Positions 1-64,000 of a stretch of DNA of 64,000 bases are shown here, piece by piece. The translations under genes were made by a program, and so were the position numbers. Position 1 is the stretch's first letter; each line of letters begins with the position of its first letter. Under the pieces are notes generated by a model. It was not told the origin of the DNA and ran no database searches. It saw nothing but the letters and a program-made list of their open reading frames with translations. Origin of the DNA: Glaciimonas sp. (GTDB lineage Bacteria; Pseudomonadota; Gammaproteobacteria; Burkholderiales; Burkholderiaceae_D); the NCBI GenBank assembly GCA_012927585.1, contig JABBOY010000003.1, positions 62,001-126,000 of the forward strand, written 5' to 3'.

Positions 1-1207
1 AAATCATGTTGCCGTCAATCCGTACCCCACCCTGCTCCACCATGCGTAGCGCTTCCGAACTGGAGGCGCACAGATTGGCCTGTTTCAGCAATTGGCCGAT
101 ACCCAATGGCGCACCGCCCAATGTGACTTCTGGAATCTCATCTGGAATACCGCCCTTCGAACGGCTGACGAAATCGGCCAGCGCATCAACCGCTGCCTGC
201 ACTGAATGGAAGCGCGTCACAATTTCCTGCGCCAGCGCCACCTTGACATCGCGCGGATTTTTGCCGACCGCAACAGCGTCCTTGAAGCCATCAATCTCCG
301 CCAGCGAGTGAAAAGACAGCAGTTCGTAATAGCGCCACATCATTACATCGGAAATGCGCATCACTTTGGCGAACATGGTGTTGGCCGGCTCGGTAATCCC
401 AATGTAGTTATTTTTCGACTTCGACATTTTTTCGATGCCGTCCAGTCCTTCCAGCAGCGGCATGGTCAAGATGCACTGCGGCTCCTGGCCGTAATCCTTT
501 TGCAGCTCACGGCCGACCAGCAAATTGAATTTTTGATCGGTGCCGCCGAGTTCGAGATCGCTTTTCAACGCCACCGAATCGTATCCTTGCATCAGCGGGT
601 ACAGAAACTCATGTACCGAAATTGGCGTGTTAGCCTTGAAGCGCTTGCTGAAATCGTCACGCTCCATCATCCGCGCCACCGTTGAATGCGAAGCCAGCTC
701 GATCATGCCGCGCGCGCCCAACGGATCGCACCATTCGGAGTTGTAGCGAATTTCGGTTCTGGCCGCATCCAGCACCAGGCTGGCCTGCTTGAAGTAGGTC
801 GTTGCATTGTGTTCGATCTGCTCTTTCGTCAAGGGCGGACGCGTCACGTTGCGGCCGGACGGGTCGCCGATCATCGAAGTGAAATCGCCGATCAAAAAAA
901 TCACGTTATGACCCAGATCCTGCAACTGGCGCATTTTGTTCAAAACCACGGTGTGGCCCAGATGCAGGTCAGGCGCGGTCGGGTCCAGCCCGAGTTTAAT
1001 GCGTAGTGGTATACCGCTACTTTCGGCGCGCGCCAGCTTCAGTGCGAATTCGGCTTCGATCAGCAATTCGTCGGCACCGCGCCGGGTAATGGCAAGCGCC
1101 TCTTGCACGCGATCCGATAATGGCAGCGGCAGCGCTGCGGTTAGCCCGGAAGAATTTGCAGGATCGGCTGGAGCTTGGTCTAGGGCAGGTTGGGATTGAG
1201 GATCCAT
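1..1207 (-). CDS. tyrS: Tyrosyl-tRNA synthetase, C-terminal end cut by window
   Basis: Charges tRNA-Tyr with tyrosine in the cytoplasm. About 402 codons are visible; the C-terminal end runs off the left edge of the window. The HIGH-type motif reads HLGH at residues 82-85 and the KMSKS motif is intact near residue 260, followed by an S4-like segment (GGVRIDG) close to the edge. The motif style is that of the bacterial TyrZ/TyrS2 type. The start is the ATG at 1207, giving a roughly 35-residue polar N-terminal lead before the conserved fold. It is transcribed divergently from the M23 peptidase gene, and the order tyrS / M23 / anmK is familiar in betaproteobacteria. Identification is secure. Confidence 0.95.
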   Translation of the reverse strand, partial: MDPQSQPALDQAPADPANSSGLTAALPLPLSDRVQEALAITRRGADELLIEAEFALKLARAESSGIPLRIKLGLDPTAPDLHLGHTVVLNKMRQLQDLGHNVIFLIGDFTSMIGDPSGRNVTRPPLTKEQIEHNATTYFKQASLVLDAARTEIRYNSEWCDPLGARGMIELASHSTVARMMERDDFSKRFKANTPISVHEFLYPLMQGYDSVALKSDLELGGTDQKFNLLVGRELQKDYGQEPQCILTMPLLEGLDGIEKMSKSKNNYIGITEPANTMFAKVMRISDVMMWRYYELLSFHSLAEIDGFKDAVAVGKNPRDVKVALAQEIVTRFHSVQAAVDALADFVSRSKGGIPDEIPEVTLGGAPLGIGQLLKQANLCASSSEALRMVEQGGVRIDGNMI

Positions 1208-1362
1208 GTTTAACTTTATTTCACTTTCAAAAGGCTAATGCGTGTTTACGACTTTGTTATAATTCTTGACTATTTCTCGCCTTGCCGCTAGTCAATACTA
1301 AAATAATAAGAAAACGTGCTTACTCTATATTCATACCGAACCGACAAATTCTAACTGAATGC

Positions 1363-2736
1363 ATGCAAACAAATCATAAATACCTGAGCCTAGGCTCCGC
1401 CAGCAAACTGTTGCTGGGCACATCGCGCAAGACCAGAATCATCTCGGCCAGCGGACTGTTTCTGGCAGCATGCGCCTTCGGCGCAATCGGTTTCGCGCCG
1501 CTAGCCCCGGACGCCGCCGACCTACCGGTCAGTCTGATCGAGCAGCAAATAACGCTGCCCAATCTGTCCCAGCAAATCGCGGCGCTCGAACAAGCCTCCC
1601 CCCAATATTACATGCGTGAAGAGAAAGTCCGTACCGGCGATACGCTGGCGACTTTACTGAACCGGCTCGGGATCAACGATGCGGCAGCGGAGAATTTCAT
1701 CAAGTCCGACAGCACCGCGCGCGGCGTGATGCAATTGCGCGCCGGCAAGAGCGTACAGGCGCAAACCAATGATGCCGGCAGCCTGCAGTGGTTGCGCACC
1801 ACTGTCGTCAGCAGTCGCGACAACCCGATCAAAAACATTGTGGTCGCGCGCAATGGCGATAATTTCAAGGCTGTGGAAGAAACCGCGGCCATTCAGATGC
1901 GCGTTGAAATGCGCTCCGGTTTGATCCATTCATCGCTCTTCGCCGCCACCGATAACGCCAACATCCCGGACCCGGTCGCGACCCAAATGGTCGACATGTT
2001 CTCGACCAATATCGACTTTAACTCCGACTTGCGCAAAGGCGACCGCTTCAACGTGGTCTATGAAACTTTCTGGCAAAACGGTGACTTCGTGCGTAGCGGC
2101 CGTGTGCTGGCAGGCGAATTCATCAACAATGGCAACACCTATCAATCGGTCTGGTTCCAGGAGCCGGGCAGCAAACAGGGTGGCGGTTATTACGGCTTTG
2201 ACGGCAAGTCGCTGAAAAAAGCTTTCCTTAAATCGCCGCTCGAATTCTCTCGCATCTCATCGGTCTTTTCGATGCGTAAACACCCGATTCTGGGCCTGTG
2301 GAAGCAGCACAAAGGGGTCGATTTCGCTGCGACGACCGGCACGCCGATCCGCGCCTCGGGCGATGGCGTGCTCGATTTCGCCGGCACCCAGGGTGGCTAT
2401 GGCAACTTCATCGTCATCAAGCACTGGAATAATTATTCCACCGCTTACGCCCACATGAGCCGCTTGGCACCCGGCATGCGCAAGGGCAGCAAGGTCAGCC
2501 AGGGCGACGTGATCGGTTATGTCGGCTCCACCGGTTGGGCGACCGGCCCGCATTTGCATTACGAGTTCCGCGTCAATAATGTTGCGGTCAATCCGATGTC
2601 GGTCAATATACCAAACGCGCAACCCATGACGACTGCCCAGTTGCGGCAATTCCGCAACATTACCGGCGACATCATGCATCGTTTCGCTTTGATGCAGCCG
2701 CAGAAAAACGCAGTCAAGCTGGCGTCCATCGATTGA
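1363..2736 (+). CDS. M23 family metallopeptidase (MepM/NlpD-like murein endopeptidase)
   Basis: Predicted zinc peptidase that cuts peptide cross-links of murein in the periplasm. The ATG at 1363 gives 457 residues; an in-frame TTG at 1282 would add 27 unconvincing residues, and no strong ribosome site marks either. A single membrane anchor lies at about residues 25-45. A LysM/OapA-like segment (VRTGDTLATLLNRLGI) follows near residue 85. The C-terminal LytM domain carries the zinc motifs HKGVDF (near 316) and HLHYEF (near 397), so it should be active. A TATAAT hexamer at 1258-1263 lies upstream but has no clear -35 partner. The next gene, anmK, also serves murein turnover and recycling. Confidence 0.9.
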   Translation: MQTNHKYLSLGSASKLLLGTSRKTRIISASGLFLAACAFGAIGFAPLAPDAADLPVSLIEQQITLPNLSQQIAALEQASPQYYMREEKVRTGDTLATLLNRLGINDAAAENFIKSDSTARGVMQLRAGKSVQAQTNDAGSLQWLRTTVVSSRDNPIKNIVVARNGDNFKAVEETAAIQMRVEMRSGLIHSSLFAATDNANIPDPVATQMVDMFSTNIDFNSDLRKGDRFNVVYETFWQNGDFVRSGRVLAGEFINNGNTYQSVWFQEPGSKQGGGYYGFDGKSLKKAFLKSPLEFSRISSVFSMRKHPILGLWKQHKGVDFAATTGTPIRASGDGVLDFAGTQGGYGNFIVIKHWNNYSTAYAHMSRLAPGMRKGSKVSQGDVIGYVGSTGWATGPHLHYEFRVNNVAVNPMSVNIPNAQPMTTAQLRQFRNITGDIMHRFALMQPQKNAVKLASID

Positions 2737-2796
2737 TGTGATGGTCTGGCAGGATTTAATTCCTGCCCCCTGGCGAGCGCGCGCAGCAACAACAAC

Positions 2797-2833
2797 AAAC
2801 GGTGACTGGATGGCTTCAGTCACCGTTTTTTTT
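2797..2833 (+). terminator. Rho-independent terminator after the M23 peptidase gene
   Basis: A perfect 12-bp stem (AAACGGTGACTG paired with CAGTCACCGTTT) with an 8-nt loop is followed by a run of T. It lies 60 bp after the peptidase stop codon and just before anmK, so anmK probably has its own promoter or depends on readthrough. Confidence 0.9.
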
Positions 2834-2863
2834 AAACATTAGCCCAAAATAAATTAGCCCAAA

Positions 2864-4015
2864 ATGCGCCCTCCTCTTATGCCCAAACCCTGCTCCGACA
2901 GCCTCACCATCGGCCTCATGTCCGGCACCAGCCTGGACGGCGTGGACGGCGTGCTTGCCACTTGCGCGGCCGATGGCGGCGGCCGGATGCGTTCCATCGC
3001 TCATGCTTACATCCCGTTTCCAGATGCGCTGCGGGCCGAATTGCTGGCTCTGCAAACTGCCGGTCACAACGAAATCGAGCGCGAAGCACAAAGCGCCAAT
3101 GCACTGGCGCACCAATACGCAGCCTGCGTAAAACAGTTGCTGGGTAGTGCAGGCAATAGCGCCAGCCAGATTAGTGCCATCGGCGCGCATGGGCAGACCA
3201 TTCGGCATCGGCCCGACCTGGGGTTTACCCGCCAGACGAACAATCCGGCCCTGCTGGCGGAATTGACTGGAATCGACGTGATCGCCGATTTTCGCAGCCG
3301 CGACATCGCTGCCGGCGGCCAGGGCGCACCGCTGGTGCCTGCCTTCCATCAAGCCGCATTCGGTCAGATCGGCGAGACCCGGGTGGTGGCCAATATCGGC
3401 GGCATCAGCAACATCAGCATACTTGACGGCAACGGCGATGACGCTACCGGCTTCGATACCGGCCCCGGCAATATGCTGCTCGATGCTTGGATCGGGCGTC
3501 ACCGGGGCTTGCCTTACGACGCTGACGGCGCCTGGGCCGCCAGCGGCACTGTGATCGCGGCGCTGCTGCAAACGCTGCTGCAGGAACCGTATTTGGCAGC
3601 GCCGCCGCCCAAGAGCACCGGGCGCGACCTATTCCACCTGGCATGGCTGGATGACAAACTGCACGCTTTCCCCGCTGTAGCTGCGGCAGACGTGCAAGCG
3701 ACCCTGACCGCATTTACCGCCCGCACCCTGGCCGACGCCATTGCGCGCACTGCCGGCGACGCTGCAGCGGTCTATTTATGCGGCGGCGGCGCTTACAATG
3801 CGCAACTGACGGCGCAGTTGACAGCAGCCCTGCAGGCACAAGGGCAAAACGCGCGCGTGCTATCAACCGACGCGCTTGGCGTAGCGCCCAACCAAGTGGA
3901 AGCGCTGGCATTCGCATGGCTGGCACAGCGCTTCCTGCAACGCCAACCCGGCAACCGGCCGGCCGCCACCGGCGCGCGGGGCTTGCGTGTACTGGGCGCA
4001 CTTTATCCACGCTGA
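2864..4015 (+). CDS. anmK: Anhydro-N-acetylmuramic acid kinase
   Basis: Phosphorylates and opens 1,6-anhydro-MurNAc released from murein, feeding MurNAc-6-P into cell-wall recycling; cytoplasmic. The 383-residue length is normal for the family. The phosphate-binding motif [12 protein letters not shown] lies at residues 17-28 and the [13 protein letters not shown] segment in the middle of the protein is typical. Two starts are possible, ATG 2864 and ATG 2879; neither has a good ribosome site, and the first is kept. It follows the M23 peptidase after a strong terminator. Confidence 0.93.
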
Positions 4016-4123
4016 AGAAGTTGCATTTTGGGGGTGTAATGAAAGGGAGAGGTTTTAACCGGTACGGACTTTGATAAATAATGCGGCAATACCGGGATTC
4101 GAAATCGATGCGCGGGGTACGAC

Positions 4124-4250
4124 ATGAGCCTGAATATGGAGTCGCGGTTTGACGCCTATTGAGACGAGTTGGTCAAAGGGGGTATTGAGGCACGCGGACC
4201 GAAGTCAGACGGCGCGCCGGCATCTGAAAGACCTGATCAAGAAATATTAG
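4124..4250 (+). pseudogene. Possible remnant of an IS701-type transposase N-terminus
   Basis: From ATG 4124 the frame reads MSLNMESRFDAY and then hits TGA. Reading on, one frame gives DELVKG and the next gives VLRHADRSQTARRHLKDL. Put together, these resemble the start of IS701-family transposases as I remember them (ESRFDAY ... GHADR ...). If so, it carries one stop and one frameshift, and nothing of the catalytic region remains. The match is short, so this is tentative. It sits between the end of anmK and the end of the sigma-54 regulator gene. Confidence 0.4.
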
Positions 4251-4257
4251 ACAGGCT

Positions 4258-5958
4258 TTACGAAAACTTCTTGAGGCGGTAGGCGAGCTGGGGACGGGTC
4301 ATGCCGAGCGCGCGGGCGGCCGAACTAAGATTACCGTCGGCACGCGCCATGGCGGCCTTGAGCAATACGTTCTCCACATCATCCAGGCTGACTTTGTTTT
4401 TCTGCACATAATCCAGAAACGCTTCGACCGTCCCTTCATCCTGTTTCAAAACACTGCCATCTTTTGCCAGACCGGAAAGCCTCGGTTTGTTAGCGTCGGC
4501 TGCAATCGCAGGAAAAATATCGGCCAGATCGATCCGCCCCCCTTCTTGCGCCAGAATGATGCCGCGCTCAATCACGTTTTCCAGTTCGCGTATATTGCCG
4601 GGCCAGGAATACTGCTTGAATGCATGCATTACCTGATCGGTAACGCCAATGACTTTCTTGCCGTGGCGTACACCATATTTATCCAGAAAACGTTGTACCA
4701 GCAGCACAATATCGTCCTTGCGCTCGCGTAGTGGCGGAATGGTGACAGGGTAGATATTCAATCGATAATACAGATCCTTGCGGAACCGCCCTTCTTCCAC
4801 CGCCTGCGCCAAATTTACGTTGGTGGCAGCGACCACCCGCACATCGACTTTGCGGGTGCGGCTGTCGCCGATCCGCTCCAGTTCCCCTTCCTGCAGCACG
4901 CGCAGCAATTTGGCTTGGGCCGATGCGGACAGCTCGCCTGCTTCGTCCAGGAACAGGGTGCCGCCATGGGCGCGCTCAAAGCGTCCCGGTCGCGACTGCT
5001 GGGCTCCGGTGAAAGCGCCCTTCTCCACGCCGAAGAGTTCCGACTCAATCAGTTGTTCCGGCAAGGCAGCGCAGTTGACGGCGACAAAAGGCCGGTCGGC
5101 GCGATTACTGACATTGTGCAGCGCGCGGGCAAAGCGTTCCTTGCCCACCCCCGTTTCGCCCAGCAGCAGTACAGTCACTTGGCTGGCAGCCGCTTTCTTG
5201 AGCAGGCCGGATGCCTGTTTGAAACTGGCCGAGGCACCTATCAGGTCGTCAGTCTGCAGATCATCGTCAATCGAGTAGCGCAGATTCTGCACCTGGGTTT
5301 GCAAAGCCATGATGTGATCTGCCACCGAATCAGGCTGAAAATATTTCAGTGACGCTTGCGCATCATGCCATTCGATGGCGGGACGGCCGATGATTTGACA
5401 GTGGTGCGCACCGGCCGCCGAACATTCGGTTTCATTGAAAAGAATAAATTTACCCATCAGCGTACTCACATAACCGCAGGCATAACCGAGTTGCATCCAG
5501 CAAGCCGGCTCGGAGGAGACTCCATAAAGCTCAGTATGCGCGTCCGCCTCGAACGAGCTTTCCCAGGTAAATTCACCGTAGAAAACACCCTTGGCGATAT
5601 CAATATTGAGTTTGCCGTTGCGCACGCTGACGATACCCTCAAGCGTATGCAGTTGCGGCCCCATCACCAGCAATTCCGTTTCGGTGGCGTCCGGATAAAG
5701 CTTGCGCGCCCATGCCGCATCGCTGGTGCCGGACGCGTAGCCCATGCGCGTGAGCACGCCACGGGCGCGGTCAGTGCCGAGCGAATCGATCAACTCTTTG
5801 CGCAAAGCAATAATTGCCGCGCCGTGCAAAAGAATCATGCGCGTCTCGCCTAGCCAGATATGGCCGCTGTCGAATGCAAAACGCAGGCGCGAGGCAAGCT
5901 CGCTGGCATCGGCCAACGAGCTTGCTTCCATTGAATCGATGGTGTTGATTGTCTCCAC
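4258..5958 (-). CDS. XylR/DmpR-type sigma-54-dependent aromatic-responsive activator
   Basis: Predicted sigma-54 enhancer-binding protein (566 aa) sensing an aromatic ligand. Domain order: XylR-type N-terminal sensor (about 20-130); V4R domain (about 140-205) with its Cys and His residues near the end ([12 protein letters not shown]); linker; AAA+ domain with Walker A GETGVGKE near 268 and the sigma-54 contact loop GAFTGA near 313; Fis-type HTH at the C-terminus ([20 protein letters not shown]). The GTG at 5958 follows an AAAGGG ribosome site; the next in-frame ATG at 5931 has none. It lies 288 bp downstream of the aryl-CoA ligase gene on the same strand, so control of the ligase and hcr genes is a reasonable inference. 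I could not find a clear -24/-12 promoter in front of either target. Confidence 0.88.
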
Positions 5959-6246
5959 GCAGGCCCTTTAAAAATTTTGTTTTTATATGTGTAATGGATG
6001 TATACGCGCTCCCTGTGAATTACGCAAACAGACCTCTACGCGCACTGAAGTACCGTTGCTTGGACGGGTTACGAACGATATAACGCAGGCGGCTGGTGCA
6101 TTCCGGCGTCTCGACGCTGACGCTTTCGCGCGCCAACTTATCAGACGAGGCATGGAATTATCCGTGCAACAACGCCACGCTCGCTACAAAAATGGAAGCC
6201 TGAGCGCGGCAAGATGGCGCTTTAAGCGGATTGCAAAATTTTCCGG
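5959..6246. other. Intergenic region, no gene recognised
   Basis: This 288-bp gap separates the ligase stop from the activator start. Next to the activator it is AT-rich (TTTAAAAATTTTGTTTTTATATG), which probably holds that gene's promoter. The rest has no convincing coding signal or hairpin. Confidence 0.4.
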
Positions 6247-7755
6247 TCAGGAAGTCAGCAGCGCCGCCTCGCGCTGCTGCTCGTGCAGCGCGCCGAGCTT
6301 GGCACGCTGCAGCTTGCCGGTCGCAGTCAGCGGCAGCGCCTCTACCCAGTGCACCCAACGCGGCCGCTTGTGGCCGGGCAAGCCGGCAATCCCGCTGGAC
6401 AGACTACTGCGCGCGGCCACTTCCTGATTCGGCGTCGCCACCAGGAAAGCGGCGATCGCGGTCAGCCCGTCATCGCTTTTGACACCGACTGCCGCCAGCG
6501 CCTGCACGCTGTCGCCGCAAGCCAAGCGCAACGCCTGCTCAACCCACTGGGTGCTGACCCATTGCCCGGCAATTTTCAGCATGTCGTCGTTGCGACCGGT
6601 GAATTCGAGCCAACCGTCGTGGCGCAGAAACATGTCGCCCGGTGAAAACCAGCCTTCGTGAAAGCCGTCGGCCTGTTCTTTTGGGCGCTGCCAGTAGCCG
6701 CGGGCGACGGCCGGATGCCGGACCCAGAGCCGCTGCGGCAATTCGGGCGGCAGCTTGTCGTAGCGCAGTTCGGTGAGCGGCGTCGGCGTCAGGCGGCCGC
6801 TATCGTTGTCGCAATACAGCATCAGGCACAGCGTTTCGGAAGTGCCGTAACACGAAATCGGCGCCAGTTCGGTGGCCCGCTGCCAGTCGGCGCGCAGCTT
6901 CGGCGGCAAGCCTTCGCCGGCTGAAATATAGTGGCGGATGCCGCGTCCGGCCAACTGGTGGGCGATACCGCCTTGCAGCATCTTGTGGTACAGCGTCGGC
7001 ACGCAAAACAGGATCGTTGGCCGATGTGTTTTCACCATCTTCAGCACCCGTTCCGCTGTCGGCCATTCGGGATCGAGAATCACGGTCGCGCCCAGCCGCA
7101 GCCCGGCGAACAGGCTGTTGGCTAGTGCATAGGCAAAGAACAGCTTGGAAGTCGCGTACAGCCGATCCTGCGGTCCAGCCCCTAAAATTTCACGGGCAAA
7201 AGCGGCGCACGGCGCGGTTACGCTATGGCTGTGCACAACACCTTTCGGCGTGCCAGTGGTGCCGGAAGTGCCAATCCATAACGCCATCTCATGCGGCGCA
7301 CGCGGCAGCGGCGGGATCGCAGTAGCGGCCGCGCAGGCTTCCATCCAGTCGACGCAGCCGAGCCCAGCGGCCGCAATCACCAGCGGCTGGGGCAGGCGGT
7401 CCGATAGCGCGACCAGCGCCGGCGCCAGTTCGGCCGTAGTCCAGATAAAGCGCACACCCGATTCGAGCAGGATCGGGGCCAATTCTTCGATGCCAAGGTG
7501 CGAATTGACGCCGATGCCGACTCCGCCAGCCCAGATCGCGCCCAGATAGGCTTCCACCCATTCGATGCTGTCCGGCCCGAACACCACGACCCGGTCGCCA
7601 GCGGCCAGGCCGCTGCGCTGCCAAGCGCCGGCGGCACGCGCTACCGTCTGCCTGAGTTCGCCGTAACTGATGCGCCGGGTGCCGCATTCGATTGCAATAT
7701 CACTTTCGTGGCCGGTCTCGAACAGGCAGGCGGCGGCATTGGTCAATGATTTCAT
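6247..7755 (-). CDS. Benzoate/4-hydroxybenzoate-CoA ligase family protein
   Basis: Member of the ANL adenylate-forming family, likely activating 4-hydroxybenzoate or a close aryl acid to its CoA thioester with ATP (502 aa). The AMP-binding P-loop TSGTTGTPKG lies near residues 165-174; the YGTSET signature and the hinge region (TGRNDDMLKIAGQWVS) follow; the C-terminal catalytic lysine motif is TATGKLQR. The ATG at 7755 has a GAGGA ribosome site at the proper distance; an upstream in-frame start at 7785 has none. It is divergent from hcrCAB, whose substrate is 4-hydroxybenzoyl-CoA, and this is the basis for the substrate guess. Benzoate or another hydroxybenzoate is not excluded. Confidence 0.85.
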   Translation of the reverse strand: MKSLTNAAACLFETGHESDIAIECGTRRISYGELRQTVARAAGAWQRSGLAAGDRVVVFGPDSIEWVEAYLGAIWAGGVGIGVNSHLGIEELAPILLESGVRFIWTTAELAPALVALSDRLPQPLVIAAAGLGCVDWMEACAAATAIPPLPRAPHEMALWIGTSGTTGTPKGVVHSHSVTAPCAAFAREILGAGPQDRLYATSKLFFAYALANSLFAGLRLGATVILDPEWPTAERVLKMVKTHRPTILFCVPTLYHKMLQGGIAHQLAGRGIRHYISAGEGLPPKLRADWQRATELAPISCYGTSETLCLMLYCDNDSGRLTPTPLTELRYDKLPPELPQRLWVRHPAVARGYWQRPKEQADGFHEGWFSPGDMFLRHDGWLEFTGRNDDMLKIAGQWVSTQWVEQALRLACGDSVQALAAVGVKSDDGLTAIAAFLVATPNQEVAARSSLSSGIAGLPGHKRPRWVHWVEALPLTATGKLQRAKLGALHEQQREAALLTS

Positions 7756-8032
7756 TCGATTCCTCGTGATTTGATGCTTTACCAATACGGGTCAATGTAG
7801 ATTTTCAGATAGCGCCTATTGAAACCGCCGGCAAGCCGCCGCAATCCCGTCCAAGCACCGCCATCGCCAACTTCTCATAAAAACATTACTACCAAAATGG
7901 TCACACAATAATATGTTTTAAGTCAATCATTTATTTTTACCATTCAGAATCGTTGGTAATGAATCAAAAACTACCGATATTCTGCATAAATACGATATAA
8001 ATTCTAAAAATATGCATAATTTTCCGGCGAAC

Positions 8033-8052
8033 TGCATCCTTTTCAGGATGCA
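8033..8052. promoter_or_regulatory. Perfect inverted repeat upstream of hcrC (candidate operator)
   Basis: TGCATCCT and AGGATGCA arms separated by four bases, 99 bp before the hcrC start. It has no T-run and is not placed as a terminator, so an operator or a 5'-leader hairpin is more likely. Confidence 0.45.
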
Positions 8053-8071
8053 TATTTAATCTAATTTTTGT

Positions 8072-8085
8072 TTGATACAAATCTA
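8072..8085. promoter_or_regulatory. FNR/CRP-family-like box upstream of hcrC
   Basis: TTGAT-N4-ATCTA, one mismatch from the FNR consensus, about 66 bp before the hcrC ATG. It suits an oxygen-repressed aromatic pathway, but one such match in an AT-rich region may be chance. Confidence 0.35.
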
Positions 8086-8150
8086 AATTTCGGCTATGCT
8101 TGTGGATATCGCACGAACTCATTACCTCATCCATCGAAGGAGAACGCTGC

Positions 8151-8645
8151 ATGAAAACGGTCGTCCCAATGCGGATCAACGGTCAGGCGCGCGAAGACGC
8201 GATGGCAGACAATCTGCTGCTAATCGATTACCTGCGCGAGCAGCTCAACCTGACCGGCACCAAGCAGGGTTGCGACGGCGGCGAATGCGGCGCCTGCACC
8301 GTGCTGGTCGATAACGTGCCGCGTCTGGCCTGCCTGACGCTGGCCGCCAGTGTCGCCGGTCGCCATGTCGAGACAGTCGAATCGCTGTCCAGCGCCGGCC
8401 GCCTGTCGCCATTGCAACAGGCATTCAACGAAAAGCTCGGCACCCAGTGCGGCTATTGCACGCCCGGCATGCTGATGGCGTCCGAAGCGCTGTTGCGCAG
8501 TAATCCGGCACCGTCGGTCGAACAGATCCGCGCCGCGCTGGCCGGCAACCTGTGCCGCTGCACCGGTTATGTGAAGATCATCGAATCGGTACAGGCCGCT
8601 GCCGGCAGCTTTACCAGCCTTAGCCGAAAAGGAGCCACCGCATGA
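8151..8645 (+). CDS. hcrC: 4-Hydroxybenzoyl-CoA reductase gamma subunit ([2Fe-2S] protein)
   Basis: Small electron-transfer subunit (164 aa) of the xanthine-oxidase-family enzyme that removes the para-hydroxyl of 4-hydroxybenzoyl-CoA. The first [2Fe-2S] site is of plant ferredoxin type (CDGGECGAC, with the fourth Cys in RLACL). The second is CGYC ... CRC in the helical C-terminal half. The ATG at 8151 is preceded by AAGGAGA; an in-frame TTG at 8100 is rejected. The stop overlaps the hcrA start by four bases. Taken alone the subunit could belong to other molybdenum hydroxylases; the neighbouring beta subunit decides the substrate class. Confidence 0.92.
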
Positions 8646-10993
8646 AACCGAGCATGAACAAAGGCGCCGGTCAGCGCATCGCGCTAGTCGACGGCATCGA
8701 AAAAGTGAGCGGCCGCGCCAAGTACACGGCCGATCTGTTTACACCGGATGCGCTGGCCGGACGCATTTTCCGCAGCCCTTACGCGCACGCCGAAATCATC
8801 CGTATCGATACCTCGGAAGCGTTGAAACTGCCGGGAGTGGTTGCAGTGATCACGGGCGACGCTTGCGATAAGGCATACGGCATCTTGCCGGTGGCACAAA
8901 ATGAATTTCCGCTGGCGCGCGAGCGGATTCGGTATTTCGGCGAGCCGGTGGCGGCCGTTGCCGCGGTTGACGATGCGACCGCAGCGGCCGCTCTGAAACT
9001 GATTCGTCTCGAAGTGCGCGAACTACCGGTGTATACCGATGCTGCCAGCGCCCGGGCACCGGATGCGGTGCTGCTGCACGGCGACAAGAAAGGCAATCTG
9101 GAGCGCGAGGTACACAATGAATTCGGCGACACCGAAGCCGGTTTTGCCGCAGCCGACCTGGTGCGCGAAGAGAGCTTCGAATGCGCGGAAGTCACGCACG
9201 CGCACATGGAGCCGCACGCTGCGATGGCCAGCTTTGACGTCGAACGCAATCAATTGACGATGCATACGGTCAGCCAGGTGCCGTACTACGTGCATCTGAC
9301 GCTGGCGCGCTGCCTCGACCTCGATACCTCGCGCATCCGCGTCATCAAGCCGTTCGTTGGCGGCGGCTTTGGCGCTCGTACCGAAACCCTCAATTTCGAA
9401 GTTATCTGCGCGCTGCTGGCACGCGCCGCCGGCGGCACCGTGCGTCTAAAGCTGTCGCGCGAAGAAACTTTCCTGACCCATCGCGGCCGTCCGCAAAGCC
9501 AGATTCGCCTCAAGCTGGGGATGAAGCAGGATGGCCGCCTCACCGCCTGCCATCTGGAAATGGTGATGCGCGGCGGTGCTTATGGCGGCTATGGCATCGT
9601 CACCATTCTGTATGCCGGCGCGCTGTTGAACGGTCTGTATAACCTGCCGGCGGTCAAGTACGACGGCTACCGGGTATACAGCAACACGCCGCCATGCGGC
9701 GCGATGCGCGGCCACGGTTCCGTGAATACCCGCTTCGCCTTCGAGGCGTTAATGGACTCAATGGCCAAGGAACTCGGGCTTGATCCGCTCACTGTGCGCC
9801 GGCGCAACCTGCTGGCGGCGCCGACCGACACCCTCAACGGCCTGAAAGTGATTTCATACGGCTTGCCGGAATGCATCGACCGGGTTGAACAAGCCAGCCG
9901 CTGGCGCGAGCGGATCGACAAGATGCCGCCGGGACGCGGTCTCGGCATCGCCTGTTCGCACTTCGTCAGCGGCTCGGCCAAGCCAGTGCACTGGACTGGC
10001 GAGCCGCATGCGACAGTGATCCTGAAGCTTGATTTCGATGCCGGCATCACGATCCTGACCGGCGCTTCCGACATCGGCCAGGGCTCCTCGACAATCCTGA
10101 CGCAAGCGGTGGTCGAGGTGCTCGGTGTCGATTACGGCCGGGTGCGCGTGATTGCCAATGATTCTGCGATCACGCCCAAGGATAACGGTTCGTACTCATC
10201 ACGCGTAACCTTCATGGTCGGCAATGCGGCGATCCAGGCCGCCGAAAACCTGAAAAAAATCCTGCTTGAGGCTGCCGCCCGCCGCTTGCAAGTCACGCCG
10301 GAACAGGTCGATTGCCTGGGCGAAATGTATGCGGTATTCAACCAGCCTGAGCGCACTGTCGGGTTCAACGACGTGGTCGCAGAAGCATTGATCAATACCG
10401 GCACGCTCACCGTCAAGGGCACTTACACTTGCCCGATCGAGTTCCAGGGCGGCAAGCAAAAAGGCGGCGCGGTCGGCTCGACAATGGCGTTCTCGTATGC
10501 GGCTTCGGTGGTCGAAGTCAGCGTCGATAGCGAGCTGGGCACAATCACCGTCGAAAAAGTCTGGACCGCGCTCGATTGCGGTTTTGCGATCAATCCGCTA
10601 TCGGTCGAAGGCCAAGTGCAGGGCGCGGTCTGGATGGGCATGGGACAGGCTTTATCGGAAGAAACCAGCTACGCAAAAGACGGCAAGCACAGCGCCGCCA
10701 ACTTCCTCGATTACCGGGTGCCAACCATCGTTGAATCACCCGAGATTGAAGTGCATATCGTCGAAAGCATCGACCCGAACGGCCCGTTCGGCGCCAAGGA
10801 AGCCAGCGAAGGACCGCTGGCCGGAATACCGGCGGCGGTTGCGGCCGCGGTGCAGCATGCGACCGGCACCAAGATCACCCGCTTGCCGATGACGCCGAAC
10901 CTGGTGCTGGAAGCATTGAGCGGCCGCAAGCGCCCCGCCGCCACGCGCGCGCCACAGCCTGCTGCCGCCGTCACTGAAAAGGAACTTGTCTGA
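8642..10993 (+). CDS. hcrA: 4-Hydroxybenzoyl-CoA reductase alpha subunit (molybdopterin)
   Basis: Catalytic subunit (783 aa) holding the molybdenum-cytosine dinucleotide cofactor; cytoplasmic. It has the usual N-terminal hammerhead domain (about 20-130), the cofactor-binding glycine run GGGFGARTE near residue 240, and the C-terminal loop [10 protein letters not shown], where the conserved active-site glutamate of xanthine-oxidase-family enzymes lies. Full length for the family. It overlaps hcrC by four bases and shares one base with hcrB, so the three subunits are translationally coupled. Confidence 0.92.
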
Positions 10994-12006
10994 TGGAACT
11001 GCTCTCTCAATTCAAGCTGTTGCGGCCGAGTTCGGTCGCCGAGGCCATCGCAGCGCGCGCCGGCAAAAGCGGCGCCCGCTTCCTGGCCGGCGGCACCGAC
11101 CTGCTGACTAACATGCGGCACGGCCTGGTACAGCCCGAAATTCTGATTGACCTCGGCGGCGTCGCCGAGCTGCGCGGCATTTCGCACGATGCGCACGATG
11201 CGCACGATGGTCAGGTGCTACGCATCGGTGCCGGCACTACGCTCCAACAACTGACGACCGACCCGTTGCTGCGCGATACCCCGGCGCTGATTGAAGCGGC
11301 GCTGGCGATTGCCGGCCCGACCCATCGCGCGGTCGGTACCGTCGGCGGCAACCTGTGCCTCGATACCCGCTGCCAGTTCTACAACCAGAGCGACAGCTGG
11401 CGCGAAGCCAATAATTTTTGCATGAAAATTGCCGGCGACACTTGCCACGTCGCGCCCAAATCGGATCGCTGTTACGCCGCCTACAGCGGCGATCTGGCGC
11501 CAGCGTTAATGGTGCTTGGCGCGGTGGCCGAGATCGCCGGCCCATCCGGCGTGCGCCACAGCCCGCTGGCTGAAATCTATGCCGACGACGGCATCGCCTA
11601 CCTGACACTGGCACCGGAAGAAATGCTGGTTGCGGTGCGCGTGCCGCTGGTTGCCAACCGGCGCGGCCTACGCGGGTTACGCTCGGGCTACCAGAAAATC
11701 CGTGTGCGTGGCGCGCTCGACTTCCCGCTGGCCGGGGTCGCGGTTGCATTACGCTGTGAAAATAATCAGCTGCACGATTTGCGCGTCGCCGTCACCGGCG
11801 CCGATTCGCGCCCGCTGCTGATCAACGGCCTCGACGCGTTGTGCGGCATCGCGCTCAATGATGCGCTGGCGCAACTCGACAAGCTGCTGCGCAAGCAGGT
11901 CGGCCCGATGGAAACCTCCATCACGCCGGCGGCCTACCGCCGCCGTGTGCTGCCGGTGCTGGCGCGGCGCGTGATCGGCCGGCTGATCGCAGCCGATGCC
12001 GAGTAA
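10993..12006 (+). CDS. hcrB: 4-Hydroxybenzoyl-CoA reductase beta subunit (FAD, extra [4Fe-4S])
   Basis: FAD subunit (337 aa) with FLAGGTDLL near residue 30 and GPTHRAVGTVGGNL at 108-121. Its decisive feature is an insertion with four cysteines at 127, 143, 151 and 160. The spacings 16, 8 and 9 equal those I recall for the extra [4Fe-4S] cluster of the Thauera enzyme, which separates 4-hydroxybenzoyl-CoA reductase from ordinary xanthine-dehydrogenase-like enzymes. A 9-bp unit (GCACGATGC-type) is repeated about three times in tandem at 11186-11209 and encodes His-Asp-Ala repeats in a surface loop. Operon: hcrC-hcrA-hcrB-xdhC. Confidence 0.93.
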   Translation: MELLSQFKLLRPSSVAEAIAARAGKSGARFLAGGTDLLTNMRHGLVQPEILIDLGGVAELRGISHDAHDAHDGQVLRIGAGTTLQQLTTDPLLRDTPALIEAALAIAGPTHRAVGTVGGNLCLDTRCQFYNQSDSWREANNFCMKIAGDTCHVAPKSDRCYAAYSGDLAPALMVLGAVAEIAGPSGVRHSPLAEIYADDGIAYLTLAPEEMLVAVRVPLVANRRGLRGLRSGYQKIRVRGALDFPLAGVAVALRCENNQLHDLRVAVTGADSRPLLINGLDALCGIALNDALAQLDKLLRKQVGPMETSITPAAYRRRVLPVLARRVIGRLIAADAE

Positions 12007-12009
12007 ACC

Positions 12010-13017
12010 ATGGACAGCGTCGACCTGCAGGTATTGAAGACGGCCGCCGCCTGGTCGCGCGCCGGCTACCGCTCGACCCTCAGCACCGTGACCCGCACCT
12101 GGGGTTCGGCGCCGCGTCCGGTCGGCGCGATGATGCTGATCCGTAACGATGGCTTGGTGGTCGGGTCGGTCTCCGGCGGCTGCATCGAAGACGACCTGAT
12201 CGAGCGCGTGAAGGACGGCCAGCTCGGCTTGAGCAAGCCGGAACTGACCAGCTACGGCGCCTCTGGCGATAAAGACAGGCACTTCGGCCTGCCATGCGGC
12301 GGCACGCTGCAACTGGTGCTGGAACCGATCAGCGACTACCACTGGATAGCCGACATTCTCGACATGCTGGAGCGCGGCATCCCGGCAACCCGCACGCTCG
12401 ACATGCAGAGCGGCGCCATCACGTTAACAGCGGCCAGCGCCGGCAGTGCGCTGTGCCGATTCGATGGCCGCAACCTAACCAGCACCTTCGGCCCGCGCTA
12501 CCGGCTGCTGATCATCGGTGGCGGCCAGCTCTCGGTCTATCTGGCGCAAGTCGCGCTCGGGCTCGACTACCAGATCACCGTCTGCGACCCCCGCGAAGAA
12601 TATGCCGACAGCTGGTCGGTTCCCGGCGTCACACTGACGCGCGAAATGCCCGACGACGCGGTGATCGCGCTGCGGATGGACACCCACTGCGCGGTCGTGG
12701 CGCTGACGCACGACCCGAAGCTGGACGATATGGCGCTACTGGAAGCCTTGAAATCACCGGCCTTCTATGTCGGCGCGCTCGGCTCGCGCGCGAACCATGC
12801 CAGGCGGCGCGAACGGCTGCAACTATTCGACCTGACACCGGAGCAGATCAACCGCTTGCGCGGCCCGATCGGCCTCTATATCGGCAGCCGCACCCCGCCC
12901 GAAATCGCGATCTCGATCCTGGCAGAAATGACCAGCATCAGAAATGGAGTGCTGCCGGCCGATAATTCACGAGCACCGACATTGGTGGAGGCAGGTGGGA
13001 ACATCTGTTTGGCTTAA
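12010..13017 (+). CDS. XdhC/CoxI-family molybdenum cofactor maturation factor
   Basis: Likely binds, sulfurates or hands over the molybdenum cofactor to HcrA (335 aa). The N-terminal XdhC domain has the conserved segments TWGSAPRPVGAMM and VGSVSGGCIEDDL; the C-terminal Rossmann domain begins LLIIGGGQLSVYLAQ near residue 165. It starts three bases after the hcrB stop, so it is the last gene of the hcr operon. XdhC-type chaperones are known to be needed by molybdenum hydroxylases. Confidence 0.88.
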   Translation: MDSVDLQVLKTAAAWSRAGYRSTLSTVTRTWGSAPRPVGAMMLIRNDGLVVGSVSGGCIEDDLIERVKDGQLGLSKPELTSYGASGDKDRHFGLPCGGTLQLVLEPISDYHWIADILDMLERGIPATRTLDMQSGAITLTAASAGSALCRFDGRNLTSTFGPRYRLLIIGGGQLSVYLAQVALGLDYQITVCDPREEYADSWSVPGVTLTREMPDDAVIALRMDTHCAVVALTHDPKLDDMALLEALKSPAFYVGALGSRANHARRRERLQLFDLTPEQINRLRGPIGLYIGSRTPPEIAISILAEMTSIRNGVLPADNSRAPTLVEAGGNICLA

Positions 13018-13062
13018 TGGTCACAACCAGCAATATAAAGCCGCAGTTTTTTGGATAACGAC

Positions 13063-13132
13063 ATACTGTATGCCGTATTTTAAAATACCTGCCAAAAACA
13101 TGCGTAGAACAGCTTGTTTTAGACGATACTCA
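13063..13132 (+). repeat. Dispersed CGCAT/ATGCG palindromic repeat, copy 1 (left arm decayed)
   Basis: Left box ATACTG at 13063 and ATACTC at 13126, with ATGCG at 13100, 26 bp before the right box as in the other copies. The left palindrome arm is mutated (TACCTGC). It lies between the convergent 3' ends of xdhC and fdhD and has no T-run, so it is not an ordinary terminator. Confidence 0.6.
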
Positions 13133-13147
13133 TGCTTAAATATTTTT

Positions 13148-14065
13148 TCAAGCCAGTCGCTGCGGATGGCTGAAGGCGGTCAGCCGGCCCTGCCGCACAA
13201 AGCCGCATAGCGTGATACCGAGTTGATCCGCCGCTTCGATCGCAAGCGAGGTTGGCGCCGATACCGCAGCGACCAGTTCAATACCGGCGCGCGCCGCCTT
13301 GACGATTAGCTCCAGGCTGACGCGCCCGGACAGCAGCACGCCGCAACCGGCGGTAGGCAAGCCGCGCAACAAACGCTGACCAATCACCTTGTCCATAGCG
13401 TTGTGACGGCCGAGGTCTTCGGCGCTGGCGAGCAGTGCGCCCGCGCCCGAAAACAACGCCGCCGCATGGCTGCCGCCAGTGCGGTTGAATACCGCTTGCC
13501 GGCTTTGCAGCGCCGCCATCAGCGGCTCAAAACTGGCCGGAGCGATACGCAACGTGTCGAGTACCGACGGCAGTCCGGCCCTGATATCGCCGGCATGGTC
13601 GACGCCGCCACAGACACCGCACGAACTGGCAATGAAGCCACCGTGCCGCTGGCTGCTCGCTTTCGACGGTTGCACCAGGCGTACCCGTACCAGGTTCGAG
13701 GCATCTGGACAGAACGCCATTTCGGCGATGTCGGCCATTGTCTCGATGATGCTCTCCGTAAACAGGAAACCGGCGCACAGCGCCAACGCTTCCGGCGCGG
13801 CCGCATCGCCAAGCACGCCGTCTGCCGGCAGGAAAGCGGCAGCGGCGGCAATGTCGGTGCGGGTCCACATCAGCGTGTAAAGGCCGACCTCGGCCACATC
13901 CATGAACAGCGCCTGTTCCTCGACCACCCAGCAATCCTCCTCGACCGCCACCCGGGCGGCAGCCGCACGGCGGTACGACGACACCCGGCGCATGCCGGCA
14001 GTGGCAACCACCGGCATCAGGGTGGACAGAGCAACTGCTTTGGCCGCACTTTCAACTTCCGCCAT
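13148..14065 (-). CDS. fdhD: FdhD-type sulfurtransferase for molybdenum oxidoreductases
   Basis: Transfers sulfur to the molybdenum cofactor of formate-dehydrogenase-type enzymes (305 aa). The conserved cysteine pair is in CGVCGG near residue 157, and SAEDLGRHNAMDKV is the family signature. The ATG at 14065 has AAAGAGGTG upstream; a TTG at 14086 that overlaps the previous gene is less likely. It directly follows the molybdopterin oxidoreductase gene on the same strand, so that enzyme is its probable client. Confidence 0.9.
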   Translation of the reverse strand: MAEVESAAKAVALSTLMPVVATAGMRRVSSYRRAAAARVAVEEDCWVVEEQALFMDVAEVGLYTLMWTRTDIAAAAAFLPADGVLGDAAAPEALALCAGFLFTESIIETMADIAEMAFCPDASNLVRVRLVQPSKASSQRHGGFIASSCGVCGGVDHAGDIRAGLPSVLDTLRIAPASFEPLMAALQSRQAVFNRTGGSHAAALFSGAGALLASAEDLGRHNAMDKVIGQRLLRGLPTAGCGVLLSGRVSLELIVKAARAGIELVAAVSAPTSLAIEAADQLGITLCGFVRQGRLTAFSHPQRLA

Positions 14066-14076
14066 ATGCACCTCTT

Positions 14077-16824
14077 TCAGGCGCAACTGACTGCGCCCAA
14101 CCGTTTGACGCTAACGCGCACAATGTCGGCGCCGGAGCCGGTGGCGTCGGTCAATTCGATCGACATCGGCGTAATCGCATTGAGGGTCGGCGCCTTCAGG
14201 TCTTTCGCATACGGCGTTGCCCAGTGACCGAACTGGCCGACAATCACCAGCGTGTCGGGCCGGATGCCCTGCATGACGATCGCCTCGCCTTGGGTCGAGC
14301 CGAGCACCGAAGTAATTTCGAGCAAGTCGCCTTCGCTAATCCCCAGCCCGGCGGCGGCGGCGCTATTGATCATGACACCACCGTGGCCGCGCACGTTTTG
14401 CGACAGTTCATCCATCAGCTGGATGCCGACGTTGCCGCCGGCGTGATACTGCATGCTTTTGGTGGCGATCAGCCAGAACGGGAAATCGGCCGGCTGGTGG
14501 CCGCGCCGCACCAGATCGCGCTCCCATTTGCCGGCGAAATCGTGCCATACCGGCAGCGGTTGGTATTCTTCGAGCTGCTCGTCCCACCAGCCGATTTCAC
14601 CTTCATGCAGCCGGTTCGCCAACTCGCGCCCGGAGCGCATCAAACGTTCCTGGTAGGGCAATTCAAAACGCAGGTTCTGCTTTTTAAGAGTCGGATACAA
14701 GTACCAGCCGGTTTGCGTATACGGCCTGCTCATCAGACCGTTCTGCTTGAACCAGTCGAGGTCGTGCACTTCGGCGCCATCGGTCAGTTCGTGGCTGGCG
14801 GCGCGGCAGACCGCATCCCAGATCGCATCAACCCCATGCACCTGATCTGTGGCCAGCGAAAAGTCGCGCTGCTCCGTCTTCAATGGCACGCCGCAGGCAC
14901 CGCGGTTAATCGCAGCATTGAAATTTTCAAGCAGGCCGGTGCGCTGTGCCAGTTCAGTCGCAATCCAGGTAAAGTCGCGCGCCTCGCCTTGCGGCGCGAC
15001 CACCGCCTGGCGCAGTACAAAGCCCTGATGCAACCAGTACTGTTCCATGAATTTGGTGCGTCCGAGCCGGATCAACTGCGTACTTTCGAGGTCGCTCGCT
15101 TCCGGCAGCAAGATGTCAGCCATGTGGTTGGTTTCGTCCCGCGTGTACGCGAAACAGACGGTGAACGGAAAACTGGCCATCGTGGCGGCCACCGCATCGG
15201 TATCCCAGAATGAAATCGCCGGGTTGGTGCGATAGGCAAACCAGATATCGGGCTTGCTGGTGGCCGGCCAGTTTTCCGGCAGCTCTTTCTGGAACATCCA
15301 GGCCAGGTGGGTCGGCCCGAGCGCCTGGCTCCAGGCGCCGTTGCTGCCGACCAGCGGCACCAGCGTGCGGTGCGCATTGCGTCCGGTCGGCTGCTTTTGC
15401 CACGTGTCTTTTTCAGTTGGATTGAGCTTGTTCAACATGAAGCCGTCCGGGCCGGGTACCACGCTCTGGTGCCGGTCTTCCTGCGGCCGGTTGATACGCA
15501 CCGTGGTGCCGAGCGTACCGCCCGGAACTTCCAGCGCCCCCACCAGCACCGCCAGCATAGTGCGCGACCAGCAACATTCGTACGCGCCCCAGCCGTTATT
15601 CACGGTCTTGCCGAGCGTTACCGCAACCGGCCGGAACGGCAGCGTCATGCCATCGACTTCAATGCTCTGGCCGACGCAGGCCTGATCGAGAAATTCATTG
15701 GCAATGCGGCGGATCTTGGCCGCTGGCACATCGCAGATCGCGCTAGCCCATTCCGGGCTGTATTGCTGCATGTGCTTTACCAGCAGCGTATACGACGTGT
15801 CGGCCGCGATATCGGTATGTTGCCAGCTTTGCTGGTCTGCGCCGATCTCGATCGCCTGCGCTACCCGCACGCTGCCTTCCAACAGCGGCACGCTGTCCGG
15901 CGTGTCGTGCGCCACCGCACACTTGCTGCGCGTATCCCACAGCAGCGGCTTGAAGCTGATCGTATCGCGCAAAAAATAGCCATGCGGCCCGACCAAGTAC
16001 GGCGAAGAAGTCATGTCGCGCAGGAACGCAATGTCGAGCCGCTCGCGCGCATGTTCATGCAGCAGCACGTGGATCATCGCAAACATGAATGCCGGATCGG
16101 TTTTCGGCTTAATCGGCACCCATTCGGCCGAGGCGGCGGCAGTGACCGACAGGTGCGGTTCGACCTGCACCCGTCTGGCTCCGCGCACCCGCGCCGCCGC
16201 ATGACGCGATACCGCGCACGGACCGCCTGTGACTTCGACATTGGCGCCGAACGAAACGATGTAATTGGCATACGGCGTATCGGCCGATACCGTGAACGCA
16301 CGGTGCCAGAATTCGCCGTACAGGTGTTCCGAATGCACGCATTTGACGCCTTGGCCTGAGCCGAAGCTGTAATCAATCGTGCCCCAGGCCGATAGAAAAG
16401 CTGGAAACGCGCCCATGTAGCTGGCCGGAGTACCGCCGTGGCCGAAAGTAGCGGCCACCCGCGGCAGACCGTGCTCGTCGCTCAAGCCCTTGGCACGAAC
16501 CTCGTTGAGCCTGGCGGCCACCAGATCGAGCGCTTCGTCCCAGCTAATCGGCACGAAGCCGGGATCTTCATCGCGCCCCTTGTTCGGGTTGGTGCGCTTC
16601 ATCGGACTGAGGATGCGATGCGGATTGTAGGTCTTCTGGATCAGACCGTAGGCCTTGACGCACGGCTTGCCGTCGGCCGGATGCAAGCCGGCGCCGGCGA
16701 AGTTGGGACATATCTCGGTGGCCACTCCATGCTCCACCTTGACCGTCAGCAAATCCGGCCCGGAAACGCAGTTGTAACAATAAGTGGGGATATGCCGGCT
16801 GTCGGCGGACTGCTCGCTGCTCAT
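14077..16824 (-). CDS. Molybdopterin oxidoreductase, DMSO reductase family (PadB-like candidate)
   Basis: Large catalytic subunit (915 aa) with a bis-MGD fold and no Tat signal, so probably cytoplasmic. N-terminal cysteines are at 16, 19, 39 and 55; the usual C-x2-C-x3-C-x(n)-C iron-sulfur motif lacks its third cysteine where the sequence reads CYNCVSGPD. Cys162 in KCVHSEHLYG is the likely molybdenum ligand. The overall motifs recall the catalytic subunit of phenylacetyl-CoA:acceptor oxidoreductase (PadB), which would suit the aromatic neighbourhood, but I cannot confirm this. No ferredoxin-like or membrane partner subunit is adjacent. Start ATG 16824 follows GGGAGGAG. fdhD comes next. Confidence 0.75.
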   Translation of the reverse strand: MSSEQSADSRHIPTYCYNCVSGPDLLTVKVEHGVATEICPNFAGAGLHPADGKPCVKAYGLIQKTYNPHRILSPMKRTNPNKGRDEDPGFVPISWDEALDLVAARLNEVRAKGLSDEHGLPRVAATFGHGGTPASYMGAFPAFLSAWGTIDYSFGSGQGVKCVHSEHLYGEFWHRAFTVSADTPYANYIVSFGANVEVTGGPCAVSRHAAARVRGARRVQVEPHLSVTAAASAEWVPIKPKTDPAFMFAMIHVLLHEHARERLDIAFLRDMTSSPYLVGPHGYFLRDTISFKPLLWDTRSKCAVAHDTPDSVPLLEGSVRVAQAIEIGADQQSWQHTDIAADTSYTLLVKHMQQYSPEWASAICDVPAAKIRRIANEFLDQACVGQSIEVDGMTLPFRPVAVTLGKTVNNGWGAYECCWSRTMLAVLVGALEVPGGTLGTTVRINRPQEDRHQSVVPGPDGFMLNKLNPTEKDTWQKQPTGRNAHRTLVPLVGSNGAWSQALGPTHLAWMFQKELPENWPATSKPDIWFAYRTNPAISFWDTDAVAATMASFPFTVCFAYTRDETNHMADILLPEASDLESTQLIRLGRTKFMEQYWLHQGFVLRQAVVAPQGEARDFTWIATELAQRTGLLENFNAAINRGACGVPLKTEQRDFSLATDQVHGVDAIWDAVCRAASHELTDGAEVHDLDWFKQNGLMSRPYTQTGWYLYPTLKKQNLRFELPYQERLMRSGRELANRLHEGEIGWWDEQLEEYQPLPVWHDFAGKWERDLVRRGHQPADFPFWLIATKSMQYHAGGNVGIQLMDELSQNVRGHGGVMINSAAAAGLGISEGDLLEITSVLGSTQGEAIVMQGIRPDTLVIVGQFGHWATPYAKDLKAPTLNAITPMSIELTDATGSGADIVRVSVKRLGAVSCA

Positions 16825-17097
16825 GGAAACTCCTCCCATTCGATGCATAATCGGATACTGTCAAGTACATATTATCATACAAAATTTCATATAATATTAT
16901 TAAATCCGTATCACGATGAGGCAGATTCGATCACCTCACCCGCTACGGCGGGGCAGTACCTGAATAACTGTCAAGTTCCGCCGATTTATGCAAAAAACGT
17001 AGCAGCCTGTGCATTGAAAGACACCATGCGCGCCCGTTTTGAAATCGTCTTGGTGTCGTTCGGCACCCTTAGTCAAATCCGAGTTGACGCCAATATG
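16825..17097. other. AT-rich promoter region of the molybdopterin oxidoreductase gene
   Basis: This 273-bp gap contains a very AT-rich stretch (16860-16910) with several TATAAT-like hexamers. A stretch beginning ATACTG at 16855 distantly resembles the dispersed palindromic repeat but its palindrome core is lost. No gene is seen. Confidence 0.4.
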
Positions 17098-18207
17098 TCA
17101 TGCCCAGGCCACACGATTACGCCCTTGTCGTTTAGCTTCGTAAAGGGCCTCGTCGGCCAACAATATCGCTTCATCGAGCGAGGTTAATGTCTCGGTAAAG
17201 ATATAGATGCCGATACTGATTGAAAGAGGGTAAGTGCCACAACTGGGAATGCACTGGATTGAATGAAATGCTGCTCGAAGCTTCTCGGCAACTGTGCCAA
17301 TTTGGTTTTTGTCCAATCCAGCAAGTATTGCTATAAATTCTTCACCCCCGAAACGCCCTACAATATCTATTGTGCGTAATTCGCTTCTGCATTGCTTGGC
17401 AAACTGGCGTAGAACCGCATCACCCGTCTGATGACCAAACGTGTCATTTATCTTTTTGAAATGGTCAAGATCAATCATCAGAAGTGCTGTGGATTGATGG
17501 TTACGCCGGTAGCGTTGAAATTCATTTTCAGCCAACTCCATCACCCGTCGCCGGTTATTCAGTCCCGTGAGAGGATCTGTATAGGCTAATTGCTGCAACT
17601 CTTTCTCAAGATTTTCCCGTTGTCCAGCTTCCAGGATGAGGCTCGTGTTCAGCATTGTGAGTCGTTCCGCCTGATCGGCCAGTTTGGTTTTTTGTTCCAA
17701 AATTAACTGCTGGAGCCGATTTTCCTCCTCCAGTTCCTTCCTGAGTTTCAATTCCATCTGCAGTTCAAGATAATTTATCTCTAGTTCGTCTTGCACCTTC
17801 TTGCGCTCAGTAATATCGCGTCCCACTCCAATCAATCCTTTGAATTCCCCCGTCGATTCATCGTGAAACGGAACCTTAAATACTTCGTAGTAATGCATGA
17901 CTCCATCGTCAGTGCGGGCACGCTCCTCCGACTGCATTAATCTGCGGCCAGCGACTGCATCTCTGTCGCTCTGCATACAGGATTCTGCGAATTCCTCGGG
18001 TAAAAGCTGGTCTTCCGTTTTGCCGATGTAGTTGTTTTTATCGATACTGTAAAGATTGAGAATGACCGGGTTGCCATAGATCCACCGCAAGTCTGAATCT
18101 TTCATGAAAACAGGATCGGGAATCGAGTCTAATAACCCGGTGAATTGAGAGATCAGATGCTTGAGTTTTACGTTTTCTTCCAGTAACTGCTGCTCTCTGT
18201 CTTTCAT
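17098..18207 (-). CDS. PAS-GGDEF diguanylate cyclase
   Basis: Predicted to make cyclic-di-GMP (369 aa), soluble, no membrane segment. A PAS domain (about 20-140, ending in the GRDITERK signature) is followed by a coiled-coil linker (about 140-200) and the GGDEF domain. The active-site motif is GGEEF near 285, so catalysis is expected, and an RxxD inhibitory site (RTID) lies five residues upstream. The start codon has an AATTAAT-type leader with little ribosome-site signal. It is a lone gene between the molybdopterin oxidoreductase and two glutathione transferases. What the PAS domain senses is not visible. Confidence 0.9.
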   Translation of the reverse strand: MKDREQQLLEENVKLKHLISQFTGLLDSIPDPVFMKDSDLRWIYGNPVILNLYSIDKNNYIGKTEDQLLPEEFAESCMQSDRDAVAGRRLMQSEERARTDDGVMHYYEVFKVPFHDESTGEFKGLIGVGRDITERKKVQDELEINYLELQMELKLRKELEEENRLQQLILEQKTKLADQAERLTMLNTSLILEAGQRENLEKELQQLAYTDPLTGLNNRRRVMELAENEFQRYRRNHQSTALLMIDLDHFKKINDTFGHQTGDAVLRQFAKQCRSELRTIDIVGRFGGEEFIAILAGLDKNQIGTVAEKLRAAFHSIQCIPSCGTYPLSISIGIYIFTETLTSLDEAILLADEALYEAKRQGRNRVAWA

Positions 18208-18248
18208 ATAATTAATCCCAAGTTAAAGCTAGTAAATAATATCGACAG

Positions 18249-18875
18249 CTAGGTGTTAACTGGTTTAGCGCTCGGACGCTGCGCAATGCGGTCGCGCCAG
18301 GCTTGCAAATGGATCATGCCTTCGGCGCCCGGCTTGAACTTGATCAGTCGCGCGAATTCAATCGCACAAAACGCGGTGATGTCGGCGATGGTGAATCGCT
18401 CGCCTGCCACATATGGGCGTGACCCGAGTTGGCCATCGAGCCAACGCGCTTTCTCCCGCATTTTCTGACCCTGGGATGCGCCGTAAGCGGGAAACTGCGG
18501 TTGCTCAAGCACCGCTAGCCCCGGGTGGGTGTGACGAACGCAATGGGCGATACTGGCAAAAAGAGCGAACTCGATCTGACGGTCCGCCATTTCGATAAAG
18601 GCCCGCTCCGTCCCATCTCGCCCCATTAAATTGGGTTCTGGATAAACCGCTTCGAGATAGGTGCAGATGGCCCGCGATTCGGCGAGAAAGCGGCCGTCGT
18701 CAAGCTCCAGAACCGGCACCGTTGCCAGGGAGTTGCGCGCCAGAAAGTCATCCTTTTTATGTTCGCTGCTGTTCAAATCAATCAACTGGCGTTGCATGTC
18801 GCAGACACCTTTTTCCGCCAGGAACATATCCACCCGTCGTGGATTCGGTGCACCGGCCGAGGTATAAAGTTTCAT
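18249..18875 (-). CDS. Glutathione S-transferase family protein
   Basis: Cytosolic GST fold (208 aa): thioredoxin-like N-terminus beginning MKLYTSAGAPNPRRVDMFL, the ESRAICTYLE segment that binds glutathione through its Glu-Ser pair, and the C-terminal helical domain with FTIADITAF near residue 160. The first-strand residue Ser/Asn serves as the usual catalytic position, though the substrate cannot be told. The next GST gene lies 39 bp upstream in the direction of transcription, so the two may be co-transcribed. Confidence 0.88.
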   Translation of the reverse strand: MKLYTSAGAPNPRRVDMFLAEKGVCDMQRQLIDLNSSEHKKDDFLARNSLATVPVLELDDGRFLAESRAICTYLEAVYPEPNLMGRDGTERAFIEMADRQIEFALFASIAHCVRHTHPGLAVLEQPQFPAYGASQGQKMREKARWLDGQLGSRPYVAGERFTIADITAFCAIEFARLIKFKPGAEGMIHLQAWRDRIAQRPSAKPVNT

Positions 18876-18914
18876 AATTTGTCTTTCTGTTTGGAATGTA
18901 ATTTTTGCAGATAA

Positions 18915-19622
18915 TTACTCGCCGCTGTTCTGCGATTGGCCCATCTCGACCATTTTGCGCGCCTCTTCGGAAAATTTCCGCGCGGCTGCATCATCATCGC
19001 CCGAATCCAGATTCGAGGGCGGCATGAGAATGCCGCGCTGTACAGCAGGCCGGGCGCGGATCAACGCCAACCACCGTTTCAGATGCGGAAACGCCTCGAC
19101 CGACACCCCCGACCATCGGTGCGTGCGAACCCAGGCCCAATTGGCAATATCGGCAATCGAGTAATCTCCGGCCAGATATTCATGATCCTTCAGATGGCCA
19201 TCCAGAACCCGGAACAGGCGCGTGCATTCGCCTTGGTAGCGGTCAATCGCGGGCTGGATTTTTTCAGGGAAATAACGATAGAACACGTTTGCCTGACCCA
19301 TCATCGGACCAATGCCGCCCATCTGGAACATCAACCATTGCAGCACGTCTGACCGGCCCCGCGGATCGCTCGGCATCAATTTTCCGGTTTTCTCGGCAAG
19401 ATAGATCAGGATCGCGCCCGATTCAAAGACCGCAAAGTCACCGGCAGCGTGATCCACGATCGCCGGAATACGGCCGTTGGGATTAATTGCCAAAAATTCT
19501 GTTTGCTTTTGTTCCAGCTTACCGAAATCCAGCACGCGCATCGTATAAGGAAGTTGCAATTCCTCTAGCGCGATAGATATCTTGTGACCATTCGGTGTAG
19601 CGGCGGTAAATAACTCGATCAT
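18915..19622 (-). CDS. Glutathione S-transferase of YfcG/YghU type
   Basis: GST family protein (235 aa) starting [21 protein letters not shown], the Thr/Asn-containing active-site start typical of Nu-class YfcG-like enzymes, which act as disulfide reductases or peroxidases. [15 protein letters not shown] is the glutathione-binding segment and [13 protein letters not shown] the helical-domain signature. The C-terminal 30 residues are charged and probably disordered. It precedes the second GST gene on the same strand. Confidence 0.88.
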
Positions 19623-19822
19623 CTTGCGTCCCTTGCCTGAGTCGTACTTAAAGTGAGAATGCGGCGTGACGCGTAGGTTAAACCACTTTTGCTATTAGCA
19701 GAAAGTGCATCATCTGACCTTGCTTGTCTAGCCGCCGTTCAGGGTTTATGCGATATTACGGGACGCAGGCCCACGGGGCGTTCCCAAAGTGAGGTTTTCG
19801 CCATCGTCCTGGGGAAATAGAC

Positions 19823-19893
19823 ATACTGGATAACGTATATTTAAGTACCGCATACAAATAATGCGGTAAATAATATGTTTTTCAGCATACTCC
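19823..19893 (+). repeat. Dispersed CGCAT/ATGCG palindromic repeat, copy 2
   Basis: Perfect core TACCGCAT-ACAAATA-ATGCGGTA at 19846-19868. ATACT boxes at 19823 and 19887 are 64 bp apart, each placed 26 bp from its side of the core. It lies upstream of the YfcG-type GST gene and next to the first copy of the hairpin-forming element. Confidence 0.8.
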
Positions 19894-19904
19894 TGCATAA
19901 ATTA

Positions 19905-20038
19905 CCAATTAGCTAAACCGATTTACGGCCCGTAATAGACACTTTTGTGAGGGGTTTGAACCCCTCCTAATGAGTCGCTCCTTGGTAGCTCTCTACCCTG
20001 AAAAACGGGGTTTGAACCCTAATCAGTTTTTTGATCAA
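19905..20038 (+). repeat. Hairpin-forming element of about 130 bp, copy 1
   Basis: About 134 bp matching a second copy at 29416-29546: shared ACGGCC-GTAATAGACACT, a G/C hairpin, AATGAGTCGCTCCTT, and TTTTTTGATCAA at the right end. The hairpin is GAGGGG-TTTGAA-CCCCTC here and GGGG-AAT-CCCC in the other copy, so the pairing is kept while the loop differs. The right end lies exactly where a transporter fragment is cut off. Confidence 0.7.
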
Positions 20039-20243
20039 GCAGATCGCCAACAAAAATAATGCCGAGCATTGGGGCTAAACCTGACGCGGTAAACAGCAGA
20101 AAAAACAGAGCTACTTGTATAGTCGTGCGCTGCAGATTTGTTTGAAGAAAACCTGCCAACACAGCGAGTCCCCGCATGACAAATGCTGCGCGGGCTTGAG
20201 AAATGGCGGCTGCTACAAGCATCAGCCATCGATATGAAGTCAA
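20019..20243 (-). pseudogene. N-terminal fragment of an MFS-type transporter
   Basis: Seventy-four residues with two to three membrane segments. RWLMLVAAAIS and GDLLD resemble the first two helices and the loop of major-facilitator transporters. The frame ends in Q-K-T-D-stop, codons supplied by the TTGATCAA end of the adjoining hairpin-forming element, so the gene was truncated at that junction. Only a TTG start is available. Not expected to work. Confidence 0.55.
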
Positions 20244-20339
20244 TCGAGAATTATTGGAATGACCAAGCTTAGATAAAGGACGCCTCAGAAAACCGAACGT
20301 AAAGTATGTTGGCGGCGATAGTAGCGAAAGTGCATTCGG

Positions 20340-20849
20340 CTATGTTCTCAAACACCGCGTAACCGTCTGCCCCAGACGCAGCAGCGCGTGATCGAGATCC
20401 TTTGAATAAGGCAGGCCGCAATTAATGCGGCAGAAATGTTCGAAGCGATTGGAATTGGAAAACATCGAGCCAGGCGCGAGCACCTTATCCAGGGATGTGC
20501 AGTAAATGACGTTCCCGCTGCGGTCCCAGGCCTTGATTGCGGTGAGCGGTATTTCGCTCTCGGCCAGCTCACCGTAGGTATCGTCCTCGATTAGCGGAAT
20601 CTCACGTTCTTCGCACAATTGCGCTAAGCGCTTCTTGTGCGCATCCGGCATGATGCTGCCAAGTGGATTCTGCAGATATGGCATCATCACGACAGCCTTG
20701 ATGTTGTCGTAGGTCTGCACTGCGAGTTCGAGTGCTTCGATCGAGATGCCGGTCTGCGGGCTGGTCGGAATTTCGAGCGCGCGCAGGCCCGACAGGAGTG
20801 CCGGGCGTCTGCCCGGCTTTTTCATTCCTTCGCCAAACCAACGCTCCAA
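20340..20849 (-). pseudogene. MocR/PdxR-like PLP regulator remnant with internal deletion
   Basis: Matches the aminotransferase-like part of MocR-type (GntR-PLP) regulators: SPQTGISIEALELA, then MMPYLQNPLGSIMP, DDTYGELA and the PLP-lysine segment TSLDKVLAPG. It then jumps directly to what is normally the C-terminal end (APGSMFSNSNRFEHFCRINCG). In intact relatives about 100 residues separate these, and both sides carry an APG, so the deletion appears to have joined the two APG sites. The DNA-binding N-terminal domain is also missing. It lies between the MFS fragment and the porin gene. Confidence 0.7.
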
Positions 20850-20906
20850 GACCCTGTCGGACGCTCGGCGCTCCCCCAGGGCTTTGATTTTTACACTTGC
20901 CTCCGG

Positions 20907-21947
20907 TTAGAACGAGTGCTTGATACCAACATTAAGCAGGCCGGTGTTGGTATCCAGCGTAGTGCCGCCGGCCGTCACGGTAGTCAGCAAGGTAGCGCCC
21001 GCATTCGCCTTAGCATAGACTAATTGGCCATACAACGTGGTGCGCTTGGACAACGCGTATTCGTCGCTCAAAATAAAAGTATTGGTCTTGTCTGAACTAT
21101 GATCTTTATCCTTGCCAAAATAAGCAGCAGCGATGACGGTATTGTTAGACGCCGTTTTCCAATCGATGCCCAGGCCAAACATATCTACTTTGCTGGTCTC
21201 AACCAGATTTACATCCTTATTCAGGCCACGCAGGTAATTCAACTTGCCGGTAAATGCGCCCATGGTATAACCGGCGCCGACTGTATAAATGCTGCTCATA
21301 CGGTCGGAGGTGTTGGGTATATTGGTTGATTGATAGGCAGCGGATAACGAAACCGGGCCGGCGTAAGTAGCGCCCAGGGAATATACAGCGCCCTTTGTTT
21401 CGGAAATACTATAGCTTGCTGCGACCCCTACCGGGCCAATCGTATTGCTATACGCGATGGCGTTTTGCAGAAATACCCCAACATCGTTGTTGCCGTTATT
21501 ACCGGTGGTAAGTGCTCCTGAGTTATAAGCCCATGAATACAAGCCGGAGAAGTTTTCACGCAATCCGCGCGGGTCGGTCGCCGCAAATGCCAGAATCGCA
21601 GGGCTGTACATGTTGCCTAAAGTGACCGTACCAAAGCCGCCAGACAGACCGATGTTCGATTGACGCCGGAACAGGCGTGGATCCGATACGCCGGTATCGA
21701 CATAAAAGTGGCCTTCAAGATTAAAATTTGCTTTCAAGCCACCGCCCAGATCTTCCGAGCCGCGAAAGCCCCAGACACTGGGTGAAATACCACCATTCGC
21801 CATCGTAGTCGAGGCAGATCCGACTGGTGCATGATTGCGGGTCAACACGCCAACGTCAAGATTGCCATAAACCGTAACAGAGCTTTGTGCAGCAGCCATG
21901 CCTGAAACCAGTGCCAAAGCAGCGCCTGCCATTAATTTTAATTTCAT
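20907..21947 (-). CDS. Trimeric outer-membrane porin (betaproteobacterial type)
   Basis: General diffusion porin (346 aa). Signal peptide of about 20 residues (MKLKLMAGAALALVSG, cleavage after AAA), mature start QSSVTVYGNLDVGV typical of Burkholderia/Neisseria porins, DPRLFRRQSNIGLSGGFGTV near residue 90, and a C-terminal phenylalanine (VGIKHSF) as required for assembly by the BAM complex. ATG 21947 follows TTGGAG. The gene is intact although its downstream neighbours are fragments. Confidence 0.93.
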   Translation of the reverse strand: MKLKLMAGAALALVSGMAAAQSSVTVYGNLDVGVLTRNHAPVGSASTTMANGGISPSVWGFRGSEDLGGGLKANFNLEGHFYVDTGVSDPRLFRRQSNIGLSGGFGTVTLGNMYSPAILAFAATDPRGLRENFSGLYSWAYNSGALTTGNNGNNDVGVFLQNAIAYSNTIGPVGVAASYSISETKGAVYSLGATYAGPVSLSAAYQSTNIPNTSDRMSSIYTVGAGYTMGAFTGKLNYLRGLNKDVNLVETSKVDMFGLGIDWKTASNNTVIAAAYFGKDKDHSSDKTNTFILSDEYALSKRTTLYGQLVYAKANAGATLLTTVTAGGTTLDTNTGLLNVGIKHSF

Positions 21948-22324
21948 TTCATACTCCAATATTGTTTGATTAAATCGCTACCGATTTTCCAGTCGCGTAT
22001 TACTCTAAATAGATGGAAATGTGCCGAAGTCTCCTCCAAGTTTTTATGGTATTGTTGAATGCGTCGTCGGCTCGATGCAGGATGCTCAATGCAAAATACA
22101 TGCCCAATGGCAAAGCAACTGGTCTATGGCTGCGCGTCATGCGACCGCTCGTGCGGATGGCAAGTGCAGAATGATCGGAACTGCATCGCCTGTATAAAAT
22201 TCGGAACACTTGGGGGAAATTCTGCGCAACTTTCGGATCGTTTTTAGAATACAGATCAAATTCCGGGCAAGCAGACTTTGTCGCTGTATCGCAATACGTG
22301 TTTAGTGGCTGGCTGGAATTATAT
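21948..22324. other. Intergenic region upstream of the porin gene
   Basis: No gene recognised. The part next to the porin is AT-rich and probably holds its promoter and leader. Short open frames here lack ribosome sites and recognisable content. The dispersed palindromic repeat follows at 22325. Confidence 0.4.
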
Positions 22325-22395
22325 ATACTGCACTACGTATATTTAATTACCGCATACAAATAATGCGGTAAATCACATTTTTATCGGCATACTCC
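22325..22395 (+). repeat. Dispersed CGCAT/ATGCG palindromic repeat, copy 3
   Basis: Core TACCGCAT-ACAAATA-ATGCGGTA at 22348-22370, identical to copy 2 across 23 bases. ATACT boxes at 22325 and 22389 are again 64 bp apart. It lies just after the tamB 3' end. Confidence 0.8.
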
Positions 22396-22406
22396 CACAA
22401 AAATTA

Positions 22407-25400
22407 TCAGTCAAACGACCAGGTGTAAAACAAATCAAGCGCGGTGCTGGTGCCGGTTTCGGCTTGCAGCGAGAAACGCTTGCTCAACATGTAGCGCAGT
22501 TTGACTAATGTGGATGCGCCGCTGACGCCTTGTTCATAGGTCAAGAATGCACGCGATGAAATGCGTTTGCCGAATGTCAGCACGGTGGTTTCCAATCCTT
22601 GCGCGCGGCCTATGCCGAATTCGTCGAGGCCGATCGATTGCGCCACTTTCGCTTGCAACGACGCGCCTTGAGACGCGCCGAACAAGGCGTTGGCGGCGGC
22701 CGAGAGTGCGTCGAACTGGCTGCCGGACGCGCTTTCGGTGCCATGCCCGAGCACCAGCCAGGACAGCTTTTCGGTGTCCGGCACCGAGGGTGTGGAAACC
22801 AGTCTGGCACGTGGCGCGAGGGCGTTGCCGCGCACTTCGACGCCGGCTTCGACATTGCCTTCGATCTCCGGCACCGGGCGCACCGCCAGAATATTCAAAC
22901 CCGGATTATCGATGGGGCCGCTGAAGGCGAGAATGCCGCGCCGGATTTCCAGCTTTTGGCCATAGGCAGCGTATGTACCTTTGACTACTTCTATGCTGCC
23001 GTTGGCGCGTGGCAACTGGCCATCGTCCACCCGTACCCTCAGGCTGCCGCCGACTTGCGCATCGAGGCCTTTGCCCTTGATGAAAAAGCGCTCACCCAGA
23101 TCCAGCATGACATCCACCCGCAGCGGTAGCGACTTGCTCGCGTTTTTACCATTACCGTTGCCGTTTGCTTCGCGCCCCAGCAGCACCACGTCGTCGCTGA
23201 TGGTCGGCCCGCTCTCGCTAGGCAGCTCGAATAGCGCACGCTCAGCCTTGAACTTGCCGCCGATCTGCAGCCGCCTGTCGTCCAGCGTGATGTTGCTGTC
23301 GCCGCTCAAGACCAACAGCCGTTCCGGGCTGGACAATGCCAGCAGTTTGTCGGCGCTCAACGTCATTTGCACGCTCGGCTGGGCATTGGCAAAGCGCGCC
23401 TCACCTTGCACATTCAGCGTGCCTTGTTCGCCCTCGAATGCAAGTTTTTTCAATAGCAAACGGTCGCCCTGCAATTGCGCCCGCAATACGCCGTTGCGTA
23501 GTTTTATGCCCTGCTCTACCCAGCGCACGCTGAGCTGGTCGCCATTGATGTCGCCGGTCAAATTGGGTGCGCCCAGCGTGCCGGAACCGCTGATCGCCAG
23601 CGCCAGTCGTCCTTGCAAGTCCAGTTCGGGGCGGCCGATAACCGGCCCGATCCAATCCAGCCTGGGCAGGTTGGCAGTGCCGTTCATGGTCAGCGGGCTG
23701 GTCGCCGGCAGACTCCAACTACCGGGCACGCCGCCGATTTTGGTGCTGCCGGCAAAGCGGCTGCTGCCAACTTGGCTGCCATCCATTTCGAACTCCAGCT
23801 TCAGCGCATTTTTGACAATATCGGCGCGCAAGGCCAGTTTGCTCAAACCCAGCGCCAGCGGCGCGGCGTTATTTCCGGCGCGGATTATGGCGTCGCCACT
23901 TTCGCGGAACAGCCGCACGTTGCCGTCGATAAAGCTATCAGCGCCGAGCGACCAGTCGGCACCAAAGGTCAGTGAGCCGGTCAACGCACCGGCCAGATTC
24001 TGTTGCAGCGGCTCCGACAATTTTGCCAGCGTAGTCAGTGCAATGCCGTTGGCATGACCGCGGCTTTGCAAGTGGCTGCCGTTCTTTTGCAGCGTTTGCA
24101 GATTGAAGCTGCCGCTGGGCAGCGCCAGCACAAAATCAGTCAATGAAAATTGCCCAGGCCCGACTTTGAGCGGTGCCGGCGCTTGCAGCGTAAAGGTAAA
24201 CGCGCCGCGATTTTGCAGACTGCGAATCGCGCCATCCCAGCCTTTGGCTTGCTGCCAGCCGCCGGCCAGTGCCGCTTTGAAATTTTCGCTTTTGTTGTTT
24301 CCACTGAGCTCGATGTTGTGCGCGCGCCGGCTGCCGGTGGCTACCAGCCGCAACGCTTCGAATGCCAGCGTGCCGGAGCGCACTTCGCCCAATGCGATAT
24401 CGGCTTGCAGCGGGCCATTTTCGCCTTGCTGCAAGCGAGCGCCGGCGTGCAGGGTTTTGATGAAGGTTTCGCCCGGCAAACGGATCTCGTTGCCATCCAG
24501 CGCAAAACCGATCTGCAGTGCTTCCTTGCTGCCGCTGACGCTGCCCGCGCCGTTCACAGCGCCGCCGAAATTCGGCCCCAATATGCTGAGTTGGGGCGCA
24601 TCGAGACGCCAGTCGAGGCGGTCTTTCGGTGCGCCGAAATTACCTTTGAGCACGACGCTGTTGTTGGCCAATTGCAGCGCGATGTCGGCATTGGCGATGC
24701 GCGCAGCGTCGGCTTGCAACTTGCCATGACCGGACAAAGGTGCGCCCAGCAGCGTGCCGGGTTGCAGCGTAAAGTCGAGTGCGACCCGCCAATTTTGGGC
24801 GAGATTGCCGGTCGCATCGATGTCGCCGCTGATCTTGCCTTCTGGATAAGCGCCGAAGGCGGCCGGATTCAGTCGCGACAAATTACCCTTCAGGCTGAAC
24901 GGGCCGCTGCCGCTCAGTGCCAGATTGCCGCGCGCCTTGACGTCGCTATTGGCGAATCGTTGCGGCTTTTTCTCTTGCGGATTCAAGGCCAGCCCTTGCG
25001 CGTTGGCATCGAACGCTAATTGCGGCGCGGCCATGCTGCCGGTAAGCGTGCCGGTGGCGCGCAACGCGCCGGCCAAACCTGCTTGCAACAAAGCTAAATT
25101 ACGTGCATCGATGCGCAGCGCCAAGCTATCTTTAGGCGCGCCGAAATTGCCTTGCGCGGCAATCAGATTGCCGCCGAGGCGCAATGCCAGATCGACATTT
25201 TGCAGGCGCTGGGCATCAGCGTTTAACTTAACCTGACCGGACAATGGTTGCTTGAGCAAGCGGCTCGGTTGCAACTGGATGTCCGCCGCGACTTGCCAGC
25301 CTGGTACCAGATGGCCTTCCAAACGCAGCGCGGCATTCACGTCTGCTGTCGGATAAGCGCCAAAATCCGATGGGTCGAAACGTTGAATGCTGCCGGTTAG

Positions 25401-26738
25401 CGAAAATGCTTGCGCGCTGTCGGTGCGCGCTTGCCCTTGCAGACTGAGCGTACTCTTGCCGGCGCTGAGTTTGGCTTGCTGCAAATTCAGCACGCCGTCG
25501 GCCAGCGTTGCATCGAGTGCCAGTTGATAGCGATCCTGCCCCAGCCGCGCCTTCAACACTTGCCGCCCGTCCTGCGTAGACAACACGATATCGCCGGCGA
25601 TGGCGGTGCGATTGAGTTTGGTGTTGACTGCTTTCAGATTGATTTTGTCGGTATGTAGCGCGAATGCAGCTTTACCATTTTGGAGGCTACCGCTGCCGCT
25701 GACGCGGCCTGCCTCGGCCAGATCGAGCACCACATTGTTGATATTCACTTTGATATTTTTCGCCTCCAGCGTGCCATCGATTTGGGCGCTGATGCTGCGC
25801 AGCGGCAGGCTTTTTTTATCTATCGGGCCGGCTGGCAGCGTGTTGACGATATTCAGTTTGGCGCTCATGGCTTGGTTCGGCTGCACTTGGCCGTTTAGAT
25901 CAATCGCGATTGCGGCCTGTGGCAAATTGGCACCGGCACTAAAGCGGCTGGGGTCGATGCCGCTGGCGTGCAGCGCAATCCGGCGCAATGCGAAGGCGTC
26001 AAACGGCGCGATGGTCAAGTCGCCCTGGCCGCTCGCGCCGCGCCCATCGAAGCTGGCTTTGATCGTCAGCGCGCTCAAGTCGCCGCCCAATACGGCTTGG
26101 GCTTGACTTACATCGGGCCCGGTTCCGTGTAAAAAATTGATCTGGCCGGTGAGTAAAAATGGCGGCTTGGCACCCAGCGTCAGGATGGCGTTCAGATTAC
26201 CCCACGGCGTACCGGCCCCGGCATCCTGCACCCGCCACTGCTGCCGGCCGCTATGCAGCGCGAAATGGAGATCGTGCAATTGCGTGCGTGCACCAGCCGG
26301 AGAAATCATCACCAACTGGCCCAATTGTGCAGCTTTGATGTCAACTTCCAGAGGCACTGACAGATTAGTCGGCAACACTAGCGGATCGTTCGATTCCTGT
26401 AATGTTTGCAGCGTCAGGCGCGCCGCCTGCAGTTTTTCAATTCCGATCCGGCCGCGCAACAACTGGGCCGGCGACCAGCGCAGATCGAGCTCATTGAGCG
26501 TAATCACTTGCTCGGGAATGCCGGACACGCTGAATTTTTTATATTGCAATTGCCTGATATGCACCGGCGCCAGCAGCGAACCGCTCACGCCGGTCACCGT
26601 CAACGCGCCGTTGCTGGCGTTGGCCGCTTGCTGCAAGACCCAGCGCAGGCTGGATTCACGCGGTATCAGGATTGCCGCCAGCAGCACGAATGCAAGCAGC
26701 AGCGAGGACAAGGCGATCCACCCTGTGCGCCGCCTCAA
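22407..26738 (-). CDS. tamB: Translocation and assembly module inner-membrane protein TamB
   Basis: Very large periplasm-spanning protein (1443 aa), anchored in the inner membrane by one N-terminal helix (about 7-28) and working with TamA in outer-membrane biogenesis or phospholipid transport. The body is beta-rich AsmA/TamB-like repeats. A block of about 175 residues occurs twice: FGAYPTADVNAALRL ... GNFGAPKDSLALRIDA, and FGAYPEGKISGDIDA ... GNFGAPKDRLDWRLDA. The conserved DUF490 domain fills the last 350 residues and ends in an aromatic YTWSFD. The start overlaps the tamA stop by four bases. The gene is intact despite its high-GC, frame-rich sequence. Confidence 0.92.
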   Translation of the reverse strand: MRRRTGWIALSSLLLAFVLLAAILIPRESSLRWVLQQAANASNGALTVTGVSGSLLAPVHIRQLQYKKFSVSGIPEQVITLNELDLRWSPAQLLRGRIGIEKLQAARLTLQTLQESNDPLVLPTNLSVPLEVDIKAAQLGQLVMISPAGARTQLHDLHFALHSGRQQWRVQDAGAGTPWGNLNAILTLGAKPPFLLTGQINFLHGTGPDVSQAQAVLGGDLSALTIKASFDGRGASGQGDLTIAPFDAFALRRIALHASGIDPSRFSAGANLPQAAIAIDLNGQVQPNQAMSAKLNIVNTLPAGPIDKKSLPLRSISAQIDGTLEAKNIKVNINNVVLDLAEAGRVSGSGSLQNGKAAFALHTDKINLKAVNTKLNRTAIAGDIVLSTQDGRQVLKARLGQDRYQLALDATLADGVLNLQQAKLSAGKSTLSLQGQARTDSAQAFSLTGSIQRFDPSDFGAYPTADVNAALRLEGHLVPGWQVAADIQLQPSRLLKQPLSGQVKLNADAQRLQNVDLALRLGGNLIAAQGNFGAPKDSLALRIDARNLALLQAGLAGALRATGTLTGSMAAPQLAFDANAQGLALNPQEKKPQRFANSDVKARGNLALSGSGPFSLKGNLSRLNPAAFGAYPEGKISGDIDATGNLAQNWRVALDFTLQPGTLLGAPLSGHGKLQADAARIANADIALQLANNSVVLKGNFGAPKDRLDWRLDAPQLSILGPNFGGAVNGAGSVSGSKEALQIGFALDGNEIRLPGETFIKTLHAGARLQQGENGPLQADIALGEVRSGTLAFEALRLVATGSRRAHNIELSGNNKSENFKAALAGGWQQAKGWDGAIRSLQNRGAFTFTLQAPAPLKVGPGQFSLTDFVLALPSGSFNLQTLQKNGSHLQSRGHANGIALTTLAKLSEPLQQNLAGALTGSLTFGADWSLGADSFIDGNVRLFRESGDAIIRAGNNAAPLALGLSKLALRADIVKNALKLEFEMDGSQVGSSRFAGSTKIGGVPGSWSLPATSPLTMNGTANLPRLDWIGPVIGRPELDLQGRLALAISGSGTLGAPNLTGDINGDQLSVRWVEQGIKLRNGVLRAQLQGDRLLLKKLAFEGEQGTLNVQGEARFANAQPSVQMTLSADKLLALSSPERLLVLSGDSNITLDDRRLQIGGKFKAERALFELPSESGPTISDDVVLLGREANGNGNGKNASKSLPLRVDVMLDLGERFFIKGKGLDAQVGGSLRVRVDDGQLPRANGSIEVVKGTYAAYGQKLEIRRGILAFSGPIDNPGLNILAVRPVPEIEGNVEAGVEVRGNALAPRARLVSTPSVPDTEKLSWLVLGHGTESASGSQFDALSAAANALFGASQGASLQAKVAQSIGLDEFGIGRAQGLETTVLTFGKRISSRAFLTYEQGVSGASTLVKLRYMLSKRFSLQAETGTSTALDLFYTWSFD

Positions 26739-28516
26739 AATGTCACCCCGAGCGAAAAGTGCATGCGTACTTTCTTATCCGCCTGCCCGTAAGCGATATC
26801 CAGGTTGATCGGCCCGACCGGGCTGCGCCAACGCCCACCGACGCCATAACCCACTTTCGGTTTCAATGCGGCGACGGTATCGGCGGCGTTGCCGGCATCG
26901 ACAAACACCGCGGCACCCCATTGCGGCAGAAACCAATTCTGGTATTCGGCACTGCCGACCGCCAGATAACGCCCGCCGACAATGGCGGTGCCTTGCGCCA
27001 CGCCCAGCCCCTGATAAGCGTAACCGCGCACCGACTGATCGCCGCCGGCACGGAACAGGTAAGCGTCGGGAACGCCATCTTTGCTGCTTGACGCCAGCGC
27101 GCCTATTTCAGCACGCAAAACCACAATGCCTTTTTTCCCCAACGGGCTATACCGCACCACGCGTGCGGTGCTGCGCACAAAACTCTGATCGGTCAGCAAA
27201 CCGCCCACCGCGCCGCCGATTTGCGCGTGGATGATGCTGCCATCGGTCGGAAACAGCAAGCTGTCGGTATCGCGCCAGGTAACGCCATACGTCAATGGCA
27301 ATGACTGGCTGTTGCGCGGGGAAAATCCGTCGATTTCCTTTTGCTCGCGCAGGTATTCCAGCGTCAGGTTGCGCTCCAGGGTCGGCTTGCCCCAGATGCG
27401 TTTGGCTGAAATGCTGGAGACTTTGCCGACCTCGCCTTCGATGTCGCTGCGCACATACGACAAGCCGGTGCTGTACTGGACGCCGTCCTGCGTAAGCGGC
27501 AAATAGATGTCGGCGGTAGCCGACTGCTTTTTGGTTTCTAGCGTCAGCGCAGTCTTGAACTTCAGTTCCTGCTCCAGAAAATTCAAGTCTTCATACGTCA
27601 GCTTGGCGCGATTGCCGGTATTGGTGCTGTAACCGATCCCGATCCCGGATTTTTTGCGCTTGTTTTCCGTCACGGTTATGCGCACCGGCAGCGGTGCCGA
27701 CGACGCCGGCACAGTGCTGTCCGGCTCTGTTTGCATATCGATTTCGGCACTGACATCAACCCGGCTGAAATAGCCGCTGTCGAGCAAGTGCGCTTGCAAT
27801 TCCAGCAACGCCGCTTCGTCATACGGGTCACCCGGCTTAATCTTGTTTATGCGGCTGATGATGGTCACTGGATAACGTTGCAAACCATCAATTTTCAGCG
27901 CGCCAAAACGAATCTCCGGGCCGCTATCGATCACTACTTTCAGGGCCACCGTATGCGCCAGCGGATCGACGGTGGCGCGTGTTTGCGTCAAACGCGCACG
28001 CGGATAACGTTCCAGCAGCAGCTTGCGCAGCAAACCATTCTTGGCCGACTCCCACGCTGCCTGCCGGAACACCTGGCCCGGTGGCAGCGTCCAACCGCTG
28101 CGCAATTCGGCCACCTGCGGCTGGCTCGCAATCGCCCCTTCAAACGTCAAATCAACCGTATCCACCAGCGCCGGCGCGCCGGCTGCGATCGTAAATTGAA
28201 TCCGCCAAGCCTGGCCCTGCTGAGTAATCTCGGAAGTAATGCTCGGCGCATAAAAACCTTCAGTTGCCACCAGCGTCCTGATTTGTTCGGGCGCCTGACG
28301 GTACAGCCGCTGCAACTGCTCGGCATCGAGGCGCGGATTGTCGTGCCAGCGATTCAGGTCGAGATTTTTTTCCAGCACATCCTTTATGTTGGAGGGCGCA
28401 TCCAGCACCACTGCATATTCCAGATTGGCGGCATGGGCGTATACCGATAGCAGCAACAAACCAAGCGGCAACAGTCGCAGCATTCGCTGCACACAGCTAA
28501 AAATATTTCTGATCAT
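26735..28516 (-). CDS. tamA: Outer-membrane assembly protein TamA (Omp85 family)
   Basis: BamA-family outer-membrane beta-barrel (593 aa), partner of TamB. Signal peptide about residues 1-29 (cleavage after AHA); POTRA domains about 35-260, including the LQAHLLDSGYFSRVDV segment; surface-antigen barrel about 270-593 with the Omp85 RGY motif (SVRGYAYQGLG) and terminal phenylalanine (FSLGVTF). It is the first gene of a two-gene operon with tamB and is divergent from queC. Confidence 0.93.
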   Translation of the reverse strand: MIRNIFSCVQRMLRLLPLGLLLLSVYAHAANLEYAVVLDAPSNIKDVLEKNLDLNRWHDNPRLDAEQLQRLYRQAPEQIRTLVATEGFYAPSITSEITQQGQAWRIQFTIAAGAPALVDTVDLTFEGAIASQPQVAELRSGWTLPPGQVFRQAAWESAKNGLLRKLLLERYPRARLTQTRATVDPLAHTVALKVVIDSGPEIRFGALKIDGLQRYPVTIISRINKIKPGDPYDEAALLELQAHLLDSGYFSRVDVSAEIDMQTEPDSTVPASSAPLPVRITVTENKRKKSGIGIGYSTNTGNRAKLTYEDLNFLEQELKFKTALTLETKKQSATADIYLPLTQDGVQYSTGLSYVRSDIEGEVGKVSSISAKRIWGKPTLERNLTLEYLREQKEIDGFSPRNSQSLPLTYGVTWRDTDSLLFPTDGSIIHAQIGGAVGGLLTDQSFVRSTARVVRYSPLGKKGIVVLRAEIGALASSSKDGVPDAYLFRAGGDQSVRGYAYQGLGVAQGTAIVGGRYLAVGSAEYQNWFLPQWGAAVFVDAGNAADTVAALKPKVGYGVGGRWRSPVGPINLDIAYGQADKKVRMHFSLGVTF

Positions 28517-28614
28517 TACAAAATGTCCGTGGCTACCATAAGTTTGTATACTGAATTCTAATTCGGCTTCTGGGCCGATCTGTTACCGGACTCTTTATCC
28601 CTGAAGTTATACAG

Positions 28615-28685
28615 GGAGTATGGCAAAAAATACACTACTTACCGCATGTAAATAATGCGGAGTTACAAAATACTACAATATGTAT
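28615..28685 (-). repeat. Dispersed CGCAT/ATGCG palindromic repeat, copy 4 (inverted)
   Basis: Core TACCGCAT-GTAAATA-ATGCGGAG at 28640-28662. Read on the minus strand, ATACTCC starts 26 bp after ATGCG, as in the other copies, and the other box is ATACA at the expected 64-bp distance. It sits in the divergent tamA-queC promoter region. Confidence 0.75.
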
Positions 28686-28701
28686 ACTTCAGGAACACAC
28701 G

Positions 28702-29409
28702 ATGACGAACACTTTACCCAATGCCGCACTGGTGCTTTTCAGCGGCGGCCAGGACTCAACCACCTGCGTAGCGTGGGCACTCTCGCATTATGCAAAAGTC
28801 GAAACTATAGGCTTTGATTACGGTCAGCGCCACAGCATAGAACTGACGGTGCGCCCCACCGTGCTGCAACAATTGCGCACCCAATCGACCGACTGGGAGC
28901 GCAAACTGGGTGAAGATCACTTGATCGACCTTGGGCTGCTGGGCAAAATTTCAGATACTGCATTAACCCAAAACGTCGAAATCGCCATGCAGGAAAACGG
29001 CTTGCCCAACACTTTCGTGCCAGGGCGCAACTTGCTATTCATGATGGTGGCGGCCACGGTAGCGTACCGGCGCGGGCTGGACGTGCTGGTCGGCGGCATG
29101 TGCGAAACCGATTTTTCCGGCTACCCCGATTGCCGCGACGACAGCATGAAGGCGCTGCAAGTCGCGCTCAACCTCGGCATGGCAACCCGCCTCAAAATCG
29201 ATACGCCGCTGATGTGGATCGACAAACGCCAGACCTGGCAACTGGCACAGCAACTTGGCGGGCAAAAGCTAGTCGACCTGATCCGCACTGAAACCCACAC
29301 CTGCTACCTGGGCCAGCGCGGCACGCTGCACGACTGGGGCTACGGCTGCGGGACATGCCCAGCGTGCGCATTGCGGCAGCACGGCTACCGGGAATTTATA
29401 CGGAACTAG
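28702..29409 (+). CDS. queC: 7-Cyano-7-deazaguanine synthase
   Basis: Converts 7-carboxy-7-deazaguanine to preQ0 with ATP and ammonia in queuosine biosynthesis (235 aa). The PP-loop [13 protein letters not shown] lies at residues 11-23; the zinc-binding cysteines are CGTCPAC plus an upstream Cys near residue 197 ([10 protein letters not shown]). Start ATG 28702 follows CAGGA. The usual partners queD and queE are not in the window. Immediately downstream is the second copy of the hairpin-forming element, then the defence island; tRNA genes and deazaguanine genes are common neighbours of mobile DNA, but here queC is intact. Confidence 0.95.
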
Positions 29410-29415
29410 GTTCGA

Positions 29416-29546
29416 CCCATTAGTTAGACCGGTCTACGGCCGGTAATAGACACTATTGGAACGGGGAATCCCCTCCCAATGAGTCGCTCCTTCGTCGCTC
29501 ACCGCCCGAAGGACGGAGTGTAAACCCGAGTCGGTTTTTTGATCAA
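29416..29546 (+). repeat. Hairpin-forming element of about 130 bp, copy 2 (left edge of defence island)
   Basis: About 131 bp homologous to 19905-20038, starting seven bases after the queC stop and ending in TTTTTTGATCAA. Stems: GGGG-AAT-CCCC at 29463-29473, and CCTTCG pairing with CGAAGG further on. The next protein-coding DNA is the HTH gene of the island. Confidence 0.7.
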
Positions 29547-29657
29547 AAGCTTAAAAACCATGTGTGCGAACGCGATTTATAACTTGTGCCAATCGAAGTT
29601 GTTTGTTTAAAATTTTTACACTATTCTGTCGTTATTTGTCCTAATTTCTCGATCACT

Positions 29658-29894
29658 ATGCCAAAAAGTACCGGCGAGGAGCACATCCTCACTATTAAAC
29701 AGGTCGCCGATTACTTAAAAGTCACTGAGCGGACGATCTATAGACCGGCTGCGGTCAAGAAGATCCCAGCTTTCAAGGTTGGCAGAATGTGGCGCTTTTT
29801 GCGCGCAGACATCGATGGTTGGATTACCCGGCAAACCTCCATGCAGCAAAATGGTGAAGGCACCAACTCACCGGACCGCGGCGACCAAAAATGA
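29658..29894 (+). CDS. Excisionase-like helix-turn-helix protein
   Basis: Small DNA-binding protein (78 aa) of the MerR/excisionase HTH_17 type: LTIKQVADYLKVTERTIY, then IPAFKVGRMWRF with the usual wing, then ADIDGWI. The ATG at 29658 is preferred to 29586 because the fold starts here. The stop overlaps the helicase start by four bases, so it is the first gene of the defence operon and a candidate regulator of it rather than a phage excisionase. The helix connecting region reads YRPAAVKK where relatives usually have a Leu-Ala run, a mild oddity. Confidence 0.8.
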   Translation: MPKSTGEEHILTIKQVADYLKVTERTIYRPAAVKKIPAFKVGRMWRFLRADIDGWITRQTSMQQNGEGTNSPDRGDQK

Positions 29895-32800
29895 AGCTTA
29901 TCCAAAACACCGGCACCGACCGCGTCATCGACCTGATTCGCCAGCACCTTAAGCGCGGAAGTCAGCTTGGCTGTGTAACCCCCACGTTCTCGCTCTTTGC
30001 TTTTGCCGAGTTGATCGAGTCGTTATCTACTTTAGAGAAAGTGCAGTTGATATTGCCCGCTGAGGATGGTGCGCTTGAATTCCTTGGAAGTGATGGCGAC
30101 CGCGCTGCCCGTAACCGCTTGCAAACGCGTTGGCTGGCTCTTCGGTGCGCCCAGTGGGTGAGCGACAAAGTGGAGCTGCGCCGCGCGCTTGGCAACGTGC
30201 CTCAAGGGGCAGCGGTGTTAAGCAATGCGCAAGCAAAGCCCGAGCAAGTGGTGCTAGGTTCCTTTGCCTTCAGCACGGATGGTTTAGGGTTGACTCCTGG
30301 TAATCCCTTGAATCTGATTCAAGCATCGGAGTCATCCGATGAAGCAACCCAGCTCGCCCAGTGGTTCGACAATCAATGGGCTGCTTTGCGCTCGCAGCCC
30401 AATACACGCGCAGCCCTGATTCAAGCCTTGCAGTCCATTGGCGAGCAGCGCGACGCCGTTACCGTTTATGCACTCATGCTGCATCACGTTTTCCGTGACA
30501 GCGGCGAAGAGATGGACGAGGAGCGCATCGTCAAATCCGCCACGGGTATCCGCAATACCGAGGTCTGGAAGAAGCTCTTCAAGTTTCAGCGCGACGGCGT
30601 TGTCGGCGCGATAGACAAGCTGAACCGCTTTGGCGGTTGCATCATTGCTGACAGCGTAGGTTTGGGCAAAACCTTCGAGGCATTGGCGATCATCAAATAT
30701 CACGAGCTGCGCAATGACCGCGTGCTGGTTCTGGCACCCAAGCGCCTGCGCGACAACTGGACACTCTACAAGTCCAACGACAAGCGCAATGTGTTGGCCG
30801 CTGACCGCCTCAACTACGACGTACTGAACCATACCGATCTTTCACGCGATGGCGGTTCTTCAGGCGACATTGATTTATCCAACGTGAACTGGGGCAATTA
30901 CGACCTGGTGGTGATCGACGAATCGCACAATTTCCGCAACAAGTCCACGCACAAGGGAAAAGAGTCCCGCTACGACCGCCTCATGCGCAGGATTATTCAG
31001 GAGGGCGTAAAAACGCGCGTGCTCATGCTGTCGGCCACCCCGGTCAACAACCGCCTGGCCGACCTGCGCAACCAGATAGCCTTTGTTACCGAAGGGGATG
31101 ACACTGCGTTGTTAGAACATGGCATTGCCAGCATAGAAGCGACCACGCGCAAAGCGCAAGCCCAGTTCAATCGCTGGCTGACTCTGGGCGAGTTGGACAA
31201 GACCCCGGCCAAGCTGATCGAAATGCTCGGCTTCGACTATTTCACACTACTTGACCATCTCACCATCGCCCGTTCGCGTCGGCATGTCGAAAAGTATTAC
31301 GGTACCAGTGAAACAGGTCGTTTCCCGGATCGCCTTGCGCCGATCAATATCAAAGCCGACGTCGATTCGGCTGGAAAATTTCGCGCTATCCGGGACATTA
31401 ATCAGGAAATCCGCCGCCTCAATCTGGCCAGCTATGCGCCTTTGCGCTATGTACTGCCGCACAAGCAGGCTGCCTACGACGCCAAATACAGCACCCAGAT
31501 ACGCGGCGGCGAGAGTTTCTTTCGCCAGTCAGATCGTGAAGAGAGTTTGATTCACCTGCTGCGCATTAACGTGCTCAAGCGGATGGAAAGCGCAGTTTCC
31601 TCGTTCACGCTGACCGTCCAGCGGCAACTCAAAGATGTGGAAGCTACGTTGGCCCATATCGAAGCGCACATCGAGGGCATTGAGGAAATCGACATCGCCG
31701 ACGTGGACATCGATGACCCGGCCTTCGAGACCTTGCTGGTTGGTCGCAAGGTTAAGGTGCTGCTGGGCGATGTTGATCTGATTCGCTGGAAACAGGACCT
31801 AGGCGAAGATCGCGACCGTTTGGCCACCCTGCTCGCTGCAGCCAATCAGGTCGATGCCAGCCGCGACGCCAAACTCGCCGCGCTGCGCGCTATGGTTGAA
31901 AAGAAATGTCGCAACCCGATCAACGCAGGAAATCGCAAAATTATCATTTTCACCGCCTTTTCCGACACCGCCCAGTATCTCTACGCGCAATTAGCCCCTT
32001 GGGCCAAGAGCACACTGGGTATTGAATCGGCGCTAGTGACAGGCAGCGCCGGCATCCAGACTACGCTTCCCGGTCTGCGGAAAAATATGGGCAATGTTTT
32101 ATCTGCATTTGCGCCCCGCGCCAAAGAGCGACCCGCCGAGCTGGCAGATGAGGGCGAAATAGATCTACTCATAGCCACCGACTGCATATCAGAAGGACAG
32201 AACCTGCAAGATTGCGACTGGTTGATTAACTACGACATCCACTGGAACCCGGTGCGCATCATCCAGCGCTTCGGTCGGATCGACCGCATTGGCTCGCGCA
32301 ACCAGAGTATTCAGCTCGTCAATTTCTGGCCGAACATGGAGCTGGAGGAATACATCAACCTCGAACAGAGGGTGAGCGGCCGCATGGTGCTGCTGGATAT
32401 TTCCGCCACCGGTGAAGAAAACCTCATCGAGCAACAGTCCGGTAACCCGATGAACGATCTGGAATACCGGCGCAAGCAACTGCTCAAGCTACAAGACACT
32501 GTCATTGATCTGGAAGATTTATCGAGTGGCGTATCGATCACCGACCTGACGCTCACCGATTTCCGCATCGACCTTGCCCAATATCTCAAGGGTCATCCGG
32601 GTAAGCTGGAAAGCCTGCCACTGGGCGCGTATGCGGTCGCGACCAGCAGCGATGCCGATATTCCACCTGGCATCATCTTTTGCCTGCGTGCAGAAGGCGC
32701 GACTGCACAGAAAGCGAGTGAGACGGGCTACCCTTTGGCCCCTTACTACCTGGTGCATGTTGGCGACGACGGGAGTGTGCTCTTGCCGTACACCCAGACC

Positions 32801-33142
32801 AAACGCATTCTCGACCACCTCAAGCGCCTGGCTTTGGAGCGCGACCTGCCCGATGCTGCCGCAGCCAATCGTTTTGATAAAGCTACCAAAGATGGCGAAG
32901 ACATGCGGTACGCGCAAAAACTGCTTGCTGCCGCTGTGGCTTCAGTGGTCGGCAAGAATGAAGAGCGCGCTGTCGCCAGCCTATTCTCGACGGGTGGCAC
33001 ACACGCGATGAAGGGGGAATTTGCAGGCAGCAATGATTTTGAGGTAGTGGCCTTCCTGGTCGTGTTGGGCGAGGACGGTGCAGGATATCATCGCCGCGCT
33101 GGAGCTCCCTGGCAGTTGCCGGGTAGATCAGCGCGTGCCTAA
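29891..33142 (+). CDS. SNF2/DEAD-type helicase with degenerate PLD-like N-terminus
   Basis: Large superfamily 2 ATPase (1083 aa). The N-terminal 170 residues look like the phospholipase-D-like module found on some helicases (GSFAFSTDGLGLTPGNPLN resembles the GSxNFTxxGL turn), but the HxK catalytic motif is not visible, so it may only bind DNA. The helicase core has Walker A DSVGLGKT near 252, DESH near 343, SATPVNN near 380, and motifs V/VI ATDCISEGQNLQ near 761 and QRFGRIDRIG near 790. Translationally coupled to the HTH gene. In this setting it probably serves anti-phage defence together with the restriction genes downstream. Confidence 0.88.
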   Translation: MKLIQNTGTDRVIDLIRQHLKRGSQLGCVTPTFSLFAFAELIESLSTLEKVQLILPAEDGALEFLGSDGDRAARNRLQTRWLALRCAQWVSDKVELRRALGNVPQGAAVLSNAQAKPEQVVLGSFAFSTDGLGLTPGNPLNLIQASESSDEATQLAQWFDNQWAALRSQPNTRAALIQALQSIGEQRDAVTVYALMLHHVFRDSGEEMDEERIVKSATGIRNTEVWKKLFKFQRDGVVGAIDKLNRFGGCIIADSVGLGKTFEALAIIKYHELRNDRVLVLAPKRLRDNWTLYKSNDKRNVLAADRLNYDVLNHTDLSRDGGSSGDIDLSNVNWGNYDLVVIDESHNFRNKSTHKGKESRYDRLMRRIIQEGVKTRVLMLSATPVNNRLADLRNQIAFVTEGDDTALLEHGIASIEATTRKAQAQFNRWLTLGELDKTPAKLIEMLGFDYFTLLDHLTIARSRRHVEKYYGTSETGRFPDRLAPINIKADVDSAGKFRAIRDINQEIRRLNLASYAPLRYVLPHKQAAYDAKYSTQIRGGESFFRQSDREESLIHLLRINVLKRMESAVSSFTLTVQRQLKDVEATLAHIEAHIEGIEEIDIADVDIDDPAFETLLVGRKVKVLLGDVDLIRWKQDLGEDRDRLATLLAAANQVDASRDAKLAALRAMVEKKCRNPINAGNRKIIIFTAFSDTAQYLYAQLAPWAKSTLGIESALVTGSAGIQTTLPGLRKNMGNVLSAFAPRAKERPAELADEGEIDLLIATDCISEGQNLQDCDWLINYDIHWNPVRIIQRFGRIDRIGSRNQSIQLVNFWPNMELEEYINLEQRVSGRMVLLDISATGEENLIEQQSGNPMNDLEYRRKQLLKLQDTVIDLEDLSSGVSITDLTLTDFRIDLAQYLKGHPGKLESLPLGAYAVATSSDADIPPGIIFCLRAEGATAQKASETGYPLAPYYLVHVGDDGSVLLPYTQTKRILDHLKRLALERDLPDAAAANRFDKATKDGEDMRYAQKLLAAAVASVVGKNEERAVASLFSTGGTHAMKGEFAGSNDFEVVAFLVVLGEDGAGYHRRAGAPWQLPGRSARA

Positions 33143-33845
33143 GAAACTATTGGTTGAAAACGGTGCGCCGACCGCCGGCGACAAGCGCCAGATCAACGAC
33201 AGCATTGAGGAAATCCAATGGCTGGCAGCACTCAAGCCCAACACCATTGGCGTGCCCTTGTATCGAGACGACGTGCGCGAGTACTTGGAAATCGCCGTGT
33301 TGAGCGTCACGTTAAGAGGTGCATACGATAAACCGGCGAAGGCCGGAAGGTTGGCCGAACTTGTGCACCGCGCCGTGCCTTATCCGATGGTTCTGTTGTT
33401 GAACTCGGAGCAGACCCTGATGCTTTCCCTGGCTCACAAGCGCTGGGCGCAGAACGAAGTGGGTAAAGTGGTGCTGGACGGCGGCATGGTTGAAGTCGCG
33501 CTTCCAGGTGCTGCGCCAGCATCTGCCGTCGAGAGTGCGTTCATGCGGGTGTTGGCGCTGGGGCACCAACCCCAAGCAACGCTCTATGCGCTCTATCAGG
33601 GCTGGATGGACAACTTGGAGGCACTGCTGGCTGCGAGGTTAACAGGCAATTTCAAGGACGCAAACAACCCGGAACAAGCCGCCGTCCGCAGGCAAGGTTT
33701 ACAGGATTGCCAGCGGCTGGAACTTGAGGCTGTGAGCTTGCGTGCAAGAGCGGCTAAAGAAAAACAACTGGCGCGACAGGTGGAACTCAACCTGGCGCTT
33801 AAGCGTGTGCAGGCCCAACTGGCCGCAGCGCGCGAACAGCTATGA
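33078..33845 (+). CDS. DUF4391-family protein
   Basis: Uncharacterised 255-aa protein matching what I know as DUF4391: RVPKKLLVENGAPT, the DKRQINDSIEEIQWLAALKP segment, EYLEIAVLSVTLR and ELVHRAVPYPMVL. These proteins are typically found between helicase and type III methyltransferase genes. The C-terminal 60 residues form a charged coiled coil. Start GTG 33078 with GAGG just upstream overlaps the helicase gene by 65 bases, an unusually long overlap; the next downstream starts would delete conserved residues. The stop overlaps the methyltransferase start by four bases. Biochemical role unknown. Confidence 0.8.
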   Translation: MQDIIAALELPGSCRVDQRVPKKLLVENGAPTAGDKRQINDSIEEIQWLAALKPNTIGVPLYRDDVREYLEIAVLSVTLRGAYDKPAKAGRLAELVHRAVPYPMVLLLNSEQTLMLSLAHKRWAQNEVGKVVLDGGMVEVALPGAAPASAVESAFMRVLALGHQPQATLYALYQGWMDNLEALLAARLTGNFKDANNPEQAAVRRQGLQDCQRLELEAVSLRARAAKEKQLARQVELNLALKRVQAQLAAAREQL

Positions 33846-35818
33846 AAATTGAAGCAATCATGGAGAAGAACATGCAAAAAATCGAAGCCAGCAGCCCGGA
33901 AGCCAAGTCTGCGGACATCGTGGCCAGAAATATCGCCCAGCTCAGGGCACTGTTCCCCGAACTGATTTCTGAGATCACAGGTGGTGTCGCGATCAATGTG
34001 GAGGTTTTAAAAGCCTTAGTAGACGACAAGACCGTCACCGATGCCGACGAGAAATACGGCCTTAATTGGCACGGCAAGCGTCGTGCCCGACAACTGGCGC
34101 TTACGCCAAGCACCGGCACCCTTCGCCCCTGCAAGGATGAAAGCGTAGATTGGGAAACTACGCAGAACCTGATTATCGAGGGCGACAACCTCGAAGTGCT
34201 GAAGCTGCTGCAAAAGAGCTATGCGGGAAAGGTGAAGCTTATCTACATTGATCCTCCCTACAACACCGGTAACGACTTCGTGTATCCGGACAATTTTCAG
34301 GACAATATTAAGAACTATTTGGAGCTAACCGGACAAGTTGAAGGTAAGGTAAAGATCAGCAGTAATACTGAAGCCAGCGGGCGGTTTCATACGGACTGGT
34401 TAAATATGTTGTACCCGAGATTAAAACTTGCTCGAAATTTACTACGAGAAGACGGCGTTTTATTTGTAAGTATTGACGATAACGAAGTGGCTAATCTTCG
34501 CAAACTTTGTGACGAAATTTTTGGAGAAGAAAATCTATTGCAAGAACTTGTATGGAAACGGCATGCTGGAGGTGGTAATGATGCGAAATATTTCGCAACA
34601 GATCATGAATATATTTTAGCCTATGCAAAAAGCAAAGTTAATATTGATTGCCTGAGAATGCCGTTATCCGAACAGGATAAAAAAGACTATATCTTCAAAG
34701 ACAAGCACCTTGATAACTTAGGGCCATTCAAAACTAAGTCGTTTAGCCGGATGAGGCCAGATGATCCTCGTCCTACACTTACTTATGCTATTAAAGCGCC
34801 AGACGGCTCAATTCTTACCGATACATGGAAATGGGAGCAAGCGAGATTTTTGGAGGCGCTAGCGAACGAAAAGGTTCAAATTCGGAGGGACCGAAACGGA
34901 AAGTGGCAGGTTGAATATAAGATTTATCTTTACTCAAGCGATGAAAAAGGCGACCAAGAAAAAGAGGAGAAAACAAAAGTTCCACGATCATTACTACTCG
35001 ATGTAGAAAGGAATTCTGAAGGTAAACGTCAGTTGCGGGATCTGTTTGGAGTAGATAACGTTTTTAGCAATCCAAAGCCCATCGGACTTATTAGACATCT
35101 ATTGTCGTTTGGTGCAAGTCATGACAGTTTGATCTTGGACTTTTTTGCCGGTTCTGGAACTACAGCACACTCTGTTTTGGCTGAAAACGCTTCTGACGGT
35201 GGTAAGCGAAAATATATTCTGGTCCAACTTCCAGAACCTCTGGATTCCGCGAACAAAGATCAAAAAAATGCTGCAGAATTTTGCGAAAAAATTGGCAAGC
35301 CACACAAAATTTCCGAATTAACAAAAGAGCGTCTTCGCCGCGCTGGCAAGAAAATGAGGGATGAAAACCCTACCATCGCAGGGGACGTTGGCTTTCGCGC
35401 CTTCACACTCGATACTTCCAATATCCGTGCCTGGAACCCTGATCACGAAAATTTAGAGAAAACATTGATTGATCATATAGAGCATATTAATCCTGGGCGA
35501 TCCGAGGCCGATATTGTGTATGAACTTCTTCTAAAGCTAGGTATTGATTTGTGCGTACCATTTGAAGCGCGCCAAGTTGCGGGCAAAACGGTCGGTGCAG
35601 TTGGCGGAGGGGTTTTGCTAATTTGCTTGGCCGAATCCATCAACCGAGATGAAGTTGAAACGCTGGCGCAAGGTATTGTCGCCTGGCACAAGGAACTCGT
35701 CCCGGCTGGCGATACGACTTGCATTTTCCGCGACAATGCTTTTGCTGATGACGTAGCGAAAACAAATCTAGTTGCAATTCTTGAGCAATATGGACTGATG
35801 AATGTACGAAGCGTTTAA
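33842..35818 (+). CDS. Type III-like site-specific DNA-methyltransferase (Mod)
   Basis: Predicted adenine N6 methyltransferase (658 aa), beta-class order: catalytic DPPYNTG near residue 137 comes before the AdoMet motif FFAGSGTTAH near 435. The stretch between them (about 220-400) is the target-recognition domain. Its DNA, about 34400-35350, is visibly more AT-rich than the ends of the gene, as expected for a swapped recognition module. The C-terminal part (NIRAWNPD onward) matches type III Mod proteins. Coupled to the DUF4391 gene by a four-base overlap. It would protect host sites and guide the restriction subunit encoded downstream. Confidence 0.92.
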   Translation: MKIEAIMEKNMQKIEASSPEAKSADIVARNIAQLRALFPELISEITGGVAINVEVLKALVDDKTVTDADEKYGLNWHGKRRARQLALTPSTGTLRPCKDESVDWETTQNLIIEGDNLEVLKLLQKSYAGKVKLIYIDPPYNTGNDFVYPDNFQDNIKNYLELTGQVEGKVKISSNTEASGRFHTDWLNMLYPRLKLARNLLREDGVLFVSIDDNEVANLRKLCDEIFGEENLLQELVWKRHAGGGNDAKYFATDHEYILAYAKSKVNIDCLRMPLSEQDKKDYIFKDKHLDNLGPFKTKSFSRMRPDDPRPTLTYAIKAPDGSILTDTWKWEQARFLEALANEKVQIRRDRNGKWQVEYKIYLYSSDEKGDQEKEEKTKVPRSLLLDVERNSEGKRQLRDLFGVDNVFSNPKPIGLIRHLLSFGASHDSLILDFFAGSGTTAHSVLAENASDGGKRKYILVQLPEPLDSANKDQKNAAEFCEKIGKPHKISELTKERLRRAGKKMRDENPTIAGDVGFRAFTLDTSNIRAWNPDHENLEKTLIDHIEHINPGRSEADIVYELLLKLGIDLCVPFEARQVAGKTVGAVGGGVLLICLAESINRDEVETLAQGIVAWHKELVPAGDTTCIFRDNAFADDVAKTNLVAILEQYGLMNVRSV

Positions 35819-35860
35819 CAATAAGAGCGGGGAAATTTTATCAACCCTTGGAGAACTGAA

Positions 35861-36583
35861 ATGCAACTGAAGAACATTGAAATCGATTGTCAGTACCCCG
35901 CCAATAGAAGTTTTATTAATTTTAAGCACTCTATTGTCCAGTGCAGTATCTCAAAAAATAGCGTGGAATACAAAATGCTATTAAAAAGAGCCGGGACTCT
36001 TGCTAATGCGGTAAATCCTGCAGCGGCGAATGCTTCTGACTTTTGGCGCGATGATTCTCGTTTACTTCAAGATTCATTTGGTGGTGTGCTGGCAGAAGAA
36101 GGATGGATGCAATATTTAAACACCAAATTTTCTAATGTCGCGAGTCCTACACCTTTTACACAAGCAATGTCCCAGATCGACATTCGTCTTTTAAATGGCG
36201 AACTCGCTGAAGTGAGATCTTCGTTCCCTCGAAACGGCGTGAAATTTGGTATCTGTTCTGAGAAGGCTAATTTCAATAATATCGGCCCTTATTCGAATTC
36301 TGTGAAACCTGGGGAAATTCAAAAACACTTTTACTTAGGTGTCTTGTTTGACACACAGAAAGATATGTTATTAAGTGACGAGCAAGTCGTGTTTTCACTT
36401 GTTGGCGGGTCGACATGGAAAATGATGGTTGAAGTAGGGCGCGACGTTGATCTCGTTCCAGACGGTGGAGTGACAAAAAATAAAAGTACTTACAGGGTGA
36501 TTAAATTCAAAGACGCTTTGGACGCACTGGGTGTTATCGATACTATTGAATCCAGTGGGTATGTCCGAACGCAGAATCCGTAA
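35861..36583 (+). CDS. Unrecognised protein between mod and res; possible nuclease-like fold
   Basis: A 240-aa protein I do not recognise. It is not membrane bound and has no signal peptide. Its composition and DNA are AT-rich like the recognition region of mod. The visible pattern GVLAEEGWMQYL (Glu79/80), IDIRL (Asp107) and AEVRSSF (Glu117, Arg119) has the spacing of a PD-(D/E)XK nuclease core, with Arg in place of the usual Lys. This is only a pattern reading. It lies 42 bases after mod and 15 before res on the same strand, where canonical type III systems have nothing. It could be an extra nuclease, a modulator of Res, or cargo. Confidence 0.6.
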   Translation: MQLKNIEIDCQYPANRSFINFKHSIVQCSISKNSVEYKMLLKRAGTLANAVNPAAANASDFWRDDSRLLQDSFGGVLAEEGWMQYLNTKFSNVASPTPFTQAMSQIDIRLLNGELAEVRSSFPRNGVKFGICSEKANFNNIGPYSNSVKPGEIQKHFYLGVLFDTQKDMLLSDEQVVFSLVGGSTWKMMVEVGRDVDLVPDGGVTKNKSTYRVIKFKDALDALGVIDTIESSGYVRTQNP

Positions 36584-36598
36584 AAAAGGTACATATCC

Positions 36599-39500
36599 AT
36601 GAAACTGCATTTTGAGCCAAATCTTGACTATCAGCACGCAGCCATCGAGGCGGTGTGCGGTCTCTTCCGCGGGCAGGATATCTGCCGCACCGAGTTCACT
36701 GTGACTCGGCAGACGGTAGCTGGTCAGCAGTCCTTGGGCTTCGCGCAAAGTGATCTTGGTATTGGAAATAGATTGACCCTGCTCGACGACGAACTACTAA
36801 AGAATTTGAATAGCATTCAGCTCCGTAATGGGCTATCGCAATCCGGCATGTTGGCCTCCGGTGACTTCACAGTCGAGATGGAGACAGGCACTGGAAAAAC
36901 CTATGTCTACCTACGCAGCATTTTCGAGCTGAACAAACGATATGGCTTCACCAAGTTCGTAATCGTCGTGCCCTCAGTAGCGATCAAAGAAGGCGTATAT
37001 AAGACGTTGCAAATCACTGAGGACCATTTCAAAGGGCTGTACGCGGGTGTGCCATTTGATTACTTCATTTACGATTCTTCTAAGTTGGGACCGGTGCGCA
37101 ACTTCGCTACCAGCGCGAACATCCAGATTATGGTGGTGACCGTTGGTGCCATTAACAAGAAGGATGTCAATAACCTTTATAAGGACAGCGAGAAGACCGG
37201 CGGTGAAAAACCTATCGATTTGATTAAAGCCACGCGTCCCATCGTTATCGTTGATGAACCACAAAGCGTGGACGGCGGCCTTTCGGGGGCGGGCAAGACA
37301 GCGCTGGATGCCATGAACCCGTTGTGTACGTTGCGCTACTCGGCAACGCATGCTGACAAGCATAACATGGTGTATCGGCTGGATGCGGTCGACGCTTACG
37401 AGCGCAAGCTGGTGAAGCAAATCGAAGTCGCATCTGCCACCGTGGAAGATGCATACAACAAGCCCTTTGTCCGCCTCGTGTGTGTCAACAACAAACGCGG
37501 AACGATTGCCGCAGTGGTTGAACTCGACGTCACTACTACTAATGGAGTGAAACGACAGGAAGTGACAGTCTGCGACGGTGATGACTTGGAGCAGACGACC
37601 AAGCGAGCCATTTACGCTGATTTCCGTGTCGGTGAAATCAATACCGCGAAAGGTGAAGAATTTCTGGAACTGCGCTATCCGGGTGGCGAGGTGTATTTAG
37701 CCGTGGGCCAGGCGCACGGCGATGTGGACGCGCTGGCCGTGCAGCGGGAAATGATTCGCCGCACCATCAAGGAACACTTGGACAAGGAAAAACGTCTGCG
37801 CCCCTTGGGTATCAAAGTGCTGTCGCTATTTTTCATCGATGCTGTGGACCGATATCGCCAATACGATGCCGACGGCAATGCTGTCAAGGGTGACTACGCC
37901 CGCATCTTTGAAGAAGAGTACCGGCGAGCAGCCAAGCTGCCTGCGTATCAAAGCCTGTTCGCGGAAGTGGATTTGGCGAGTGCCGCTGAAGAAGTCCACA
38001 ATGGCTACTTCTCGATCGACAAAAAGGGCGGCTGGTCGGATACCGCCGAAAACAACGCCGGTAACCGCGAAAACGCCGGACGAGCTTACAACCTAATCAT
38101 GAAGGAGAAGGAAAAGCTTTTGAGCTTCGAGACCCCGCTCAAATTTATATTTTCCCATTCAGCACTGAAGGAGGGTTGGGATAACCCAAATGTGTTTCAG
38201 ATCTGCGCCTTGCGTGAAATGGGAACTGAGCGCGAGCGCCGCCAGACCATCGGCCGCGGCCTGCGCCTATGCGTAAACCAAAATGGGGATCGTCTGCGCG
38301 GGTTTGAAGTCAACACTCTAACCGTCATCGCCACCGAAAACTACAAGCAGTTCGCTGAGAATTTGCAGAAGGAAATCGAGGCCGATACGGGTATTCAATT
38401 CGGCGTCGTGGAGCATCATCAGTTCGCCGCCATTGCAGTTACAGGTGCCGACGGGCAGGCTGCGGCTTTGGGTATGGATATGTCCAATACTCTATGGGAG
38501 CACCTAAAAGCGGCCGGTCACATTGATGCGAGGGGGAAAGTGCAGGATTCGCTCAAGCAGGTGCTCAAAGACGGAACGCTGGCCTTGCCTGCTCAATTTG
38601 AGCCACAGCGTGGCCAGATTGTGGAAGTGCTGCGCAAGGTGTCCAGTCGACTGGAAATAAAAAATGCGGATGAGCGAAAGCAGGTGTTCACGCGCCAAGC
38701 CGTGCTGCAAAGCGCGGAGTTCAAGGCGTTGTGGGATCGCATAAAGCACCAGACAACTTATCGCGTTGCGTTCGATAATGAGAAGCTGATAACAGATACT
38801 ATCGCCGCATTGCAGAAAGCTCCACCTATCGTCAAAACCCGTTTGCAATGGCGTAAGGCGGATATCGCGATTGGTAAGGCTGGTGTCGAAGCGACAGAAA
38901 AAGCCGGCGCGGCTACCGTCGTGCTGGATGAGGTGGACATCGAATTGCCTGATTTGCTCACTGACTTGCAGGATCGCACCCAACTGACCCGGCGCACCAT
39001 TACTCGCATTCTGACAGACAGTGGCCGGCTGGATGACTTTAAGCGCAACCCGCAACAGTTCATTGAGCTGGCCGGTGAGATCATCAATCGCTGCAAGCGC
39101 CTGGCTTTGGTGGATGGCATCAAGTATGAGCGCATTGGCGATGAGCACTACTACGTGCAGGAGCTATTCGAGCAGAATGAGCTATCCGGTTATTTGCAAA
39201 ACATGCTGATGGATACCAAAAAATCTGTTTATGAGCATGTGGTGTACGACTCCAATACCGAGCGCGACTTTGCTGATGCGCTGGAAAAAAATGACGCAGT
39301 CAAGGTGTACGCCAAATTGCCGGGCTGGTTTAAAGTGCCCACCCCGCTCGGCAGTTACAACCCGGACTGGGCTGTGCTGGTCGAGCAAGATGGCGATGAG
39401 CGCCTGTATTTCGTAGTCGAAACGAAAAGTAGTCTTTTCACCGACGATTTACGCGACAAGGAAAGTGCCAAGATCGAATGTGGCAAGGCACATTTCAAAG

Positions 39501-39637
39501 CGCTGGCGGTTGGGGATTCGCCGGCCCAATACGTCGTGGCGCGTTCGATCGATGATGTATTGACGAGAGCGATGAAGACACGTGGATTCAGATACGAAGT
39601 GCAACCGGCCACCCGGTTGAAGGGCCAGATGCGATAG
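36599..39637 (+). CDS. Type III restriction subunit (Res), helicase plus PD-(D/E)XK nuclease
   Basis: ATP-dependent restriction subunit (1012 aa). The SF2 helicase core has Walker A METGTGKTYV near 92-101, DEPQ near 217 in place of DEAD, RYSATH near 243, and the C-terminal helicase motif RRQTIGRGLRL near 553. The C-terminal nuclease reads NPDWAVL near 921 and VVETKSS near 940, a full PD-(D/E)XK signature. Together with Mod it should cut unmodified DNA. It ends the operon; the tail of an AraC-type gene follows directly. Confidence 0.92.
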   Translation: MKLHFEPNLDYQHAAIEAVCGLFRGQDICRTEFTVTRQTVAGQQSLGFAQSDLGIGNRLTLLDDELLKNLNSIQLRNGLSQSGMLASGDFTVEMETGTGKTYVYLRSIFELNKRYGFTKFVIVVPSVAIKEGVYKTLQITEDHFKGLYAGVPFDYFIYDSSKLGPVRNFATSANIQIMVVTVGAINKKDVNNLYKDSEKTGGEKPIDLIKATRPIVIVDEPQSVDGGLSGAGKTALDAMNPLCTLRYSATHADKHNMVYRLDAVDAYERKLVKQIEVASATVEDAYNKPFVRLVCVNNKRGTIAAVVELDVTTTNGVKRQEVTVCDGDDLEQTTKRAIYADFRVGEINTAKGEEFLELRYPGGEVYLAVGQAHGDVDALAVQREMIRRTIKEHLDKEKRLRPLGIKVLSLFFIDAVDRYRQYDADGNAVKGDYARIFEEEYRRAAKLPAYQSLFAEVDLASAAEEVHNGYFSIDKKGGWSDTAENNAGNRENAGRAYNLIMKEKEKLLSFETPLKFIFSHSALKEGWDNPNVFQICALREMGTERERRQTIGRGLRLCVNQNGDRLRGFEVNTLTVIATENYKQFAENLQKEIEADTGIQFGVVEHHQFAAIAVTGADGQAAALGMDMSNTLWEHLKAAGHIDARGKVQDSLKQVLKDGTLALPAQFEPQRGQIVEVLRKVSSRLEIKNADERKQVFTRQAVLQSAEFKALWDRIKHQTTYRVAFDNEKLITDTIAALQKAPPIVKTRLQWRKADIAIGKAGVEATEKAGAATVVLDEVDIELPDLLTDLQDRTQLTRRTITRILTDSGRLDDFKRNPQQFIELAGEIINRCKRLALVDGIKYERIGDEHYYVQELFEQNELSGYLQNMLMDTKKSVYEHVVYDSNTERDFADALEKNDAVKVYAKLPGWFKVPTPLGSYNPDWAVLVEQDGDERLYFVVETKSSLFTDDLRDKESAKIECGKAHFKALAVGDSPAQYVVARSIDDVLTRAMKTRGFRYEVQPATRLKGQMR

Positions 39638-39796
39638 CGCCAGCGCATTGTGACCCGGGCCTTTGTCCGAAAGTTGGGTTACTCTCCTGCCGAATGGCGC
39701 AAGGCGCAACAGGAAATGGGTCGATCATCGCAAGCTGAAACGCCGGGACATTCAAATGAGACGCACGGTTCACTGCTGAAACTGGATGCCGATTAG
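39638..39796 (+). pseudogene. C-terminal tail of an AraC-type regulator
   Basis: Fifty-two codons read on from the res stop in the same frame. RAFVRKLGYSPAEWRKAQ resembles the second helix-turn-helix of AraC-family regulators (usually xxxFxRxFGxxPxxWR). No start or upstream part remains. It probably marks where the defence island joined older chromosome. Confidence 0.5.
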
Positions 39797-39874
39797 GATT
39801 AAGCATCGCACACCGAAACCGTGAGAAACCTCTTCCGGTCAACAGTTTGTGCGGGCTTTTCAGGAGAAACAATC

Positions 39875-40444
39875 ATGTCTGACGCCACCATCATTCATAA
39901 TATCGCCCCGGTCGACCATGCCAGCGCAACCGGCACCCAAAAAGAAGTTCTCGACCTGGCGCTCAAGCAGATCGGTTTTATCCCCAACATGTACGCCAAC
40001 ATGGCCAATGCGCCGGGCATGCTCAGCACCTATCTGCACGGCTACGATTTGTTTCGCAAAGAATCCGGCTTCAGCTCCGCCGAGCAGGAAGTGGTGTTTC
40101 TTGTCGTCAGTCAATACAACGGCTGCAATTACTGCACGGCAGCGCATAGCATGCTTGCCGACAAGATGTCGGGGGTGCCGAAAGACGTCTTGCAGGCAAT
40201 TCGCACGCGGCAGCCGATTCCAGACGCAAAACTGGCAGCCCTGGCTGCAATGGCGGTAGAAATGGTCGCCAAACATGGACAGCCGAACCATGCGATAGTC
40301 AAGGCTTTCCTGGACGCCGGATACCAGGAACGCGACCTGCTCTACATCGTGCTAGCCGCAGCGGTCAAAGTTCTGAGCAACTACAGTAACCAGGCTTTCG
40401 GCACCTCGGTTGACGAAAAATTCGCAGACTACAAAGTTGACTGA
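39875..40444 (+). CDS. Carboxymuconolactone decarboxylase/AhpD-like protein
   Basis: AhpD-fold protein (189 aa), probably an alkylhydroperoxidase-like disulfide reductase. The active-site motif is Cys84-x2-Cys87 with His91 (CNYCTAAH) and the preceding Glu residues at 70/72. Start ATG 39875 follows AGGAGA; an in-frame upstream start at 39821 lacks a ribosome site. It is the first gene after the defence island and points into the arsenic cluster, where such proteins are frequent, but no substrate can be assigned. Confidence 0.88.
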   Translation: MSDATIIHNIAPVDHASATGTQKEVLDLALKQIGFIPNMYANMANAPGMLSTYLHGYDLFRKESGFSSAEQEVVFLVVSQYNGCNYCTAAHSMLADKMSGVPKDVLQAIRTRQPIPDAKLAALAAMAVEMVAKHGQPNHAIVKAFLDAGYQERDLLYIVLAAAVKVLSNYSNQAFGTSVDEKFADYKVD

Positions 40445-40489
40445 TCGCGCAGCCAGTGATACCGATTTGTGTTCCAAAGGACCATGACC

Positions 40490-41185
40490 ATGAAGATCAA
40501 AGCACTCACCTTCGATACCGGCGGAACCATCCTGGACTGGCACAGCGGCATATTCAGCGCATTCCAGCGCATCGGTGAACGGCATCGGATTGCACTCGAC
40601 TGGCATGCAGTGACGAATGATTACCGGCGCCTGGCCATGAAAGGCATCGTCGGCCAGGTTCAGCCTGCGTTCAACATGGACGATGTGCATCGCACTGCGT
40701 TAGACGAGGTGCTGTCGAGGCACGGTCTGGATGCATTCACCGCGCAGGATCGCCGGCACATTTTTCATGCGTGGCACACGCTTTCGGCGTGGCCGGACTT
40801 TCCTGCTGCATTAGCACAGATCCGGGAAAAACTCCCTGCCATTTCATTCACCATGTTGCCGCTGGCATTGGTACTGCATGTCTCGCGGCAAAACAAGCTG
40901 GATTGGGATGCCGTCATTTCCTGCGAAATGATCGGCACCTACAAACCGCATGCCCAGGCCTACTTGAAGGTGGCCCAATGGCTAGATCTGGATCCGGCCG
41001 AGATTCTGATGGCGGCTTGCCACAATTTTGATTTGAATGCGGCCCGGGCTTGCGGCTTTAAAACCGCTTTTGTACGCCGCCCTGACGAGTGGGGACCGGA
41101 AGGGCCACCCGACCCGACGCCGCACCCCGATTGCGACATCGTGGTTGACGATTTTTACGCGCTGGCAGACAGATTGGCACACTGA
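40490..41185 (+). CDS. Haloacid dehalogenase-like hydrolase (type II)
   Basis: HAD-superfamily hydrolase (231 aa). The nucleophile motif is FDTGGTILDW at residues 7-16, with Asp8; the second Asp found in phosphatases is a Gly, as in type II 2-haloacid dehalogenases and relatives. The segment CEMIGTYKPHAQAYL supplies the motif III lysine, and the C-terminal DCDIVVDDFYAL fits the acidic motif IV region. ATG 40490 is at a good distance from AAAGG; ATG 40484 is too close. It may act in detoxification, but the substrate is unknown. Confidence 0.82.
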   Translation: MKIKALTFDTGGTILDWHSGIFSAFQRIGERHRIALDWHAVTNDYRRLAMKGIVGQVQPAFNMDDVHRTALDEVLSRHGLDAFTAQDRRHIFHAWHTLSAWPDFPAALAQIREKLPAISFTMLPLALVLHVSRQNKLDWDAVISCEMIGTYKPHAQAYLKVAQWLDLDPAEILMAACHNFDLNAARACGFKTAFVRRPDEWGPEGPPDPTPHPDCDIVVDDFYALADRLAH

Positions 41186-41611
41186 AGTTGAAGCCGGCAG
41201 CAATGCTTGGCTTGATGATCTGGAAGTAGGGCGAGACATCGAAGTCACGCGGCGCGAACAGGCTGTGGTGGCGTACCCGCAAAATTTCCTCGATACAGGC
41301 AGGGCAATCCGATTCGAGCAATCCCATCGGGCGGCAAACGCGGGCATGCAAACCGGTAAATTCGTCGATGCCAACGCTGCACACTCCGGCTGCCATGTCG
41401 GCTGGGTTAGATGCTTGATTGCGGTACTGATCCGGCGATTTAACCAACAGTCGAGGCTGGTTGCGGATTTCTTACACGAGGCAGAGGCGTGATAAGTTAT
41501 GACAAAACGCAAGGGATGTGTAAGAACTCGCCAAGCTGTTTCGACTAGGTATGCAATTGCAGCTACCAAGTCATGCTTGGACAGCCATCATAACAACCAT
41601 CAAGGACCGAT
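41186..41611. other. Gap between the HAD gene and arsS, no recognised gene
   Basis: In this 426-bp stretch both strands keep an open frame of about 100 codons (minus strand 41447-41190, reading ...GIDEFTGLHARVCRP..., and a plus-strand frame). Codon use looks gene-like on both, and I recognise neither. A decayed gene is possible. The last 90 bases are AT-richer and may hold the arsS promoter. Confidence 0.35.
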
Positions 41612-42583
41612 ATGCACGCCACCCTGCCATTGCTTCAGTCAACCGAATTTCCGCACCTGAGTCGCCACCAGCTCACCACTTTGCAGGTCAATCTCGGCTA
41701 CCGCTGCAACCAGACCTGCGTGCATTGCCACGTCAATGCCGGGCCCAACCGCACCGAGATGATGGATGACGACAACTTGGCCCTGATTCCTTCGGTACTC
41801 ACAGCGCGCGGCATCGGCACGCTGGACCTGACCGGCGGCGCACCGGAACTGCACCAGGGCTTCAGGCCACTGGTGCAGGCGGCAAGTGCCTTGGGAGTGA
41901 AAGTAATCGACCGTTGCAACCTGACCATCCTGTTCGAACCGGATCAGGAGGATCTGGCTGAATTTCTGGCCGAGCACCGAGTTGACGTGGTCGCCTCGCT
42001 GCCCTGTTACTCACTGGCGAACGTGGACCGGCAGCGTGGCGAAGGCGTGTTCGACAAAAGCATCGCAGCGCTGCAACAACTCAATGCGCTGGGTTATGGC
42101 CGTGCAGGTTCCGATTTGACGCTCAATCTGGTCTACAACCCGCAGGGCGCGGTGTTGCCGCCGGAGCAGACCAAGCTGCAGGCGGATTACAAGCGCGAGC
42201 TGTTCGCGCACTTCGGCATCGTATTCAATGAACTTTTCACGCTGGCCAACATGCCGATACAGCGCTTTGGCTCAATGCTGATTTCCAACGGACAGTTCAA
42301 CGATTACATGCGTTTGCTGAAAGAAAACTTCGCCAGCGCCAACCTGGCTGGCGTGATGTGCCGCAACCTCGTCAGCGTCGATTGGCAAGGCTTTCTGTAC
42401 GACTGCGACTTCAATCAGCAGTTGGGACTGGCCTTGCCCGCTGCGCGCATCGGCCAGGGACGCCCGCATCTGCGTGATCTGCTCACAGAGGACCCTGTGG
42501 GGAGGCCGATCCGGGTTGCCGACCATTGCTATGGCTGTACTGCCGGACAGGGCAGCAGTTGTGGCGGCGCGCTGCACGCGTGA
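41612..42583 (+). CDS. arsS: Arsenosugar biosynthesis radical SAM protein ArsS
   Basis: Radical SAM enzyme (323 aa) proposed to add an adenosyl group to dimethylated arsenic on the way to arsenosugars. The [4Fe-4S]-SAM motif is Cys32-x3-Cys36-x2-Cys39 (RCNQTCVHC); LDLTGGAPEL supplies the GGE-like SAM-binding strand; the C-terminal cysteine-rich tail (CYGCTAGQGSSCGG) and the QRFG and CDFNQQLG segments are typical of the family. Start ATG 41612 follows AAGGA. It is followed within ten bases by the membrane oxidoreductase gene, so an operon is likely. Confidence 0.93.
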   Translation: MHATLPLLQSTEFPHLSRHQLTTLQVNLGYRCNQTCVHCHVNAGPNRTEMMDDDNLALIPSVLTARGIGTLDLTGGAPELHQGFRPLVQAASALGVKVIDRCNLTILFEPDQEDLAEFLAEHRVDVVASLPCYSLANVDRQRGEGVFDKSIAALQQLNALGYGRAGSDLTLNLVYNPQGAVLPPEQTKLQADYKRELFAHFGIVFNELFTLANMPIQRFGSMLISNGQFNDYMRLLKENFASANLAGVMCRNLVSVDWQGFLYDCDFNQQLGLALPAARIGQGRPHLRDLLTEDPVGRPIRVADHCYGCTAGQGSSCGGALHA

Positions 42584-42592
42584 ACCGGAACC

Positions 42593-44764
42593 ATGAAAAA
42601 AATAACAATTGTGGTGGTCGCGGCATCCCTGGTGCTGATTTTCTTTGCGCTGGATCTGAACCGTTTTCTGACCCTCGATGGTCTCAAGGCAAGTCAGGGG
42701 CAATTCCAGGCATGGCGGGCGGCCTCGCCGATGTTGGTCGGGTTCGTCTTCTTCGTGTTCTATGTGACGGTTGCGGCGCTTTCCCTGCCGGGCGCTGCGG
42801 TAATGACGCTCGCAGCAGGCGCCTTGTTTGGCCTGCTGGCAGGCACGGTGATCGTTTCGTTCGCTGCCAGCATCGGTGCCACGCTGGCTTTTCTGGCCTC
42901 CCGTTATCTGTTGCGCGATGCGATCCAAAACCGTTTCGGGGACCGGCTAAAAGCCATTAACGATGGCATGGCGCGTGACGGCGCGTTCTACCTGTTCACG
43001 CTGCGCCTGGTGCCGCTGTTTCCATTTTTTCTCATCAATCTCTTGATGGGGCTAACAAAAATTCGTATCAGAAGCTATTATTGGGTCAGTCAGGTAGGCA
43101 TGCTGGCCGGCACGCTGGCGTATGTGAATGCCGGCACCCAGCTGGCGCAATTGCAGAGCCTGTCCGGCATTGTTTCGCCAGGGTTGTTGATATCGTTCGC
43201 ACTGCTGGGGGTATTCCCGATGCTATCCAAATGGTTCTTGAAGCTGTTGCAACGTCGTCGCGTGTATGCCAAATGGCAGCGCCCGAAAAAATTCGACCGC
43301 AATCTGATCGTGATCGGTGCCGGCGCGGCTGGTTTGGTTTCCGCCTACATCGGCGCCACCGTGCGCGCCAAGGTGACTCTGATCGAAGCGCACAAAATGG
43401 GCGGCGACTGCCTGAACTACGGCTGCGTACCGAGCAAGGCGCTGATCAAGTCGGCCCGCATCGCCCATCAGATGCGCCATGGCGAGCACTACGGACTGGC
43501 AGCGGTGGTGCCGGAATTCAGTTTCCGCAAGATCATGGCACGGGTACACGAAATTATCCGAACCATCGCACCGCACGACAGCGTGGAGCGCTACACCAAA
43601 TTAGGTGTGGAAGTGCTACAGGGCTACGCCCGCATTGTCGATCCCTGGACGGTGGAAGTGACATTGAATAATGGCGGCGACAACCATATTGCACGCCTGA
43701 CCACCCGCAGCATCGTCATCGCCACCGGCGCCAAACCGATCGTGCCGCTGTTGCCCGGTCTGGACGATGTCGGCTATGTCACCAGCGACACGCTATGGGA
43801 CGAATTTGCCAAGCTGGATGCGCCGCCGGCCCGTCTGGTGGTGCTGGGCGGCGGGCCGATCGGCTGCGAGCTGGCGCAAAGTTTTGCGCGCCTGGGTTCG
43901 CAAGTTACGCAAGTTGAAATGGCGCCGCGCATCATGATGCGCGAAGACCAGGAACTCTCCGAACTGGCACGCAATGCACTCACGCGCGACGGCGTGGACG
44001 TTCTGACTAATCACAAAGCCCTGCGCTGCGAACGTGAATCTGTGGATGGCCGCGAGAGCAAATTCATCGTCCTCGAACACGACGGGGCCGAACTGCGCAT
44101 CGAGTTCGACGCGCTGTTATGCGCGGTGGGACGGGTGGCGCGGCTCTCCGGCTACGGGCTGGAACAACTGGGGATTGAAACCCAGCGCACGGTACTGACC
44201 AACGATTATCTGGAAACGCTGTATCCCAACATCTTCGCCGCCGGCGACGTGGCCGGCCCTTATCAGTTCACCCATACCGCCGCGCATCAGGCCTGGTATG
44301 CGACGGTCAATGCGCTGTTCGGCGATTTCAAGAAATTCAAGGTGGATTATTCGGTGATCCCCTGGGCCACCTTCATTGCGCCGGAAGTGGCTCGCGTGGG
44401 GATCAACGAACAAGAAGCCAGAGAGAAACATGTGGCTTATGAGGTCACACAATATGATCTCGACGGTCTGGACCGCGCCACTACCGATGGCGCCGCGTAT
44501 GGCTTCGTCAAAGTGTTGACGGTGCCTGGCAAGGATCGCATTCTGGGCGTGACCATCGTCGGCGAGCATGCGGCTGAGCTGCTGGCTGAATTCGTGTTGG
44601 CGATGAAACACGGTTTGGGTTTGGGCAAAATTCTCGGCACGATTCACACTTATCCAACTTTGTCCGAAGCCAACAAATACGTCGCAGGCGAATGGAAACG
44701 CAGCCATGTGCCGCAGTGGATATTCGCATGGCTGGAGCGCTATCACGCCTGGATGCGGGGGTAA
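42593..44764 (+). CDS. TVP38/TMEM64 membrane domain fused to a mercuric-reductase-like FAD oxidoreductase
   Basis: Two-part protein (723 aa). Residues 1-230 form a VTT/TVP38 membrane domain with about five helices (EVGxxLG-type loop replaced by ASRYLLRDAIQNRFG). Residues 238-723 form a pyridine-nucleotide-disulfide oxidoreductase with the FAD motif IVIGAGAAGLVSA and redox pair CLNYGC near 272-277. The C-terminal vicinal Cys pair of MerA is absent; the protein ends WLERYHAWMRG. The fusion would place a thiol-dependent flavoenzyme at the membrane. It lies between arsS and two arsenosugar-family glycosyltransferases, but the true substrate is unknown. Confidence 0.88.
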   Translation: MKKITIVVVAASLVLIFFALDLNRFLTLDGLKASQGQFQAWRAASPMLVGFVFFVFYVTVAALSLPGAAVMTLAAGALFGLLAGTVIVSFAASIGATLAFLASRYLLRDAIQNRFGDRLKAINDGMARDGAFYLFTLRLVPLFPFFLINLLMGLTKIRIRSYYWVSQVGMLAGTLAYVNAGTQLAQLQSLSGIVSPGLLISFALLGVFPMLSKWFLKLLQRRRVYAKWQRPKKFDRNLIVIGAGAAGLVSAYIGATVRAKVTLIEAHKMGGDCLNYGCVPSKALIKSARIAHQMRHGEHYGLAAVVPEFSFRKIMARVHEIIRTIAPHDSVERYTKLGVEVLQGYARIVDPWTVEVTLNNGGDNHIARLTTRSIVIATGAKPIVPLLPGLDDVGYVTSDTLWDEFAKLDAPPARLVVLGGGPIGCELAQSFARLGSQVTQVEMAPRIMMREDQELSELARNALTRDGVDVLTNHKALRCERESVDGRESKFIVLEHDGAELRIEFDALLCAVGRVARLSGYGLEQLGIETQRTVLTNDYLETLYPNIFAAGDVAGPYQFTHTAAHQAWYATVNALFGDFKKFKVDYSVIPWATFIAPEVARVGINEQEAREKHVAYEVTQYDLDGLDRATTDGAAYGFVKVLTVPGKDRILGVTIVGEHAAELLAEFVLAMKHGLGLGKILGTIHTYPTLSEANKYVAGEWKRSHVPQWIFAWLERYHAWMRG

Positions 44765-44768
44765 AGCC

Positions 44769-45440
44769 ATGAAGCTGTCCATCATCGTGCCGGTGCTCAA
44801 CGAAGCGCAAGCGCTGCCGCTGCTGCTGGAACGGCTGCTGCCGCTGCTGCGGCACGGTTGCGAAGTCATCATCGCCGATGGCGGCAGCGACGATGGTTCG
44901 GCCGACATCGCGCAGTGCGCCGGCTTCACGCTGGTGCGTTCAGCGCGCGGTCGTGCCCGGCAAATGAATGCCGGCGCGGCGCGTGCCAGCTTTGATACGC
45001 TGTTGTTCCTGCATGCCGATACCCAATTGCCGGATGGGGCCGCAGTGCTGGTCGAGCAGGCGTTGTCTGGCCGCTACTGCTGGGGCCGTTTCGATGTCTG
45101 CATCGCCGGGCGTGCGTTCATGCTGCGCGTGGTGGGGCGCATGATGAACCTGCGCTCGCGCCTAAGCGGCATCGCCACCGGCGACCAGGCCATGTTTGTC
45201 AGCCGTGCGGCGTTCGATGCAGTGGGCGGCTTCCCGGATCAGCCATTGATGGAAGACGTCGAATTGTCCAAACGCTTGCGCAAATTCTCGCGACCGGCCT
45301 GCGTCAAGCGCTGCGTGACTACCTCGGGCCGGCGCTGGGAGACGCGCGGCGTCTGGCGCACGATCCTGTTGATGTGGCGGCTGCGCTGGGGTTACTGGCG
45401 TGGCGTCCCGGCAAGTCAACTGGCACAGGCGTATCGATGA
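44769..45440 (+). CDS. Arsenosugar-cluster glycosyltransferase family 2 (TIGR04283-like)
   Basis: Family 2 glycosyltransferase (223 aa). IVPVLNE at the N-terminus, ADGGSDDGS near 39-47, and LHADTQLP as the DxD-type metal site. The GDQAMF and QPLMEDVELSKRL segments are typical of the set found with arsS, where they are thought to attach or build the sugar part of arsenosugars. ATG 44769 lies five bases after the upstream stop; the stop overlaps the next start by four bases. Confidence 0.88.
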   Translation: MKLSIIVPVLNEAQALPLLLERLLPLLRHGCEVIIADGGSDDGSADIAQCAGFTLVRSARGRARQMNAGAARASFDTLLFLHADTQLPDGAAVLVEQALSGRYCWGRFDVCIAGRAFMLRVVGRMMNLRSRLSGIATGDQAMFVSRAAFDAVGGFPDQPLMEDVELSKRLRKFSRPACVKRCVTTSGRRWETRGVWRTILLMWRLRWGYWRGVPASQLAQAYR

Positions 45441-46087
45441 AACCGGTTCCGCCTACCCGTATTGTGATTTTTACCAAGGCGCCATTGCCGGGGTTCGCCA
45501 AGACCCGTTTGATTCCAGCACTGGGTGCACAGGGTGCGGCCGATCTGGCGCAACGCCTGTTGCTGCATACGCTGCACAAAGCCCTGGCTGCCAACGTAGG
45601 CCCGGTTGAATTATGTGTAACCCCATCTGCGGCAGACCCGGTGTGGCAGAGAATCCCCATAACGGATGCGGTGCAATGGTCGGATCAGGGCGCGGGCGAT
45701 TTAGGAGAAAAAATGGCGCGCGCGGCGCAACGCGTACTGACAAGCGGCGAATCGGTCCTGCTGATCGGCACCGATTGTCCGCAACTCAGCTCAGATCATC
45801 TACGGCAAGCCGCCGCTGCATTGCAACGCACGGATGCTGCGCTGTTTCCGACCTTTGATGGCGGCTATGCGTTGCTCGGCTTGAACCGGTTCCATCCGTG
45901 CCTGTTCACAGGCATTGCCTGGAGTACCAACAGCGTTGCCTTTGAGACGCTATGCCGCCTGGGGCAACTGGGCTGGGCTGTGCATAGCCAACCGATGCTG
46001 CACGACATTGATGAGCCGGCTGATTTGCAGTGGCTGCCAAAAGCCTGGCTGAAGGCGGTGCAGGACAGCATTTGCAGGTCGGGCTAA
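45437..46087 (+). CDS. Arsenosugar-cluster glycosyltransferase (TIGR04282/DUF2064-like)
   Basis: Nucleotide-sugar-transferase-like protein (216 aa) with IVIFTKAPLPGFAKTRL at the start, LIGTDCPQLSSDHL near 120 and FDGGYALLGL near 150, the typical signature of the family paired with the preceding gene. Translationally coupled to it by an ATGA overlap. Function in arsenosugar formation is inferred from recurrent gene pairing, not from visible chemistry. Confidence 0.88.
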   Translation: MKPVPPTRIVIFTKAPLPGFAKTRLIPALGAQGAADLAQRLLLHTLHKALAANVGPVELCVTPSAADPVWQRIPITDAVQWSDQGAGDLGEKMARAAQRVLTSGESVLLIGTDCPQLSSDHLRQAAAALQRTDAALFPTFDGGYALLGLNRFHPCLFTGIAWSTNSVAFETLCRLGQLGWAVHSQPMLHDIDEPADLQWLPKAWLKAVQDSICRSG

Positions 46088-46113
46088 AGCTTGATCAGCC
46101 CCATATTATGACA

Positions 46114-46146
46114 ACAATGTTGGGCTTCGCTGCGCTCAGCGCCAAC
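46114..46146 (+). repeat. Intergenic repeat of the TGTTGGGCTTCGCTGCGCTCAGC type
   Basis: ACAATGTTGGGCTTCGCTGCGCTCAGCGCCAAC forms an imperfect hairpin (TTGG ... CCAA ends; GCTGCGCTCAGC inside). Related copies occur at 61382-61419 and 61545-61590 in this window. Such palindromes are common extragenic repeats in proteobacteria. Confidence 0.65.
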
Positions 46147-46225
46147 TACAAATCTCGACTCGTTTTGCCTGGGAAGTACGTAACATCAGTTATTAAAATC
46201 CATTACATGACAACCGGGAGATCAC

Positions 46226-47584
46226 TTGGCTACCTACGATTACGACCTGTTTACCATTGGCGGCGGCTCGGGCGGGGTGCGCGCCAGCCGTTTTGCAAGC
46301 CAGTATGGCGCCAAGGTTGCGCTGGCTGAAAAGAGCGCTCTGGGCGGTACCTGTGTCAACCTCGGTTGCATCCCCAAGAAACTGATGTCCTATGCAGCCC
46401 ATTTTCATGACGACTTCGCGGATGCGGCAGGCTTCGGCTGGCAACTTGGCAAGACGCGATTCGACTGGGCAACCTTGATTGCCAACAAGAACCGCGAAAT
46501 CGAGCGACTTAATGGCATCTATCGCACTGTGCTGGAGCAGGCCTCGGTCGCGGTGCTGGATGGACATGCGCACATCGAGGATGCGCATACCGTGGTCGTC
46601 AATGGCCGCAGCATTACTGCGCGCTTCATCCTGATCGCTACCGGCGGCAGGCCGACCAGGCCGGTCTTTCCGGGCGGCGAGTACGGCATCACTTCCGACG
46701 ATTTTTTTCACATGGATGCATTGCCGGCGCGCGCAGTCGTCACTGGCGGCGGTTACATTGCGGTTGAACTGGCATCCATCCTGAACGGCCTGGGCAGCAA
46801 GGTCACGCTGATCTATCGCGGCAGCCGGATACTGCGCACGATGGATCACGACCTCGGCCCATTCCTGGCTGCCGAAATGGCCAAGAAAGGCATCGACGTC
46901 CGGTTCGACACGGACATCGAGGCAATGCATGTCGATGGCGCTGTCAAGCACCTGCAATTGAACACGAAACCAGGCAGCGGGGGAATCGATGCGGAGTGCG
47001 TGCTGTTTGCCACCGGACGCGCTGCCAATACCGTCCATCTTGGTCTCGAAAAAGCTGGGATTGCCGTGCGTGAAAACGGTTCCATCGTCGTCGATGCGCA
47101 ATTCAGAACCAGCATCGATTCGATCTATGCGATCGGCGACGTGATCGACCGCGTGGCTCTGACGCCGGTGGCACTGGCCGAGGGAATGATGGTGGCGGCA
47201 AATCTGTTCCAGCAAGGTGAGCGTCGCCTGTCGTATGAAAACATTCCGACCGCTGTTTTCAGTCACCCGAATGTCGCGACAGTCGGCATGACGGAACTGG
47301 ATGCGCGCCAGAAATACGGCACAATAAAAATTTTCAAGAGCGAATTCAAGGCGCTCAAACACACCTTGTCGGGATCGACTGAACGCACCTTCATGAAGTT
47401 GGTCGTCGATGCCGACAGCGACCGTGTGGTGGGAGTGCACATGGTCGGCCCGGATGCGGGGGAGTTGGTGCAGGGATTTGCCGTGGCGCTGCAATGCAAT
47501 GCTACCAAGGCGCAATTCGATGCCACTATCGGCATTCATCCAACCATGGCGGAAGAATTTGTCACCATGCGAACGCCGGTGTAG
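46226..47584 (+). CDS. gor: Glutathione-disulfide reductase
   Basis: NADPH-dependent flavoenzyme (452 aa) that keeps glutathione reduced. FAD motif IGGGSGGVRASR (11-22); redox pair Cys43/Cys48 (GGTCVNLGCIPKK); C-terminal HPTMAEEFVTMR with the catalytic His. The start is a TTG at 46226 preceded by GGGAG; no in-frame ATG is available nearby. It stands within the arsenic cluster, where glutathione supports arsenate reduction and thiol binding of arsenite. About 180 bp of its 3' end occur again, diverged, at 50314-50494. Confidence 0.93.
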   Translation: MATYDYDLFTIGGGSGGVRASRFASQYGAKVALAEKSALGGTCVNLGCIPKKLMSYAAHFHDDFADAAGFGWQLGKTRFDWATLIANKNREIERLNGIYRTVLEQASVAVLDGHAHIEDAHTVVVNGRSITARFILIATGGRPTRPVFPGGEYGITSDDFFHMDALPARAVVTGGGYIAVELASILNGLGSKVTLIYRGSRILRTMDHDLGPFLAAEMAKKGIDVRFDTDIEAMHVDGAVKHLQLNTKPGSGGIDAECVLFATGRAANTVHLGLEKAGIAVRENGSIVVDAQFRTSIDSIYAIGDVIDRVALTPVALAEGMMVAANLFQQGERRLSYENIPTAVFSHPNVATVGMTELDARQKYGTIKIFKSEFKALKHTLSGSTERTFMKLVVDADSDRVVGVHMVGPDAGELVQGFAVALQCNATKAQFDATIGIHPTMAEEFVTMRTPV

Positions 47585-47695
47585 GAATGCAGCAACCGAA
47601 ATTGCACTACCCCACACAGATAGTTCGTCCAGAACTGTAATAAATGATCATCCTTACGCGACAGAACGCCATTACCAATCTGATTAGAAAAATTG

Positions 47696-48562
47696 ATGAA
47701 AGCTGCTCTGAAACTGATTGTGTTGTTTTGCGCCGCGCTGCTAGGGCAGGACGTCATGGCGGCAGATGCGCCACTAAGACTTGGTGTTGGGCTATTCCAA
47801 GCCGACAAGGACAAGAATGACGCAACCTATCGCCCCTTGGCGAACTACCTTGCAGAAAAATTGGGCCGAAAGGTCGAATTGCGGACGGTCGATAGCTGGG
47901 AGGGGCTTGCCAAGTCACTAGCCAATGGCGAGACCGACATTGGCCTACTCGGCCCATGGGGCTATGTATTAGCCAATCAGGAGGCCGGAGCGCAGGTGGT
48001 TGCCACCATTCTCTATGATGGCAAACCTGAGTATTACGCGATCATGGTCACGCATCCGAATTCTGGCATCAACCGGCCGTCGGATCTGAAGGGCAAGACA
48101 TTTGCGTTTGGCGACAAAGGTTCGACATCCGGTTACCTGATTCCGTCGCACTACTTCATGACCCAGGGTATCAATCCTGAAACATACTTCAGCAAGGTGC
48201 TTTACACCAAACACCAAGCCATTGAAACCCAGGTTACGCAAGGCGTGCTTGACGCCGGTGCCGACTACAACCGGAATCGCAATGCGATGATCGAGCAAGG
48301 ACTGATCAAGGCTGATCAGTCGAAGATCATCTGGCAATCCGATCCCTTGCCCAACGATGCTGTCGCGGTCAGCGCGGCGTTATACGGCGACAACAAATTC
48401 GTGACCCGATTGAGGGGCGCCCTCACGGACGTTGCGCAAGCGTTGAAGACGCAACCGAACCTGCTGCCTGCCCACTACACTGGCTTCGTGGTACGCGACA
48501 ATCTGTTCTACAAGCCGATTCGTGATGCCGGGCTTGCCACGGGAGCATTGAAAGTAAAATGA
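47696..48562 (+). CDS. PhnD-like periplasmic phosphonate/phosphite/arsenic-type binding protein
   Basis: Substrate-binding protein (288 aa) of an ABC importer. Signal peptide about 1-23 (cleavage after VMA); mature LRLGVGLFQADKDKN, then ADYLAEKLG-like YLAEKLGRKVEL, ETDIGLLGPWGYV, and FAFGDKGSTSGYLIP as the anion-binding segment. The family includes phosphonate, phosphite and arsenite-responsive (AioX-like) members. Its place next to arsenic genes suggests an arsenic or phosphorus oxyanion or an organoarsenical ligand. Start ATG 47696; the stop overlaps the permease start. Confidence 0.85.
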   Translation: MKAALKLIVLFCAALLGQDVMAADAPLRLGVGLFQADKDKNDATYRPLANYLAEKLGRKVELRTVDSWEGLAKSLANGETDIGLLGPWGYVLANQEAGAQVVATILYDGKPEYYAIMVTHPNSGINRPSDLKGKTFAFGDKGSTSGYLIPSHYFMTQGINPETYFSKVLYTKHQAIETQVTQGVLDAGADYNRNRNAMIEQGLIKADQSKIIWQSDPLPNDAVAVSAALYGDNKFVTRLRGALTDVAQALKTQPNLLPAHYTGFVVRDNLFYKPIRDAGLATGALKVK

Positions 48563-49440
48563 TCGCCCAGCGGCTCATCGACTCTCTTCGAGGACGAGCA
48601 GGTTTCTTTGCATTGTGCGTGATGTACGCGAGCTTGGTGGCGGTATGTCTGGGCACACTGACGCAAGAGGGAGACCTGTCGCTGGGTCGCAACCCGTTCG
48701 CCAATATTGTCAAAACAGCGAGTGAATTCGCGCGGCCGAGTTTCCTTGACGCCTGGTTTGGCGACACGCGCCTGGAGTACAAGAGCGATGACGGGACTGT
48801 GCTGCGCGTGGAAAACCGGCGGGTCGTGGAGCGCAGGTATCTGTCCGGGCTGGCGTCGGCCACTTGGGATACCATCCGCATTGCAACACTGGGTTCCTTG
48901 CTGGGTGCGCTGCTGGGGCTGCCGCTGGCGTGGCTGACAGCCCGAAATCTGGCGATGCCCAAGCCTCTTGCCTGGGCCGCCAAGACACTGCTGGATGTCA
49001 CGCGTTCCATTCACACCCTGGTCTTCGGGCTGGTGCTGGTCGGCATCGTGGGCCTGGGGCCAACCGCAGGAATACTGGCCATCGGCTTGCACTCGATGGG
49101 AACGTATGGGAAATTATTTGCCGAATCAATCGAGAGCCTGGACATGGGCGCGATCGAGGCGGTGCGCAACGTGGGGGCGACGCCGTTTCAGGTGTTTTTT
49201 AACGCAGTCTGGCCCTCGGTGCTGCCGCAGTTCATATCGAGTCATTTGTATATCTGGGAATACAATATCCGCGATTCCACCATCCTTGGCGTAATCGGCG
49301 CTGGTGGGCTTGGACTGCTCATCTCCGAAGCGGCTTCCCTGTTCCAGTGGGGCCGCTTGTCAACCGTGCTCATCGTGATTGTCATACTCGTGTTTTCATT
49401 CGACGCGATGAGTCGGCGCATTCGGCAGCTACTGTTATGA
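48559..49440 (+). CDS. PhnE-like ABC transporter permease
   Basis: Inner-membrane permease (293 aa) with about six helices and the EAA loop (EAVRNVGATPFQVFFNAVWPS). A soluble segment between the first and second helices (about 40-90) is present as in PhnE proteins. Overlaps both neighbours by four bases (phnD-like upstream, phnC-like downstream), so the three genes form one transporter operon. Confidence 0.88.
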   Translation: MIAQRLIDSLRGRAGFFALCVMYASLVAVCLGTLTQEGDLSLGRNPFANIVKTASEFARPSFLDAWFGDTRLEYKSDDGTVLRVENRRVVERRYLSGLASATWDTIRIATLGSLLGALLGLPLAWLTARNLAMPKPLAWAAKTLLDVTRSIHTLVFGLVLVGIVGLGPTAGILAIGLHSMGTYGKLFAESIESLDMGAIEAVRNVGATPFQVFFNAVWPSVLPQFISSHLYIWEYNIRDSTILGVIGAGGLGLLISEAASLFQWGRLSTVLIVIVILVFSFDAMSRRIRQLLL

Positions 49441-50255
49441 ATCAAAAAACGATTATTGCGTTGAAGGAGGTGGTTTGTGTAGCGGGTGATCGCCCCATAC
49501 TGGAGATTGACAATCTCAAGATTGTTGAAGGCGAACGCATCGCTGTTCTGGGGGCAAATGGCGCGGGGAAGTCGACCTTGCTGCGACTTGTTGGCGGTCT
49601 CATATGTCCACACCACGGCGTCGTGCGGGTGCTCAATCGCGCGCTTAGCGACCCCCTTGAACCCAAAGCGCAACGCGCATTGCGCCGCGATGTCGGACAG
49701 ATCATGCAGGGACTGCATCTGGTGCCGCGATTGACCGCCATCGAAAACGTGCTGATTGGATGCCTGGGACGGGTCAATGGATGGCATAGCCTGGCTCGCT
49801 GGTATCCACCCGACGAGATCAAAGGCGCCAAAGCAGCCTTGAACGCGGTCGGCATGATTTCTCGCACCCACACCAGAGCGGATCGCTTGTCTGGTGGTGA
49901 GCGTCAAAAAGTCGCGATTGCGCGTCTGTTGATGCAGCGGCCACGATTGATCCTGGCCGACGAACCGACTGCGGCGCTTGATCCGGCAGCGGCGGCGGAT
50001 GTCTGCCAGGTATTGGTCAGGGCAGCCGCCGGCGCGACCTTGATTACCGTGGTACACAACCCGTCATTGCTGCCGGTTCTGGCCGATCGAGCCATTGGTA
50101 TCAAACACGGCGCCATCGTATTTGATTGTCCGGTTGCCGATGTGACTGATGAGCGGCTAGTGAGTCTGTATCGCCCCGGCGAGCGTGACCAGGCGCGTTT
50201 TATTGCGACGACTGCAGGCGGCCAACTGGTCTCTCATATGGGTGCAGGCAGATGA
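49437..50255 (+). CDS. PhnC-like ABC transporter ATPase
   Basis: ATP-binding subunit (272 aa): Walker [10 protein letters not shown] near 39-47, signature [13 protein letters not shown] near 148, Walker [14 protein letters not shown], and switch His in VVHNPS. Partner of the PhnD/PhnE-like proteins. An earlier in-frame start would lie inside the permease gene; ATG 49437 overlaps the permease stop in the usual ATGA form. The stop overlaps the start of the chimeric fragment that follows. Confidence 0.9.
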
Positions 50256-50494
50256 GCGCAGATCTCGGTCGTGCCTGTCCCATCCGTTATCGCTACGACG
50301 CGCAGGCGAAACCTGTGGATGCCGACAGCGACCGGGTGCTGGGCGTGCACATGGTCGGCCCGGATGCGGGGGAGTTGGTGCAGGGATTTGCGGTGGCGCT
50401 GCAATGCCAGGCCACCAAGGCGCAATTCGACGCCACCATCGGCATTCATCCGACTCTGGCGGAAGAATTCGTCTCGATGCGAACGCCGGTTTAG
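50252..50494 (+). pseudogene. Chimera: metallophosphoesterase-like start joined to a glutathione reductase tail
   Basis: Eighty codons. The first 20 ([20 protein letters not shown]) look like the start of a metallophosphoesterase family protein that often opens CPxRYRYG. From residue 23 on, the sequence is the C-terminus of glutathione reductase ([20 protein letters not shown] ... MRTPV), nearly identical to the gor gene 2.9 kb upstream but with scattered substitutions. The start is still coupled to the ATPase stop. This looks like recombination that replaced the rest of an operon gene by a gor tail. Not expected to be functional. Confidence 0.75.
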
Positions 50495-50514
50495 GATTGG
50501 GTTCAGAATTATTT

Positions 50515-51384
50515 ATGTCCGTCACCCGCCTGTTTTTGCTTACTCTGTTTGCCATGCTGTCTTTTGCCGGCAATTCGGTGCTATGCCGTCTTGCTTTTCG
50601 ACAGACATCGATCGACCCCGCCAGCTTCACTGCAATACGTTTGCTGTCCGGGGCGCTAATGCTGGCCTTGCTGGTTTATTTTCGACGCGGTGGCGCGGCC
50701 GCCGGCAGGAATCGTGGCATTCACGGCATTGGCGGCAACTGGCCATCGGCATTTGCCTTGTTTGCCTACGCCGGCGGTTTTTCGTTTGCCTATACGAGTT
50801 TGACCACCGGCACCGGAGCCTTGTTATTGTTTGGGGCGGTGCAGGCGACCATGATTCTGGCAGGCTGGTGGTCTGGAGAGCGACTCTACCTGCGCCAGGC
50901 GAGCGGCTTGTTGCTGGCCTTGGCCGGACTGGTTGCCGTGATGTTGCCGGGTTTGTCGGCACCGCCGCTGGGAGCCGCATTGCTGATGCTGTCGGCCGGC
51001 ATCGCCTGGGGCATTTACTCTCTGCGTGGGCGCGGCGTGGTCGATCCGGTCGGCGCTACAGCCGGTAATTTCTTGCGCGCCGCGCCCTTGGCTGTGCTGC
51101 TGAGCGCCGCGCTGCTGGCGCAACAGCAACTGGATGGATTGGGAATTCTGTATGCAGTGCTGTCGGGTGCGATTGCTTCGGGCCTCGGTTATGCGCTCTG
51201 GTACGCGGCCTTGCGCGGATTGACGGCAACCCGCGCTGCCACGGTGCAATTGAGCGTACCGGTCATCGCGGCGCTGGCGGGCTTGCTGTTCCTGCGTGAG
51301 CCGATTACCTTGCTGCTGATGCTGGCCTCGGTGGCGATTCTGGGCGGCATCGCCATGGTGGTGTTCGACCGGCGGCCAGTCTGA
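50515..51384 (+). CDS. EamA/DMT-family transporter
   Basis: Integral membrane protein (289 aa) with about ten helices arranged as two EamA halves (FAMLSFAGNSVLCRLAF near the start; GAIASGLGYALWYAALRG in the second half). It probably exports a small metabolite. ATG 50515 is used; no strong ribosome site is visible, and an in-frame open stretch reaching further upstream overlaps the gor-like tail in another frame and is not taken. EamA exporters occur in arsenic clusters, but the substrate is not visible. Confidence 0.85.
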   Translation: MSVTRLFLLTLFAMLSFAGNSVLCRLAFRQTSIDPASFTAIRLLSGALMLALLVYFRRGGAAAGRNRGIHGIGGNWPSAFALFAYAGGFSFAYTSLTTGTGALLLFGAVQATMILAGWWSGERLYLRQASGLLLALAGLVAVMLPGLSAPPLGAALLMLSAGIAWGIYSLRGRGVVDPVGATAGNFLRAAPLAVLLSAALLAQQQLDGLGILYAVLSGAIASGLGYALWYAALRGLTATRAATVQLSVPVIAALAGLLFLREPITLLLMLASVAILGGIAMVVFDRRPV

Positions 51385-51467
51385 TGCAGTTTGGGCTCGG
51401 TGCAAGAATCGCAGCCGTCACAACGCTGATCTCATAACGCGATTTTTCACATATCGAGGCATCCATC

Positions 51468-52157
51468 ATGCATGACATCGTTCAAGACTATTACGGTCGC
51501 CAGTTGCAGCATTCCGGCGACCTCAAGACCAGCGCCTGCTGCGACATCAGCCAGATGCCAGCCTGGCTCAAACCCTTGCTGGCGCGCATACACCCGGAAG
51601 TGCTGGCGCGCTATTACGGTTGCGGCCTGGTCTGCCCGCCATTGCTGGAAGACTGCCGGGTGCTCGATCTCGGTTGCGGCTCTGGACGCGATGTCTACAC
51701 GCTGGCGCAATTGGTCGGCCCGAACGGCGAGGTGGTTGGCGTCGATATGACCGACGAGCAACTCGCTGTCGCAGAGAAACACCGAGCGTTCCATACGGAT
51801 GCCTTCGGTTATGACAATGTGCGCTTCCTGAATCATTTCGCTCTGAAGAACTGCGACATCAAGCCGCAGGTGATCATTGGCGACAACCAGCAGGGCATCA
51901 AGACCGTGGCCGGCAATCCGGGCGCCATCGGCTATGTCTCGATCGGCAGCGCCGAATTCGAAGCAGGACAAGGTACGCCGATCAAGCTGCTGCCGTTGGC
52001 AGGACTGGCCCAGGCGCGACGCATCGCCAATTACGCAGCGTTTTTCTGGATGAAGGAGCGGGTCGGAAAACTGATCGAGTTCGGACGCTGCCGGCCGCTG
52101 TTCGAAACGCCGGAGAATCCACTGACGGCCGCGTATGTTTCAGGAATGCGCGGCTAA
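51468..52157 (+). pseudogene. In-frame chimera of ArsM, PstS and PstB pieces
   Basis: Open frame of 229 codons made of three parts. Residues 1-120 match arsenite methyltransferase ArsM: TSACCDIS, HPEVLARYYGCG, the SAM motif VLDLGCGSGRDVY and VGVDMTDEQL. Residues about 128-183 match the C-terminal part of a phosphate-binding PstS protein (GDNQQGIKTVAGNPGAIGYV ... GTPIKLLPL). Residues about 184-229 match the end of the phosphate ATPase PstB (YAAFFWM ... GKLIEFG ... LFETPENPLTAAYVSG). A frame kept through two junctions could be translated, but it lacks the rest of the methyltransferase. It points to loss of a pst operon next to arsM. Confidence 0.8.
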
Positions 52158-52208
52158 TATGCAGGCAGCCTGCCGGACAGTCAGGTAAAAATTCGAGAGG
52201 TGATTTAA

Positions 52209-52757
52209 ATGGCAATGATTAGCACTGCAACCAACATTCGTTACCCGTGGTATGTGAGACTTATTCTTTGGTTGCAACGGCGTAAATATGGAATTGAACT
52301 GGAGCCGGCACTTTTGTGGGGGCGTACACCCAAGGTGTTTCTGGCGCTGACTGCGTTTTATCGTGCCATCGATCGCAAAACTTCGCCGATTGAACCAGCC
52401 TTGCGCTCACTGATTACCGTCAGGGTATCGCAGATCAACTGGTGCGCCTTTTGTGTCGATCTCAATTCAGCAACAGCACTTGAACGTGCCGTCGCGCCGG
52501 AGAAACTCGCAGACTTGCCGCAGTTCGGTGCGTCACAGCATTATAGCGAACGAGAAAAAACGGCTTTGCGTTTTGCGGAAGCAGTAACCTATACCGAAGC
52601 CAGGATAGACGATGCGCTTGCAAGCCAACTACGGGTCCACTTCAACGACGACGAGTTGATCGAACTCGCGGCGCTGATCGCATTTCAGAATCTATCCAGC
52701 AAGTTCAATTCAGCATTGGATGTTCCGGCACAGGGATTTTGCCGCAAGCCTGAATAA
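52209..52757 (+). CDS. Carboxymuconolactone decarboxylase family protein
   Basis: AhpD-like protein (182 aa) with the CxxC motif CAFCVDLNS near residue 78 and the preceding arginine-rich strand (LRSLITVRVSQIN). The CxxCxxxH histidine is replaced (Asn/Ser follow), so peroxidase-type chemistry is uncertain. Start ATG 52209 follows GAGAGGTG. It is the second AhpD-like gene flanking the arsenic cluster and is 36 bases upstream of the five-heme lipoprotein. Confidence 0.85.
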   Translation: MAMISTATNIRYPWYVRLILWLQRRKYGIELEPALLWGRTPKVFLALTAFYRAIDRKTSPIEPALRSLITVRVSQINWCAFCVDLNSATALERAVAPEKLADLPQFGASQHYSEREKTALRFAEAVTYTEARIDDALASQLRVHFNDDELIELAALIAFQNLSSKFNSALDVPAQGFCRKPE

Positions 52758-52793
52758 TCCGGGGCAGCAAAAATTCAATTTCGAGGAACCTTG

Positions 52794-54059
52794 ATGTTGC
52801 ACCGTTATTCGCGCCTATGGCTGCCAGTCTTGATTCTGGCTGTATTTTTGGGTGGCTGCGAGCCTGATGCCAAAGCGCCAAAACCCTCTACTCCCAAGCC
52901 AACGGCAGCATCCCCGGTCGAGGCGGAAACTGCGCGTTTTCTGGAAAAACACTGGGCCAGGCCGTTGGCGCCGCAGGGTAAACTTCCGGCTGCTGCGCAA
53001 GGCATCTCGCTGGCGCCGCAAAGCTGCGCCGGTTGCCACGCAAGTCAGTTCAAGGATTGGAGCAAAAGCCGGCATAGTCGCGCCATGGGACCCGGCATCT
53101 TGGGGCAGTTGCAGGAGATGCCGGCTCACGCGCGCGACGATCATCAAAGCTGCATACGCTGCCATGCCCCGCTGGCGGAACAAGCCGACAGCCTGGTAGC
53201 CGCACTCGAGAAACAGGCAAACAAACAAGCCGGTGGCAAGCCCGAGATTCGGCCGCTGCATCAGCAAGGGTTGGTTTGCGCGGCCTGCCATGTTCGCAAC
53301 AATGAATGGCATGGGCCGCCGCGCCGCAATGGCAGCCAGCCAGGCGGCGACCTGAGCGCTTACCCTCACGCCGGCTGGAAAGCCAATCGCGCCTTTGAAA
53401 GTTCGCAGTTCTGTGCCGCCTGTCACCAGTTCAAGGGTGACGAATACGCGCTCAACGGCAAGCTGCTGGAGAACACCTACAAAGAGTGGCAGGACAGCCG
53501 CTATGCGCGCCAGGGTGTGTCCTGCCAGTCTTGCCACATGCCGGATAGGCGTCACTTGTGGCGCGGCATCCACGATCCCGAGATGGTGAAAAAAGGCGTC
53601 GGGGTACGTGCCGGCGCGGCGTCCATCGCGAACGGTCAGGTCGCAGCGCGCCTTAGCGTGGCCAATACCGGCGTGGGTCATTATTTTCCGACCTATGTCA
53701 CACCCAAGATCCTGATTCGCGGTTTCCAGCAAGACGCGTCCGGCCACAAGCTCGATGGCACGGAACAACAATTCGTGATCGGCCGCCAAGTGACGCTGGA
53801 CCTCAGCACAGAAATCGCCGATACGCGCATCGCACCGGATGCCGAGGCGACTTTCGATTACCGCATGCCGCGACACGTCCGCGCAACTTCCCTGATGTGG
53901 CAGGCAGAAGTCCAGCCTGATGCGTTTTACCTGGAATTCTATGTGTCATTGTTGCAAGGCGAGATGAAAGCCGGCAGTAGGCAGTTGATTGCACAAGCGC
54001 GCGATAACGCCGGCGCATCGCCCTATATTGTTTTTTCCAGGCGCTTGGCCTTGCCCTGA
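52794..54059 (+). CDS. Five-heme c-type cytochrome lipoprotein
   Basis: Exported multiheme cytochrome (421 aa). The N-terminal lipobox LGGC suggests a lipid-anchored protein, followed by a Pro/Lys/Ala-rich linker. Five CxxCH motifs are visible: CAGCH, CIRCH, CAACH, CAACH and CQSCH. The C-terminal half is a beta-rich domain with NTGVGHYFPT, a segment I associate with multiheme cytochrome c families. Start ATG 52794 follows GAGGA. It likely moves electrons at the cell envelope; redox partners are unknown. The next gene encodes a mono-heme protein with NPC repeats. Confidence 0.88.
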   Translation: MLHRYSRLWLPVLILAVFLGGCEPDAKAPKPSTPKPTAASPVEAETARFLEKHWARPLAPQGKLPAAAQGISLAPQSCAGCHASQFKDWSKSRHSRAMGPGILGQLQEMPAHARDDHQSCIRCHAPLAEQADSLVAALEKQANKQAGGKPEIRPLHQQGLVCAACHVRNNEWHGPPRRNGSQPGGDLSAYPHAGWKANRAFESSQFCAACHQFKGDEYALNGKLLENTYKEWQDSRYARQGVSCQSCHMPDRRHLWRGIHDPEMVKKGVGVRAGAASIANGQVAARLSVANTGVGHYFPTYVTPKILIRGFQQDASGHKLDGTEQQFVIGRQVTLDLSTEIADTRIAPDAEATFDYRMPRHVRATSLMWQAEVQPDAFYLEFYVSLLQGEMKAGSRQLIAQARDNAGASPYIVFSRRLALP

Positions 54060-54231
54060 TCCGGCTGTTTTGAATGCCGCTGTAAGAAAAAGGTGGGGTG
54101 GTGCGACTGACGGCAATGGCCCATTTGGAGAGCTTACATGCATGATATTTTTCCTCGCCTGGCGCTATGTTTTGAATGTGTTTATAAAAAAATCGCGGCG
54201 ATTATCCGAATCGGGATGCCATTTGCTGATA

Positions 54232-54251
54232 GGTGCGAATTTATTCGCACC
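54232..54251. repeat. Palindrome GGTGCGAATTTATTCGCACC
   Basis: Perfect 8-bp arms (GGTGCGAA/TTCGCACC) around four bases, an extragenic palindrome type. A related palindrome lies 22 bp to the right. Confidence 0.75.
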
Positions 54252-54273
54252 AGTTCGCGTGGAACAGTTAAGA

Positions 54274-54291
54274 GTGTGAATAAATTCGCAC
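54274..54291. repeat. Second GTGCGAAT-type palindrome
   Basis: GTGTGAATAAATTCGCAC, one mismatch between arms; related to the palindrome at 54232 and, with GC changes, to the one at 55993-56014. Confidence 0.65.
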
Positions 54292-54454
54292 CTACGTCGC
54301 TGTTGTCGCAACGTGAAAAAGGCTTGATTTTGAACAGAGTATCTACGAACTACGAACTGCGCTGCCAGCCAGGGGAGCAGTTGTAGTGGCGCACCTGCGC
54401 AAGGCGAGGCCAGAGAAGAAGCCTCATCACATTGATCCAAACTTGGAGATAGTC

Positions 54455-55066
54455 ATGAACCCATACGCGAAACCCCGAAACACACGCATTGCCGCAATGA
54501 TTTCTAGCGGCCTCCTGGCCGCCGCTTTCGGGGGAGCAGCACTTGCCGCCAATCCCTGCGCACCGAAAAATCCTTGTGCGGCCAAAGCCGCCAACCCTTG
54601 TGCGGCCAAAAATCCCTGCGCCGCTGGTGCCAAGATTGACCCGAAGCAAGTCCTGCGCCCGGCTGGCTACAAGCCTTACAAGGGGAGCAAGGCCGCCCTG
54701 ATCGCCGAAGGCGAGCGCCTCGCCAAGGATGCCAAGCTGAGCACCAATGGCGCGGCTTGCATGACGTGTCATCAGGGCAATAACGCCTATCAGGCAACTT
54801 TCGCCAAGCCTTACCCGCACGCCGTTCAGATGGCAACAGACATTGGCATAAAAAAGATCAACCTCGATGAAATGATTCAATTGTGCATGCTCAAGCCGAT
54901 GGCCGCCAAGCCGCTGCCCTGGGATTCCAAGGAACTTGCATCGCTGGCCGCCTACTTTGGGGAGGTGCAAAAAGGATACAAGCCGGGCGCAGCGATGGCC
55001 AATCCGGGCGCGGCCAAAAACCCGTGTGCGGCCAAGGCTAATCCATGCGCAGCCAAGAAGATGTAA
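54455..55066 (+). CDS. Exported mono-heme cytochrome c with NPCAAK-type repeats
   Basis: A 203-aa protein with a signal peptide (about 1-31, ending GAALA), then four NPC units at residues 33, 39, 47 and 53 (NPCAPK, NPCAAK). A small cytochrome c domain follows with heme motif CMTCH at 102-106, PYPHAVQM, and Met candidates for the axial ligand at 140-149. Two further NPCAAK units stand at 189 and 196, plus a mutated NPGAAK. The repeats supply six thiols that could hold metal or form disulfides. ATG 54455 follows TTGGAG. I know no named family with this architecture. A repeat-only relative is encoded 1 kb downstream. Confidence 0.85.
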   Translation: MNPYAKPRNTRIAAMISSGLLAAAFGGAALAANPCAPKNPCAAKAANPCAAKNPCAAGAKIDPKQVLRPAGYKPYKGSKAALIAEGERLAKDAKLSTNGAACMTCHQGNNAYQATFAKPYPHAVQMATDIGIKKINLDEMIQLCMLKPMAAKPLPWDSKELASLAAYFGEVQKGYKPGAAMANPGAAKNPCAAKANPCAAKKM

Positions 55067-55149
55067 AGCCAGGCCGCCCCGGCGCTAAGCCAGCCGGGGC
55101 GAACACCTGTGGCGCGCAGCCGGACCCGTCATTTCGAGAGTCTCAAACC

Positions 55150-55878
55150 ATGAACATGAATCCAGATCTGAAAACCTTGCCGCGCACATTGCGCGCATCG
55201 ATGCTGGCTGCCGGCAAGGAAATCCGCGAGTGCTACCGGGTCATGGAGAAGGCCGATCTGAATATCGTCGGCGAGGTATTGCGCGGACAAGGAGATTTCG
55301 TCGAGATGGAGCACTACCCGCCGGACGACGTTTTCGATACAGAAACCTGCGGCCAGTACTATTACCACGCCCATCGGGGCAGTGAAGTGGAGCACGGGCA
55401 TTTTCACACTTTCCTGCGCGCAGGCGGCATGCCGGCAGGCAGCGCGCCGATTGATTACCCGCCGGCAAGCGAAGCCTGGCCGAGCGGTGACGATGCCATC
55501 TGCCACCTGATCGCCATTTCGATGGATGCATGGGGCTACCCAAGCGGGATTTTCTGCACCAACCGCTGGGTCACGGATGAAGCCTGGTATCCGGCGCAGC
55601 AGGTGACCGCCATGCTAGACCATTTCGCCATCGATCATGCCTTCCCCAACTGGTGCGTGAATCGTTGGCTGAGCGCCATGTTGCGGCTGTATCGCCCGCA
55701 TATCGAAGCGCTGATCCGGCAGCGCGACACGGTGCTGTCCGAGTGGCAAACGCAACATCCAGATACCGACATATTCGAGGACAGGGCGCTGGATATAACC
55801 TGCACTCTGCCGATTTCGGTCGAGCAACTGATTACGGAGCTTGAGGGTCTGGATGCACCGCTTGGTTGTCCAGTGTAA
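55150..55878 (+). CDS. Uncharacterised His-rich protein (DUF6969-like)
   Basis: Soluble 242-aa protein without signal peptide. A dense histidine patch, YYYHAHRGSEVEHGHFHTF (His73, 75, 82, 84, 86), is followed by CHLIAISMDAWGYP (His119) and IFCTNRWVTDEAW, which suggests a metal site. I think this matches a family named DUF6969 but cannot check. ATG 55150 (or 55156) is chosen; an in-frame start at 55045 would overlap the previous gene and add an unlike N-terminus. It lies between the two NPCAAK-repeat genes on the same strand, so a joint task is plausible. Confidence 0.7.
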   Translation: MNMNPDLKTLPRTLRASMLAAGKEIRECYRVMEKADLNIVGEVLRGQGDFVEMEHYPPDDVFDTETCGQYYYHAHRGSEVEHGHFHTFLRAGGMPAGSAPIDYPPASEAWPSGDDAICHLIAISMDAWGYPSGIFCTNRWVTDEAWYPAQQVTAMLDHFAIDHAFPNWCVNRWLSAMLRLYRPHIEALIRQRDTVLSEWQTQHPDTDIFEDRALDITCTLPISVEQLITELEGLDAPLGCPV

Positions 55879-55992
55879 GAAATTGCCAATCTGCTCCGAC
55901 TGAAGCAACAGGAGCAAAAAATGGGCAACCATTTCTTCCCATCGCTGGCCTGGTTGCTGCCGCATTGCCGGCAAGACGAGGTTGGCACCACG

Positions 55993-56014
55993 GGCGCGAA
56001 TGATTGTTCGCGCC
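55993..56014. repeat. Palindrome GGCGCGAATGATTGTTCGCGCC
   Basis: Perfect 8-bp arms with a 6-nt loop between the His-rich gene and the repeat-only gene. No T-run follows, so it is a weak terminator at best; more likely an extragenic palindrome related to those at 54232-54291. Confidence 0.6.
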
Positions 56015-56042
56015 GATTCTTACTTGATTGAAAGGACTTACC

Positions 56043-56306
56043 ATGCAAACCCTATCCCGCAAGGCATATTCCCTCGGACTGGCTGCTCTGAGCGCTGTTG
56101 CGTTCTCACTGCCAGTTGCCGCAGCTGACGTTGCTGCCAACCCCTGTGCGGCAAAATCCATGAATCCGTGCGCTGCGAAGTCCATGAATCCGTGCGCCCC
56201 GAAGGCCAAGCACAAGAGCAAGGAAAAGATGGCCAATCCTTGCGCTGCCAAAGCAGCCAATCCTTGCGCTGCCAAACCGGCCAATCCCTGCGCGGCCAAG
56301 AAGTAA
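56043..56306 (+). CDS. Small exported NPCAAK octapeptide-repeat protein
   Basis: An 87-aa protein: signal peptide about 1-28, then six NPC units at residues 33, 41, 49, 65, 73 and 81. All sit on one 8-residue register that continues through the Lys-rich linker (KAKHKSKEKM, position 57 skipped). Consensus NPCAAKxx. With no other domain, it is effectively a periplasmic array of cysteines. ATG 56043 follows AAAGGA. Possible roles: metal (Cu, Hg, As, Zn) buffering, a scaffold, or a precursor peptide. It shares the repeat with the mono-heme protein upstream. Confidence 0.8.
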   Translation: MQTLSRKAYSLGLAALSAVAFSLPVAAADVAANPCAAKSMNPCAAKSMNPCAPKAKHKSKEKMANPCAAKAANPCAAKPANPCAAKK

Positions 56307-56715
56307 GCTGCGGCTCGAATCAGGCAAGGATCGTCAGGTGGCAGGAGCAGCACGTAGGGCGGGTTCCAAACCCGCCCCTACGGAAATAGGGTTGGCACTG
56401 TACTTGCGAAGCCCGGCACGCAGTCCGGGCGGTTACGTCTTTTCGTGCTTTTCGTGTCTTTCATGGACAAGTGCGCATCATCCGCTGTTTGATGCAAAAT
56501 TAATATACTCCCATCATTTTATATAAAAAATACTATTTTACGCATATTCTGATTGCGACGAAAATAATACATCACACTGTATATTATTGATGGTCTTGAT
56601 TGCAGCCTGTCTGTCGTCGGCGATCAGGAGGAAGCTTGCATCGTTGCGGATGATAGATCCTGCCGTTTTATGCATTTGGCGCAAGCCACGATTTATTCAT
56701 CGGGAGTTATGCAAT
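56307..56715. other. Intergenic region after the NPCAAK-repeat gene
   Basis: 409 bp without a recognised gene. It contains the palindrome at 56353-56382, a TTTTCGTGCTTTTCGTGTCTTTCATGGAC stretch seen in many genomes as an extragenic repeat, and a very AT-rich block (56495-56590) that probably carries the promoter of the next gene. A degraded CGCAT-N7-TTGCG site at 56541-56557 may be a lost copy of the dispersed repeat. Confidence 0.45.
56353..56382. repeat. Palindrome CGTAGGGCGGGTT/AACCCGCCCCTACG
   Basis: Nearly perfect long inverted repeat with one bulged C and a short loop, 46 bp after the NPCAAK-repeat gene. This sequence type is a widespread extragenic repeat in bacteria; it may also end transcription. 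Confidence 0.65.
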
Positions 56716-57201
56716 ATGCTAACAAGCGCGGCCGGGGACATCGGATTCAAACTCCACAAGATACTCAACGGATCGATCATTGTGCTCGCGCTGCTGACCG
56801 TGCTGGAGGGTGCCGCGCTAACCGAATGGAGCGCCATGGCGACCATCTTCATGACGCTCGGTGCAAACGCCGTCGCGGAAGCCTTCTCACGCGGACTGGC
56901 CGATGAGATCGCGAGCAAGCGCAGGGTGACTTTTTCGGAAGCGACTGCCTTGCTGCGTTACTCGCTGATCGTCGTCACGCCCGGCATCGTACCTGCAGTG
57001 GCTTTCATTGCCGTTTCCGCCGGCTGGCTACCGCTTGGCAAGGCTTTCGTCGGGGCCTGCTGGTTTCTCGTATTCGTGCTTTTCGCCGCCGGCTACACGG
57101 CGTGCACGGTCGGCGGCGGAAAGGTCTGGCGCGGCCTGCTTTACGGCGCTGTCATCAGTACGTTTGGGCTGGGGATCGTCGCTTTGCGCCTGATGGGGTA
57201 G
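56716..57201 (+). CDS. Small integral membrane protein, unknown function
   Basis: A 161-aa protein with about four to five hydrophobic segments (IIVLALLTVLEGAAL, a short loop, LIVVTPGIVPAVAFIAVSAGWLPL, FVGACWFLVFVLFAAGYTACTV, LLYGAVISTFGLGIV). I do not recognise the family. ATG 56716 follows GGGAG at nine bases; the longer open frame begins without such a site. It is convergent with the mer operon end (merD) and may be unrelated to it. Confidence 0.65.
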   Translation: MLTSAAGDIGFKLHKILNGSIIVLALLTVLEGAALTEWSAMATIFMTLGANAVAEAFSRGLADEIASKRRVTFSEATALLRYSLIVVTPGIVPAVAFIAVSAGWLPLGKAFVGACWFLVFVLFAAGYTACTVGGGKVWRGLLYGAVISTFGLGIVALRLMG

Positions 57202-57203
57202 TC

Positions 57204-59516
<2,313 letters not shown>

Positions 59517-59518
59517 GA

Positions 59519-59797
59519 TCAGTTCTTGCGTGTGGACGGATAGCCGGCGTTGCCGGTTGCCTTCATCAGTGCCTGGACACTGGTCTTGGCGTTGTCAAAG
59601 GTCACAGTAGCTTCACGCTTCTCGAATTGCACGTCGGTCTTGCTCACACCTTCGACCTTGGAGAGCGCCGCCTTGACGGTGAACGGACAGGCGGCACAGG
59701 TCATGCCCGGCACCGACAGGGTAACGGTCTTCGTGGCGGCCCAGGCCGGTGCCGCGATGAAGGTGGCGAATGCGAACAATGTCAACAGTTTTTTCAT
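59519..59797 (-). CDS. merP: MerP, periplasmic mercury-binding protein
   Basis: Scavenges Hg(II) in the periplasm (92 aa). Signal peptide 1-20 (ending AWA) and the HMA motif GMTCAACPF. Follows merT by 13 bases. Confidence 0.95.
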   Translation of the reverse strand: MKKLLTLFAFATFIAAPAWAATKTVTLSVPGMTCAACPFTVKAALSKVEGVSKTDVQFEKREATVTFDNAKTSVQALMKATGNAGYPSTRKN

Positions 59798-59810
59798 GAT
59801 GAACTCCGGG

Positions 59811-60161
59811 TTAATAGAACAAGGGAAGGATGTAGGGAAAGGCGAGCGCGACCAGCACCAGCGCGGCGACGATCCAGAAGATCAGTTTGTAGGTGCTGCG
59901 CACCTGCGGGATCGCGCACACATCACCCGGCTTGCAGGCTTGCGCCGGGCGGAAAATGCGCCGCCAGGCAAAGAACAGTGCCACCAGCGCCGCGCCGATA
60001 AAGATTGGACGATACGGTTCCAGCACCGTCAGGTTGCCGATCCAGGCCCCGCTAAAACCCAGGGCGACCAGTACCAGCGGCCCAAGGCAGCAGGTGGAGG
60101 CAAGGATGGCAGCCAGCCCTCCGGCGACGAGGCTGCTGCGCCCATTTTGCGGTTCGGACAT
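59811..60161 (-). CDS. merT: MerT, mercuric transport protein
   Basis: Inner-membrane Hg(II) importer (116 aa), three helices. Cysteine pair STCCLGP in helix 1 and a second pair in the loop (QACKPGDVCAIP). ATG 60161 follows AAGGAGA; the upstream in-frame start would extend into merO. Confidence 0.95.
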   Translation of the reverse strand: MSEPQNGRSSLVAGGLAAILASTCCLGPLVLVALGFSGAWIGNLTVLEPYRPIFIGAALVALFFAWRRIFRPAQACKPGDVCAIPQVRSTYKLIFWIVAALVLVALAFPYILPLFY

Positions 60162-60196
60162 ATGTTTCTCCTTTCGAATCTTGAGTGGATAGCTTA

Positions 60197-60227
60197 AGAT
60201 TACTTCCGTAGTCATGTACGGAGTCAA
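60197..60227 (-). promoter_or_regulatory. merT promoter and MerR operator (merO)
   Basis: On the minus strand TTGACT (-35, 60227-60222) and TAATCT (-10, 60202-60197) are separated by 19 bp, the overlong spacer that MerR untwists. The dyad CCGTACATGACTACGG fills 60206-60221 between them, as in known mer promoters. Confidence 0.93.
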
Positions 60228-60232
60228 GCGGT

Positions 60233-60667
60233 ATGAAAAATATTTTTGAGAATTTGACCATCGGCACCTTCGCCAAGGCTGCCGGGGTCAATGTGGAAAC
60301 CATCCGGTTCTACCAACACAAGGGCTTATTGCCGCAGCCGGACAAGCCTTACGGCAGCATTCGCCGTTATGGAGAGTTGGATGTGACGCGGGTGCGGTTC
60401 GTGAAATCGGCCCAGCGGCTGGGCTTTAGCCTGGACGAAATCGCCGAATTGCTCCGATTGGAGGATGGCACCCACTGCGACGAAGCCAGCCACCTGGCCG
60501 AGCACAAGCTTCAGGACGTGCGCGAGAAGATGGTCGACCTGGCACAAATGGAGATCGTGCTGTCCGAGCTTGTGCGTGCCTGCCATGCACGCAAGGGAAA
60601 CGTTTCCTGCCCGCTGATTGCGTCGCTGCAAGGGGAGAAAGAAACTTCCAACTCCGGTACGGAGTAG
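60233..60667 (+). CDS. merR: MerR, mercury-responsive repressor/activator
   Basis: Dimeric Hg(II) sensor (144 aa) that represses and, with mercury, activates merTPFAD. HTH at about 8-30 ([24 protein letters not shown] region). The three mercury-binding cysteines are at 82, 117 and 126, the same numbers as in the Tn501 protein. It is divergent from merT across merO. Start ATG 60233. Confidence 0.96.
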
Positions 60668-60712
60668 TTGCGGAGCAAGCGGGCGCGCGTTTTTCCTAAT
60701 GCGTTCGCTGAA

Positions 60713-61330
60713 TCACCTGTATGCCTTCCATAGGCGCCGGATGATCAGCACCACCGCTACCATGCCGGCCACAATCAGGGCGAATGACAGAAACCGGCCG
60801 GCCCCGAGCTGGCCGCCGGCATAGCTCATGACGAATGCAAACGGCAGAATGCCAATAAGCGAGGCCGCAGCGTAAGTCCGAAACCGCAGCCGCTTCAGAA
60901 GTCCGAGCGCGAAGCTGACGACGTCCACCGGCAGGATCATGCGCAACACCACGATACCGCCAAAGCCGACGTCGTCCGGGATTTTGTCCTCGATGCGGTC
61001 GACGGCTTGCATCGAGGTGATGCGCTCCAGGTACCGACGCCCGAGGCGCGCGATCTGGAACGCGATCAGGCAACCGACCCACCAGCCCGCCGCGCTGAGC
61101 AACGCGGTTAGTAGCACGCCGAAGTTTTGCGTGGCAAACGGAAGCAGCGGCAGCGAAGAAAAAGGCAGCAGCACCACCGACGCCACCACCAGGACAAAGT
61201 AAATCCCGGCGCCGAGCACGCGGTGCTGCCCGATCCAGCTCTCGAGCCGCGACATATCCCACTCTAATTGCCAGACGCCCAAGGCGACCAGCGCAAGCGC
61301 AATAACTACCAGAATGATTTTTGTTTTCAA
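60713..61330 (-). CDS. TVP38/TMEM64 (VTT domain) membrane protein
   Basis: Inner-membrane protein (205 aa) with about six helices and the VTT-type core (LPFSSLPLLPFATQNFGVLLTAL, FGGIVVLRMILPVDVVSFALGL, the usual RxxPxxP turn replaced by RMILPVDV). No ATG exists before residue 49 of the open frame; TTG 61330, preceded by AGGGGG, is the likely start. Such genes often flank mer operons and have been linked to mercury uptake in some bacteria; that role here is inferred. Confidence 0.8.
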   Translation of the reverse strand: MKTKIILVVIALALVALGVWQLEWDMSRLESWIGQHRVLGAGIYFVLVVASVVLLPFSSLPLLPFATQNFGVLLTALLSAAGWWVGCLIAFQIARLGRRYLERITSMQAVDRIEDKIPDDVGFGGIVVLRMILPVDVVSFALGLLKRLRFRTYAAASLIGILPFAFVMSYAGGQLGAGRFLSFALIVAGMVAVVLIIRRLWKAYR

Positions 61331-61381
61331 AGATTGCCCCCTGCCCCTGCAGCAAAAAAGCTGTCTATCTGTTCCTGCGGT

Positions 61382-61590
61382 CAACAATGTTGGGCTTCGC
61401 AAGCTCAGCGCAAACCTACTAATTGCGGTATGTATTTATAAATGCGCATTATATATATGCGTAAATCAGCATATTTCTACCTATACTCCAGCATATTTCT
61501 TGAATGTGCAGGTTTGGATAACACTGGTTTTTGCACAATTCGCAGCCCAACATTGTGCGCAGAATGTCGGGCTTTGCGCAAACCTACTTC
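61382..61590. repeat. Nested TGTTGGGCTTCGC-type repeats, one of them inverted
   Basis: ACAATGTTGGGCTTCGCAAGCTCAGCGCAAACCTAC at 61382-61419; an inverted partial copy at 61508-61556 (AGGTTTGG ... GCCCAACATTGTG); and a third direct partial copy at 61563-61590 (AATGTCGGGCTTTGCGCAAACCTAC) that runs into the end of the DUF3179 gene. Copy 5 of the dispersed palindromic repeat sits between them. Confidence 0.65.
61419..61489 (+). repeat. Dispersed CGCAT/ATGCG palindromic repeat, copy 5 (left box lost)
   Basis: Core CGCAT-TATATAT-ATGCG at 61445-61461; ATACTCC at 61483 is 26 bp after ATGCG, as in the other copies. The left ATACT box is absent where a TGTTGGGC-type repeat adjoins. Confidence 0.7.
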
Positions 61591-62516
61591 GCCTGAAATA
61601 CTTCCGTATCGCGATGGAAAGCGTACCAGGCGAACCAGAAAGCGATGACCGTTGGAATCTCTTTGCCCTGCGCGTCGAATGCCGCCCCCGTCCGATGCTC
61701 GGGATCGAAGCGCACAGTGAGCGCTTTTCCGCCCAGCGTGTCCGTCATCTTGCCGTCCTTGATTTTGGCCAGTTCTACGAATGGATAGGCTTTGAACTTG
61801 CCGCTTGCATCAAGGCCAATCACCAGTTCCTTGGGGTGATAGCGCAGGCTCCGCCCAGCCACCGGAAACATGATGGTTTGATCCTGGGTGTAACCCGCGT
61901 AGGGGTCGCGGGTGTAGCCGCGGGTAAAACCGGTGTCGGTCGACAGCATCTGCGTGTCCGGGTGGCGCTTCTTCCAGTCAGCCCAACTGGTGTGGGCGAG
62001 TGCGATAGTCGTGAGCTTGGTGCCCTTGAGCGATCCGCTCACCGCCTGGGCCAGGATCTGCGACCAGAGTGATTGCGTTTGCCGATCGTAGACCAGAACA
62101 TCGCTGTTGTAGAGCAACCCCGACACGCCGAAACTAAGCGGTTTCCCGCCCGCTTCCGAGACATAGGCGATACCGGTGCCGCACAGCGGGCAGAAGGTGA
62201 CGGCGATGTGCTCGGCGCCGAACGTGTCGTTGACGATTTCGTGCCAGTTCAGGATGCGCACCGGGTAAGCCTTGGCGATGCCGTTGCGCATCACGCCCAG
62301 CACCCGGTCATCGCCTTGCAGGAAGCGCGCGTCGCTCGCCCGCACGAATTGGGGCCGGTCGATCGCCGGGATGCCATCCTTGGATGGCCCGCCCGACTCG
62401 ATTTGTGCTGCCGGCACCAGTGCGCCGGTCAAGTCGAAGCCGTTCCTGGTTTGCGCGGCCGCAACCGTGGCAAGCAGCAATGCACTCGCCAGGAAAATCG
62501 TTCTTAGCTGTTTCAC
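61584..62516 (-). CDS. DUF3179 domain-containing exported protein
   Basis: A 310-aa protein with signal peptide (about 1-21, ending VAA). The DUF3179 core includes VNDTFGAEHIAVTFCPLCGTG with a CxxC pair, LLYNSDVLVYDRQTQSLWSQ and TGFTRGYTRDPYAGY. Function unknown; the CPLC pair may bind a metal or a sulfur species. The start is GTG 62516, overlapping the YeeE/YedE stop by four bases, so the two are coupled. Confidence 0.88.
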   Translation of the reverse strand: MKQLRTIFLASALLLATVAAAQTRNGFDLTGALVPAAQIESGGPSKDGIPAIDRPQFVRASDARFLQGDDRVLGVMRNGIAKAYPVRILNWHEIVNDTFGAEHIAVTFCPLCGTGIAYVSEAGGKPLSFGVSGLLYNSDVLVYDRQTQSLWSQILAQAVSGSLKGTKLTTIALAHTSWADWKKRHPDTQMLSTDTGFTRGYTRDPYAGYTQDQTIMFPVAGRSLRYHPKELVIGLDASGKFKAYPFVELAKIKDGKMTDTLGGKALTVRFDPEHRTGAAFDAQGKEIPTVIAFWFAWYAFHRDTEVFQAK

Positions 62517-63811
62517 GGCCTATCCTCGGATGGTTGAGAAGATTCAACCTTAGTCGGATCGCGGTGCGATTTCTTACAACTACAGGGTGCGTGACGACCG
62601 GCCGGCTGCCCCTGGTTCGGCAGCCGGAACCACGGCCTGAGCTTGATGCCGATCCATGTGCCGGGCAGTGCTGCAGCGATCCACAGCCAACCGTGCAGAC
62701 TGGTCGATGCCACGCCCGAGAAAAACGCACCCACGTTGCAGCCGAAGGCGATGCGTGCGCCGTAGCCCATCAACAGGCCGCCGAGGATGGCGGCAACCAG
62801 GGAGCGCAGCGGAATGTGAAGCCGCGGGGCGAAGCGGCCAGCCAGCGCCGCGGCGCACAGCGCACCCACAAGCAGCCCGATGTCCATCACCGAGGTAATG
62901 TCGTCCAGGACGCCGCCTTGCAATGCCGCCTGCTGGAAGTCGCCTTGCCAGAAAGCGCTTGATTCCGGGTTCCATCCCAGCAGCATGGCGATCTTGGCGC
63001 CCCACAAGGTGAAGGCCCAGGTGATGCTCCAGGGATGGCCGGCAATCAATAGCGTCATGAAATTGAGACCGGCCAGCGCCAAGCCGCCTGCCGGCAGGGG
63101 CCAGGGTCCGCTCAGGATGATGCGCCGGCCACCTGCGGCCCCGGCATTCGCAGTATTTTTCAGCACCGGTTTGCCCCAGCGTTTCAGACCCAGCCAAAGA
63201 ACCAGCAGAAACGCAATCTGCAGCGCGACGCCCAAGGGCCAGCCGAATACTGCGCCGAGCGCGATCGGCGGCCACGAAGGCAGCGCCTGCCACCAGCCCA
63301 TATCCAGGCTGGCCCAGAACGAGCCGGCGACAAAGGCGGCAAGGGTGGCCAGCATGCGCGTACTGCCGCCGCCCAGGGTAAATAAGGTGCCTGAGCCGCA
63401 ACCATTGCCAAGCTGCATGCCGATGCCGAACAGGAAAGCGCCGGCCGCCACCTGCCAGCCGACCGGCGCAATGGCTCCGGCCACCTCGCGTCCGAATACG
63501 GAACCGGCCGCCAGCACCGGCGCGAATAGGAGGGTCGCTGCGCCGAGCATGACGAGCTGCGCCTGCACCCCGCGGGTGTCGCGCTCGGTGATCAGCCGGC
63601 GGTAGGCACCGGTGAAGCCGAACGCGGCGTGGTAGAGCGTAATGCCGAGCGCCGCGCCGAGCAGAAGCAGCACCGCCATGCGCCGGTCGTCGCGCGCCAG
63701 CAAGGCTGCCAGGCCCGCCAGCAACAGCAGCCCGACGGCCAGTGGGCGGTGCTGCCATGACTTCCACAGGGGTGCGGCCGGAGCCTTCAGCGCATCATTT
63801 GCCAGTGGCAT
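62513..63811 (-). CDS. YeeE/YedE (TsuA-like) sulfur-compound transporter
   Basis: Integral membrane protein (432 aa) with about ten helices in two similar halves. The conserved cysteine motifs GNGCGSGT and FGCNVGAF are those of thiosulfate importers of this family; selenium-linked YedE proteins share them. The C-terminus is a soluble Cys-rich tail (HAPCSCKK). ATG 63811 overlaps the DUF302 gene end by 17 bases. Coupling to DUF3179 and DUF302 genes suggests a sulfur-related operon. Confidence 0.88.
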   Translation of the reverse strand: MPLANDALKAPAAPLWKSWQHRPLAVGLLLLAGLAALLARDDRRMAVLLLLGAALGITLYHAAFGFTGAYRRLITERDTRGVQAQLVMLGAATLLFAPVLAAGSVFGREVAGAIAPVGWQVAAGAFLFGIGMQLGNGCGSGTLFTLGGGSTRMLATLAAFVAGSFWASLDMGWWQALPSWPPIALGAVFGWPLGVALQIAFLLVLWLGLKRWGKPVLKNTANAGAAGGRRIILSGPWPLPAGGLALAGLNFMTLLIAGHPWSITWAFTLWGAKIAMLLGWNPESSAFWQGDFQQAALQGGVLDDITSVMDIGLLVGALCAAALAGRFAPRLHIPLRSLVAAILGGLLMGYGARIAFGCNVGAFFSGVASTSLHGWLWIAAALPGTWIGIKLRPWFRLPNQGQPAGRHAPCSCKKSHRDPTKVESSQPSEDRP

Positions 63812-64000
63812 CGGCGACGATCTTTGCAAAAATCGGATCGAGTTCACTGGCCACAGCGTCAAGCTTGCGGCTGCCGTAAGGCGCGAACGTCGCGCTCGGG
63901 GTGCGGTAGCTGACGCTTGCCGTGCCGTTCTTGTTTTCCGTCACATACAGTCGCAACGGCGCCTCGATGCCGGCTGGCAGACTCGCTTCCAGCATGCGCA
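63795..64000 (-). CDS. DUF302-family protein, N-terminus beyond window
   Basis: C-terminal 68 codons of a protein that resembles the DUF302 family (LPLRLYVTENKNGTASVSYRTP pattern and the alanine-rich end). The start lies beyond the right edge. First visible gene of the DUF302-YedE-DUF3179 operon. Function unknown. Confidence 0.65.
   Translation of the reverse strand, partial: RMLEASLPAGIEAPLRLYVTENKNGTASVSYRTPSATFAPYGSRKLDAVASELDPIFAKIVADATGK

What the first reader, a model, noticed from the sequence alone, without database searches (positions are those of the whole stretch)
54455..56306. Locus of NPCAAK-repeat envelope proteins: a mono-heme cytochrome and a pure repeat protein
Two exported proteins share a NPCAAK repeat. 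The small one has six units on a strict 8-residue register; the other places four units before and two after a cytochrome c domain. Cysteine arrays in the periplasm beside a heme suggest a metal-buffering, metal-reducing or electron-wiring role. The neighbours are a five-heme lipoprotein, arsenic genes and mercury genes. I know no named system with this design.
Basis: partly seen in the sequence, partly recalled or inferred. Interest (0 to 1): 0.78.

Follow-up and report, generated by a model that had tools for sequence, protein, structure and literature searches.

The report
Cysteine-repeat proteins with DUF6969 partner
Some Proteobacteria carry small exported-looking cysteine-repeat proteins, some fused to a heme-binding domain, next to a gene of unknown function (DUF6969) whose product likely processes the repeats in the cell so that they could hold soft metals or arsenic outside it; no paper found here describes this pairing.

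Summary
The repeats are real: six NPC units in each of two proteins, with varied codons. Cys-repeat ORFs lie about 76 times more densely within 500 bp of DUF6969 genes than 3-9 kb away; 61 of 80 loci from one scan have an ORF with three or more NPC within 3.5 kb. Repeat type shifts with the DUF6969 clade. In one genus the cytochrome carries an NPC array in 21 of 21 readable rows with DUF6969 and an acidic, nearly Cys-free array in 19 of 19 without (two changes on the tree). NPC arrays are fused to two unrelated heme domains, SoxA/TsdA-type and P460-type. DUF6969 has six invariant histidines, a confident model and no clear PDB match. It works like, but is not, the MNIO/bufferin system. Against an obligate maturase: NPC cytochromes also occur in genomes without DUF6969. 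Chemistry, metal and function are untested.

The parts
54455..55066 (+). NPC-array cytochrome: signal-peptide-like N-terminus, four NPC units, SoxA/TsdA-type cytochrome c domain, two NPC units (203 aa)
54551..54628 (+). first NPC array (four units)
54683..54988 (+). cytochrome c core with CMTCH heme motif and Cys144, invariant in the aligned homologues
55001..55060 (+). second array: one decayed NPG unit and two NPC units
55150..55878 (+). DUF6969 protein (242 aa), six invariant His, no signal-peptide-like N-terminus by eye; predicted cytoplasmic partner or maturase
   Evidence: PF22308 280.2 bits; invariant columns; model pLDDT 93.2, pTM 0.91; no clear PDB match
56043..56306 (+). small exported-looking NPC-repeat protein (87 aa), six units on an 8-residue register with one empty slot
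52791..54059 (+). five-heme lipoprotein-like cytochrome; recurs beside NPC cytochromes with and without DUF6969
51468..52157 (+). broken chimera: ArsM N-terminal part followed by phosphate-transport-like pieces; remnant of an arsenic gene
   Evidence: NF040538 75.8 bits (cut-off 500) over residues 1-122, PstB-like 179-228, both below cut-off
62516..63877 (-). YeeE/YedE-type sulfur transporter, a recurrent neighbour of DUF6969 loci
   Evidence: PF04143 218 bits; same cluster in 24 of 106 loci, window included
61584..62516 (-). DUF3179-type protein, a recurrent neighbour
   Evidence: same cluster in 16 of 106 loci, window included; PF11376 scanned for the cluster member L135 only

Best explanation
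The NPC-repeat proteins and the DUF6969 protein between them belong to one conserved gene cassette, in which DUF6969, predicted to be a cytoplasmic His-ligated metalloenzyme, likely modifies or loads the NPC cysteines before Sec export, so that the arrays would act as a periplasmic soft-metal or metalloid (copper, arsenic, mercury) buffer beside a heme domain. Shown by the calls: linkage, conservation, the fusions and the covariation of array type with DUF6969. Inferred: that DUF6969 is an enzyme, that the cysteines are its substrate, that the arrays are exported and bind metal, and that the heme exchanges electrons with what they hold.
For: Linkage: Cys-repeat ORFs 60 in 105 kb within 500 bp of DUF6969 against 6 in 796 kb at 3-9 kb; 61 of 80 genome-contig loci have an ORF with three or more NPC within 3.5 kb; the nearest is upstream on the same strand in 44 of those 61, downstream in 2, on the opposite strand in 15. 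Peptide class differs with the DUF6969 clade: all 8 PCGL rows fall in one deep clade of 12, NPC in 82 of the other 112 rows; CAA/CCG and KPCAAK forms also occur. One genus: NPC array in 21 of 21 readable rows with DUF6969, acidic array in 19 of 19 without. Heme: among 54 loci with a heme-bearing NPC ORF, 40 SoxA/TsdA-type, 13 P460-like and L096 by motif; P460 over cut-off in 2 of 5 scanned. DUF6969: H73 H75 E81 H82 H84 H86 H119 invariant in 28 of 28. Soft-metal context: arsenosugar-, ArsM-, ArsS- or LMWP-like clusters in 15 of 106 loci; ArsS and ArsM over cut-off beside the NPC pair in L213; MNIO genes in 7 of 126 DUF6969 loci. Bufferin precursors too have Sec signals, repeated Cys motifs, cytochrome c and FGE fusions, MerC fusions and sigma-factor neighbours (PMC12452194, passages).
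Against: NPC cytochromes in genomes without a DUF6969 hit: 3 of the 7 strong hits among 274 class genomes (G110, G193, G061). Among 398 phylum genomes, 7 of 13 strong cytochrome hits lack DUF6969: 4 of those carry NPC (G291, G550, G514, G529; the last two 67 and 57% complete), 2 are acidic (G399, G654), 1 has no array (G349). Weaker relatives in family f198, where one search lists no DUF6969, carry NPC in 17 of 17 read (of 34 such hits). So DUF6969 is not obligatory for NPC arrays. 25 of 106 DUF6969 loci show no Cys-repeat ORF within 3.5 kb by my classifier, several at contig ends and at least two missed by the filter (L037, L042). The genus split rests on two changes in the tree. Sulfur-type neighbours (YeeE/YedE 24, rhodanese 10 of 106) suit another reading. 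No activity, modification or metal binding was tested.
Confidence: 0.42

Rival explanations
1. The arrays are unmodified thiol buffers of a metallothionein-like sort; DUF6969 is a metallochaperone, escort or sensor for them, not an enzyme that changes them.
For: NPC arrays persist without DUF6969; DUF6969 has no clear fold match to any enzyme; six invariant His could simply bind metal.
Against: Cys-free arrays appear twice on the cytochrome tree, both times without DUF6969, and all 28 rows with DUF6969 have NPC; DUF6969 lacks a signal-peptide-like N-terminus while the arrays look exported (by eye).
Confidence: 0.25
2. The arrays are sulfur carriers: the SoxA/TsdA-type heme domain would conjugate thiosulfate or sulfane sulfur onto array cysteines, as SoxAX does to SoxY (recalled).
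Against: P460-type fusions have no known thiosulfate chemistry (recalled); cytochromes with acidic arrays keep the domain without array Cys; the recurring arsenic genes are unexplained.
Confidence: 0.2
3. The arrays are only flexible, low-complexity tethers that slip and expand, and the gene linkage reflects a shared ancestor operon.
For: Modelled with pLDDT under 50; replaced by acidic repeats in some lineages; a decayed NPG unit.
Against: NPC kept with varied codons, in records titled Alpha-, Beta- and Gammaproteobacteria and on two unrelated heme domains; repeat type follows the DUF6969 clade.
Confidence: 0.1

Closest known systems
Bufferins / captophorins (MNIO-modified Cys-repeat RiPPs)
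   Same: Exported Cys-motif repeat proteins, a candidate metalloenzyme encoded next door, fusions to cytochrome c, FGE-like, sigma-factor and mercury neighbours (PMC12452194, passages; PMC13097082, passages); MNIO genes lie in 7 of 126 DUF6969 loci.
   Different: DUF6969 instead of MNIO (DUF692); NPC, PCGL or CAA motifs instead of EGKCG; no MNIO hit in the window; modification and copper binding untested.
SoxA/TsdA Cys-ligated cytochromes
   Different: One heme motif only, flanked by Cys arrays; no second cytochrome domain; activity unknown.
Cytochrome P460 (PF16694)
   Same: Heme domain of the alphaproteobacterial NPC fusions; over cut-off in L096 and L132.
   Different: Preceded by long NPC arrays; three of five scanned are below the cut-off, and the Cys-array relative L117 has no Pfam match at E 0.001.
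Ext-type multiheme/rhodanese proteins of selenite and tellurite reduction
   Same: The five-heme neighbour and the rhodanese of the PCGL class hit NF040886 (ExtKL, 59.6 bits) and NF040901 (ExtH, 96.4 bits).
   Different: Far below the curated cut-offs of 250 and 200; a resemblance only.

Membership tests
MNIO RiPP (bufferin/captophorin) | MNIO (DUF692) enzyme encoded in the cluster | tested here: not met
   tblastn with the L164 MNIO at E 1e-5 finds none in the 64 kb window; 7 of 126 DUF6969 loci have one
MNIO RiPP (bufferin/captophorin) | repeated Cys motif in the precursor | tested here: met
   six NPC units in each protein
MNIO RiPP (bufferin/captophorin) | Sec signal peptide on the precursor | tested here: inconclusive
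   seen by eye only; no signal-peptide predictor was run
MNIO RiPP (bufferin/captophorin) | Cys-derived heterocycle that binds copper | not testable with these tools
   needs mass spectrometry and metal titration
SoxA/TsdA cytochrome | SoxA-TsdA cytochrome c domain | tested here: met
SoxA/TsdA cytochrome | axial Cys ligand of the heme | tested here: inconclusive
   Cys144 invariant but not aligned residue by residue to TsdA Cys123 (numbering from PMC4423706)
TsdA | second cytochrome domain in the chain | tested here: not met
   a single CxxCH in 203 aa
DUF6969 (PF22308) | profile match over the curated cut-off | tested here: met
   280.2 bits against 27
Cornifin/SPRR (PF02389) | profile match over the curated cut-off | tested here: not met
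   32.2 bits against 34.8; low-complexity hit
Metallothionein | dense CxC/CxxC clusters (recalled) | tested here: not met
   Cys spacing 8, 8, 16, 8, 8 in the small protein

The most novel reading that the evidence does not exclude
DUF6969 founds a new, MNIO-independent class of peptide-cysteine-modifying metalloenzymes, and the NPC/PCGL/CAA arrays are its products: a widespread family of exported, modified Cys polymers that hold soft metals or arsenic and are plugged directly into a heme, an electron-wired metal buffer evolved at least twice with different heme domains.
Probability: 0.33. Interest if true: 0.87.

Novelty: new variant of a known kind. Interest (0 to 1): 0.72.

Why it matters
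A domain of unknown function with thousands of members (4,342 relatives) gains a specific, testable partner: Cys-repeat proteins. If DUF6969 modifies them, it is a second enzyme solution to the bufferin problem and a new handle for finding metal-handling peptides in environmental Proteobacteria. The swap to acidic arrays in relatives without DUF6969 gives a ready-made comparison.

Tried and rejected

Limits of counts: clusters come from a simple ORF caller and single linkage, and were named from one or two scanned members; CcdA, cluster 23 (ArsM-like) and cluster 33 (ArsS-like) were named by eye, not scanned. The filter also caught a few unrelated Cys tripeptides. Some loci are near-copies or the same contig (for example L085/L216). 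The 80 loci were chosen by the pattern EHGHFHxF and are the best 80 of 563, so His conservation is quoted, whose loci came from a profile search. Rows dropped: 4 of 44 cytochrome rows without a readable core (G679, G714b, G660, G716, all in genomes without DUF6969), 5 of 76 genomes without a row (G110, G714, G679, G660, G716). One search stopped with an error and misread G000; one search's pattern read only 19 rows; one search replaces both.

Full report
WHAT IS THERE. The cytochrome (54455-55066) carries NPC units at residues 33, 39, 47, 53, 189 and 196; the small protein (56043-56306) at 33, 41, 49, 65, 73 and 81, that is on one 8-residue register with one empty slot. Codons differ between units, 6 of 6 and 5 of 6 distinct, which suggests that the protein motif is preserved rather than freshly duplicated. 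Relatives: 94 for the small protein (E 0.01) and 992 for the cytochrome (E 0.001, best 120 listed).

THE MIDDLE GENE. Between them, 55150-55878 encodes a DUF6969 protein (PF22308, 280.2 bits against 27). It has 4,342 relatives, and no paper in the library names it. A profile search found it in 26 of 274 class genomes and 20 of 398 phylum genomes, the window's own counted in both. In 28 aligned members Y72, H73, H75, E81, H82, G83, H84, F85, H86, F88, H119, G129, N138, W140, V141, W173 and L188 are invariant. The model is confident (pLDDT 93.2, pTM 0.91); H73/H75, H82/H84/H86 and H119 lie on three strands in alternation, which would put them on one face of the sheet (inference from the strand list). 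No solved structure matches clearly.

LINKAGE. Around 106 DUF6969 loci (80, 25, and the window), ORFs with a Cys tripeptide repeat and a membrane-export-like start occur at 57 per 100 kb within 500 bp and at 0.75 per 100 kb between 3 and 9 kb (60 and 6 hits). With the simpler NPC criterion, 61 of 80 loci have one within 3.5 kb. By a looser classifier 81 of 106 have a Cys-repeat ORF (NPC 72, PCGL 7, DPCAA 1, CAA/CCG 1) and 25 have none, of which L037 and L042 do show Cys-rich exported-looking ORFs. The motif varies: NPCAAK, GGNPCAPSAR, NPCSLDED, SPCGLD, KKPCAAK, CAAEGC, CCGCCG. On the DUF6969 tree (124 rows) one deep clade of 12 rows holds all 8 PCGL rows, with 3 'none' and 1 NPC (the NPCSLDED form).

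NATURAL EXPERIMENT. In the genus of G334 (unnamed; its DUF6969 row groups with Marinobacter), 42 of 90 genomes have the cytochrome and 23 of 90 have DUF6969; 20 of those 23 have both. Of 44 cytochrome rows 40 were readable: 21 of 21 with DUF6969 (20 genomes) carry NPC arrays (5-20 units), and 19 of 19 without it carry acidic GEAEGE-type arrays with 0 or, in one row, 1 Cys counted outside the core. These rows are related: on the tree the acidic type needs two changes, so the count is not 40 independent events. In the 71-row tree, all 28 rows with DUF6969 have NPC; of 43 without it, 23 have NPC (19 of them in family f198: 17 weaker relatives and G514, G529), 19 are acidic and 1 has none. Thus in these rows DUF6969 goes with Cys arrays, but Cys arrays do not need DUF6969. 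Co-occurrence of DUF6969 and the strong cytochrome hit: 4 of 274 class genomes (26 and 7, one-sided Fisher p 0.002) and 6 of 398 phylum genomes (20 and 13, p 1e-5), phylogeny and the built-in presence of the window's own genome not corrected.

NEIGHBOURHOOD. Clusters present within the held flanks of 106 loci: YeeE/YedE 24, ECF sigma 22, DUF3179 16, FGE-like 13, DUF302 12, rhodanese 10, five-heme cytochrome 7, CcdA-like (named by eye) 7, thioredoxin 7. Arsenosugar-type, ArsM-like, ArsS-like or LMWP clusters are in 15 of 106; of the representatives scanned, TIGR04283 is just over cut-off (184 against 182), TIGR04282 and arsC are below, and the ArsM-like and ArsS-like clusters were named by eye. 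No control set of random loci was run for these neighbours. In L213, from a genome without a DUF6969 hit, ArsS (467 bits against 300), ArsM (355 against 263), the small NPC protein, the NPC cytochrome and a five-heme cytochrome stand in a row. An MNIO gene lies in 7 of 126 DUF6969 loci: within about 1 kb in L035 and L106, 2 to 9 kb away in L072, L074, L079, L084 and L224.

READING. The closest precedent is the MNIO system: precursors with Sec signals and repeated Cys motifs, modified before export, with cytochrome c/FGE and MerC fusions and sigma-factor neighbours (PMC12452194, passages only; PMC13097082, passages only). The NPC/DUF6969 cassette repeats that design with a different enzyme candidate. 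I therefore commit to a maturase-plus-buffer mechanism at 0.42, with unmodified buffer (0.25), sulfur carrier (0.2) and inert tether (0.1) as rivals. The strongest counter-evidence is the set of NPC cytochromes in genomes without DUF6969.

Noticed in passing
window 51468-52157: A chimeric ORF: N-terminal part of an ArsM-type methyltransferase followed by phosphate-transport-like pieces; looks like a recombination remnant.
   Followed up: partly
L035 9217-11255, L106 891-3026 and five more loci: MNIO (bufferin-type) genes lie near the DUF6969/NPC cassette.
   Followed up: partly
L088, L093, L095, L109, L115, L121, L132: An FGE/SUMF1-like protein is encoded directly upstream of DUF6969 in Alphaproteobacteria; FGE-type enzymes act on peptidyl cysteine (recalled).
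   Followed up: no
L046, L050, L051, L052, L054: PCGL-repeat peptides with a DHTRH anchor sit between YeeE/YedE and DUF6969, followed by a rhodanese; a compact sulfur-looking operon.
   Followed up: partly
L119, L127, L129, L134: A clade of DUF6969 genes (three titled Rhodospirillales or Rhodospirillaceae, one Alphaproteobacteria) with no Cys-repeat ORF found within 3.5 kb; its partner is unknown.
   Followed up: no
L208, L210: Cytochromes of the same family with GEAEGE-type arrays instead of cysteines; L210 also has a small acidic repeat protein nearby.
   Followed up: partly
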